The position numbers and the translations under genes are program-made. A stretch of DNA of 64,000 nt from contig NC_091944.1 of NCBI RefSeq assembly GCF_041260155.1, positions 20,402,272 to 20,466,271 of the forward strand. Direction: 5' to 3'. The stretch is from Ptychodera flava. Taxonomy: Eukaryota > Hemichordata > Enteropneusta > Ptychoderidae. Below are positions 1 to 64,000 of the stretch, one piece after another (position 1 is the stretch's first letter; each line of letters opens with the position of its first letter). The notes under the pieces are model-generated. The model was given only the letters and a program-made list of their open reading frames with translations, was not told where the DNA came from and made no database searches.

Positions 1-495
1 AGAGGAAATAAAATTGTGTCCCAGCAAAGATTGTTGATCTCAGGACGAGTAACCCTGATATGGAATTTCTGACTTTATACAAGTTTAATCATATTCTAGT
101 CGACTGTTAGTATTTACTCGGTATGGAACACGGCTTAAAAACACTTATCATAAATCATTTCAGCGTGACATGCGTTACCGTGTGAAGAGACTCACACCCC
201 CACATGAAAATGGTTTACATGCTGCTTATCACAGAAGTTAAGCTCGAGCCGAGTTTCTTTCTTTCTTGTTTTCTTGATTTGACGAAAGAATAATATTGAC
301 GGTAATGGATGGCGACTGGTACCCGGCTGACGCCGTTGTCGTACACCGTCACGGTGGGGTCAGCTTGTGATTTATCCGATGTGTGATGACACCAACGGCA
401 GCTACGTTCGAGGGAGTCGGTAGAAAGGGTACGGGCGATGACGTCATAATTAGACAAAACACATATTCAGCCTATCCCTGCTAAGTTCTTTACGC
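1..495. other. No gene seen; one CRE palindrome
   Basis: No splice-bounded coding exon or repeat was recognised in this stretch. The perfect 8-bp palindrome TGACGTCA (a CREB/ATF site) lies at 439-446. The short open frames here have no recognisable domain. Confidence 0.5.
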
Positions 496-835
496 TTAAG
501 GTAGTTCGCACTACGAAATTGGAAGATTTAAAGTTTGCTCAATCATTCTTTCAGTCATTATTTTTTTCAAATCCATAATGAACACAATTGGAACTAATTC
601 TGGATAATTGGATAATGAACTAATTTCGGTTTAATCTGCAAATGTAAGCTCATCTGCTTTTCTCTTTGAGCAATGCACTTGTTTTCATGAGTAATTTGTG
701 ATATTGCAACATTCAGCTATGGGGCACCTAACACTTTTTAGAAATTTGAAAAATATAAAGATCCAATTCTCCCAAATTAGTTCCAATCCTGTTAATGAGA
801 ATCGGTGGTCACAGTGCAACTGTACACATTAACTA
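496..835. repeat. Candidate TTAA-bounded foldback element
   Basis: TTAA followed by GGTAGTTCGCACTACGAA opens this stretch and resembles the termini of the other TTAA elements in the window, especially the right terminus of the 770-bp insertion at 62097-62866. Inside, a segment near 576-606 is roughly the reverse complement of one near 765-795 (core GGAACTAATT / AATTAGTTCC). The right boundary is a guess, because a clean matching terminus was not found, so the element may be degraded. Confidence 0.35.
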
Positions 836-3529
836 ATCATAATGGAGGTTAGATGGAAATATGGAACGTAAAGAAAGCAATCGAACAAATCGTCACGTCT
901 TTCATATTGCTAAAAAAATAAGTTACGACTTTCTTTCGACATTGTTTGGAGAGAAAAAATGTTGTCGATCTACATGGAAGCAAAAAGTGGTGACATTTTC
1001 AGACTGAAGGAGATAAGAATTTACGATCTAAACTATACGCGATTGCAAATACAAGTGCACAGGACCCTGTAGAGGTCACAGTGTCTGTGTATCGCTGAGT
1101 TTCTGATCGCTGGACTCGGAATGTGCGTTATCTTTAATAGTGTGGGACGAGGATGAAGGGTCAACGGGTCAAGCAGCACTCGTAGATACCAACAGCACGA
1201 CGCATTTTCCGGCCCTCTGATTTAGGGGAGTGCGTGCAGAATGTAGTTTCAACTCCATATGTTCTAGTACGGCCAGATTTGCAAATGTCATAAAATAGAC
1301 TTGCTGGAGTTAACATGAAGCGTATAACGAGCCGGCTACCGGATATTGCAACACGGCGTTGCCCAGACGTGACGAAGTCTTTGTCAAAACAGTTTGACCA
1401 AACTTTTTTAGACAAACACTAAATTTAGAAAGGTGTTTGCCTAATCCATTCGTTCTGTATAGGTAACACTTTTTGTTGAACCTGATTGTCGAGTACGTCG
1501 AAGGTAAACCAGATTTAACTACAGGGAGGGCAATGAACTGGTAAACAGCTTGTTTATTATTCCGGTCGAAATAACAGACCAGGAATCTCCATGGTGATAT
1601 GCGACAAAAGCACCTGTACCCTCTTGTTTTTTTGTCAGCTTTTTTGCTTCATTTACCTACTGTGTTACTTTACTCCGTATCAGAAAGCATGATCATTAAG
1701 CTCGTTAGCACAGCTTGTATATGGGTAATTTGTTACAACTGACAGGTGAATTTAAGTGTGGATTTTTAAATACCTTTGCTAAACTGGCCCATGGTGTATG
1801 CTTTGCGAACCGTGCGATCTGAAACGCTGTGACATTTGAGTGTCACAATTGATTCTGGAAGTAGATGGATGCGTTCTACAAAAATAACTAAACATCAAAA
1901 CTCTCAGTATTTTTGATTTACAATACTGGATATAAATTCCGAACCGGTCATTTTCAACCATCATTTTCAGGAACCGAGGAAAATTCATATCTATGCAGTC
2001 ATGGTAACTGTTATTTTCGAACGCAGATGTTTATCCCTCTTAAATCAATAAACGTGACTTTGAAATTTAAAAAGTACATCAAGAGAAAACAACAGTAGTT
2101 CTGTGGTGAGAAAAACATGGAATCTAAAATGTTAGAAGCTGTGTTTTTCTCACTTCAAAACTAGGTTGGCCTGGCCTCATTGCCATCTTCAATAATTAAG
2201 ATTCTGCGGCAGAAATCTGAGCCGGCGGGACGGCTATTGTTATCCTTTGTGCGCAAAACAATGTGTGATAGGAGGTACTTTGACACCAAAGATGACCTTC
2301 CCTCGGGGAGGGACGGGGGTAGTTTACACACAATCGTCTGTGGTTTTCCTGCATAGAACTGTCTACCGCTCACAATGACTTGGTCGGCGACGCACCTGTC
2401 ATAGAATGGTTGACAAAATGAAAAGATGGCAGTCCAGAGTGAGAATGAGAGAGGAGGGAAAACGAAAAATAAATCGGTCTTGTCTTCTTTAATCACAAAA
2501 AGATCGCAGAAAGTGCTGGTGTGTGGGGGACAAAGCCAAGTGTTTATGGCCAGGAGAGCACTTTACACAACAATATGACGGCCTGTTTGTTCTTTACGAT
2601 ACGGTGTAAACACAAACCTCGGCCGGCCAAGCAAATCTTCAGACTATACAAAAATATCACCGGGCTTTGTTATGTGCAGGACAACTTGTTGGGGTATATA
2701 TACCAATTCTTGATTAGTTTGGTCTTGGATGATATTTTAATCACGACACCTTTTAGGGTCTGTGTGTACCTAGCCCTGCCATGGACAGACCCATGCTTGA
2801 GAAAGGGCCCGGAGTAACACGTTATGGCAGGCTACTGGTAAAAGACTATTTCATCGGTACACACACACACTGGACTCACATCGCCCACAAAGATTCTTCA
2901 CATTGTCTGCCTTTTGTGGCCCGTTATTGACATTTCATACTTACCTAAATCAACTATGCCGAGAAGGGAGCGAAAATAAACGTTAAACAAAGCCCGGCAC
3001 CATCGAGAGTCTTTCTTGGGAACAATGTCCCGGAAAAACAAATGTTTAGCCGCTCTTTTGGATTTCTTAAGTCACCATGAAGAAAGACTGCATTCCCAGA
3101 GCTTTTGAAAGGAAATATTTTGTGATGTTTTGGATTGTTTTGCTCATTAAGCTACCAAGCAACCAAAACAACAAACAAGGCAAGTATCTCGGTCAATGAT
3201 ATGATATGAATGATGATGTCGTCTGCCCATTGAGATGGTGGAGTGGTATCATGTCTTCCGATCCGCTCCCAGGTGCAGCACTAACGAAGTATCATTTTTG
3301 CCAGTATATCAAGAAATGAAAGGTAAATTTCGGTTTTAGCATTAACTTTTCACACTTTTCCTAACCTTTAGCAGTAGCCCTACTTGCTTGAAGCATGAGC
3401 GACCGACGTGACCTGGCATACGGTTGGCGAATTATCATTAATATCAGTTTAGTCTTACTCAAACTTCTCTACCTGTGATTTGAAATTTAATATCAGAGAT
3501 CGAGAACAAGCAGAACATTTAGCGAATAA
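836..3529. other. Intergenic, no gene recognised
   Basis: Several short open frames occur on both strands, the longest a 111-codon frame at 2161-2496 on the minus strand. None shows a recognisable domain or convincing flanking splice signals. An extended exon of an unrecognised gene cannot be excluded. Confidence 0.4.
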
Positions 3530-3795
3530 ATGTTCACACTAAGTATCTGTATCACCATCTCATCTCTCACACCCTCTTTGTCTCTGTCTGACCACAATGT
3601 CTTTGTGGAGGAACCTTCATCCGTCTATCTGTCCCAGTTTCTCTCTAACTGGTTCTGTCCGTCTAGGTTTCCTAAGTGTTTTCTGTTTTGCTCTTACTCT
3701 TTCTCTCTGCCGTCTATCTGTATGTTCGTCTATGTCTCTCTATCTCTCTGCCTCAGCCCAAGTGTCGGTCAGTCAGTCTGTCTGCCTGTTTGCCC

Positions 3796-3820
3796 CTCTC
3801 TCTCTCTCTCACTCTCTCTC

Positions 3821-3856
<36 letters not shown>

Positions 3857-3859
3857 CCT

Positions 3860-3934
<75 letters not shown>
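3796..3934. repeat. (CT)n microsatellite
   Basis: About 139 bp of nearly uninterrupted CT dinucleotides, broken by a few C runs. It is preceded by imperfect TCTG/TCTA-rich DNA from about 3700. Open frames rich in Ser and Leu that run through it are translations of the repeat. Confidence 0.95.
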
Positions 3935-3937
<3 letters not shown>

Positions 3938-5696
3938 GTCACTCTTGAATTCAAAACCCTAAAAACTTTGCAACCTCAACACGGTCAACGTCGGTAAAAT
4001 GGCTTGACAGGTGAATTGTCGAACCTGGCACGAGCAAAAACGCCATTCATATCATAGATACTAACTTTATTTGTTTCATAATGGTCACTTGGTTTCTCAA
4101 AATAAACACTTTTGTCACGTCTGAAAAGTGGCAACACCTCAGGTATTTATTTTGTCTCGAAAAAGCGCAATTACTTACATTTATTCGCGATTTCACACTC
4201 CAATAGACTTGTCTCCCGCCTTAGATGGAAAGCGTTGATTGAAGCCCATCAAGTAATAAGTTACCACTAGGGGGCCCTTTGATGACATGGCTGGACAGGT
4301 CCTACACAAAGTCCATTAGGGTCCAACCCTCGTGCGAAACACAAATTGACTTTCAAGGTTGTTAAAATAGAATATTATTGTATTCCAACGCATAGCTAGG
4401 AGAAATATTGCATGTCTGAGTGCTTCTGAGTGTTTACTGTTAGGCATTGCACAATGCGTATTTATTGGCTATGGTTGAGTCAACCCCAAATCAAATTAGG
4501 ACGCTTCGAACAGTAGCTATGCTCGGAAGCCTTTACATGAAGAAAATTTGGTGATGTTTGATTCAAATACGATGAGCTTTATCTGACTGCAAAGTGCCGT
4601 ACAAATGAGTTATCTTTACATATTCTAAGTGATATTTCAACTCACAATTTACCGTTGCTTTTTCCTCACTACTTCTCAGTAGCGCCGGCATATTTGATTT
4701 GCGAAATATAACGCGCTTACAAGAAGGGAATTGGTGGACCGAAGAAGAAAATATCAGTTGAGAATTCCACTTAATGGTCACGATATTTTCACGCGACAGC
4801 TTTCATTTGAAGGAAGTATACTTTGCATGCCAAATCAGAGTAATGCAAAGTCTTGAAAAGTTGCCCGACATTTGACTTTCGTTTGCAATGACTGTGTCTG
4901 TGTTGTCATACCCTTAGATAATGTTAAAAATACCAGCTTTTAAATACTAAGCTCGTCACTTTTACCGTCCTATGTGATCAACGCGGCTGATTTGTGGAAT
5001 ACATAACACGGTTCCGTCCCTAACTACACAAATCGATATACGGGTTATCCTTTGACAATCCTTGAAACCAGGCATGTGATTTAACATGTTCGACGGAATA
5101 TTAAACGAGGACAGGCAATATTAGGACCACACATACGACAATTAAACAGACGTTATGGAGGCCCAATAGAAAACTTTAGTGGAAAGACGACAATTTTAAA
5201 GATTGAAAGCATCAATGAATGTGCAAAAAGTGAATCAACGGATAAATAGAAAAATGTGATATTTCATCCATCAACATAACTTGAATGAAGGATCCATAGC
5301 TTTTAGCGATGGAGTCTACAGTAAGATATTCTTATTAAAAGTGAGGCCAGATTTTGCAATCGTCCCGGCCCTGGATGGATCGGTTTTGTACCCCTGTCCA
5401 GCTTTAAAATGTGCATAAATTTTCTTACGACAGTGGAAACCCATTAGTAGGGTTTATCTGAATACTTCGACCTCGGTTGGTTAATTTTAGGTAACTCCAT
5501 TTGGTTAAGAGTGTGTAATTGGGTTCCGCATAAGTCTTACGTCCAAACTAATTTTAAGATCGAGATCTCGGGAAGATTAACTGCAGGAGAGATCAAAGCC
5601 GGAGTAAATGCAACATGCATGAACTCCTGTCTGATTTTTTAGCCGTTCATATTTACTCTCAGACTCTGACATGCCAATGATTGGATAACACACTGT
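3935..5696. other. Intergenic, no gene recognised
   Basis: AT-rich DNA without a recognisable exon, RNA gene or clear repeat boundary. Confidence 0.4.
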
Positions 5697-6027
5697 CATA
5701 GTAGAACGCGCCTAGGGGACAGATTGTTGGACTCTCAAATTTTTACAATTCTTTTCTGATCTACCACTTGTGAGGTTTATTTCAAAGCTCTTGGAGAAAG
5801 AAAAACTATCACCGTCTTAGTTTTTTTCGAAATATAATTTTTCCCCATAGAGTTAACACAAGAATGGCGGCCGTTTTGTATTCAAATATCACAAAGTGCA
5901 AGGATAATTTGTTTCGCTGGTTCTAAACTTTGCGCGGTGACCTCCGATTTTTATTGTTGATTTGCTAAGAGAGTGGTTGAAAGTTTCCTTGAGGAAAGTT
6001 TCCCTTTCGGGGCGCATACTGCATTAA
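5697..6027 (-). mobile_element. MITE family A, copy 1 (TTAA type)
   Basis: Family A is a non-autonomous element of about 350 bp present in at least six near-full or recognisable copies in this window. One terminus reads TTAAGGTAGAACGCGCCTCG and the other TTAAGGTAGTATGCGCCTCG, so the first about 20 bp form terminal inverted repeats that include the TTAA. Internal landmarks shared by copies are TGATCTACCACTTGTG, AAAGCTCTTGG, CATAGAGTTAACAC, AATGGCGGCC and ACTTTGCGCGGTGACC. This copy is in the reverse orientation and its left TTAA has decayed. No coding capacity is seen. TTAA targets suggest mobilisation by a piggyBac-like transposase; that is inference. Confidence 0.75.
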
Positions 6028-6575
6028 CAATAGCCAACTGCGTATGTATCCGAGACGGGTGATATTTATAGGGACGCATTAAGCTATTCACAGATTGTTC
6101 ATATAAAATGATCTTTTACATAACTTCAAATGTTTGCATGATTCAGGAAGGGAACACCTGCAAACTATAGAAGACAAAAATATTTGCACTACCAAAACAT
6201 CCACTTTTATATGTGGACTTAAGTCTGTATGAAACGTACAAAATTTAAACACCATAGCTAAGACTTTACACCAGAAAAACATTATATGTAAAGCAAATTG
6301 TCATTTTTCAAGGTATATTTACAGTTAATAAATATAAATTTTCCACAGAAGTGCACATGACATTATACATTTACCATATCGGGTGTCCTTGTCATCGCTA
6401 TATCATGGTACCTGCTCACTGAAAAGACCCCGTCTGATCTTTCTGATTACATGTCTGTCTGTCTGTCTATCTGTCTGTCTGTCTATCTGTCTGTCTGTCT
6501 CTATCTCTCTCGCCCTTGGGAGTGCATAAAAACGCTATAATTCTTACCGTATTAGCATGGATTATTGCCTGTATT
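6028..6575. repeat. TCTG/TCTA microsatellite in gene-free DNA
   Basis: A tetranucleotide tract of TCTG with interspersed TCTA units runs from about 6452 to 6510. The rest of this stretch holds no gene that I can recognise. Confidence 0.85.
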
Positions 6576-7301
6576 CTCAGGTATGTTAATGCATGGGCAT
6601 AGGCTTACTTACATGTGAAATCAGTTTGAACATACTTTTTAATCAGACCTGGTCAGAAAATTGTGAAAATTGCCAAAAATATGTTTCGCATTTGATTAAG
6701 TTGAAATTTATCATAATATATTACCTAAGTCAGGTCACGTGACCAAAATATGTTATTTTCCCGCCAAAATTGTATATTGCAAATAACTGAACATTCCAAC
6801 CGCTAAAATCAAAATATTTAAAATATATTATCAATTACTGTAAAATGGGATGGAAACTTGTGTTAAACCTACTGGTAGATGCAAAATTATTGAATTTTGT
6901 ATAACATTTCTTCACAAAAATTAACAAATACAATATTTTTGACGTTTTACATGAATGTTTTGAATGTCAGAAAGAAGTATAGATAAAGTTTCATGAGTGC
7001 CATGTATTTTTGAAAGAATATGATAGATGTTGTTTCCAAAAGTGCAGAGAAAATCAAGAAAATTTAACGTGTTACGGTTGGAATATTAAAATTAATAAAG
7101 ACGTAAATTTTGGCGGGAAAATATCAGATTTGGTCACGTGACTCAACTTGTCAAGATTTAGCAGACATTTTTTTAAAAAATTTATCAATTTCAATAATTA
7201 GGCCAAACATCAATCAAATCTGGTGGTTTTTTAAAGATAATTGATCATTTTCTTACTTTTGGCTTGATGGGTGCAAACACCCATGCATTAACTTACTTGA
7301 G
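6576..7301. mobile_element. 726-bp foldback element with paired E-box and E2F-like sites
   Basis: The two ends are inverted copies: the left starts CTCAGGTATGTTAATGCATG and the right, read in reverse complement, starts CTCAAGTAAGTTAATGCATG. A second matching pair lies further in. GGTCACGTGACC at 6733-6744 pairs with the near-identical site at 7132-7143. TTTTCCCGCCAAAA at 6756-6769 pairs with its exact reverse complement at 7108-7121. Another diverged pair surrounds ATTTGATT near 6690 and 7215. There is no coding capacity. The superfamily is unclear and no target duplication could be fixed. Confidence 0.7.
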
Positions 7302-10366
<3,065 letters not shown>

Positions 10367-11780
10367 TTGTACGGGCAGAGACAGACAGACAAACTGAGGG
10401 ACTTATGTCTTCTCTCTAGGATATTATCCATATTTTTTCTATATATTTTTATCGAGTTTTGACATTTTGTTTATACCATGAACAATGCAGTGACAAAAGT
10501 AACATGTTATCATAGAACATAGAAACTAGCGTCCATGAAAATTGATAGCAAGTCTATCCACCCTACTTGATAGACTGCTTGCCTGAAAGAACGAAAAAGC
10601 TCAAATGAGTTCATGTTAGGTGCATGTTAAGATGTAAATTACCGAATGACGTCACTGTATTGCGGGTAATCTCATCACGATCACTGAACGATCCTATCGT
10701 CTTTTGTCTTGTATAGTACTGGGGATTAACCGACAGTGTCAAGTTGAATGCGCCCTCAGGCGCCGGCTTTTAATTAGCGGAAAGTGGCGATGTCGCGTTC
10801 ATTGTCGCCACTTTCTATTCCTCCGAAAAGGAGGGGCAGGGTTCGGGAATACGCAAAGGAATGTCTGGAATGCACCTATATCTCCTCACAGGTGCAATCA
10901 ACACAGTCTTTGAGTGGGTAACCTGTGAAAATTAAGTTAGTGATACCCGTGACCAATTGATTTTCACAATTAATTTTTCCGTCTACGTTCTGGAAATGAT
11001 GTACTACTGTAAAATATCAGGAACTACGTACAGGGAATTACGTCATTAACTGTTTACTTAGAATATGTTTATATTGTCATACGTCCTTTGTAAATTACTT
11101 ATTTAGTTATTGATTTATTTACCCTTATTATTTTTACTGTGGATAGAAATGTATTACGAAAGGTTAATCTTTTGATCAAGGGGGCGAAATCGACATCTTT
11201 CAAACTTGGCAGCTGTGCGATTTCTGTTTACTATGAGCAGTTTGAGTTACTGTCTTCTAAAGCAATGAAGTATGCAAATATGACATCCTGCCCATCAGGA
11301 AACAGGCACACAGAAGACACGGCACACCAATAGGCCTTACATTTCTCCATTTTTTCAGTGACTTAATGTCAGCTATAGGTTGCCTGTTGTTTGGAATGGT
11401 TCCAATTCTCAATATTTAGAACTCTGCAATGAAAGGCCCAACGCAATATCTCAATCTACACATGCAGACAAACAGTGGGCGGATGTGCTAACGTTTTCAC
11501 GATGTCTCAGTATCCATTCTCGGATTTGAATGGTTGATCATTTCTTTCGTGTGGTCTAGACCGTGATTCAGCGGAGGCGACAACTATTGAAAATATGTGA
11601 CACGGTTTGATTTTAACACAATACAACTCTGCCATAAATACACCTACATCGCCCACGGCGTTTCCTGGATCCGGTTTGGAATATATGATTAATATGGGTA
11701 TTTCTTTTAGCGTACAGTCTCTATTTTTATTCTTTTTCTTTGTGTTTTCAGATATTTAAAAAGAATGATGAATTTTCAGT
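10367..11780. other. Intergenic with a short hairpin and a CRE
   Basis: No gene was recognised. AAAGTGGCGA at 10781-10790 and TCGCCACTTT at 10805-10814 can form a stem of about 10 bp. A CRE palindrome TGACGTCA lies at 10647-10654. Confidence 0.45.
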
Positions 11781-12137
11781 TTAAGATAGTTCGCGCCTTG
11801 AAAGTGAAAGACTTAAACTTTTGTTCAAACTTTCCTTGAGTAACTTTCAACCATTCTATTTCAAAATCAAGAATAAAAATCGGGGGTCACCGTGCAAATT
11901 TTGGTACGAGGGAAACAAATAACTCAAGATTTACCGATATTTAAAATTCAAAATGGCCACCATCCCTGTGTTAACTCTATGGAGAAAAATAGAATTTTCG
12001 AATTTCTAAAAACTAAGCCCGTGAAAAGTTTTCTTCCACCAAGAGCTTTAAAATGAACCTCACAAGTGGTATATCAGAAAAGAATTGTAAAAGTTTGAAA
12101 GTCCAAATTTGTGTCCCCGAGGCGCGTTCTACCTTAA
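11781..12137 (+). mobile_element. MITE family A, copy 2, TTAA at both ends
   Basis: Forward-orientation, near-complete copy. It starts TTAAGATAGTTCGCGCC and ends GGCGCGTTCTACCTTAA, so intact TTAA tetranucleotides lie at 11781-11784 and 12134-12137. The internal landmarks of the family (CATCCCTGTGTTAACTC, CCAAGAGCTTTAAAATGAAC) are present. Confidence 0.85.
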
Positions 12138-12534
12138 GCAGAATTTCTAACCAACTATTAGGAAGATATAGGGCAGCTCGTACTCCGCTGGTGCGATGTT
12201 ATCATATGGAAAATTTAGTAGTAGTGGAGGGAATAGTTCAAGACATTCTTTCAAGACATTTAATCACCTTTTTTATCGCACAATCCATTATTCCCGCTTG
12301 AAGACCCCCCTCAACACACTCACCATACCCACACACCCCTCCACACACATACTCAAAGTCACGTTGTACCGTGATAACCAATGGATATTGCAGTTCCGTG
12401 GGTATTAGCTCAGACGGCTACATAAAAATACTAGGCCCAAATTGTTGACGTCTCTCTTTCTGCAAAACACGGAATATACACATCCCGAAGCGGAAAGCTT
12501 TAGCTAAATTCCCAATCTGTTCCCGTGAAATTTT

Positions 12535-12720
12535 ATCGCTCAGGAATGGCGGCCATTTCGAAATTCAAATATCGGCAAATGTCAGGTAATTTGTTTCTCT
12601 AGTCCAAACTTTGCGCTGTGGGCCTCTCATTTTATTCTTAAGTATGTTTGAAAGTTTTATTAATAAGGGAAGTTTGAGCAAAGGTTAAAGTCTTTCACTT
12701 TGGAGACGCATACTACAGCA
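12535..12720 (-). mobile_element. MITE family A, copy 3, partial
   Basis: About half an element in reverse orientation. AATGGCGGCC, AACTTTGCGCTGTGGGCC and the terminal stretch GGAGACGCATACTAC match the family. The other half is missing or unrecognisable. Confidence 0.65.
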
Positions 12721-13979
12721 ACTCATTCATGCGTTAAAGTAACTAAAAACTTTTTTGAGCATTTCAGAACGTATGGCTCTCTTAACGAAACGATATTCCG
12801 ATATATCCAATGTCAAGAGTATTCTTACAAAGGTAAAATACGATCAAACTGCGACAACGAACAGATCGAGAGTGGCAACTTGCCGACGTATACATTGCTG
12901 TAGGTGTACTGACGACCGCCGATATCCATACAAACTCCATGTAATAAAGATGGAGATATGTTCCTGACATTTTCTTGGAAAAATACTATAATAACAGCAA
13001 TTCTAATGAAAAGGGCCTAAAACATTGATAAGGATCGGACTGAATGTGATAGCGGCAGTAAATTCTCGAGCATCCTGAGCGGGTTCACTAGCGAAAGAAA
13101 GATCACCAGAGGGCGCCAGACACATACATGACATGATTGTACTTTTCGAGTGTCCTGACACGGGCAAGTAACAGAAATAAGCCAACATGCAAACGACATT
13201 TGGAAGCCCACTGGATTCTGGGCATATATAATAAAGCTGTCAATCTAAAGAAAAGCAACTCTTTGATTTTCACATGTTTTTAAAGAGACACATAGATAAA
13301 TAAAAAGATCAAAGGGGTCAGTGCTATATGCATGCACAGTCTGTGGCTGCGGGGACTGTGGTACATACCACGAACTCAAGAGTGTTATACTGGTGGAGTA
13401 GCTATATCTGCAAATCTCAGGTTTTTTGGGCCATTTCCCTGACTTTTTGTTCGTGTAAATGACAAAAAAATTCAGAGAGGCATTTATGTAGTGGCTCTCT
13501 CATAATTTATTTTTCATTAGAGACACGACTGGAGGTTCAAGGACCGGTACATCAGGAATTATGAAAGATGTTTACCTGTGCATGCAACCGATGTAAGAGT
13601 CCCTGCTGCAGGTCAGAATTATTTTTTTTTGTTTAAAAAAAAATTGAGCAACGCATCGGTTTTCATAGGCCCCGACTTTTAAAGCAATTCAGATTAGGCT
13701 ATACCTTAACAAATATCGGCAAATATTTAAGGCATTTACTTTGGAGAAGGGTATCAATAATGACACAAGACCGATCAGCTGATCTCAGGCTGTCCAGTAT
13801 AAGGCTTCTTTCACATAGCCATCGGAGAGTGCAGAGATGAAGAGCGCCCCCAATGGAGACTCTTTAACAGGCACCGGCTCTTTCTGAGACGATTGATAAG
13901 TAAAAACATTGTAATTTCTTTATCTTGCATATGCTGTTGGACAAAAATGGGAAGAAAGAATAATAGTGTCCCCGTCTTT
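12721..13979. other. Intergenic, no gene recognised
   Basis: No coding exon, RNA gene or clear repeat was recognised. The palindromic GTGGTACATACCAC near 13358 is the only local structure noted. Confidence 0.4.
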
Positions 13980-14549
13980 ATTTAATGAGATACATCGTTG
14001 ATAAGGTAGCCATAGACACAAACACACGTGAATTCCAGTTCAAACTTCATCATATTCTGTACACAAACTACGATCTATCTAGAAGAGGTATGGACCAATC
14101 ACTGCTCTGTTCATTCTGCCAAAACAGCAACGAGACACTTGATCATCTTTTCTACACCTGTAAATTCACTGAGACCTTCTGGAACGAGTTTCACACATTT
14201 TTCGAGAATCTCTCAGTTTGTTCACTAGACATAACTTAAATGAAGTGCTCTTTGGTGTTGAAGGTTACTCTGACATTCATAATCACTTGCTACTGTTAGC
14301 CAAAAGACACATCTATGCCATGAAAATGAAACAGAGTAAACCACATTGCAGCTTTTATGTTGCAAGTGAAATTCAACTACCATCTAGAGTACGAAATAGC
14401 TCTGGAAAAGACAAATTAGAGAGACATTGCAGCAAATGGATTTCAATTTTACAAAAAATTGTAGATAACTAAGCACTGTACTTCATTTTAATTTAAGTTA
14501 CTGTTACTAAAGAAAATGTTACCAATAAAACAACTTAAATACAAAAAAA
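13980..14549 (+). mobile_element. L1-like LINE, 5'-truncated 3' end
   Basis: The translation carries the C-terminal zinc-binding tail typical of L1/Tx1-type reverse transcriptase proteins: a Cys-x2-Cys pair (LLCSFCQNSNETLDHLFYTC) followed by ETFWNEF, in the usual spacing C-x2-C-x7-H-x4-C. A second segment in another frame (14218-14472) continues with NEVLFGVEG and ends WISILQKIVDN-stop, so the copy carries a frameshift near 14235. An A-rich tail at about 14525-14549 follows the stop. The upstream reverse transcriptase and endonuclease are absent, so this is a dead 5'-truncated insertion of about 570 bp. Confidence 0.75.
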
Positions 14550-16990
14550 AGTGTACCATTCCCTTCGATCTTATGCACTTCATACCACTTCATGAAAATT
14601 TCAGCCCCAAAACATATACGGAGGGCTGATTAAGAGAGAGGTATTGCTATTTCCAGCATTAGAGATGTAAGAAATTCCTTTACAAGTTGCTTTTAGATTG
14701 CATGAAGATTTTGTATGAAGATTTGTGTTGCTGACCATGCAATGATGTACAATGATGTTTTTCTCAAAAGATTTGAGAGCAATTGCTGAGTAGGCATTTT
14801 TGCATTCTTTGTTGCCATTTCATCTTGAAATCTAGCAACATAGCACTGCTTTTTGAATTCATTATTCAAACGGACTTCTAAATTTGTTTTTTTGGGTTAA
14901 AGTTTCCAGAAAATACAAATATTAGAAAATGTTATCTTGTATTGCTGACTGCGTATCACAGGAGTTGGCCAACGATGCACAACCCATGGGTAGTCCCCTC
15001 CCTGAAGACTCAATATTCATAATCTGATACTGGTACATGGCAGGGAATCTACCCAAAGGTGCTGCAATTTTATTCTCAGAATCTGCTTACCAGCAAAAGG
15101 ATTTTGCAAGAAAAATTTCTTAAATATCTGCCGCAAAATGCTTGAAGTAACAACACAAGACCTTTGTTCAGGACATCTTGATGTAAACTTTATTGCTAGG
15201 TAAAGTCGTAAGAGTTGACAAAATAAACACAAATATCTGACATAACAAAGAAATTAGATACAAAGATTCACCTTTCAATATGCCTTAAAAATCGCATTTG
15301 AAGATGAAAACATGTTTTTTCTAGTTTTCCCTGACTGCTGTCAACAGAGGTAGTCAGCACTATTCCATATTTCAAGAATCTTTGGAGTTCGAAACATACA
15401 CGATGACTGAACACAACTGTCATGATCTAATTTATGGCTGAAATGGATGAACATTCACCCTGTCTCGGTAACTCCAAGTGATGTAACTTTTTGGGATGGT
15501 CATCAAATGCTGGTAATTTCTGTGTTTAACAGACAACTAATGAAGATGATCATGGCAAACTAGGGGTACAAGATGGACAATTTGACCAATGTGCTATCTT
15601 CATAACTCGACTCCCAAATGTCTTTACACTCTAGTATGTAACAACATTAGGAGTTATCAAATAGATTGAAAAATTACCACAGGCAAAATTCACTGAATTC
15701 TGAACTTAATTGTCTTTGCCACTTATTGTAACCACAGAAAAAGGAGTTGTCTATGTTTCGAAGTATAATTTGCACATATCCAAGAGCTAAATGTTGAAGT
15801 TTGACTGCATTATAACAAAAACAAACAGGGTTATAAAAACTTGATTGCTCTGTGAATAGACAACAGAATAATCTTTCATTTTTTTTGCAAATTGGAGTAT
15901 CAAGGAAAGGAATGACTACAAATGGAAAATGCCAGTTCAAATACAATGAAATGTTGCATCTTTTCTGCTTCACAAAAATGTTCACATGATGGGGACTGGA
16001 AACAAAGGAGTGGCCACATGGACTTCTGGAAAAAACTCTGCATGCTTAGGCAATTCTTGGAAAAATATGCTGAATCTCAAAACATGGAAAATTGTCTTAA
16101 ATATGCAAAATTCTTAGAACATAAATTATTTTAAATATGCCAAATCTTAGAACATGGAAATTGTTTTTTTCCAGGTCATTTTGACCATCCCTCCCAATTT
16201 AAAAATGGCTGAACATCCAAAAGTCCCTTCACACATAACTGTGGTTTGTCAGATTGTCGTGAAATGGTGTGAATATCTAAAAACTCCATTGTTAAAGACA
16301 GACTCATAAGTACAAGCATAGAATACATGGTTAATACAGAAATTAAAATGCTTTGACTCTAACCCTACTTACAATTCGTCATGTAAACACCAGTTTTCTA
16401 AACCCCTCCCTTCTTCCCCATTTGATGACTCAAAATGGATCCTAAGAAATCAGCATCATGGAATGCTCAATTCTACTTGCTATATACTTATTGGTGTCTG
16501 GATCCAAGAGAATCACCTATTTTTTATTCAATGCCTACTATAGTTCAATTTAAACAATATAAAGGAACTTTTGATAACATAGCGATAATTCTTTGTTTCA
16601 TAAAATAAATACATTTTCGTGTTCTACACCCTAAAGTATGTTGAAGTACAAAGTATCAGCGTTGCCAGACAGATGTAAGTACATAGTGCTTTGTTCTTGT
16701 TGATAAATGAATGCTAGACTGCACTATAATTCAGTCGTCACCATGGCCACAGACATGGTACACATCTAGGATGTTTTGACAAGTTAAACTCTGTGCAGTT
16801 TGACAGGATATAGATACACACTTTATTTCAAAATCACAATGACTGTAATGGAAATGATATCATACCAGTATACTGATGGCACAACTAAGGCGATCTGATT
16901 TGCTATGGCGGGAAAAGAACCGTGCAATATTCGCGATATTTGTAAAGTTCCATACCAGAATTTCAAAATATACAGTTATGATGTAATAGC

Positions 16991-17122
16991 AGTACACAGT
17001 TTAAGCAATGGGTATGCCACTCAGTTTTGACTAGTTCACAACGTGCATGTACGACTAATAGCTTGTGCATGTATGTGGTGAACTGGTCAAAATCTTGTGG
17101 TATACCATTGCTGGGTGTAGTT
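16991..17122. repeat. Inverted-repeat hairpin element, about 130 bp
   Basis: Two arms of about 60 bp at roughly 80 percent identity flank a centre of only a few bases near 17055. Matching landmarks are AGCAATGGGTATGCCAC on the left with GTGGTATACCATTGCT on the right, and TTTTGACTAGTTCAC with GTGAACTGGTCAAAA. This is a hairpin MITE or the relic of a foldback element. Confidence 0.7.
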
Positions 17123-19277
17123 TATTGCTGAAATATATCACAAGATAAAGCTAATGGCACTTTGACAGTTAATCTGACCTTGTCAGAGTTGTAGCTGTAA
17201 GCTCGTGAAACAATGTGTCATAACACTCAGCACAAACCTGAAGAATGAACCAATGTTACACTGTTGTACACTTTAACATCATCTTAAGGAGGGATGCATT
17301 AATTCATCATAAAAGGCATCTTAGGTACTAATTTCTACCGTACCACACTAACTTTCAACAGCCTCCCTGTAAACCACAGATTTGAGAAACAATATTGTCA
17401 ACAAGCACGCTTTCCAGGTCCAGAGATTTCAAATAATTAAGTTGGAAGCAAATGCATTTACTTTGTAATCACTGGTGTTTTAGCCAAGCAAAATGTATCC
17501 CACCATCCATGTCATACCTGCAACAAAACTTGACCAATGGACTACAACCGCAGATTTGAACTTGAGATTTACTAAGTAACGCTACGTTATGTCATCAACA
17601 GAAACATTTTTCATCTAATAATGATAACAACATAAGATTTTAAATGCAGCAAAATGAAAACTTATCTGAAACATTTTTCAGACAGAAACATCATAAAGCT
17701 TTCATCCCAATATTTCAATGCAAAGGTCCATCTTCATCATTGAAAACAATGATCATAGTGTACCAAAATTTCGAAATTGAGGGATGACAAGTTCTTGGGC
17801 AGTCTTGTCCTCTGCATAGCTAAATCTAAGCAGTGATGTTGAGTTGAGGCAGATATCAGTATACCAGCAGGGCAAAACGTTTTCACAGGGAGAATTATTC
17901 AAATTGTAAAGGGCAGTGCTGTTGACGGCATTGGGAAAAGAACGGATAAATGTTTTTTGTTTTCTCTTTGCATTCTATTGAATCTGACCCCATATGACCT
18001 TTCCTTTGTACCCTGACTCCATGGTGACCTAACCTTTGAACCCTGACCCTATGACATCATGCAGACATAACCCAAACATGGGGTTAAAATGGGTAAGAAG
18101 TCCCTTTATTACCACAGCCTCAATGGATTTCTAACAGAGCCAACACCCAAGTCCAAGTACCCTTGCCCCAAATATCACTGGTTCAGCAATTACTGGCAGC
18201 TTGAAACACTTTACCCTGCTGGCATTACAAGTCTGAGAAAGACACTTAGGTCTTCCTCATTTAACAGCAACAATAACACTGGACAACAACAACGTCGTCA
18301 CTTCCCTTCTATCAATGAAACTGGGCTGGTTGACACTCTCATAGAAGGAAAGTTTTAAACTGATATCGAAAAATATAAAACATGTAAAAAGAAAAGAAGT
18401 TGGTCTGTTCCCCTCTTTAAAACAAAACAGCTGTGTCACTGTCTAATGTAATCCATGGAGTTTCTTCTTCCTGTTCCGGACTTGCATATGGACCATCTTT
18501 CATGTCCTTTGCTTTCTTCAATCACTGACATACAGCGTGTAACACTGGTTATACGTATGTTTATAGGAAGGTTTTTTGCCAGACCTGCCAAATTCATGTC
18601 CAATATGCGTGCTTCCATCCCTCAAAGCACATCTCACGTCAATAACTTCTGCGATGTAAATTGTGCATTATCGAAGAGGGTGCAGACCTAACTACTTAGA
18701 GTAAATTACAAGAAATTTTGAATATTTGGTCACAAAAAATGTTCTTTGTAAATGTTGGTTTTCACAGTAGTTCAGTATGATGCTACAACCTTGCTGATAT
18801 TGTCTGAGTATTTGAAGTACTGTGGAACGTAATATTACCAAACATCACTTGTATGGCAACTTTCATTTGGAAATAACCAGTGAAAATTCACTATTGTACC
18901 GTAGGAATTTTAAAAATCTCTCCTAATGGTTGCAGAAGTTAATTTGTAGCTGTCATTTTGATAATTTTTACTGTTTGCTTTCAGTCAACTTCAGTAGACA
19001 TTGGATTTTCTATAATTTTTGTAAAACCTTTTATATAAAGGGCATGCATAAAGTATACTGAGAGACAAAAGTACAAGTTTTTACACGAAATACTCAGGTC
19101 CTTCGTACATTAGTCAAGATGAGGGCTTCAGCCATTGCAAAGCTATTTCTCAGTATTAAAAGAGACCTTTTTACCAAAGTTTGTGCAATTTTGATAAAAC
19201 TTTTGTTCCACTGGTCATTTATCAATTTTCAAGTCTTTTAAAGGACTATACATACCCTGCTAAAATCAACTTTATAA

Positions 19278-19374
19278 TGAATCTGTCCACCCCCATTGTC
19301 CTGTAAACAGGTCTAAAATCCCCATTGATATAACAATGGGGTTGGGCCAAACCATAGTGGTGAAAGGGTTAGCT
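19278..19374 (-). mobile_element. MITE family B, copy 1 (about 90 bp)
   Basis: Family B is a short element of about 90 bp that reads TTAACCCTTTCACCACCATG at one end, contains CCCAAACCCATTGTTATCAA, and ends with a G-rich stretch plus GAACAGRTTAA. This copy is reversed. Its outer TTAA tetranucleotides have decayed, but GGTTGGGCCAAACCATAGTGG and AGGGTTAG identify it. It has no coding capacity. Confidence 0.7.
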
Positions 19375-19761
19375 ATTTACTTGCGAAAGAACACCCCCAC
19401 CAACAACAACATATTTTGTTGCTTAATATCAGTACAAGGTTGTAGCATCTTTAAAATACTGTAGTTTGTCTTAATTTTCTTTTTTTATCTAAATATTACA
19501 ATTTATAATAACTTACAGATAGAGTAATTACACTTTTCATTAAGATACAAGTTATTTATTTCAAATAGCAAACGATTAAAAAAATGAAATACTTAGCACC
19601 AAGTTAAAAACAACTTTAAAACTTTTGTTGCACTTTTGATCTTCTTTTCTCGAAAACAAATGCAGGTACTTTTCACTCCAGCCTGTATTGAGAGACAAAA
19701 TGAAATCATTGTAAGATTCTAAGGTGTTTGTACAGTGACAGGTTTTTTAAAAGATATGATA

Positions 19762-19949
19762 TTAAGGTATACAGTCACCTGTAATCTAAATATGGCCATA
19801 TATGGTCAAAAGGGCATTCCTTGGTATTAAAAATGCCATGTGAGGCGCTGTTCTTAAAAAGCGGCCACCCACTTAAAATCTGATTGATTAGATTTTCTCT
19901 TTCCACGTTAACTGTGGCAAAATTGGAACAGGTGACAGTATACCTTCAA
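19762..19949 (+). mobile_element. MITE family C, copy 1 (about 187 bp)
   Basis: The ends AAGGTATACAGTCACCTGT and ACAGGTGACAGTATACCTT are inverted copies of each other with a single mismatch over 19 bp. A second copy lies at 29184-29374. The left flank carries TTAA; the right flank is altered. The interior includes GGGCATTCCTTGGTATT and a GGCGCTGTT motif. Confidence 0.8.
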
Positions 19950-20738
19950 GCTATTTTAACAATATAGATACAATTTCTCTCCTGATGTTTGGGGAAACTG
20001 CTTTTACCTATGCCATTTATATATTAGTAATATGTAACAAAAAATGAAACAATATTAAATAAATTATGAACAAAAATTAGAGCTGCTACAAAAATTTTCC
20101 ACAATGTGAGCAAAATATTAACTTGACAATTTGTAGTTTGCACTATTAAAATACAAGAAATTAACAAAACAAGAAACTTATCGAAAAGAGTACAGAAGTG
20201 CAAATATCACCTCAGGCACTGCATTGGGATCTATATATGAAAATACACCACGCTAGTTACAAACCACTTTACAACAAAACTATTTAGGTTAAGTTTTTTT
20301 TCATTGCACTTTAGTTTTTTATTTTACTTGGTAAGGCGTTTAATAGGCTTCTTTGTTCAAACAGTATAAGCACACCATTGGGAAGTTAACTTTTGAAAAA
20401 ACTGAAAATTTTTTATTCCAGATATACCACATTTAATGGGGAACAGTGGACAGGTGACCTGATTGAGGTACACAAGTCTAATGCTTTGCTTGTGCAAGAG
20501 AGATAATTATCTCGAAATTTGAACATTATTTTGAAATTGATATTTGTACTGTTGTAAATGACATATGGCTCTCCTTTTAACATGTGCAGAACACAGATCG
20601 TGCAATAACACTAAACACTATGTGCTTCTACAGAATGAAAAAAACACACATTGAAAGTTAACACTTCTAAAATACCACCATGAAAATAAAATGCTTACAA
20701 CAAAATACTTTTCGAACAAACGTTGATTAACCTGCATG

Positions 20739-20740
<2 letters not shown>

Positions 20741-20819
<79 letters not shown>

Positions 20820-20826
20820 TATATAT
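20741..20826. repeat. (TA)n microsatellite
   Basis: About 86 bp of TA dinucleotides with one interruption near 20812. The Tyr/Ile-rich open frames across it are repeat translations. Confidence 0.95.
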
Positions 20827-21215
20827 GTATGTATGCTAAATAATTCAAATGTTGTGTTTGGACCTATATTTGGTTGTTCAGAACTGCTATGCCTACCCAG
20901 TTTCATGTGGTCTACACCTAGTCCTACATCAACAGCTGTTCTAGATAGAGTGGTGAGAGGAACCATTCCTGCTGTAGTCCCCTACAGAAGTCACATCGTT
21001 CAGTATGGTGGGTTAAACAGCTCAAAATACTGATATAAACTGTGCGAAATGACTCGATGAGCAAACTTGTGGTGACAGTGTCATAGAATTATGGTGAAAA
21101 GTGAAAAAACATAAAAAACATACTTATGATTGCTAAACAAGTCTCACATAGCTACTGAATGTACGATGCAACGGCGTATACAGACCTTCTCTGCACTGCT
21201 ATGTTATTTCTTGAT

Positions 21216-21221
21216 TTTATT
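21216..21221 (-). terminator. Candidate poly(A) signal of the GTSF1-like gene
   Basis: AATAAA on the minus strand lies 24 nt past the TAA stop at 21245-21247. If used, the 3' untranslated region would be unusually short. The stop overlaps a strong splice-donor consensus, so a longer 3' end is possible. Confidence 0.35.
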
Positions 21222-21244
21222 TTTCAGAATAAATGATTTTACAC

Positions 21245-24200
21245 TTACGTCACAGCTGCCAACTTCTCCACCAAATGATCTTTCTTGTTGACTTTCTTCA
21301 TCTGTGAAAGATTAAACAGACGTGTATTCACAATGCAAAGAACATCTCACAACTCTGAACACACGCTTTTGGAACTTTGATAAGTATTTGATGAATGGTA
21401 GGTGCTCACAGACAATTGTTTCAATCACGAAAACTTTGAATAAAATTAAAAAGTGAGTGTAGTTGTTACATACCTCTTCTTCATTAAGTGTATCACCCTT
21501 CTTCTGTTTTTCTTGTAAAATAACAATCTAATTTCCAGATGTAAAAAAAACATTAGTTTCTAAGTGAAAGAAGATGACATTTTCAACCTATTCACATTAA
21601 ACAAAACATATAAGATGCAAAGTCTATCAATATATTCATTTTTCATATGGCTGTGACAGCTTGGTGCATTTTTGAATAGCAATGCTCTACAGATGAATTC
21701 TTGTAATTTAAAATATTTGTTCACAAACACAGCAATTCTGTGAGGAGGATGGTGAAGTCAAAGCTTTCCAAAAAGTTTTAATCTTTATTTTACTTGTGTA
21801 GACATACAAAAATCCATAGGTATATCATTTTCCTTACTTCAAACATGGCAAAGCTACATAAGAAAAGTGTTACAAAATTTGAGTAGAGTATCATTTGCCA
21901 CAGAAGTTCAGGACAAGTGCTACACTATATTATTCACACCATAAATCCTGCTGGTTGCTACATAGCCTTCTTCAGGGTAGCATTTACAATGTATGATAGA
22001 GATTAAATGCTCTGAATGTGAAATATTGGCATACAGGTATACTCTCTTAGTTAAGGTAGAATTTGCCTTGGGGACAGATATTCCAACTCTCAAACTTTAA
22101 CAATACATGTTTGATCTATCACTTGTGGGGGCTCATTTCAAAGCTCATGGAGTGAATAAAGTTTTCAGTGGCTTACTTTGTGAAAATCTAAAATTGAATT
22201 CAACATCATGCATGTGCACTTTTAACCCTTTCACCACCATGGTTTTACCCAAACCCTTGTTATCAATGGTGATCTTGGACCTGTTTACAGGGAATTGGGG
22301 TGAACAGATTAAACAAATGCATAGACTGCTTAAGAAAGGTGCAACCATGCATACAACATGGCAAAGATACATTTGAAATATTTCAACATGGGTCTCACAG
22401 TACCGACTGATATTTTTATTACTGAAAGGATGTTAGAGGAGTAAGGAAGCTTGAGTAGCCCTTGGAGATAACTCAGTTGCTCCTTGAGACTGGCTGAAGA
22501 CGTAGTACTGTGTAAATGGTGTCAAGGTAACAAACAAAGGCACATGTCACTTGCATACATACAATAAACAAGAAACACTCACCTCTCTGAGTTTCTTGTT
22601 CAGCTTACGGATTTTCTTCTTTTTCTTGGCTTCAATGGTTTCCTATAAGATGATAAAATACACATAAAATTTAGACTAAGCATTGCCTCTGGCATGAAAA
22701 AATAAAAAAAATAAACTTGCAACAACTGGCTAAAATTTTAATGGACAACCAGAAAAATTATGTACTGTCTCAAGTCGGAAAATTGAATTTGTCAAGAAAT
22801 GCCTGGTAGACTGATGAAACCTTAGCGAGTACAATGGAAGCACAATAATCTAACATCCTTCTACCGGTATGCATCTTGTGGAAGATAGCTTAATTGGTTC
22901 AAGGGTAGAATTTATGTGATTGCTATTTTGTGTGTTTTTTTAATGATAATTTGCTTGACAACAACATTTTCCACATTCAAATTACAGCCTAACAATTCAA
23001 ATTTTTACTTGGTTTCAAACTTTACAGATGACACTAGCTTTTCAGCCCTGTGCATACACTTCAAGGAGATTACTACTCAGAGGGACAGTTGAACCTATGG
23101 TGCCTGGCTGAATTGAAAGAACCTTTATACTCAGTCCTTGCTGATAATGAATATTCATGGAGTAATGGATGGGTGGTGCGATACATTTGACGAGACCTTG
23201 AATATTAATCACAGTCCTGCATGTAGCTTGAGAACTGCAAAAGAATGCAACTGTGGAACTTGTGTTTTGTCTAAATGTTCCCTTATACATGTATATACAT
23301 ACAAACTTTTACATAGACTTAATCTAAAACATCAGTATACCTGTGTTTGGTCGGTAGCTGAGGAAGCCTTAGCATCTGATACAACACCTGTAAGAGACAT
23401 GGATTAGATGAAATGATCGAATGGGAGGACAGTTGCTTCTCAAAAGACCTATAAGGGTGTCCAATTTTTATGAAATGAAGATATGTACAGCATAAATATC
23501 CATTGGCAAATCAGTTTGTTTTCATAACAGTAAGAAATACTATGACAGATGCCACTGGCTAATATATAGTATTGTTGACAAAGTCATTGAACAATGAGCC
23601 AATTCTGTGTCTGCCACCTACTATATAAGCATGCTTGGGATTCAAAGTGCATGGACACTGAAATTGTGGACTGTAATGTCTTTGTTTTGTAAAACCAGCA
23701 TGGCAACCTTTCTTTGGAAACTCATTTTGTAATTTGTGCTGCTATTACTGGCATATACATTATTATTATTATTCAGCTATTTACTAAATCTAAAGATAAT
23801 GCTGAACCATTTAGGCAAATTATTAGCACTACTAGTGAAAACTGATGTCATTGATGATATTTCAAGAACGGAGAAGGCTTCCTTGACTGGAGAGATATGT
23901 GAATATGATTCAATTGCTATTACACAACTAAGTGGCAATATAATCACATTGTCACTACTCGCTATCCCACTGAATATCAATTTGTCAAACCTGGAGGAAG
24001 AGGAGGATTGTTCTCCGTGGATGCAGCATTTCCAGAGGGAGTTTTACTGTCATTTCTTGCTTGGGAAAACAACACAGAGTTGTCCCCATTCTCCGAGGGT
24101 AAGGCACTTTCTTTCATGGCTTCAGCAAGAGATGGCCATTCTGGATGACCGTTCCCATCCATGGCCGCTTTCTTGCGCTGTGGACCCTGGCTGTCGTTCA

Positions 24201-27200
24201 TGCCGCCACCGGATTTCTTGAGAGTCAAAAGATCCATGATGCCTCTCCCACGACCCCTTCCCAGTCCTGCTGGTGCTTTCTGGAATGGTGAGATGCTGGA
24301 GGTATTTGCAACCACCCCGCTGGACATCTTTCCTCCACTTGGAACAAAATTTGGGGTCACCCCTCTCATTGTTGGAGCACATGAAGATGTATCAGTCTGG
24401 CTATCCAATGTCTGGGCTATGGCTAACAATCCATTTGCTGGCCTGGCAGTTGGAACGGAAACGCTGATAGGTACGGCTGATCTCTTTCCCATTTCCTCCA
24501 AGTAGGCATTTGTGGCCGTTGCCTTGGCTACATGGCCGAGCACACTGCTGGAGTTAGAGTCGCCAGTTTGGGAATAGAAGCTGGCTATATTCAGAGCAGC
24601 TTGCTTGAACATCCTGTCTGTGGGCACCAAAGCAGTTGAACTGGCTGCCAAAGGCTGTGTATTTGTCTCAGCTCCATAGATATTTGCTGCAATTCTTGGA
24701 GGACCTGAGAAAGTTGATGACACAAACTGTTCTGAGCATAAATCTTTTTATTTACATTCATATGTAAACAGTAACATCACATAATATACACAAAATACTG
24801 TTTTTTTGCTATAAGCATTTTCAACATTGTACCATTTGGAATTTTTTGCTTGTAAATTCTCTGTATCAACAAAATGATTATAGGCCTATGAAGTAGTCGC
24901 GACTAGCTGACCTTTTGTACATACCGGTAGCTTTCACTGCCGTCATTGGCCCTATCTTTTACTACAGTCTCCCACTTACCATAGTCAGGTTGGGATAGGC
25001 TATGCTGCAAGACTGCAGGGGGATTCCTCGGTCTCCTCACTGGCTTCTCATTAATTTCTCGCTGACGCTGACGTTCTGACCTCATGTACTCCTCATAGTC
25101 TGGATCACCTTCCTCTGGGACAGCTGGTCTGCAGGAGTTTAGCCAGGGGGCAAAAACAAGATATTAGAATTTCTCGGTACTCCTATGGCCTGACAATTTG
25201 TTCGATTTACAATGGTGTAGCATAGTTGAGGAATCTTACATCAGCAGTACCCTTGGTACTGCACATGACCACACACTGTCTGCAAGGGGTGCAGTGTTTT
25301 GGCAAGTTGATTCATGTACATGAACGAAGTCATAATAAACCATAACTTTGCCATCAACAAATTATTCAATGACAGACTACAGATATCAGTGTTCTCCAGT
25401 TCAGTTAGCCAGTGTTTATTCTCTATTGATCAGTCCTGTTTTTGCATTATATTCATCCAAAAATGTATCGACTGTTTAATTTCTTTCACATACAAGGAAC
25501 AATATATTGTTTTGACATGAGCAAGTACTGTAAAACAAACTCACTTGCCACGTGCTCGTCTGAGGGCTTCTCTCTTCAGTTTCTCATGATGTTTTCTCCT
25601 TTCACTTGGAGTCATAAAGTCACTGAAAACAGAACAACAACATTGTTGCACTCACTTGAAGACTTATACATGTTTGCCCCAGGCTAATCTTCCAAATATG
25701 CCATCTGCAGTTTGTATCAATACAATACAGCTATGATATTTTACAAGTACTCCACTTGTGTTAGCATTGGTGGCTGGCAAATGTCATCATTGTTTGACTT
25801 TATTTGAGCAATATTCTTTTGAAAAGTTAATCAAGTTTCTCCAAAAACTGAAACATGATATATTCTTGGTAAGCAGAGATATATTCTTGCCCAACATAAA
25901 TGCACACAATATAGAACATGTCAATGGCATATTCCTGGTGTATACTGAAAGTTATATCACAGAAGCCTTTGTATGTCATTTCTACTAGCTGGACAGGTCA
26001 ATATTACTGACAAGCATTTGAGGTGTTTCAGTAAGTATGTAATTAAGTATAGAGTATAAAATAACCCACGTTATCCATGTTTGTCAATGTTCTATCTTCC
26101 CTTGTTTCAAGCCTGACATTTTCTCTGCCAGTCTTTGATTATCAATATGGATATGATTACTTGAAAAATGTTGTACATAAAAATCACTTACCCACTCCCA
26201 TTCCAAGAATTTGGCTGTCTGTTCTCAAGTTCATGTGAGGACTCATCAGAATCTGTTATGGGATAAAAGAGAAATAGACATCTCAGTCTATATTGATACT
26301 TGTGGTTGTGTTTTCATTCCCTTTGAATACTCGCTCACTAACAGGAAGGATTAGAAATTAGAACCACTGAATTTATGGCATGAATGGTGGACCAGGTTGT
26401 TTTCATCCTTTGAACTCTCATTCCCCCCCCCCCCCCCCCCCCCCCCCCCCCACGGCAAACTCAGCAGAGTGCAAAGGGTTTACCTTTTGAACTTATTGGG
26501 GAAATTATCCCAAGATGTCAAATTCACCAGGAGGTATAGCTTCACATTAAATACATCAGGATTGTTCAATACAAATTTCAAAATGTAATCTTTGGGGGCA
26601 ATTAGACTGTCACCTCAACATTCCCTGTACAAGGGTCAAAGTTTGTACTGCGATGACAAAGAATTGTAAAATATCTTTCAACTGGATGGGTTAACCATCT
26701 CAACAGTCATTTCACAGATACAGAGGTTACATGAATGAGGTAGACTTTACTCTTCACTTCCGGTAAAATGAATCATAAATGGTAATTTGAGAATCTTCAT
26801 GCTTTAAATTTATCATACAAAAACCTTGGTGTTACTTTATTGGAAAGATCTTATCAAGATGTACTATTTCAGAGAAAACACACTAATATAAATTGATGAG
26901 TTTAAGGGACATTTTCTGTGAAGTGTTAGCATTTGATCTTAGGTGAATAGGTAAACGATTGTAAATTGCTTAACTTCCACTTCTTTTAATCAACAAAAAA
27001 TGATAGGTAGAGTAGCTTTAGTAAACTTAAATAGATAACTCCTTACCTATATCCCAGTTTCAGTTGGTGATGGCATTTTAAAGTCTGGGTTTGATATGGT
27101 GGTACGTCGGTGTTCCTTTGAAGAAAGCGCCCTCGTCTCCAGTTTCCTTGCTTGATGATGCAACACATCTTGTTCAAGCATCACCTTATCTGGACAGGTA

Positions 27201-28140
27201 CACAAGTGATGGCGATACTCATGTTTTTTGACCAGATGAGGGCGTTGAATGGACATGGCTCTAAGATCACAGTTGGGAAATTCTGGATGGAAAGGAGAAA
27301 GATACTAAAGGTTGAGCTCAGTAATATTCAGAAGCAGAAATAGCCGAAGCCAAAAGAACAAAGAAGACACGGATTGGTGTGACTGAACATCCAACTGAAT
27401 TAACTGGTTGTCCAAATAAGGTTGATGCGGATATAGTGGCCATCAAATGAAATGTATGTGCGCCCCATGTTTCCATACAGTTTACAATTCAGCATGTTTG
27501 AAAACAAACTCATATATATCTGTTAAAATATAACCACTGCAAAAAAAAAACACACAAAGATCAAGAGAATTACTGATATTGAAGTCGTTTTGCAATGCTT
27601 TGGAAAGATAGCTAGGTAAGTGACTGGAATAGTAAAATTCCAGTGCACAACCACTTGATTGTAATTGTAATGGCCCGCAGAATCCTGTAAAATGAGAGGG
27701 GAATTCTAGTATCATTGAGAGAATGACAGCCCAAGACAAAGATATTGAGTGTAATACAAAAACTTTCACATGGCTATATAATTGTTCATCGATTTTGCTT
27801 CTTGGTGCATCTCTAAAGATAGTAAACAGTTGATCAAACCCATTTTAGTTTTCTTACAGCAAAGTGGTTGAAACAATGAATGTCAGTGACACTGGAAAGC
27901 AAACTTAACCCTTTGACCTTGGGGGAAATGTCTGTATGACATCATAGGTCACCGGAGGGGGTGGGTCAGGGTGCAAAGGGTTAAATCTCTTTTCCCTACC
28001 TTCTTACACTTCATGAGGTGATATGGAAATCTCTTTGCTGCAACTCTGTGTACTGGGTCATATGGACACATGAGGAGCTCATCTGGATCCACATCTTGTA
28101 TTGTAGCAATTTTATGGTAATTGGTCACGGCAGCGGTCAT
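21245..28140 (-). CDS. GTSF1-like CHHC zinc-finger protein with RG motif and coiled coil
   Basis: Ten exons on the minus strand: 28000-28140, 27047-27282, 26192-26252, 25545-25622, 24980-25128, 23991-24731, 23341-23387, 22583-22642, 21474-21527 and 21245-21301, all with GT-AG junctions. The first exon encodes a U11-48K-type CHHC finger (C25, H31, H41, C45 in LMCPYDPVH...FPYHLMKC). The second encodes another (CPFNA...[15 protein letters not shown]). Paired CHHC fingers are the hallmark of GTSF1/Asterix, which partners PIWI in piRNA silencing. Unlike GTSF1 (about 170 residues), this protein runs to about 540. The large sixth exon has [10 protein letters not shown], a possible methyl-arginine/Tudor-binding motif. 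The last exons form a basic coiled coil ([15 protein letters not shown]) resembling the C-terminus of PYM. Exon 2 is 236 nt where phases need 238, with apparent one-base losses at a CCC run inside finger 2 and at a GGG run near its end. Start is the first ATG before finger 1. Whether it acts as a true GTSF1 orthologue is inference. Confidence 0.8.
22051..22200 (-). mobile_element. MITE family A, copy 4, partial
   Basis: Starts TTAAGGTAGAATTTGCC and continues with GGGGACAGATATTCC, TGATCTATCACTTGTG and AAAGCTCATGG. The far half is absent; a family B element lies about 20 bp beyond. It sits in the intron between exons 8 and 9 of the GTSF1-like gene. Confidence 0.7.
22222..22312 (+). mobile_element. 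MITE family B, copy 2, TTAA at both ends
   Basis: The best-preserved family B copy, 91 bp, with TTAA at 22222-22225 and 22309-22312. It begins TTAACCCTTTCACCACCATG. It lies directly next to a truncated family A copy. Confidence 0.8.
26423..26451. repeat. Poly(C) tract of 29 bases
   Basis: An uninterrupted homopolymer of C in the intron between exons 2 and 3 of the GTSF1-like gene. Its true length is unreliable for most sequencing methods. Confidence 0.95.
27905..27984. mobile_element. 80-bp TTAA-bounded inverted-repeat element
   Basis: TTAACCCTTTGACC at the left and GGTGCAAAGGGTTAA at the right are inverted copies around a short GC-rich interior. It resembles family B in size and terminus but not in its interior. 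It ends 15 bp from the exon 1 donor of the GTSF1-like gene, inside intron 1. Confidence 0.65.
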
Positions 28141-29183
28141 TTTTCTTATTGATTAGCTATACCTGCAATAGTTAAGACAAATCATATCTTGAGTGCAACG
28201 AACAACTGTGTATACTATCATCTAGGCTGATGTGTGGTGCTACTGATATACCCAGTTCTCCATACTCATGTCAGAAAACAGTTCTAATTTCGAAGCAAGA
28301 TTCAAGTTATGAAATAAATATGCCACAAAGAACCAGATACACAGCTATAGTTTGCCATGAGGTTTGAATCAAATACAATTATGTCATTAGCGTGATTATG
28401 GTCTAAATTCTCACTCACTAGCTTGGGCACTAGTTGTTTGACGAGCTTACCATATTTTGTCTAGGGGTACAGAAAATTTCAAATGAGATCTTGCACATAC
28501 AAGTGGCAAAAGAGATTTTGATAGAAAACTGTTCATCAATAGAAACTAGAAAGGTCAATTTGATTTTTGTTAGTGCAATTTTCTCTGAGACAATATGATG
28601 ATACATATACATAAAGAGTTCCTGGAAGACAACCATGATTTCGGGGTAGAGACATTTATTTGCTGGATTGGAAGTTGAGGGCGCCCCACATAATGAACGA
28701 ACAGCACTGTCAGTGTTTTGATCCATCAATGTCAAAAGGTGGCGAGAGCTGTTGATTAGGTCACAGTGAGCTAAGCAACTTGAAACCAAAACATCTGATG
28801 TGAACGCCACCTCTGACAGAGGTGGTCTGATAGAGACAAGCCATGTAGATAATACTAGCAGATTTTAGTTTGTACATTGATTACACAGCAAACAAGAAAA
28901 TCGCAATGCAGTGTTAGTTGAAGAACAGATCTTACAAGATTATGCTTGAATCAGAGTTATACCAAGTGTTTAGTATCAGACCAATGTTTACGATACTATA
29001 TTAATTATATTATTTGTCAACAACAACCACATTAAATTATCCACTCAACATTTTTGAGGACAATTTTTTTGCCAAGAAACCCATCTGTACAAAACAAACA
29101 GGATGACTTTTGGTAGTGTGTGGTTACAGTGCAGTCCTTCACTTCCTGAGACAAGGTTTGAAAGAAAGCCAGCCATGTTAGCC

Positions 29184-29374
29184 TTAAAGGTATACAGTCA
29201 CCTGTAATCTAAATATGCCCATATATAGCCAAAGGGGCATTCCTTGGTATTCTAAATGCCCATGTGAGGGCGCTGTTTTTAAAAAGTGGCCACTCGCTTA
29301 AAATTTGTGATTGGTTAGATTTTTTTTCCATGGTAACTGTGGCAAAATTGGAATAGGTGACAGTATACCATTAA
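29184..29374 (+). mobile_element. MITE family C, copy 2, TTAA at both ends
   Basis: TTAA at 29184-29187 and 29371-29374 flank GGTATACAGTCACCTGT and its inverted partner AGGTGACAGTATACC. The interior aligns throughout with the copy at 19762-19949. Confidence 0.8.
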
Positions 29375-31540
29375 CCAACAAATTTACAGAAACAGTGCAG
29401 CGCACATTTTTGACAGGAACCTGATACTCATTCAATGATTTATCATATACCATATGGTTGTCATGCATGTCTGCCAAAACTTTCAAACTACTTTGTACTA
29501 AAGGAGGTCATTTTACTACACTGAGACAATTTTTGTTCTGTAAACTTTCACTCACGTGTCAACTGGCTACAGTGTACAGTTGTAAGCAACCAACATTTGA
29601 GACTTACTTTCAAAAGTGTAGGCATCAGGGAGAATTTTTAGTAACATTTAAGTCCTCAGCAATAACTTGTATAATTTGGGTGACAATAACATTACATTTT
29701 CAAAGGTTCATGAAGGTAAAAAGTCAAGATACAGAAGCTGGTGCCTTATATAAATTAATCACTGTTGTGATTAACTTCCAAATAAAGCTGTAAACATGAA
29801 TTTATGCTCTGGACAAATTTAGTTAGTGCTTGGCACTTTGCTATTGATATATGTGAATTCAATCATTTGATGGTGAAGGCTCTTTACATCTCCCTGCCAG
29901 TCTTTTGCGCCCCGTTTATAAATCCTGACCTTGGAAAAACTAAAAGACCAGTATAAATACAGCATATGCATGCACATCTTCATTATTTTCGACACTGAAC
30001 TCTCTAACAGTTGCAAGAGCTTAGTGGTCCAGCACTTTTCTACCAACTGCAAGCATTGCAAATTTGTGTTTGCTGGCTTAGAGACTCTGAAGAGCAGCCA
30101 CTGATGTCACGTGGATGAAAAAATTGTTTGTAAACAGAAGACCCTTTTCCTGCCAAACAGTATCACTCTCCCATCTGCCAAGTCAGAAAAAAGCGGTTTG
30201 GAGCCAAAACCTTACATATTTTCACCCACATGGCTTGGTCTGTGATAGCAGACAATACATGCATCTGTTTTCAGGGACCTTCCAAATGTTCAAGTTTTTG
30301 TTAAAATGCACCATATGGGGCATGTTGTGCTACACTATTTATAACCAGCTTGACCTGGAGGTAAAATATAGCGATAATCACTCACGATATATTACATGCA
30401 ACTGATTTCAGTCTGTCTGTTGAAAGAGAAGCTGTGTCAAATGCTAGTGAAGTGTGTCTCCTCTACAGCTGTACAGCCAGCTTGATGCACTACTAGTGCT
30501 TTTTAGAAAGTTTCTGGCGCAAAATTTGTTTGCATAGTACATGTATTGGTTTGCAGCTGACTGAAATACTTAAATTTACTCACAGGGTTCAGAAATGTTG
30601 AAAGTTTTAAGTTATGTTGTATCACAGACCATGGTGGTAACCTCTGTGCACGGGCTACAAGTAAGCTCTACAGTCACTTACAGGTGCAGAGGAGACAAAT
30701 CCATGCCAATTTAAATTGACTGCACACAAGGTGTCATTGAACAGTGCAGTACGAGTTCTGGCATCGTAAGTTATACACTAAATACATGTATTACTAGTAT
30801 TATTACAGCTTTGTGAATACCACTGCCAGTGAATTTTTGGAATGTACTCCTTCCAGGCTCACAATGACATAAAGCAAACTTTGCACTCCATTATGTACTC
30901 TACCATGGTTCCATGCTCTAGCTCCATGTGCCGTGCAAAGTTTCCTTTCGTCCATTATTCTTGTCGGGGTATAGTAAACGTATTTGATTGTGAATTAAAA
31001 ATTAACTTGAGGTGGATATCTATTGGCTGACAAGCGAATCGCACAAAATCGGGTAGAAGTTTATTCAGCAGAGGCCAGGAATAAACGAGACGAATCTGAG
31101 AGACTCTTCAGAAGAAGGGCCAATCATGGTCAAACACGAGAAATTGGAACTACTTGATACCCAAGACAAACAACGAATTGAACCTGTATGGATGCACAAA
31201 GCGAGAGCTGCGGTCAAATTTCGAAATTTGCAATTCAAAATATTTACACTAACCATCACGCTGTAACAGGGTACCCTGCAAATGTTACCTCATTCGTGGT
31301 TACGTCAGCGGTGGGGTTCTACCTCAAACTTGAGTGTTACAATACAATGTAAGGATGGGATATCGACCAACTTATCGCGAAAAGTCTGAACGTCCCGCAC
31401 AATAAGTTCTTAGAAAACACAAATTCTGCTCCCGATACTCAAAATTTGACAGCCATGGACGATAAGTTTGATTTTTACGGGAGAAAAGCGACCTTTCTTC
31501 GATCGAGGATCAACATCACAAACGTCCATCCACCCACATC

Positions 31541-31876
31541 ATGTGCTTCGACTTTCTCACACACATCATGGCATGGTTTCACAAGAAAAGTACCCTTTCA
31601 TCCAACAAAATCTACATATATGGCAGAAATCTACTTACAGAGCAATTTATATGTCCCGGTCAAAACTTGCGTCTTAGAAAACTAGTAAACAGTAGGAAGA
31701 ACCTCGCAACATCACCAAGGTACTATAGGCTCGCTTGGAGAAGTATTTCACAGGACGACAATGACGCTCCAACTGTCCGATTGTGGCGCATTGTCTTTGC
31801 GCATAAACTTTGGAAGAACGAATGTTCTATAACAGGGAGATATTTGACGGCTGTAGCGCATGTATTAATTCGATAG
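31541..31876 (+). pseudogene. Possible relic of a LINE ORF1-type (FP-like) C-terminal domain
   Basis: One frame reads KKSTLSSNKIYIYGRNLLTE and, further on, YYRLAWRSISQDDNDAPTVRL. This resembles the pattern found at the C-terminus of some LINE ORF1 proteins (an IYINENLT-like stretch, then a W..G-type core and a charged tail ending in VRL). No reverse transcriptase lies nearby and the frame has no clear start, so the call is tentative. Confidence 0.25.
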
Positions 31877-32103
31877 AATTCCTTCTGGGCATCCTTAAAG
31901 TGATTATCAATATTTTTGAAAATAATTTAGCGATTTTTGGAAATAAAGTTCGTCATTGTCATTGCGTTCACAAAACTTTTCATACTTTCAATCAGTAGTG
32001 TTCACTCAGCACTCACCCATGTCAGAAATGGTTGCGCCATAGTATTTAAATGCATAATCAGAGATAGATCTGTAGATGGCCCGGGCTGAGCCGGAAATTT
32101 TTG

Positions 32104-32111
32104 TGACGTCA
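32104..32111. promoter_or_regulatory. CRE palindrome TGACGTCA
   Basis: A perfect CREB/ATF-type site in the divergent region, about 750 bp before the MRNIP start codon. Function is inferred from the motif only. Confidence 0.35.
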
Positions 32112-32251
32112 GGGCGTTAGATCTCGTTTGATTGGCTGTCCTCACGTTCGCGGGCAACTTCATGTACCACATCCCACTCCCGACAGGAATGTAAACAAGT
32201 GCACTACTGTACTGGAAGAACTAGTAGGTAACTACATGGAGCTAGACACGG

Positions 32252-32285
32252 ATGGATGTACAAAGATCTATGTTTGTACATCCAT
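32252..32285. repeat. Perfect 13-bp hairpin
   Basis: ATGGATGTACAAA at 32252-32264 and its exact reverse complement at 32273-32285 are separated by 8 nt. It is the first of three hairpins upstream of MRNIP. Confidence 0.85.
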
Positions 32286-32510
32286 GGTAACTGTGTGGTG
32301 AAATAATGCCATTTACTACTGATTTGCTTATTTCATCGCCACCTGTTCTGTCTTCACCTTGTCTTTCCCTTTGATGCGATTCACAGCCATTTTCAGCTCC
32401 CTCCGCATCTGACCCAACGTGCCTCGGTGGTCAACTTCTGCTCGGTGTTCCTTGTTGTTCTGGGGTCAGCATCACTGTCGTCGACAGTGACACTTCTGTG
32501 TTGGAAAGGA

Positions 32511-32562
32511 CAGTCGCTTGTGGTTCGATACAAGGCGCGGCATATCGAACCACTAGCGACTG
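32511..32562. repeat. 20-bp hairpin, one mismatch
   Basis: CAGTCGCTTGTGGTTCGATA at 32511-32530 pairs with 32543-32562 across a 12-nt loop at 19 of 20 positions. A perfect 9-bp hairpin (TCACTGTCG / CGACAGTGA) lies just before it at 32472-32490. Confidence 0.85.
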
Positions 32563-32662
32563 TGTTGGGAAGTACACCAGTGGCTGAAGCTGCAGTACAG
32601 TAGCTCGACGTTTGGACTGTGCCTAGGGTGTGTGGGTCGGACGGCAAAACCAACTGTTTTGC

Positions 32663-32762
32663 GCACAGGCACGAAACACGTCGCTTCGTGATCGGTACTG
32701 ATTCACAGTGAACAGAGAGAGAATTAGTACCAATCGCAAAGCGACGTGTGTAGTGCCTGTGC
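32663..32762. repeat. 37-bp hairpin before MRNIP
   Basis: Arms at 32663-32699 and 32726-32762 match at about 32 of 37 positions, with outer ends GCACAGGCAC / GTGCCTGTGC perfect. The right arm ends 95 bp before the MRNIP start codon, so it may fall in the promoter or 5' untranslated region. Confidence 0.8.
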
Positions 32763-32857
32763 TTCAAACAAGTACATCAGGAAAACTAATTTATCATTTG
32801 AGACAATTGACCATGTGTCATGCTTACTTATCTCTGCAGCTTAGTAAACAACTAATC

Positions 32858-35800
32858 ATGGGTCAAGAGTTCAATGTCCTGAGATGTTACCAATGTAATG
32901 TCTTTCAAGTACATCCAGTAAAGAAGAGCAAGAAGTGGGCATGTAAAATGTGTGGAGCAAAACAATCCTTGAAAAGGTATTCTTTCCAGCCGTGCTCACT
33001 TCATGATAATATCGTGGAGGTAGAAAGAAAGATTATGCACTGCATTCATTTTAATTTTGTTTTGCTCTTAGGGCGATATTTTTACATTTTTTCTAAGATC
33101 ATATGGAAATCCTCAGAATTTGTTCTGTAAGAGACTGCCTGAATATGAAATGCCTCTTATTGTGGACACTTTGTAAAATATCAACTCTCACGTCATCAGT
33201 AACGATGTAACTAGTGGGAGATTTTGCTGGTTTTTAAACAATATTTTAAAAAGATTTCTCTCACAACCTTTGTACTTTACCAAAGAAATCGAAGGAAATT
33301 TTTTATCTCTGGCTACGAGGAAGATTACTAAATGCTAACTCTTGAAGATACTTGTAAACAGATTTTATTCAAGAATTAAGATTCTTAAAGGGTCTGTGAT
33401 CGGCTAATGGCTGTCAATGACAATCACACATTTTTAATGAAAGTCACATTTCAAACAAATTTCATTGAAAGAAGTAATGTAACGTGATAGCTTAAAGGGA
33501 GATGGTGTAATTATGAGTGTGTGTGGTGGACTGTGTGCACACGTAATATCTTTTTACTACACAGTGTCAGCTCCTGATATTCCACTAATGCAGTGGATCA
33601 AAATGAGCAGGTACTTTTCGGTGAACCACTGTACAGGATCATCCAGGAGTAAGCTTTACATACCGTATTTCTTACTGTGTACAGATTTATGGCCAAGGAA
33701 CAGGGGCAGACTGCAGAAGACACGTTCAGAAGTTAAACATGATGAGAGGCGACATGAAAGAAGAAGAAAGCACCATGAGAGATGAAGATCAAGGTGATCA
33801 TGGGGAAATTTGGGAAAATTCTGAAAATGATGACAGTAACAATGACTATTCTCAGGTAAGGAAATCTTGAAAAAAATACCCTGGTCTTATACATAAACAA
33901 TTTTGATGTGAGAAAGGCTTTTTTCAGTCAAACATGTTTACATGTAAGACAGAGCCTTTGCAAACCTTGTATTTGTACTTGAAAAATTACTTTTTAAAGA
34001 GCATTTCTTAACGTTGTACTATATTCATAGTGCCCGTTGTTATGTGAATTGATAAAAGTTTCACTGTCAAAATTCATGCTTTAGATATGCTGTACCAGCC
34101 TATTAGGCTGGACTGTGGTTACGCTAGAGTAATCATGATGAATGGACCTTGCTATTCTACAGCATAGCCAATACCGGAGAAATTTTGAATTCAAGTTTGC
34201 AAATATCTTTTTACAAACACTTCAAAGACAAAATTAGTTTTAATTGGTACAATTAAAGAGAAACAAATTTACAATGAAGTACCTGGCTTTTTAGGTATTT
34301 TAATGTTTCTACATTTGTTTTATTCATCTTAAAAAAAAATAAATTGAGAAAATTACAAATTGCAAAGATTTGATAAGGCCCGCATGTTTTTAGATGACTA
34401 AAAAATCCCATTCATTGTTTTCAGAATTCTTCTGAACCAATGAGTTCTGAAACCAAATGGACACAGTTTCTTGATGCTGATCAAGATGAAGGTGCTTGTC
34501 ATGATTACAATGAAGAAGATGGAATCTCGTACACTACCAATAGAAAAGACTTTGATAATACTCGTAAAGCAAACCGCAGAGAATGGAGAAAGAGGTCAGT
34601 GAAATCTGTATTTAACAATAAGGAGACCTTTTGAAATGTCAAATGTGTCGTTGTAATGCAGAGGTATGGCTGTGTGCTTTACAGACAGGTAAAATAATAT
34701 AGAACTTTAACTTTTGCCCATTGGAAAAGAGAGGTATAATGATTAGGGAGGTACAGTTTGACTTTACGCAAAAATTTAAAAGATTTCTGAACTATTTTTA
34801 GTTTATTCTGTAATTTCTTGAAACTTCCTCCACACACACCTATAGCAACATACATGTATGTAATGTGTGCATAAGTGAAAACACACGTATTTCAGTGAAT
34901 GGATTACTCTTTAGAACGGCAATGAAATTCACTCTGACAGCACACCTGGGAATTGTCCATAAAGACAGGTTGCACTCTATCAGGGCAATATCTTATAGCT
35001 CTTATTTTTGAAAATCACTACATTGCGTTGACCCTTGAAGAAGGTGAAGTAAATAAAATCACCTAGGAGACATAGCTGATTCTGATTCTGTCATCGTTGA
35101 AAGTTCTCAAGGAAGTGGTACTTTTGATTGTATTTCAATGAATTTGGATAACCTTATATTTTGAAACCGTATCGCGTAATCCATAATTCATGGCAGGAAA
35201 TGGGAGAGATCCTGGTCAGCATCAGAATCCAAAGGAAATTGGAAGTATGGAAGAAAACGGTCAAGAGGAGAAGACACTACTGATAGTTGCTATCAGGTAC
35301 ATCATATTTATTACTGTAATGCAGTACACTGCTATTATCAATCAATAAAAGTTGCCAATTGTTTAATAGTGTTCTGTAAGATTTACCATTATCAAAACTT
35401 GTCAGATGCCCTTAAAAACCTTGACCCAGCATTATTTTAATAAAAAATAGAATTATCTTTTCACCTTCATTTTCTTTGGTAGAAGTTCAACTTAAGCATA
35501 GAAAACAATGAGATACGGCAAATCCATTTCTGGTGAAAGTGCGATTTTCATTGGTTTAGTGCTTTGAATTTTTAATAGTCAGCATGTTATCAGGACACGA
35601 ACATTGATCGCCCTGATGATTACTCTTTACCAATATGTTTTCATTGTCTCTGTATTTATTTGATATGTTCTCAGGATTCAGAAAGAACAGTTTACCAGAC
35701 AAAATCTAAGCAAGCCTTTCTTCAGAGAAACACAACCGTCAGTGACCATTCATATCTTCAGGGGATTAAAAACACATCAGATGATGATGTATCTGTGAGG

Positions 35801-36382
35801 TGTGTGAGCAGTGATGGAAAATCCAGGAAGAGTGACCATAGACCAACCTTCATGGCCATGGAAAAACCCAAGTCTCCTTTAAACCAAAAGCCTGAAACCC
35901 CTGCTACTGCAAATTCAAAGTGGAGTGCATTTCTGTCAGTTTGTGAAGATGGGGATTCTCAGCAAGAAGCACAGCATTCTGGTCTTGATTCAGACAGTGA
36001 AAGCTCCCAATACGCATCAAATGCTGGCAGTATTAATGTAAGAAATAGTGGCCAAAATCAGTTCTGTTCCAAGCAGGGTGTTATTGAATCAAACATCTCA
36101 AAGTGGGACATGTTTGTCAGGAAAGACCTGTCTCATTCAATGGCCACTCACAGCCAAACATTGGATGACTGCACCAAAGGACACCGAAACAGGGATTTTG
36201 AAGTTTCTTCTTCATTTCCCACATGCAACATTACTCCCGCAGTACGTGACATCAGCCGTATAGGGAAATTTATTGGAAAAGACAAGGTCAATAAAACAAA
36301 TCTAACTGTATCATCTACTAATTTGAAAAGCACATTTGAAGTTGATGACGAACTTGACAGTATTTTGAATGACCTTGAGTGA
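32858..36382 (+). CDS. MRNIP: MRN complex-interacting protein
   Basis: Five exons: 32858 to 32976 or 33019, 33685-33855, 34425-34594, 35197-35296 and 35675-36382. The N-terminus ([20 protein letters not shown], then CKMCGAKQS) is the zinc-binding four-Cys module of MRNIP, and exon 2 ([17 protein letters not shown]) is its most conserved block. In vertebrates MRNIP binds MRE11-RAD50-NBS1 and promotes ATM signalling at double-strand breaks. The rest is low-complexity and acidic. It carries three S/T-K-W-x-x-F modules (TKWTQF, SKWSAF, SKWDMF) and a basic RKRSRG patch, also seen in the human protein, and ends with an acidic [10 protein letters not shown] tail. The length is about 422-436 residues against 343 in human. 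The donor at 32976 gives the family-like junction but is one base out of phase; the donor at 33019 keeps phase but adds 14 residues. Confidence 0.9.
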
Positions 36383-38742
36383 TGTGGTCATAAAATGGAT
36401 TGCAGGGATATATGTGTCTCTAAGCCTGAAAGTTCACGAATGTTCATGGTCAGAACTTCCGGTAATATGAAGCAGGTACTGCCAAACAAAATTTAAAGTA
36501 AAAATGTCACTCTGGTAAATCAAAACCTCTGGATGCTTCTCAAAAATTCTGTTGGGTTTCATCTTATTTTGTGCTATTTCCATGATATCGGTTCAGCATC
36601 TTATTTTGTGTTCCAAGAGGCAACATGGCAACTTTTAAAAAATATGGAGCTTATTCATTTTTTTCTCATGAAAGTGCATATTTTGTTCTGTTGATGTCAT
36701 CAGTTTTGTGTTTTCTTCTTATTTTGTCCCATAAAATATGACAGTCCTCTCAAATTTCTCACATGAAGCAAAACCAACTTCATCAAAAGTAACTTACTAT
36801 GTCCCTTTGTTCAGTAATCATACAACCAATAACAGACCATGTATCACATATACTCAAGTGCCCTAAAACTCAATGAAGTAAACATGCTGGCTTTGACCAT
36901 GCTCATGGAAATAATTGTAGACAAGACATAAGTTACAGATTCTCCTCTTTTCTGTACATGACCATAGGCAAAGCTTAATTTGTATTGTAAGTCAACTACT
37001 TTTAGATTTTTTCAACTGTGTGCAATGTACTCATGGATATTCATATAAACTGAGACACTGTTGAAAGGTTGAGTCGCTGAGTGACCCCATTGAATTCCAT
37101 GTCAGTGCTTGGCTAGAAATGATGCCAGGCAGTGATGCCAATAAAAGTCCAACCTGATATGTATAGTTGTATATATGTATAGCTGAAGTCATCAGCTCTT
37201 GTATGTAAATAGGTTTTTAGGTTATCCAGGGGAAGAGTTCAAACTTATCTTGTGGAATTCTTGATCGTTGGCAATATTCTGTCTCAAAACCAAGCCATGA
37301 TTGTTACATTGTGACAAAATACTCTTTTGTAGAATCATTTGTACAACCATTGAATCATGTGGTGCTGAAAACAGTGTCCTGTCATATAGCTACAGGCATG
37401 TGTATATATCCTATGAGAAAACTGTCCAATAAAACCACATTTTAATATTTTGGGTTATATTTTTTGTGAGTTTGAACAGCTTACCCGCCTATCTTTCGAA
37501 ATTTTGAGTGAATGTGAAACAAATATTTACCATAGTTTTACTGAAAAGTCACCAACCTTTAGATTTTTGTTGTGAAGATTGCTTTGTAACTACAGCATAC
37601 TGCAGAATTAGTCTGCTCATGTGCACTGGCTCAGAAAGTTACATCTGATTGGTTGATTGTCACTATTTATAGCAAGTTAGGGAGTCTATTGTGTATAATT
37701 CGATTATAAGGGTAAGATACAGCCAATCATTATATAACCGCTTTAGAATCTGAGATTCTGCACATTAGCCCGAATTAGTTTGGCTTAGTGGTTGTTATGT
37801 CAGGAATGGTTTTGTGAAGCACTGTGCTCTTGGCAAAAGAATTCAAGAATTCTAAGATATTTAATTGTGACTTGTCAAAAGTGCAAGTACTCCATAATAT
37901 AGTATTCAAACTACATAGGCAACTGTCTATAGTGGCAATCACATCAGATTTAGTATTAGATGCTTTGGTACTAAAACATTAAAAAGTTCAAAGTGTGTTA
38001 TTTTTCGAGTGAGCTGTGTTTACTAATACAAAAACATGACTCTACTTGACAAACATTGCATAGGGCCCCTATATTTAAGCTCCTCCCCAAATAGCAAGTG
38101 GTACATCCATAAACAGTTTGAGAATATTCCTCCATTATCAAAACTTTGCAGTCTCCTGTGGTGCGCCCTCAACGACAGTTCCAAAGTTCTTTGTATGCGT
38201 GCAATCACGTCAATTTCCTGACCATATACTCTGATGGTCAGGCTGACATTCGTGTTGTTTCAACGAATTCTATGTCTCTACTCTGGCGGTATCAAAAGAC
38301 AATCAACTGTTCCTCTGTGCACAGGTGAAAAACAACGGAAAAGAACAAGGGATGCGGCAGGTTTTCCAAAACCCTCTAACTCGTCATATATTTTTTGGTT
38401 GGCTGGCACGATTGAAAGATAAAAAAAAATGATAAACAAAATTATGCAAACCTTTAATCAAAAGATTAGTAAAAAATATATCCTCCGTGTGAGAAAGTCT
38501 CGTGCGGCCTTATATGTGCAATAATTTTTACGAATGCGCGATTAATGCTTTGTTGAAAACCGCCAGTAGCTTAGGTAGTCCGAGTTAGGGAATCCCACAA
38601 ACCGCTGTTGTACACATGTCACACAAAACTTAGTGCACCGGTACGTTAGGCGTTCGATTCTTCGATGAACTCGTTATAATGCCATCCGTCGACCTTGCTC
38701 ACCGAATTTTGACTGGCAAACGATGTAACCGCCACACTCAGA
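36383..38742. other. MRNIP 3' region and intergenic DNA
   Basis: Likely 3' untranslated sequence follows the MRNIP stop, with poly(A) signals AATAAA at 37140-37145 and 37428-37433. Beyond about 37450 no exon is recognised. A perfect hairpin CCTGACCAT / ATGGTCAGG lies near 38217-38242. The last few hundred bases become GC-richer, as expected before the next gene. Confidence 0.5.
37428..37433 (+). terminator. Candidate MRNIP poly(A) signal
   Basis: AATAAA about 1.05 kb after the stop; an earlier copy lies at 37140-37145. Either could be used. Confidence 0.45.
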
Positions 38743-41700
38743 ATGACATCAGATAGCGACCGCCGCGAGCGGAGCTGGTTGTACTACATCGGCATCGTCG
38801 GTACAGGGGTGGTGACTTTCCCAAGTTGCTTGGGGTTGTTACAGCATCTTGTATTCAAACAACTTCATCTGAGCGCGTCTATGACGTTGTCACCTCTCCT
38901 AGGATTCGTATCAGTTGCTACCTCAGGGATTATATCGTCTATTAGCATATGTGTGGTATCACCTGTATTGAAACGATTCTTGCACGATCATGGCACATCA
39001 ATCAATACAGGTACAGTGTGGTCATTCATTGGCAAATGTGGCAGTTCGCCAGATGCTATAAGTTGGTTATTCGTCATTGATCGACATGTTCGTTGATTCA
39101 TCAAAGCATATGATAAAATATATATCATAAATGCATTAAACTTTACTTTACTTTACTTTACTTTATTGCTCAACAACACACTCAAGGAGTGTGGTAAGGC
39201 AAAAATTACAAAACTCGTCAAACACTGGATGAAGCTGCTGCTGGGGGAGGAACTGAAGTACACAGAAATAAATTTGGCAAGAGGTAGTTTATCTTTGTGA
39301 GTAAAGATATACATGAACTTTTCTCTGTCACTCAAATCAAGAAAGCCAGGATTATACAAACTTGTGGATGAAAATAGACTATCTCGATAAGCTCTGTATT
39401 TTGGACATTCTACTTAAGTGAAATTCATCCTCAACTAAAGACTTACAATACTTGGCAGTATCTTTCATTTGCAGGAACTTTTGGTATTGACCTTCTACCC
39501 AGTTCTGTTATTCTTAGTTTTTCAGCCACCTCCTATAGGTAAAAGATCTTATATCTAGCAAGTAACTTTCAAATTAAAATTTTGTCTTAAATAGTCTGTA
39601 AGTTCGGAGCTTATTCCTCTGCATTTCACACTTCCTTGTATCATTATGAATGTTTCTCAGCCATGTTTGTTCATAAATTTCACATAAACTATCATATACA
39701 TTATTAACTGTGGAATTGATATTGCAAACACTAGACCATATATCACTCCCACTGTAAGAGCTCAATATGCTTTGTATATAATTAGACCAATCTGAATTCA
39801 ACCTGGATGTATAAGCAGATCTCAGTAAGATGTCATCTGATAAAACCAATCTATGCCAGTATTTGAGCATGTGCTTTATCACCATAAAGTGAATTGGATA
39901 TCTACCCAGCTCTCCAACAACACCATCAGACGGTGCATGTTTAGAGACTCCTCGGATAAATCTATAATAAGATATACTAACATCATTGAGAAAGTTACAT
40001 TTGTCATTAATTTCATGTCCCCATATTTCACAGCCATATGTCATAATAGGAACAATTAAACTATCAAAGAGTGATAATGCAACTTTTACAGAAGGTGAAC
40101 CATTTTGAAGGCCCTTACGAAGGCTGAAAAGAGCTTTCATTGCCTTCAATTTAAGATTGTGAAAATTACCTTTGAATTTACCATTTGGGGTAATGACAAA
40201 ACCAAGGTAACAGTACTCTTTCACTAAGTCAAGAGTCACTCCATTGTAAGTGAGTGTAACTCCTTTTACAAGATGACTACTTTTGTTTAACACAATAACT
40301 TTCGTTTTCTTTATGTTAATAGATTAAAAAGACGCATGGCTTTTGTGTCTTTTTGGCCAGGTAGATATAGATACACGAAAACGCTGAAGTTGTGATATGC
40401 AAAAAAGTACCTTACAGTTACACCCATGACATAAATCTCGGGGAGCTGTAATATTAAACCTTACTGCAATCCGTAGAGTAGCACCTCTCTACAGCTTGGT
40501 TGGGTTGTATCGGGGAATGGGGCACAACACACAATCGAGGGAGTGGTATGACTAAGGATCATAGGAAATTTGACCTTAAACAGCACTTTATAATATAATT
40601 GGACATAAACTTGAAAGTGATATTGTACAAGAGAAAAGTGATAGATTATTTTTTCTCAATACAGGACAAAGACAACGTGAAGATGATTCAAACATCAGGT
40701 TTTTTAATCGTTGCACAGTTATTTACAATTTAAAGAAGAGGAATCTGATGCAGTTGGTACTGTTCAGTCCAGATAAATATATACTGTGATATATTTTTGA
40801 AGTTCATATTTGGTCTCACTTTCTTGTGCTCGTAGATTCCAATACACATGATGATGACAACACTGATAAAACAGCTACACCTGAATTCATGCAATGCCTT
40901 CCTGTCTATGGTGTTGTCAGTGTTGCTGTCTTAAACTTTTCAATGGACAGTTTAAATCTGTACTTCCAAGTGATTTGGTCAAACCAGGTAAGGAGACATG
41001 GTTGGTTTATTTTTACCGCGGCACACTTGCCTGAGTATAAGCCCTGCTCCTAGTATAACTGCATATCGTGTTGCCAAACTAGGGGCTTATACTCAGACAA
41101 GTACCGTACATACTGTGACATCGGTAGTGTGATGTGATCTTGCTATCATCCATTAATCTATCACTTTGTTGGTGTGTTGTGATGATGCACACACAAAACC
41201 ATAGACAGTAGAGTCCAAGATCTCCCGATCCACTGCCTGTGACACAACCAAAAAAGGAAGTTGCTACAAGTTGTCAACCCATCACCTAGTTTTTGGTCAT
41301 TAACCTAGTTTTGGGTGAATTTTTCTATCCATCAACAGTTTACGTGATGGTTTATTTGCTAATATGAACAAAAATGAATTCAACGAATTTGCTTTGAACT
41401 GAGCATGCCATGGTGACTCCATCAACTCTGCTAAAGTTCCCAATCCTTTCAAAAACATTCATATGCTGACAAGAGATAACGCAGCAGAAAATAGACAAAC
41501 TAATGCAATTGGATTGATTCAAATCACAGTTGTGAAAAAGTTAACCAGTTCTCCCTTCTATACACATTCATTGAAGGCAATAATATTTATCTTGTAAAAT
41601 CATATGTATTGCACAGTTTATTTCGTCACATTTAATCTAGATATTCTTGTGTAAAAGAGAAGAAAAATAGATAAGTCTTTAATACATCCAGGCTGAATTT

Positions 41701-43779
41701 CAACTTCTGCATATTGTGTCTGTCAGGTGCTTTTGCCAGAGAGAGTGTCCGTGCTACCGTGAAGTATGCAAATAGTTCTCAAAGGAAGAAAATACAGAGT
41801 ATAGGAAAGCAACATGGTTGTCACAGTTGTGGAAGATGGTTGAAGGTGAAGTTTTACATAGCTGATCACCAACCACACACCATAGCTGTAAGTATTCAAT
41901 TTATAAACTGCAAGTGATCCTGTAATTATGCCAAACATTTGATAAACAAAAAAACTAAATGGTTAGAAGTCTATGTGATATATTCTTTAATCTTTTCACC
42001 ATCATGGTACAGTCCAAATCCATATTATCAATGGGCAGGGTGGACCTGTTAAGGTAGTATGCGCCTCAACAGTGAAAGCCCTAAACTGTTGCTCAAGCTG
42101 TCCTCAAAGAGTATTTCAACCACTCTCTTTCAAAATTAAGAATGAAAAATCGGGGTTCACTGCGCAAATTTTGGAACTAGAGAAACAAATTACCAAAGAT
42201 TTACTGATATTTGAAATTCAAAATGACTGCCATCCCTATATTAAATATATTGAGGGAAGAAATATTTCAATTTTTGAAAAACTAAGGTGATGAAAAGTTT
42301 TCTTACACCAAGAGCTTTAAAATGAACCCCCACTAGAGGTAGATCAGAAAAGAATTGTCAAAGTTTGAGAGCATCAGCAGTGAATGGCTGCTCCTGAGGC
42401 ACATTCTGCACAATGTGGGAAAAATTCTGATGCCCATCACAGGATTATGGCCGTACTGTACTGCAGTAAAAATTTTACAGGACTCACATGTGTAATGAAC
42501 CAAGATAAACAAATATTTGTATGATTCATTGTCAAATTTATGCCAAAATGACTTTTTGCATTGACCTGAACCTCGGTTTGTATTGTTTTCAGTTAGTTTG
42601 TTTCTTTGTCTGTTAGGGCATATACCAGTGGAAGCATCGAATCGTGTGCTGTTCATGCCATATAGATATCACTGACTTGATGGCAAATCAATAATTCTTT
42701 CGAAAGTAATTCTTAAACTTAAAGAGCATTGTCTAACATTTCTAATACATCATATGTAAATGCCATCAATCAATATGTACATTATCGGTGAACTGTGTTT
42801 AACTTTGAAAAACTGAATGGTGTTCAAGTCGCAACCCAGTAAGACCGTCAGGCTGAATTTGAGTGAATGAATTCCAAGATTTTCAATGGTGACATTTTAG
42901 GGAGTACACAAGGAGCATGGCACTTTGCTGTGCTGTAGGCAAGCTACTGGTTACATGAGAGTTAAGAACGTGTGTGTTAGATTCACTAAGTCAGTGGAAT
43001 GCTAACTTACCAGAAAAACCATCAGATTTGTATTTATTTTGGGAGATTTTGTGCATAGCTGTAATGTCAAATGTTTACTCTTACACCACAAAAGAGATTT
43101 TAAAAAGATGTAACAAAAAGACATAACTTTCATGTAAGAAAACTCTTTTTATAACCTCATTCCATGTTTCAAGTACTGCTTAAAGGGAAACGGTAGTCGG
43201 AATTGCGCCTGTTTGAGTTTGTGTTTACAAACAATGTATTTCGTGCACAACTTTCATCAATTACCATCGTACCTTGGATACAGGATGCATTGGTCGTATG
43301 TGTCCCATACAACCTTTTTAGCGCAGTTCCGATAACTGAATCCCTTTAAAATGGCATCAGAATTTTTCCCATACTGTGTTGCAAGTAAACTTTTTAAGAA
43401 ACGTGAACAAAAGTATTGCACGACGCAGTGTTGATTATCGTTTCTTTTTTTCCCTAAGAAAATTACATTGTTGTGAAATGAAACACAATAATGAAACATA
43501 TCAATTCTTTTCACCTTTCTGTTTGTTCAAATCTTTTGATCCATCCAGGTTGTGTTGCAGAATTCCAAAGCCAACAGGAAACCTCTTCAGGATCAGAGAT
43601 TTTACCCACAATGCACCAAGTGTGCCAAGAAGCAGAGACACTGCGTCAGCAAACCAGCTGTGAGGAAATTGGTGACGCACGCAACATCGCTGAGAAGATA
43701 TCATTTCTTTCTTCCACTTCCCTTGCTCCTACCACCATCAACTTTACAGCTTGTCATGGACCTTTTGAAACCAAGGTGA
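38743..43779 (+). CDS. Membrane-anchored protein with Cys/His treble-clef-like domain
   Basis: Four exons: 38743-39010, 40836-40987, 41727-41887 and 43549-43779, giving about 270 residues. Exon 1 has two hydrophobic segments (about residues 12-37 and 46-75), suggesting a membrane anchor with the C-terminal domain facing one side. Exon 3 encodes VRATVKYANSSQRKKIQ followed by GCHSCG and IADHQP. Exon 4 adds RFYPQCTKCAKKQ. The order C-x2-C, D-H-x-P, C-x2-C-x2-KQ looks like a zinc-binding treble clef of the HNH type, but I do not recognise the family and claim no nuclease activity. Exon 2 is 152 nt where the phases on both sides require 153; reading NGQFK after the TTTT run restores a continuous conserved block (VLPSDLVKPGAFARESV). 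The first intron holds a LINE fragment and the second an inverted-repeat element. Confidence 0.65.
39137..40323 (-). mobile_element. CR1/Jockey-group LINE, 5'-truncated 3' end
   Basis: The minus strand encodes the C-terminal part of a non-LTR reverse transcriptase: NIKKTKVIVLNKS, YCYLGFVITPNGKF, IVPIMTYGCEIWGHE and VGELGRYPIHF are typical of the thumb and post-RT region of CR1/L2/Jockey-type elements. The open frame runs 40293-39574. The 3' end is a short tandem tail, read as about four TTTAC units on the plus strand at 39143-39164, as in L2-like elements. The palm motif is missing, so the copy is 5'-truncated and dead. It lies in antisense in intron 1 of the surrounding gene. Confidence 0.85.
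41014..41107. mobile_element. 94-bp inverted-repeat MITE
   Basis: Left TTGCCTGAGTATAAGCCC and right GGGGCTTATACTCAGACAA are inverted copies, with outer ACCG / CGGT also matching. The element starts 26 bp after the exon 2 donor of the host gene. No clear target duplication was seen. Confidence 0.7.
41990..42052 (+). mobile_element. MITE family B, copy 3, partial
   Basis: CTTTTCACCATCATGG, then CCATATTATCAATGGGC and GGACCTGTTAA match family B. Its final TTAA at 42049-42052 is also the first TTAA of the family A copy that follows. Confidence 0.65.
42049..42410 (+). mobile_element. MITE family A, copy 5
   Basis: Starts TTAAGGTAGTATGCGCCTC and carries the internal landmarks CAAGAGCTTTAAAATGAAC and GGTAGATCAGAAAAG. 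The right terminus (CCTGAGGCACATTCTGC) has decayed. It is in intron 3 of the membrane-anchored protein gene. Confidence 0.8.
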
Positions 43780-46700
43780 TGACCTTTGGTTGTCAAGGTT
43801 ATGACCCTGTCTTCTCAGTAACACCTTGACAACAGCAACAAGCAAACGTACCATGACTGCAGTTTTCTAAAACTCTTTAGTTGTCAATGATATAGTTGAA
43901 CAGAGGAACCGGCACTAAAACAAGTCAAGGGATTTTTGTCAAATCTTTTCAGATACTTCCTTCCATTGTTCATGTCAATGAAACAGTATTTAAGGTTATT
44001 TGTATTCAGCAACAGTGTTAGGGTATGTATTTGAGAAGCAATCATAAAAACTTATCAGTCAAATTCAAATGATGATGACTTTGTCCTCTTTGACAGTGGT
44101 ATAATTTTTGTATTTACCAAAAGTATAATGTATTAACAAAGACTTATACACACAAGAATTATCATAAAAATATATTTCATCCTAATTTCAATTTGTGCCG
44201 AAGAGGGATTCTTTTAAATATGTTTGAGTAATTTTGACTCATAATTATTATTTGTGAATCAAGAGTGTTGAGGTTTTAAGGGTCTGTACTATATATCTTT
44301 TCAAAATAATTAAAAGAAAAAGTCTCATTATTTGTTTGTTTTTACACCTGGAAGATGTGAAATACCTTCTTGATCTTAACTTGTTCATCCCCATTCTCCG
44401 TAAACAAATCCATACTTGCCATTGATAACAATGGAGTTGGGTGAAACCATGGTTGTAAAGGGGTGAACCTATTCAGTCACTTGTATTTGTAAAGGCTAAT
44501 CACTACTTTTTAAAGTTAGAAATAACGCATGTGCCAAAACATGGGCTACTGATATTCCACAAGTGAACATGGCTGACATGCATATTTTACCATATATGGA
44601 TATATGCAAATTTGCAGTGACTGATTTATCTAATAGCATGGGCCATAAACCCATACAATGTCAAACAATGACATGATGAGCATCCAAATGACCTTGCCCT
44701 ACTTCATACTGAGTTTGGCACTTTGCCAGAACAGCTGAGGTGGCTCATTAGCATATATTCATTGTTAATATCTGATATCATGTAATAGGCCACTTGATCT
44801 CAGTGGCCTGGCCATGAGGAGAGAGCCCAGGGTAACCCCTTCTCTATCAGCATCTTTGAGATATCTAACAACAGGATCAACCTATATAATGATGTAATAC
44901 CAGCAAAATTCATGACTTTGTTCACTTAATAGAATGCAATACAAAAATGGGCAATTAAATTTTGCGATGTCACTGAGGACAAATCTGTCCCTATAAGTGT
45001 AGCATGCAGATACCTGCAAAATCTCAATCAACCAGCATTGTTGTGTAAAGGATGACAGTCTGTCTTTGTAGAGTTCATCCGATGCTAAATGAACCATATT
45101 TATTTACATTGACATTTGCATTATTCTTTTTTCATCTCTACCAATAATATAGTATGATATGTTTTCAGAATGGATATTAATGACTCTTTACCAGTCCAGG
45201 ACCAAACCACCATATAATGTTTTGAAATGTAATGGTTGTGTGGGGCATTGTATGAGCAAATATTTACTTTTAATTTCATGAATATACATTCCGGTAAAAA
45301 ATTCAACCTGAAAGCGGTGATGTGCCATTGATGAGACATTTTACTGTACTACAATTTTTTTCCAAATCATTTAACATGCAAAGTAATCCTTGAACATGGA
45401 AATGATTTGGGTTGTGTAAAAGGTAACCTCTGAATCAATATTTAGATTAATTTTGATTATTTCATCAGATTTTGCAGGTAGCTTACATGAATGAAACACT
45501 GCTATTAATTATTGTAGGCTGCAATTTGTTCATTGATTCAACATAGTACTATGGTTATGCACACAGTTTGTATGTACGGTAGTCCACAGGCTAGCGTAAT
45601 TGGCAAGCCCAAAATACAACACACCATTAGATTGGCAAAAAAGTTCAGTTAAGATTCCTGTCTACTATTTGTCCCCTCCGTAGCCCTTTAGCTAAATTAT
45701 TGCCATTTCAACTTCAACCCCATCGCGTTTAGTCTCATCAGGTGAGTGATATCTTCGATCTATGGGATTCAGCTTCTTCACCAGTCTTACACAATTCAAA
45801 CTCTGTGACTCGGATGATGTGAAGAACAGCCAAGCTACAGCAGTGTTCAAGTAAAGCAATCAAAGCTGTTTGTGCAAAAAAATGTTAAAGTGCAGTTTTT
45901 CAGTAGATGGGAAAATGTAAAAACTAATCAGAAATTTTCACTGTGTGCAGGGAAGAAATTCTAGTTTTTACACTGGACAGGGAGAAATTTTCTAGTAGTG
46001 TATACCTGAAGATAGGTAGAGGGAGGGTAATGCTTTGGTTGATAGAACCTTAGGGAAGAGAGTGGTGTCAGTGGTGGGGAAAAGGCAGTGTGGAGCTTGA
46101 ACTGTTGTTGTGGGGAGTAGAGAGAGAGAGCAGGCCAAAGATACTGGAGGGCAGTGGGGTGGGTATTATAATTCAGTTGAGGGCACTTTGCATGTGCTGG
46201 TGGGAGGGCAGTAGTTTCAAAGGGCTTCAAATATGGCTGGGGGCTGGAGGAAACGCGATTGAATTTTTTTTTTTTCCGATCCCCCTTAATCCCAACAAAA
46301 AGATTTCAAATTCCTCCAGCTATACAAAATTTTTCACGCTCCCTCCAAATCATATAGCAAAATACTTATTAGGGATGTATGCGCACAAAAAAATATACAT
46401 ATATTGTGCAGTTCTGCGTGCAGATGTTTGACACTACCTTATATGACGCAGACAGTGGTGGTTATAGAAATATTGCCAGCAGTTTGTAGATCCATATTCC
46501 GCAGGAAAGTTTTTAAATTGAAGGCAAATTCTTGAATTGATTCATTTTTAAATGCATCAGTCGACCTTTTTGGATTAGTCGATGTTGACTTGAGTGTGAC
46601 ACTGGTCAGGTCAGTGGAACACCTTTAAAAGTGCTCAAAAGGATGATCATGAGAGAGTGTGCAAATTATGAATTCCTGGCTACATTTTGCCAGCAGTGAA

Positions 46701-47638
46701 AAACAATATGTGACCTACTGGAAAAAATTTGTTACTTACAAAATTGGCAATACTGGAAGATTGAAATTTTCTATCAAATAAAACTTATTTCTGAAATTTT
46801 GCGTCTAATTATGCCAAATTTGGTAAAATATAAACACTTTTATTCACACATTTTTTTATTTTAAATGAAGAATCTTTACCATTCAACATTTTATTTTTGT
46901 GATATTGTACAATGGGAATGTCGCCATTTTATTCACTGCATGAACTTGAATGGCTTCTAAGTGATTTCCATGAAAAACAGTGACTTTAGGTTTGTAGAAA
47001 ATCAAGCATGGTGACCCCATCTTTATCAACCGCATTCTTGTTCAACTCCCTATGGCATGTTTCACTGTCCAATAGTAAGCTTGCCAACACAGCCTGTCTT
47101 TGTGTAGTGTGCATTTGTATCATTGACAAATGACTTTCAGTCTGGACTGTAATTTACAGGTTTTGTTGACAAACTGAATATGGTGTGTTTCAGCATACAT
47201 ATTTTCAGGTCCCCCTTATACACGACCTTCAAGTCCCCTTGCCTCGACCAACCTTAGAATTATCAAATCTTCCCTGAATTCCTTCAGCCCCACCAGTATT
47301 TGTGAATGCACCCTAGGGACTTTCCCCAACCGAATGCTTGTGCAAGGTCTAGGTCCATGCTGGAAATTCCCGCCTTTGCTAACAATCTAGCTGCAGCTGC
47401 AGCAAACCGGATTTACTAGCTGGCGCAATCGCGCAAATTTGCATCGATGTGATTGGCCAGAAATTTTGCATGAATTATGGCTACCCAATGGCAACCAGGA
47501 TATTGTACTATTGATCACATGACTGTCAGATGACCATTATATCATGTTTGTTTTTATTTTGGTTCGAGAGCAGTGACATTGCAGAAGTTGGCGAAAGTTT
47601 TCCCGAAAAATCGCGTATTTTCTCTATTTCAACGATAA
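43780..47638. other. Intergenic, no gene recognised
   Basis: No exon was identified between the membrane-protein gene and CREBL2. A family B element is at 44376-44467 and a GGCCAC / GTGGCC hairpin near 44789-44809. The last 300 bp before the CREBL2 start contain a CCAAT-type box (GATTGGCC near 47451) and CACATGAC near 47517, fitting a promoter, without proof. Confidence 0.45.
44376..44467 (-). mobile_element. MITE family B, copy 4
   Basis: Reverse-orientation copy. It starts TTAACTTGTTCATCCCC and includes CCATTGATAACAATGGAGTTG and GAAACCATGG. The far TTAA has changed to GTGAA. Confidence 0.7.
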
Positions 47639-50200
47639 ATGAGCAGCCTCCAAGAAGGCACGACATTCATTTTCACTGAAGCTGGCGTCATGAAGGGTGA
47701 CTCGCCAAACATGAGGCGAAAAGACGAAAACAAAGTGAAGGTAAGCTGGTAGTTTCTCGGTGCCGTGTATGGTACAGTTTGTGTCCGAAGGTCACTTCAC
47801 TATGGTTTCGAGAAAATTCTATGCAAGTCGTAACATTTCAGCAAAATAATATCTGTTTCCGGTCCACAATGACTTGTAGTTGCATCTTCCTCCGAAGTTT
47901 TCCGATTTTACAGCGAAACAGTGAGTCAGTAGTCGTCATGCAGCGTCAAAATTCCGTACCCGTAGCGATTGCGAAATCGATGGTTCGCCATCTTTGTTTA
48001 CAATCAAAAATTGTGCTCGAGGTCGTTGACACTGCATTGTTCTATGCGATTCTGTGTATCAACAAGGAAGTTGTACTGTAACCAACGCGCAGGCAGGTTT
48101 CGCAAGGGCCTTCTGTATTCAAAGTATATTTCTCGCCACGTTATTTTGATCATGTTTAACTGTTCGTAGATTATTCTTTATCGTTTTCATGAAATTTTAC
48201 AAATAATTTTAATTAAAGTGGTTCCCCATGGAATCCGAATCTGGTTGAACTCAGAGCAAGTTCCTGGTTTCTGAACTGAAAGTGACACAGGTGACAACGG
48301 CAAGCCTGAATGTACAGAGCAATCACTACAAACAAACATAATGCCTTGGTCGTCCTTGCGAACAGGGTACATGGTATTTTTCATGCATACCACAAACACC
48401 TGTTCTTATAGCGCTGATCGCAAATGACGTCACTGTTCTCTTCATTAATATGCACTAAATAAACATTTGTCCGCATTTTCCGCATAAAAGACGAAAATAA
48501 AACCTGCGAGTGTTAGAATGGCTATTTAGCGTCACACTTATTCGTATGCATTGATGACTGAGACTTTACAAGCTGCAATAACAGCCGCGCATACAACGAC
48601 AAAATTTGTCTGAATTTCAGCATATTTGTGTGAAAGTCGTGCGCGTGCAGCTATATTTAGTAACAAACCTGAAATCGCAATCAACGCTATTGCTTTTGCG
48701 GCAACATTCAAAATTTTTCACAATGTTCATGTTTCTTTAACCAAACCCTGTACCAAGGCAAGCAAATCCCCACTCTCCTAACCCTAACCCTAAGATTAAA
48801 GATACTTCATGCAAGTGTCACTGTACACCAAAATATAAAAAAGTTACATTATTATAACACTGCTTGCTGATATTTGTAGCTACTAGAGTTTTTTATATGG
48901 AACACTAAATTTCTTGTACAGAGAGTCTCCAGCAAGGCAAAGAAGCCAGGTACAGGCAGGAGAGGGAGAAAGCCATCAAAGATAGATCAGAAAGCCAAAC
49001 TTGAAAGAAGTCGACAGAGTGCAAGAGAGTGTCGGGCTAGAAAGAAACTCAGATACCAGAACCTGGAAAAAATGGTTGGACAGAGAGAGAGAGAAATCAG
49101 CAAGCTCAGAGAGGAATTGGAAACAGTAAGTTTGTATTCTGCCAATGACTCTTTTTGAGGTGGTATGCGCCTCGAAAGTGAAAGACTGACACTTTTGCTC
49201 AAATTTTCCTTAATGAATCTTCCAACCACTCTCTTTCAAAGTCAAGAATAAAAATTGGGTTTCACTGTGCAAATTTTTGGTACTAGAGAAACAAAATACC
49301 CAGGATTAACTATATTCAAATTCAAAATGCCGCCGCCCCTGTGTTAACTCTACGGAGAAAAATAAAATTTTCGAATTTCGAAAAACTACGTCAGTGAAAA
49401 ATTTTCTTACACAAAGAGCTTTAAAATGAACCCCCATAAGTGGTAGATCAGAAAAGAATTGTAAAAGTTTGAGAGTCAGAATATCTGTCCCCGAGGCATG
49501 TTCAACGTTTACATCAGTTGACTAATGTTGCATGCATAATAGGGTAGTCTGGAGTTGAAGGTAGGGGTTAAGTATGTGTAGCATGAACATTTTGGCAAAT
49601 AGAAGACAGTGTTTTTGCCTAGGTTTTAGAACATTGGTGAATCACACTGGAACTACAGTAACATTTCTGCAGCCCTCAATTGTCACTGATAGACCAAGGC
49701 GAAACCCTGTAAAATAACTTTGAAACCCCGGTAAAATTTATCTGCTTACACCCTTAACAGAAACACTGAGAAGATGTCGCGAAAGTCTAAGAAGTTAAAG
49801 TTAGGCTGTTATCTAATGTATAAGTACATTATCATACAAATGTTTTGGCCTTCAATCAAAGTCTTATATGTTACATAAGACATGAAGGATGTATTCAAGC
49901 AGTTTTCTAAAACAAACTGTACAGAATATATCCAAAGGAAAAGGGCATACTGTATATCGTTTTAATCAATATGATAGGAGATTATATAAATTGGTTTGCC
50001 TCAATTTTCATTAGAAATATCGCATAATAGGTGCTATTGCTGAATATTTTGTAAAAACGACTACCATCATTTCTTTTCCACAGTACAAAAAGTGGTGTCA
50101 GTTGATAGATGAAGGGATTCTACCACCGGAAATAAAGAACATACTCAGACTGGCAGCAGCCACTGGGCGGGCACGGAAACAAGCATCTGTCAACTTGTGA
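47639..50200 (+). CDS. CREBL2: CREB-like bZIP transcription factor CREBL2
   Basis: Three exons, 47639-47740, 48922-49125 and 50084-50200, all in phase 0, give 140 residues. Exon 2 carries the CREBL2 signature: GRRGRKPSKIDQKAKLERSR followed by QSARECRARKKLRYQNLE (basic region), then a short leucine zipper (REREISKLREELE). Exon 3 continues YKKWCQLIDEGILPPEIKN, matching the conserved tail after the zipper in vertebrate CREBL2 and fly REPTOR-BP. The family works as a nuclear metabolic or stress regulator partnered with CREB-type or REPTOR factors. The N-terminal 34 residues from exon 1 are longer than the human start, and the C-terminus is shorter, ending ARKQASVNL. All phases agree, with no frameshift. 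A CRE palindrome lies in intron 1 and a family A MITE in intron 2. Confidence 0.95.
48425..48432. promoter_or_regulatory. CRE palindrome in CREBL2 intron 1
   Basis: A perfect TGACGTCA about 690 bp after the exon 1 donor. A CREB-related gene carrying a CRE in its first intron would be compatible with autoregulation; this is inference from the motif alone. Confidence 0.3.
49155..49511 (+). mobile_element. MITE family A, copy 6
   Basis: Near-complete forward copy in CREBL2 intron 2, starting 29 bp after the exon 2 donor. It opens TTGAGGTGGTATGCGCCTCG and closes CCCCGAGGCATGTTC. Both TTAA tetranucleotides have decayed. Confidence 0.85.
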
Positions 50201-51030
50201 CGGAAATGGAATGAACGACACTGCAAAAACACAGATTCCAAAACAAAAACTGCGTTAGACAAGCAGAAGCTGTAGTATTTGTGACACTCATAATTTGTAT
50301 CTATGTACGGTTCTGCTTGCCGTGTGATACATGCTATGACCAGGTTGCCGTTTACAAGTAGGGAGAATTTTGTCTCCGTTAAAAGCAACTGGCGATCATA
50401 TTTGCATTTACATCTTGTGTGAAGTGAAGTTCCAACCTGTTCCAGTGCTAGGGTCATTGCATCAGAGCCAGCGGTAATTCTCAATCTAGCGCAGGATCTG
50501 TGTCTGAAAATGCGATAAACTAGTTAAATTCATCCATGCCAGCAATGATTGTTCTGCACTTCATCTAATGTATAAGTACATTATCATACAAATGTTTTCA
50601 TCTTTTGCTGTCGTCTTCATCATCTGAGTGTTTCTTTGAGATGACAAATTTGAAGATATACAAGTATACAAAGTGGAAAAAAATGCAGAGTGACCATCAT
50701 CGGAAACTTGCACCGAAAAAAAAAGTTCAAGATATAAGGACTGATTCAACCACTTTACATCGAACAGGCGTGGCTAGGCCAACAGTGACATCCGTTTTAT
50801 GTCACTTTGGCTCATGAAGAGAAGAACTTGTCGGTGAGAAATCTTCAAAAAATGACAACGGGAACAAACGTAATCACTTCATGGGAGTGCAATTATCTTA
50901 GCAGATGTTTCCTTATTATCTTCATAAAACGTTAAATGAAAAAAAAACAAAAATAAAAACTTACAAATTGTACTGGAAAAAACAGAACTTTATAAGAATA
51001 AGAAGAATGGAGAGGTTATATTATGTGGTG

Positions 51031-51036
51031 AATAAA
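51031..51036 (+). terminator. Candidate CREBL2 poly(A) signal
   Basis: AATAAA about 830 bp after the stop codon; an alternative lies at 50952-50957. Confidence 0.35.
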
Positions 51037-52647
51037 GATTCAGCTGGGACTGAAATCTGACAACTGAAATAGTGCACAGTATATCTTGCCAAATGTGAAG
51101 CACAAATTACTGTATATAACGTATATGCGGGTCTGAAAGTCAACAAATCTTCTTTTCATGTCCACCTTTTTCTTTCACTGGACATCTTATATAGCCAACC
51201 TTAGAACTCTGAAAAAAGAAATTGATTTATTTTTTCCAATACACTGCCATGTGTAGAGAGGAATGGCTAATTCTTTGATTCATATGTTATCACTTTATAA
51301 CTTAGTAACTTTCTTACCGTAAAGAAATTTACATGTTTGACATGTATAAAATAGATTTATCGTCATATTCATTTACAAATCTAAGCAAGCATCAAATGAG
51401 ACCACGTTGATATTCCGCTTATGTAACTTGTTTCAAATTGAAAGAAGAGAGCGTATCTGAAATTTCTTTCCTCTTCTTTCAATTATTTTTTATCAAAAAT
51501 TTACCGCTCCCAGCTGAATTGGAATTCAGGTATATGCTATACGTGTCAAGGCTAATGTATACTGTATATGTGTTTTTGTGGCTGTGGCAGTTTGTTCGTT
51601 TTGCATTTTCTCCAGTGATCAATACCATTGTACATTTTTTGTGACCTTTTCCATGCGGAAACAATGTGTTTAGAGTTTACTGTGCTATTTGACTGAAATC
51701 AGGTTATATATAATTAACATTTGACAGACTAGGGAGAAATTAGCAGAGAAAAAACTATACATGTACATATGTATCATTTATATTATTTCATTGTTATATG
51801 CCTTTAAAATAGTCTGATATATCTGCTGTTTGGAAAGTGGAGTGAATTTACATTTTTTCTCTGAAATTGATACTTTAATATTTATTTAATACACAGAGTT
51901 TGAGATTTTATGTATTTATGTCTATACTGGAATAGGTTGACTATATCGTAGTTTGGTAGAATGAAAGTGGGACATTCCAAAGGTTGTAGGCTTTCACAAG
52001 TTTCAAAATTCTACCAACCTAGTATTACTTCCGTAATAACACATCCTTTATGATTATTGTTGTATTTTATTTCATTCCATGCATCACCACACTCCCTCTC
52101 CCTCTTGAGCCCGGCAAACGTTTAAGGATGGTAACACGAGTATTCGTGAGAAGAATTCCAGATTTCTGACCTCTGGTACTACTTCATTTAAATATGCATA
52201 TGAATATTTTTGCATAAATTTAAATATCCAAAATCTGAGACATGATGCCCATCTAGTCATCTGATGTGGCAGCCATCACAGTTCCCCAATTTTTATAATT
52301 ACATTGATCACAATATTAATAATATAGTTGATTGCAAATGTCGAAAATAAGACAAAAATCTCAATAATGCAATATACATATCCCAGCTGTCAGCTCATTA
52401 GAGGTTTGAAAATGACAGGACTTTGCATGCAATATGCCTTTGTAAGCTGCAGTACATACATTTATTTCGTTTATTTTTAAGTTATTCTGTACTTAGTTGG
52501 CGATTTTCGAATTGTTTCCTAGAATTACATGATACTTTCCATTGTGTCTAGTGGAAATACTGCCTGATGGATGAGGAAAGTGAAAGGCGACGCTGTGCCA
52601 GGTCAATCTGTACAACCGGTGTGATTTGGCGTAAATACACATCGTCT

Positions 52648-52714
52648 GTAACCCTTTCACCACCATGGTTTGGCCCAAACCCATTGTAATCAATGGTGTG
52701 TGTGAACAGGTTAA
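52648..52714 (+). mobile_element. MITE family B, copy 5, internally shortened
   Basis: TAACCCTTTCACCACCATGG and CCCAAACCCATTGTAATCAA are followed at once by GAACAGGTTAA, so about 25 bp of the usual interior is missing. Confidence 0.7.
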
Positions 52715-53916
52715 GCATGTAGGACAGATTTAACTCATGCTCTGACAAAACACTGCATCATGTCATTCTCCACTGTACAGAGTTCAGTTTTGTTTGCTTT
52801 CATTAATCAAGATTTGTTGATTACTGATTTTTATTTTGTTAATTACTTTTATCAACTTGCATGTCAAGATAGCAAACATTTATGTAAAACATTCTCCTAA
52901 ATGAACCCACTTCACTCCCTCCCCCCCTTTTCCCAGAATATAAGGTCCAACATTCCTATCAATAATTCAAGGATTGGACCTTGTTAAGTGGGATGGAAAG
53001 GTGAGAGGTCATCACGTTGCTCTGATGGTGAAATACCTGTATTGTATTAGGTATGCATTTTTATGTAAACTTCAATTTCTTCCTGTCACTGATATTTACA
53101 TACAATGTACATTACTCCTATGCAACACACTCTATAAACACATCAAGATGGTTGACTAAATAAAAGGATACAATAAAGAGATGAACAATGTATGTGACTT
53201 TTATTTTTTTCAATACAAAGATATGCCTGTCCTGTATAATTTTTAATTTGAATGTCATCCACATGTAATAAAGTTTTATAATAGTGAAGCTTACACACAC
53301 AGAATCAAAGAGTTGTCGTGCTTATATAAGACTACGTCACTTACACAGTAATGCTGCACAAAAGAATATTATGTTTTTTCATTTTGTCCAGTGCCCTGTC
53401 TCATGGCTTGATAGGCAAACAGAAAATTGGCAGTTATCAGTGACAGTGTGCTGTGACAGTATACCATGAATATCCCAGATTGTGAAAAAATCTCAGTATT
53501 TTTTCCCAATTTTGCAGATTTTGGAGGAACTTTCTAAACCATCCCTGTACAGTGCTGTTCATGCAATGAAAGAACACTGATTAGTTCCATAGTTATCGAA
53601 CGCAGGAGTGCCCAGAAACTAACAGGTGCAGCGGGTGTGTCCCACAAAGTGGACATGGTTTGACCTCTGACCTCTCCTGTCAGGCAACATGGTTCTGTGT
53701 TAGTCATGTCAACTCTTTCAGATCCTGCAATCTGTAGGACTCCCTATCAAAGAATTTAAGCATAGATAGCACTTAGAACATAGTCCCAAAGTTGTTCCAG
53801 GATCACCTCCTAAATTGAATATTGCTGATATTACAGAAAGTATGCTGTAAATTACAATAATCAGTATATAGATTATCAAAAGAGAAATTCCAATACAGCT
53901 TTGAGATTTTCATATA

Positions 53917-54266
53917 CTAAGGTACAATGCGCCTCGGGGGCAGATAGACTCTTAAATTTCAATTCTTTTCTGATCTACCACTCATGGGAGCTCATTTTAA
54001 AGCTCTTGGAGAAAGAAAAACTCTGCCTAAGTTTTTCGAAAATCCAAAATTTAATTTTCCCATAGAGTTAAAACAGAAATGGCTGCCATTTTGAATTTCA
54101 AATATCACAAAATGTTGGATAATTTGTTTCGCTAGTTCCGAACTTTACACGGTGACCCCCCCCCCCCCCCAATTTTTTATTGTTGATTTGGTAAGAGAAT
54201 GGTTGAAAGTTTCATTGAGGAAAGTTTGAGCAAAAGTTTAGGTCTTTCACTTTCGAGGTCCTCATG
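53917..54266 (-). mobile_element. MITE family A, copy 7
   Basis: Reverse-orientation copy starting CTAAGGTACAATGCGCCTCG and ending near CTTTCGAGGTCC. A run of C bases has expanded inside it near 54158. Confidence 0.85.
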
Positions 54267-54289
54267 AGTTCATAGATCCATCCCAGTGT

Positions 54290-54450
54290 TAAAGCTATGG
54301 GGAATTTTTTGTTTTATTTTCACAAAACTATGAGTGTGAAAACTGTATTTACTTCAAGAGCTTCAAAATGAGCTTGCGTAAAAAGTAGATCAGATCAGCA
54401 GATCAGTTATATTGTACAAATTTTTGAGTCTGAATATCTGTATCAAAAAA
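54290..54450 (+). mobile_element. MITE family A, copy 8, fragment
   Basis: Diverged piece recognisable by AAACTATGAGTGTGAAAA, CAAGAGCTTCAAAATGA and GAGTCTGAATATCTGT. Both ends are lost. It lies between two fuller copies. Confidence 0.5.
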
Positions 54451-54554
54451 ACGTATAATCTATTCATTTAATTCCAAGATATCAATGAAGTAACTATAGA
54501 AAATCTGAAACAATTGATGTTCTTCATCATAACTTTCTATCCGCAGTGAACAGC

Positions 54555-54910
54555 TTAAGGTCGTATGCACCTTGAAAGTGAGATTTAAACTTTTGTTCAA
54601 ACTTTCCTTAATGGCAATTTCAACCTTTCTCTTACCTAATCAACTGAGAACAAACATCAGGGTCATCGTGCAAATTTTGTACTAGAGAAACAACCTTAAT
54701 TTACCAATATTTCAAATTCAAAATGGCCGCCATCCCTGTGTTTACTCTATTGAGAAAAATTAAAATTTTTGATTTTCGAAAAAAACTAAGACTATAAAAA
54801 GTTTTCTTTCGCCGAGAGCTTTAAAATGAACCCCCACAAGTGGTAGATCAGAAGAGCATTGTGAAAGTTTGAGAGTCTGAAATCTGTCCCCGAGGCTCAT
54901 TCGACTTTAA
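54555..54910 (+). mobile_element. MITE family A, copy 9, TTAA at both ends
   Basis: A 356-bp forward copy with TTAA at 54555-54558 and 54907-54910. It opens TTAAGGTCGTATGCACC and closes GGCTCATTCGACTTTAA. Confidence 0.85.
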
Positions 54911-55182
54911 GGTGAAACTCTATAGATTTACATACTTATCAATATGACATGGTTTAAACAGCTAAGACACAATAAAGAAACAGACCTGTCAAGCACGGTA
55001 GTGATCTGTGCAATTGATATTGATTCATTATTTAACTCTGGAAAAATACAGGTAATTTTTACGTTCTCAAAAAACCCTCAGGAATGGTATTCAAAATGGT
55101 ACATGTCCATGTGCTGTCCTTGAGATCAACAATCAGTATGTAAATTAATTTCAAAATGTCGTGATTTATGAAGTAGCTTAGG

Positions 55183-57011
55183 TCAAAGATAAACAACTTG
55201 AGGGCCGCTTTTGTCGTGATGACCTTCCTTGATCTTCCGGAGGAGAGTCTTTTCTGCGGAAGACAGAGGAACTTCCACTCCCAGAGTTAAAACAACAGCT
55301 GACATGTAAGACAAACAAACAACGCCCAAGTAGAAATACACCTGTGTAAACAACAACGATAAAACAACAGGAAGAAGTTACAGACCAATGTTGTAAGTTC
55401 CTCATGAAATATCTTTTATACTTATTTGAAGTGACGTATCACTGACAAGCATACTCACACGAGCAATCTCTCGCGCTCTCTCTCGCGCTCTCTCTCTCTG
55501 TTCACAAATTCCATCCGGAGGAGCTATAGAGAAGGCTTTTTTTCTGTGTGACTTTGAATTCCTACAACTTCTAAATATGCAACAAGGATAACATTCATTT
55601 TCTTTCAAAATAATCAACATATTATAAAAAGTTAACTTGTGTTGCCTATTTAAATATAACCTAATATTTACCATATTCTCATCTGTATAGTGGTACAACA
55701 CCTCCCTGCATGCATTGTGGCTTTGTATAATAACAGGATGAATCAGGTAAACACAGTATGTCAGTCGTGAAAGTGGTATCCATGCTTTCCATGACAAGAA
55801 ATGGTTTATTGCACCTATTAAGGAAAAAATGCATGAAAATGTCAATTAACGTCCTTTCTGACATATAAATGCATTTTTTTGCTTTAACGTTGTTCTCGTT
55901 GATGTTAATTTCTGAAATTTGTAATCTGCCCGCCTTAAGTATAACATATAACGAGATTACGGTGTGAAAACAACACCTCTTTATTTATGAATTTGTCTGA
56001 ACTTTACAATGTATTCTGTGATGCCCAATCATCTTTCAAACTACAAACTAACTTTGAGAAAGTAGTGAATTAGATTCAGATAAAGTGGGAATTTCAGTCC
56101 AATAAATTCAATGGAAAAGGACATTTCTAAATTGTTTTTATTGGAAGATTTTTATTTTGGAAGTGCTTGACACAAAGCTTCAGAGAGTAAATACTTCCCC
56201 GCATGGCGACCGAAACAAAAGTCAGGAGCATTTATGCCTACTTCTATAGAGGGCGCTCACCCCTACCATGCTGTACTCAGCGCTAGCGCTCAGAATACCG
56301 TCTCATCCTCACCTCCATAACCGCAGTGACATGCAAAGATGACCCATGCTACTGCCAAACCAAAGGTTACTTTGCTGAAAGTGATGTAGAGGACTGCTAC
56401 CGCTTTGGGAAACAGCTGTCCCGATATGTTGGATATAGCCCCAGTACAATAGCAAGGCTAATGGCCCCGGAAATGCACCAGGACAATATGTTAAAAGTCT
56501 GAGAGAGAATAGAAACAAAACAAACAAAAAAGCAAGATGTGGAGTTTAGGTAAACAATCAGCTTATTTAGTCATCAATTCATAAATAGGCTACTGAGAAT
56601 CGGCGTATTTTAAACTTTCAGCAGCGCAATTTTGTCGACGAATATTTTCATTTGCTGATCTGAGGAACAGAGTCATTCATAACATTCAGAATTATAATTT
56701 TAGCCCATTTTATTGCCGGTAATACCGTTTATTTATTTATTACTTATTTCTTCATTCATTCATTTATCTTTTTATTTATTATTTTATTATTTATTTATTT
56801 ATTTTTGTTTGTTTTTCTGTTTGTTTATCGTCTTATTTATCACATTTATTTAGTTCTTAAACCTACTTGCTTGATCTTCACGCTCTTTCCGTCCATTCTG
56901 TAGAACAGGAACCCCAGGAGTACGCCAACGATATAGGCTTGTATACGATAGTATGGTTTGTCGTATAACCATCCTCCAAGAGGGTTGTAGATGACCTTAA
57001 CACTGTATGGT
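55183..57011 (-). CDS. NRF-6-like acyltransferase-3 protein, last four exons
   Basis: Minus-strand exons at 56867-57011, 56313-56498, 55672-55814 and 55183-55341 (stop at 55183-55185). They encode the C-terminal membrane segments of the nose-resistant-to-fluoxetine / acyltransferase-3 family. Landmarks are YRIQAYIVGVLLGFLFYRM, then ILSWCISGAISLAIVLGLYP, AVAWVIFACHCGYGG, and the family hallmark FLSWKAWIPLSRLTYCVYLI followed by HP. These proteins are multi-pass membrane proteins implicated in acyl or lipid transfer. The first exon listed begins in phase 1, so upstream exons must exist, yet none was found up to 64 kb. The second exon is 186 nt where phases need 187, and the frame changes at a TTT/CCC run (before PKAVAVLYITF). 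The N-terminal NRF domain and the active-site histidine region lie outside the visible part. The gene could also be a truncated copy. Confidence 0.8.
56720..56835. repeat. TTTA/TTTG-rich low-complexity tract
   Basis: Imperfect TTTA, TTCA and TTTG units in the intron between the first two visible exons of the NRF-6-like gene. Confidence 0.8.
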
Positions 57012-57970
57012 CTGACATGATTTGAGAAGAGAGGGAGGATTAAATCTCGTTTCTGACGTTTAACTCTTGCGTGTTCACTATTCCGTATATTTAGTTTCTA
57101 TCGCTTACCATCCCCGTATTTTGAATAGTATAGCCAGGCCTTTACAAATAAAACGTTTGGAACTTTCAGCTAAACCACAGAGTAACATGGACAGAGTGGC
57201 AACGCTTGCATGTCTTTTGTTCCATGGTCGTCTCGGTAGACTATTGGCTTTTCATATTAAAATGAGCTCCAAAGGTGTTAAACTTTTTGGAGGCTTTGTT
57301 TGTGGTTGATAATTACACGAGATTATGCGATTATCGTACTGCCAGTCGCGTAGCAACCATAGTTACTTTGTGAGCTCTCAGGCCAGAAACACTGCTTCAC
57401 GCCAATTAAAACATAACACGCCAGCAGTTTCATAAACATGTCCTTCCTTGACGCACGTGTAAAAGACGGTATAACTGACCGTAAACCATTGAGTAAAACC
57501 AGACAGTATCGATAAAAGACTTTCAAATTTGGTTCAAACACACTCATTATATATTCATAAAAATATGAGAGGAATTTTAAAACGGTAAAACTCACTTTCC
57601 TGAAGCTCAAAACACTCCCGTTTTCGCCAGCACGTCAATTCCGCTCAGCACCACACGACAACAACAACACAAACTTTGCCGAACATACTTTCGCTTAACA
57701 ATTGGCGAAAATCCGAAAATTACCGAAGGATGCATGGTCGGCACTCTTTGGAAAAGAGAGGCGAGAGCAACCTGAGGCGAGGCGAACATGGATGGGTTAC
57801 GTAACCGCTTCACGCCTTAAACAATACCCGTTGCCACTCTGTATCGTCGTTACCATCAAAGAGTCCCTTACGCAAGCATCGATTTCTTCCTGAAAAAGTT
57901 TTGTGCTGGTGTTCTTCAGCCTGGCTTAATTGTCCGGAACTTCATGAACTCTGGCAGTATTCGTATACAC
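57012..57970. other. No exon recognised upstream of the NRF-6-like exons
   Basis: If the gene is intact this is intron sequence. Short open frames occur on both strands near 57600-57890, but none matches the NRF family. Confidence 0.4.
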
Positions 57971-58060
57971 CACAGGCGCCCGTGGGCTGGGTAGCCTGCT
58001 CTATCGATCGAGCAGAAAATCGATCGATCTAGCAGACTATCCAGCCCACGGGCGCCTGTG
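57971..58060. repeat. 90-bp near-perfect hairpin
   Basis: Two 40-bp arms match at about 36 positions around a 10-nt loop. The outer 20 bp (CACAGGCGCCCGTGGGCTGG at 57971-57990 and its complement at 58041-58060) are perfect. The inner part contains ATCGATCG on both sides. It is far more GC-rich than its surroundings. Confidence 0.9.
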
Positions 58061-58189
58061 ATATACACCTATGTTTGCTAGTGATAATTTTGTTACAAGT
58101 CATACTGCTACCTGATTGGAAAACATTCAGTAAAATCTTAGATGACCATCATAACCTGTTATGTATTTCTCAAGGTAAAAAGTAGTAGT

Positions 58190-61100
58190 CCGTGGGCTAG
58201 AGGGGGTCTACGTGCACCCCCCCACAGGATAACAAACCTGTATTTTTCAGAAGCCTTAGGATCCCTAGAATACGAAATGGAATTTTAACAGAAAAAATAT
58301 AGGGATGGAATAGCTGTTATGGTCATGTTTTGAAGGGTACCGCAAAATAACGATTTTCCAAGCCAAATGCATTTTCGTCAAATCTGTCTTCTTGTAAGTC
58401 ATGTGCTGAGCTCATTTTTAACATAACCTCACTTGTTTGGTATCATTAGAAAGGGAATTTATTCGTCTTTAAGATGACATATTGTACTATGCAATATCTT
58501 CTACAGTTTTTGTCAAATATAACCAAAACTTACCCCTTACCCCAAAATTTAACATTGCAAATTACAGTAAATCTCAAATTCTACCAATTTTTTAGCTAGG
58601 CATAATAAAAAATGCAATGCTTTGTCTGAAATCTGTTTTATTTCATACAGGGACATGTCAGAATTATCAAATAGACTTTTAACAGAAAAAATATTGGGAA
58701 TCTACAGCTGTAACAGTCATATTTTGAATGGTACCGCAAAATAACAGTGTTGCAGATTTGCATGCATTTTTGTTAAAACTTTCTTCTTATAAGTTATCTG
58801 CTGGGCTTGTTTTTCAGTATAACCTGGCTTGTTAGGTATCATTAGAAAGATAATTCACAATCTTCAGAATGATATATTGTAACATGCAATATCTTGCATA
58901 GTTTTCATGATATATAACCAAAACTTACCCCTTACCCAAAAGTTTACAATGAAAATTTCTGTCATAGCTAAAACCAAATTTTACAATTTTTTAGCTTGAC
59001 ACAAAATCTCTGGCCGTTTTTGCTATTAAATCTGTTTTATTTCATACAGGGACATGTCAGAATTATCAAATAGACTTTTAACAGAAAAAATATTAGGAAT
59101 CTACAGCTGTAACAGTCATATTTTGAATGGTACCGCAAAATATCAGTGTTGCAGATTTGCATGCATTTTTGTTAAAACTGTCTTCTTATAAGTTATCTGC
59201 TGAGCTTGTTTTTGAATATAACCTGGCTTGGTTGGTATCATTAGAAAGATAATTTACTAATCTTCAGAATTACATATTGTAACATGCAATATCTTGCATA
59301 GTTTTCATGATATATAACCAAAACTTACCCCTTACCCCAAAGTTTACATTGAAAATTTCTGTCATAGCTAAAACCAAATTTTACAATTTTTTTAGCTTGA
59401 CACAAAAAATCTGGCCGTTTTTGCTATTAAATCTGTTTTATTTGGTACAGGGACATGTCAGAATTATCAAATAGACTTTTAACAGAAAAAATATTGGGAA
59501 TCTACAGCTGTAACAGTCATATTTTGAATGGTACCGCAAAATCACGGTGTTGCAGATTTGCATGCATTTTGTTAAATTGTTCTTCTTATAAGTTATCTGC
59601 TGAGCTTGTTTTTGAATATAACCTGGCTTGTTAGGTATCATTAGAAAGATAATTTACTAATCTTCAGAATGACATATTGTAACATGCAATATCTTGCATA
59701 GTTTTCATGATATATAACCAAAACTTACCCCTTACCCCAAAGTTATATTGAAAATTGCAGTCAAAGCTAAAACCAAATTCTACAATTTTTTTAGCTTGAC
59801 ACAAAAACTCTGGCCGTTTTTGCTATTGAATCTGTTTTATTTTGTACAGGGACATGTCAGAAATATGAAATAGACTTTAAACAGAAAAAATATTAGGAAT
59901 CTACAGCTGTAACAGTCATATTTTGAACGGTACCGCAAAATAACAGTGTTGCAGATTTGCATGCATTTTTGTTAAATTGTTCTTCTTATACGTTATCTGC
60001 TGAGCTTGTTTTTGAATATAACCTGGCTTGTTAGGTATCATTAGAAAGATAATTCACTAATCTTCAGAATGACATATTGTAACATGCAATATCTTCTATA
60101 GTTTTCATGATATATAACCAAAACTTACCCCTTACCCCAAAGTTTACATTGAAAATTTCTGTCATAGCTAAAACCAAATTCTACAATTCTTTTAGCTTAA
60201 CACAAAAAATCTGGCCCTTTTTTGCTATTAAATCTATTTTATTTGGTAGAGGGACATGTCAGAAATATGAAATAGACCTGTAACAGAAAAAAATATTGGG
60301 AATCTACAGCTGTAACAGTCATATTTTCAAGGGTCTCGGAAAATCACAGTATTGAAAACTCGCTTGCTTTTTGTTAAATCTGTCTTCCTATAAGTCATCT
60401 GCTGAGCTTGATTTTTGACATAACCTGGCTTCTTAGGTATCAATAGAAAGGTAATTTACTGGTCTTTAAAATGACATATTGTAATATGCAATGTCTTGTT
60501 TAGGTTTCATGAAATAGGACCAAAGCTTACCCCATACCCCAAGGTTTACACAGCAAATTACTGCAAATCTGAAACTCGATCTTTTTTTACAATTTATTAA
60601 CTTTATATACAAAAGGCAATGCTTGTATGCAATCTACGGAATCTGTGTTTTTTTTAGAAAAGTATGTTACAAATATGAAATTAACTTTTAACAGGAACAT
60701 AATATGATTTTGTAGCCTTTTGGATCATATTTGGAAGGGTACCCAGGTATCAGGGCAAATTTGCCGAAACACATACATTTGCAATATTTGGGTTCCCCCT
60801 CCAAAAATGATCCAAGTGGCTACTAAATTGTATCATCTTCCCGTTAAAAGGTAATTTGATACTTGTAACATACTTTTGTAACAAATAAATCAGATTTTAA
60901 ATAAGAATTGCCTTTTGTATTATGTGCAGCAAAAAATGGTAGAATTTGTGATAAGCTGTAATTTGCGATTTGAACTTTTTGGTATGGGGTAAAGTTTGAC
61001 CATATTCCAGGAAAACTATGGATGACATTGTATATTACAATATGTCATCTTAAAGAAGAATAAATTTCCCTACTAATGATACCTCACAAGCCAGGTTGTG

Positions 61101-64000
61101 TCACAAAATAAGTTCAGCAGATGACTTACAAGAAGAAGAATTTAACAAAAAAGGTGCCAGTTTGCGGTACTGCGATTTTGCATTTCTCTTCAAAATATGG
61201 CTGATACAACTAAACAGTCCAAATATTTTTTCTGTTAAAAGTCTATTTCACATTTCTAACATGACCCAGTACCATATACAACAGATTTAATACCGAAACA
61301 GAACTATTTTTATCATGTCTAGCTAAAAATTCACGGAAATTGATCACGTTATCTATGACAGTACTTCCAATATAAACCTTGGGGTATGGGGTACGTTTTG
61401 GTCATATTCCATGAAAACTATACAAGATATTGCCTGTTACAATATTTCATTGTAAATACCAGTTAATTACCTTTCCAATGATACTAAACAAACCCGGCTA
61501 TAATCAATAACAAGCTCAGTAGACTACTTATAAGATGACAGATTTAACAAAAACGCATACGAATCAGGAATACTGAGATTTTGCTGTACCCTTAAAAATA
61601 CAGCTCTTACAGCTATAGAATCCCAATACTTTTTCTGTTAAAAGTTCATTTCATATTTCTGATATGGCCAAGTACAAAATTAAACAGATTTCATACAAAA
61701 AATTGCCTAATTTTTTATGTCTGCGTAAAAAAATTGCTTGAATTTGATATTAGCTATGACAGTAGTTTTCGATGTAAATTTTGAGGTATGGGGTAAGTTT
61801 TGGTCATATTTCATAAAAATCTGTACAAGATATTGCATGTTACAATATGTCTTTTTAAAGACTAGTAAATAATCTTACTAATGATACCTAACAACTTACA
61901 TTATATTCTATAAGAAGCTCAGCAGATGACTTACAAGACGATAGATTCAACAAAAATGCACGCAAGTCAGGAATACTGAGATTTTGCTGTACCCTTCAAA
62001 ATCTGACTGTTACAACTACAGAATTCCAATCTTTTTTCTGTTAAAAGTCTATTTCATATTTCTGACATGTCCCTGTACCAAATAAAATAGATTTAAGGTA
62101 AAGGGCGACGAATTCGGACGCGCACACGCTTTAGAACGTTTCTGCGCAGATTTAACTCCAGCCTGCCGCAAATGGGCTATTTTGTAGCGCATGTATTTAA
62201 CATCACCTGTCATTGTTGAAATTGCGCTTTTACCTAATTTTTTGACCCAGTGTCTTGGAAATACATGTGACCTATAACCTTGTCATATTTTGACCCCCTA
62301 GGAAGCTGGTTTTTATTCAATATGAGCGAAAATTAACATTTCTCTCCCATTTATATGGCGCAAATAACCCATCACCTGGAGATATTGTAAAAAGTAGCGT
62401 GGTGACACCCTTTTATTAAAAGTGTAAACTAAATGGTATTATGTCAGGAGTTTATTCGCCAAGTTTGGTCAAAATGACACCATTCAAAGCGACAGGAAGA
62501 AAGTTCGAAAATTATGTAGTGATATAATTTCGATATCGTCATTTTGTAATCGATACTTATGTTAAAATTTCTTCACAAACATCATGAAAATATACATTCG
62601 ATAGATATTGATCTTAAGTCTTGGTATTTATTAAAATTAACTCATTTGCTAAGCGTTTTATAATTGCTTTCTTTAGTTTAAGTGAATTATATCATTTTTA
62701 TTTATTTCTAACGACGCCATTTTAACGTCCGTTTCCATGGAAACAAGCGTGGTGACCCCCATTTTTTATTTCATTTTGCACTTGCACAACTTCCAAGAAT
62801 ATTTGTGCAAAGTTTCAAGAAAATGACACCACAACTTAATTTTGACGTAATTCGTAGTACTTCACCTTAATAGCAAAAACGGCCAGATATTTTGTTTCTA
62901 GCTAAAAAATTTGTAGAATTTGGTTTTAGCTATGACTGAAATTTTCAATGTAAACTTTGGGGTAAGGGGTAAGTTTTGGTTATATATCATGAAAACTATA
63001 GAAGATATTGCATGTTACAATATGTCATTCTAAAGATTAGTGAATTATCTTTCTAATGATACCTAACAAGCCAGGTTATATTGAAAAACAAGCCCAGCAG
63101 ATAACTTATAAGAAGAAAGTTTTAACAAAAATGCATGCAAATCTGCAACACCGTGATTTTGCGGTACCATTCAAAATATGACTGTTACAGCTGTAGATTC
63201 CTAATATTTTTTCTGTTTAAAGTCTATTTCATATTTCTGACATGTCCCTGTACCAAATAAAACAGATTTAATAGCAAAAACGGCCAGAGATTTTGTGTCA
63301 AGCTAAAAAAATTGTAAAATTTGGTTTTAGCTATGACAGAAATTTTCATTGTAAACTTTGGGGTAAGGGGTAAGTTTTGGTTACATATCATGAAAACTAT
63401 AGAAGATATTGCATGTTACAATATGTCATTCTGAAGATTAGTGAATTATCTTTCTAATGATACCTAACAAGCCAGGTTATATTGAAAAACAAGCTCAGCA
63501 GATAACTTATAGGAAGACAGTTTTAACAAAAATGCATGCAAATCTGCAACACTGTTATTTTGCGGTACCCTTCAAAATATGACTGTTACAGCTGTAGATT
63601 CCCAATATTTTTTCTGTTAAAAGTCTATTTGATAATTCTGACATGTCCCTGTATCAAATAAAACAGATTTCAGACAAAGCATTGCATTTTTTATTATGCC
63701 TAGCTAAAAAATTGGTAGAATTTGAGATTTACTGTAATTTGCAATGTTAAATTTTGGGGTAAGGGGTAAGTTTTGGTTATATTTGACAAAAACTGTAGAA
63801 GATATTGCATGTTACAATATGTCATCTTAAAGAGGAATAAATTCCCTTTCTAATGATACCAAACAAGTGAGGTTATGTTAAAAAATGAGCTCAGCACATG
63901 ACTTACAAGAAGACAGATTTGACGAAAATGCATTTGGCTTGGAAAATCGTGATTTTGCGGTACCCTTCAAAACATGACCATAACAGCTATTCCATCCCTA
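58190..64000. mobile_element. Giant foldback array of 400-bp tandem units, right end outside window
   Basis: The left arm contains about six tandem units of 398-409 bp, marked by GGGACATGTCAGAA at 58650, 59049, 59450, 59849 and 60251. Near 60766 the orientation flips. The right arm repeats the same units in reverse complement, at about 61258, 61664, 62068, 63243 and 63644. The last bases of the window (rc TAGGGATGGAATAGCTG) match 58304 onward, so the array continues about 100 bp past the end. Outermost units are nearly identical between arms, while central units are visibly diverged. No coding capacity is seen. The form resembles Drosophila FB/Galileo foldback elements, but no terminus or transposase supports a superfamily. 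Confidence 0.9.
62097..62866. mobile_element. 770-bp TTAA insertion inside the foldback array (family D)
   Basis: TTAA at 62093-62096 and 62867-62870 flank a unique 770-bp segment. Its ends GGTAAAGGGCGACGAATT and (reverse complement) GGTGAAGTACTACGAATT are inverted copies at about 14 of 18 positions. The neighbouring repeat unit near 63265 shows the unoccupied site, CAGATTTAATAGCAAAAACG, with a single TTAA. No open frame of note lies inside, so this is a non-autonomous element. Confidence 0.9.

Follow-up and report, generated by a model that had tools for sequence, protein, structure and literature searches.

The last 5.7 kb of the 64,000-nt stretch analyzed here (the window) form a palindrome at 58,276-64,000, in which two arms of approximately 400-bp tandem units meet head to head at about 60,760; the array itself accounts for roughly 5 kb. 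Judged from its anatomy, the structure is a candidate non-autonomous foldback-type element, or a remnant of one, of a Tetris- or Galileo-like kind with gene conversion between the arms in the outer ~1.2 kb, a reading that is held with moderate confidence. The anatomy itself is ordinary, and the point of interest is the gradient of identity between the arms, which is high at the outside.

Tandem Repeats Finder and BLASTN agree on the architecture. Arrays with periods of 400 (58275-60550), 403 (60981-62096) and 401 (62867-63978) were detected by the former; in the latter, an inverted match paired 58300-59430 with 64000-62867 at 96.3% identity (E-value 0), and the segment 59427-62096 matched its own reverse complement at 78.0% (E-value 0). 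This confirms the first-pass annotation, which had described two head-to-head arms of about six tandem units each and had placed the center at about 60766, close to the computed meeting point. With the unit boundaries set by a motif conserved at unit starts, each arm contains six units and a partial seventh, the outermost unit of the right arm being clipped at the window edge (Table 1). Repeat homology begins at 58267-58276 on the left, and when 58180-58280 was used as a query, it matched only itself within the window. On the right, the outer end of the arm falls beyond the window (past 64000); since position 64000 pairs with 58300, R1 stops approximately 24 bp short of where its outer edge is expected. 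The left arm measures about 2.49 kb, and the right arm would be of the same size if it were extended to that edge and the insert described below were subtracted. The AT content of the arms is 69%. Long inverted repeats with tandem subrepeats, as in foldback-type elements, are present, and so, as in inverted satellites, are tandem monomers whose orientation switches at an inversion point. The main rival explanation, which we regard as a serious possibility with less than an even chance of being right, is that a local satellite-like tandem array was turned into an inverted duplication by a template switch or a hairpin-capped break, never moved as a unit, and was later partly homogenized by unequal exchange and gene conversion.

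Table 1. Parts of the palindrome, with window positions, orientation and the basis of each assignment.
Feature	Positions	Strand	Basis
L1, outermost unit, private class common only to R1	58276..58669	+	unit identities
L2, middle class	58670..59068	+	unit identities
L3, middle class	59069..59469	+	unit identities
L4, middle class; opposite R4, which is old (81.7%)	59470..59868	+	unit identities
L5, middle class; opposite R5, which is old (76.8%)	59869..60270	+	unit identities
L6, old, diverged	60271..60678	+	unit identities
L7, partial unit; unit similarity stops ~60 bp in	60679..60760	+	unit alignment
12-bp perfect palindrome GGCAAATTTGCC, near the arm junction	60754..60765	.	palindrome scan
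R7, partial unit, cut at approximately the same unit position as L7	60766..60856	-	unit alignment
R6, old, diverged	60857..61247	-	unit identities
R5, old, diverged	61248..61650	-	unit identities
R4, old, diverged	61651..62053	-	unit identities
R3, middle class, divided in two by the 770-bp insert	62054..63229	-	unit identities
770-bp insert with TTAA duplications	62097..62866	.	arm comparison
R2, middle class	63230..63629	-	unit identities
R1, outermost unit, ends at the window edge	63630..64000	-	unit identities, BLASTN

Pairwise identities, computed over the 12 units L1-L6 and R1-R6, sort the units into classes. L1 and R1 are 98.6% identical to each other and 72-79% identical to the remaining ten units; L2, L3, L4, L5, R2 and R3 form a middle class with mutual identities of 93.2-96.5%; and the old units L6, R4, R5 and R6 are 68-76% identical among themselves and at most 82% identical to any unit. 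L6 has its end sequence in common with R6, and a 6-bp piece is missing alike from L6, R6, L1 and R1. The middle class extends two units further inward in the left arm than in the right, and the class pattern suggests that units were replaced in the left arm, either by conversion in place or by expansion; the equal number of units per arm mildly favors conversion. The mean identity of middle units is 95.06% between arms (8 pairs) and 94.67% within arms (7 pairs). Because these units are equally alike between and within arms, and because the outermost pair is so similar, the results support the homogenization of outer units that had been proposed in the first-pass annotation. Tree support within the middle class, at 15-57%, is too low to show a direction of copying. 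Among six representative units, the least variable 40-column window does not amount to a significant conserved core (P = 0.17) and so lends no support to a binding site; the 3' part of the unit is over-variable (P = 0.0016).

From the outside to the inside, the K80 distances between unit pairs are 0.014, 0.036, 0.060, 0.211, 0.279 and 0.327. The outermost pair differs at 5 of 370 sites and the worst pair at 103 of 389, and the three inner pairs are 18-27% divergent. Identity falls with distance from the outer end (Spearman -0.87, 50-column windows, n = 49), and the best single step, at 59491, separates an outer part with 96.5% identity from an inner part with 77.0%. Within the outer and inner halves, the slopes are weak (per-site Spearman -0.09 and -0.08; P = 0.001 and 0.007, with sites treated as independent). 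In general, the gradient is better seen as two gentle declines separated by one sharp step. Close to the center, identity rises again, reaching 0.81 at 60640-60739 compared to 0.69 in the preceding interval, and the innermost 22 columns barely align (score 0.27, 12 columns gapped). Of the gradient first reported, the high identity at the outside thus stands, but the center is not uniformly the lowest point, given the recovery at 60640-60739. At positions 4 and 5, the low identity arises where middle-class units on the left face old units on the right, and the gradient therefore reflects in part the unequal histories of the arms rather than a smooth decay; this, together with the lack of a significant conserved core in the unit, weakens the foldback reading.

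A palindromic array is plausibly prone to recombination and hazardous to assemble. The first-pass annotation had named a mirrored assembly artifact as the explanation that would overturn its reading, and the window does stop inside the right arm; nevertheless, such an artifact, whether mirroring or chimerism arose in a read or at a contig join, is extremely unlikely. A mirror should be near-identical throughout, whereas the arms differ even in the outermost pair, the differences grow to the inner divergence given above, and an insert of 770 bp is present in one arm only. This insert interrupts R3 approximately 42 bp away from the unit's inner edge and has TTAA on either side (62093-62096 and 62867-62870). 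The uninterrupted site, AGATTTAATAGC, with a single TTAA, is present in L2, L3 and R2, and R1 differs there; compared in inverted orientation, the ends of the insert match at 16 of the first 23 bases. Elements of the piggyBac type are recognized by a TTAA target duplication and terminal inverted repeats. The insert, with its TTAA duplication, resembles a short element of this type.

The center of the palindrome bears on how the symmetry arose. The truncation of L7 and R7 falls at approximately the same unit position, and both have in common the sequence that leads into the center. The 12-bp perfect palindrome near the junction is the only 12-bp one in the arms; a second is located in the insert, and the window has 93 in all. 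Among the six representative units, L6 and R6 have six exclusive states in common, the highest count among the 15 pairs, although the margin over L1/R6 (five) and L1/R4 (four) is slim. The common cut of L7 and R7, the central palindrome and the L6/R6 states favor a single inverted duplication rather than two arrays of independent origin. In a relabeling test of matched unit positions, 7 of 720 labelings were as good when all six positions were used, the true labeling included, which supports matched positions; without the outer units, the figure was 7 of 120, which is weak. A fold-back template switch could also leave such a junction, which falls within a partial unit common to both arms and close to a short palindrome, and the junction is in this respect consistent with a satellite-like array inverted in place. 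Another explanation, in which two Helentron-type or other array-carrying elements lie head to head, is very unlikely. Oyster elements of this sort do carry short satellite-like arrays; however, the oyster array sits between two different flanking modules (PMC7492417), whereas the truncated unit at the present junction is common to both arms and no module separates them.

The absence of coding capacity claimed at first reading was borne out: 21 stop-to-stop frames of at least 50 aa overlap 58190-64000, the longest is 78 aa, and the nine of these frames that were compared with Pfam gave a single match, which is at chance level (E 0.092, 13.5 bits versus a cut-off of 27). Pfam comparison of seven other frames of the window gave a bZIP match for one, a match to the reverse-transcriptase zinc-binding domain for another, and nothing for the remaining five; by these matches, the window is probably animal nuclear DNA. 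The bZIP-like frame had no match among solved structures. The window holds 48 frames of at least 90 aa; the Pfam comparisons, which covered 17 frames of the window, revealed no transposase. There were no Rfam matches and no tRNAs across the window. A structured RNA unit is not supported, since Rfam was silent and the fold of L3 is no better than that of shuffled sequence (z -1.34; 11 of 100 shuffles equaled or exceeded its stability); a coding unit is not supported either, since most unit lengths are not divisible by three and the sole Pfam match is far under the cut-off. In a search for relatives of the unit in 1-58250, a profile found none and blastn returned 16 weak matches of 22-70 bp, the best with an E-value of 0.003 over 45 bp; a clear second copy is absent from this part of the window. 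Exact-pattern scans of viral contigs and of prokaryote genome contigs were empty, which says little because these collections hold no animal genomes. No terminus and no target-site duplication were seen in the window, whose edge cuts the right arm; this, together with the lack of a clear second copy in 1-58250 and of a transposase in the 17 scanned frames, weakens the foldback reading, and that no sign of mobility was found in the window suits the satellite-like alternative.

On the other hand, several features favor the foldback reading. Each arm has six units and a partial seventh, and the partial units are cut alike; a separate outer class of unit occurs at the two outer ends only, like the flanking domain of Tetris; the divergence between the arms follows a unit-by-unit gradient, with the middle units alike both between and within arms; and no coding frame was recognized, while the tandem repeats of Galileo, an element of the P superfamily, are reported to carry further transposase binding sites (PMC3688188). 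Such an element would consist of two long terminal inverted repeats, each built from tandem units of ~400 bp, with hardly any middle between them. A single inverted duplication may have created the mirrored array, and gene conversion within and between the arms would then maintain the likeness of the outer part. By analogy with Tetris, L1 and R1 would correspond to the flanking domain, so that the outermost unit would bear the end that is cut by a transposase from another element, and the inner units could offer extra binding sites for the transposase. If breaks at the ends were repaired by copying the opposite arm, conversion would start at the outside and fade inward. That the gradient actually records end-driven repair of this kind, with cut ends mended from the opposite arm, conversion fading over ~1.2 kb, the ends kept matched and the interior decaying, is conceivable but rather doubtful. 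Pairing that starts from a hairpin center would leave the center best conserved; the reverse is seen over most of the length, despite 60640-60739, and is not expected of center-started pairing.

The deep divergence of the inner units suggests long residence, which fits a satellite-like array that was inverted locally at least as well as it fits a foldback element, and satellite arrays of Tribolium madens are described as having large mirror symmetries and conserved inversion sites (PMC13081366). It is less easily reconciled with such an origin that the array is short, lies amid dispersed repeats, and has the bZIP-like frame approximately 9 kb away. A private outer class at both ends is likewise unexpected for arbitrary edges of an array; an inverted duplication spanning the edge would copy it. 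If the structure is a mobile foldback element, it adds a family whose subrepeats are unusually long, and the layering of its arms is a natural record of the upkeep of inverted repeats; if it is instead a local palindrome of satellite repeats, such symmetry occurs in a short, isolated array. In a limited search of the titles and abstract openings of the open-access literature, the structure was not described outside the elements compared here. The suggestion of an unknown class, raised in the first-pass annotation, gained no support, since foldback elements and inverted satellites of matching anatomy have been published; its comparison with FB and Galileo fits by anatomy, and Tetris is closer still.

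Tetris, a foldback transposon of Drosophila virilis, is described as having inverted repeats that reach 1,735 bp and contain an outer flanking domain and tandem units of ~220 bp, and as lacking its own transposase (PMC4079207). Its authors propose that the tandem units may add transposase binding sites, and in two of three complete copies the repeats group by copy, which they read as possible homogenization (PMC4079207). The present structure resembles Tetris in its long inverted repeats, which combine an outer domain with tandem units hundreds of bases in length, in its lack of apparent coding capacity, and in its AT richness (~70% in Tetris). In contrast, the present units are almost twice as long and the arms longer, and Tetris has a middle domain and target-site duplications of 8-10 bp (PMC4079207), whereas here there is nearly no middle and the right terminus lies beyond the window. 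The inverted repeats of Galileo are also long and internally repetitive; their repeat number can differ between arms, and extension of an arm by repair from the other has been proposed (PMC3688188, PMC3573991). However, the Galileo arms so described are 0.5-1.2 kb and 98-100% alike within a copy, and the transposase is known (PMC3688188, PMC3573991); the inner arms here differ by up to 27%, which weakens the foldback reading. The Tm1 Mutator/foldback family shares composite inverted repeats with tandem subrepeats, but its subrepeats, as given in its report, are 13-15 bp long and it has 9-bp target-site duplications and defined terminal motifs (PMC3169594). Finally, the macro-dyad symmetries of the Tribolium madens satellites are similar in their head-to-head subarrays and defined inversion point; as described, they extend over a few to tens of kb within multi-megabase satellite regions (PMC13081366), whereas the present array, within the window, is isolated.

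At the left border of the array, the palindrome of approximately 400-bp tandem units, a G+C-rich stretch with runs of C and G (58187-58230; 66% G+C vs. 31% in the arms) sits between ordinary DNA and the array, and the true left end could fall within this stretch. A short way to the left of the array lies a 106-bp segment (57963-58068) that shares 79% identity with its own reverse complement. The right arm carries a 770-bp insert (62097-62866) with TTAA duplications at its flanks, and the uninterrupted counterpart of the insert site is seen in sister units of the array.

A repeat family of approximately 300-360 bp, which may be a miniature element or a short interspersed one, is dispersed through the window in both orientations, and its members are about 75-85% alike. 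In addition, a direct repeat of approximately 185 bp is present (19764-19944 and 29187-29369; 88.6% identity).

Members of the dispersed repeat family of approximately 300-360 bp
Positions	Member
5701-6001	copy
11777-12138	copy
22051-22195	partial copy
42049-42371	copy
49155-49497	copy
53918-54259	copy
54551-54911	copy

Two frames in the window gave domain matches. The frame at 13967-14236 matches a reverse-transcriptase zinc-binding domain (E 8.7e-10) and is likely a fragment of a non-LTR retrotransposon, and the frame at 48880-49155 contains a bZIP_2 match (E 4.8e-07) and is likely an exon of what we take to be a CREB/ATF-like gene.
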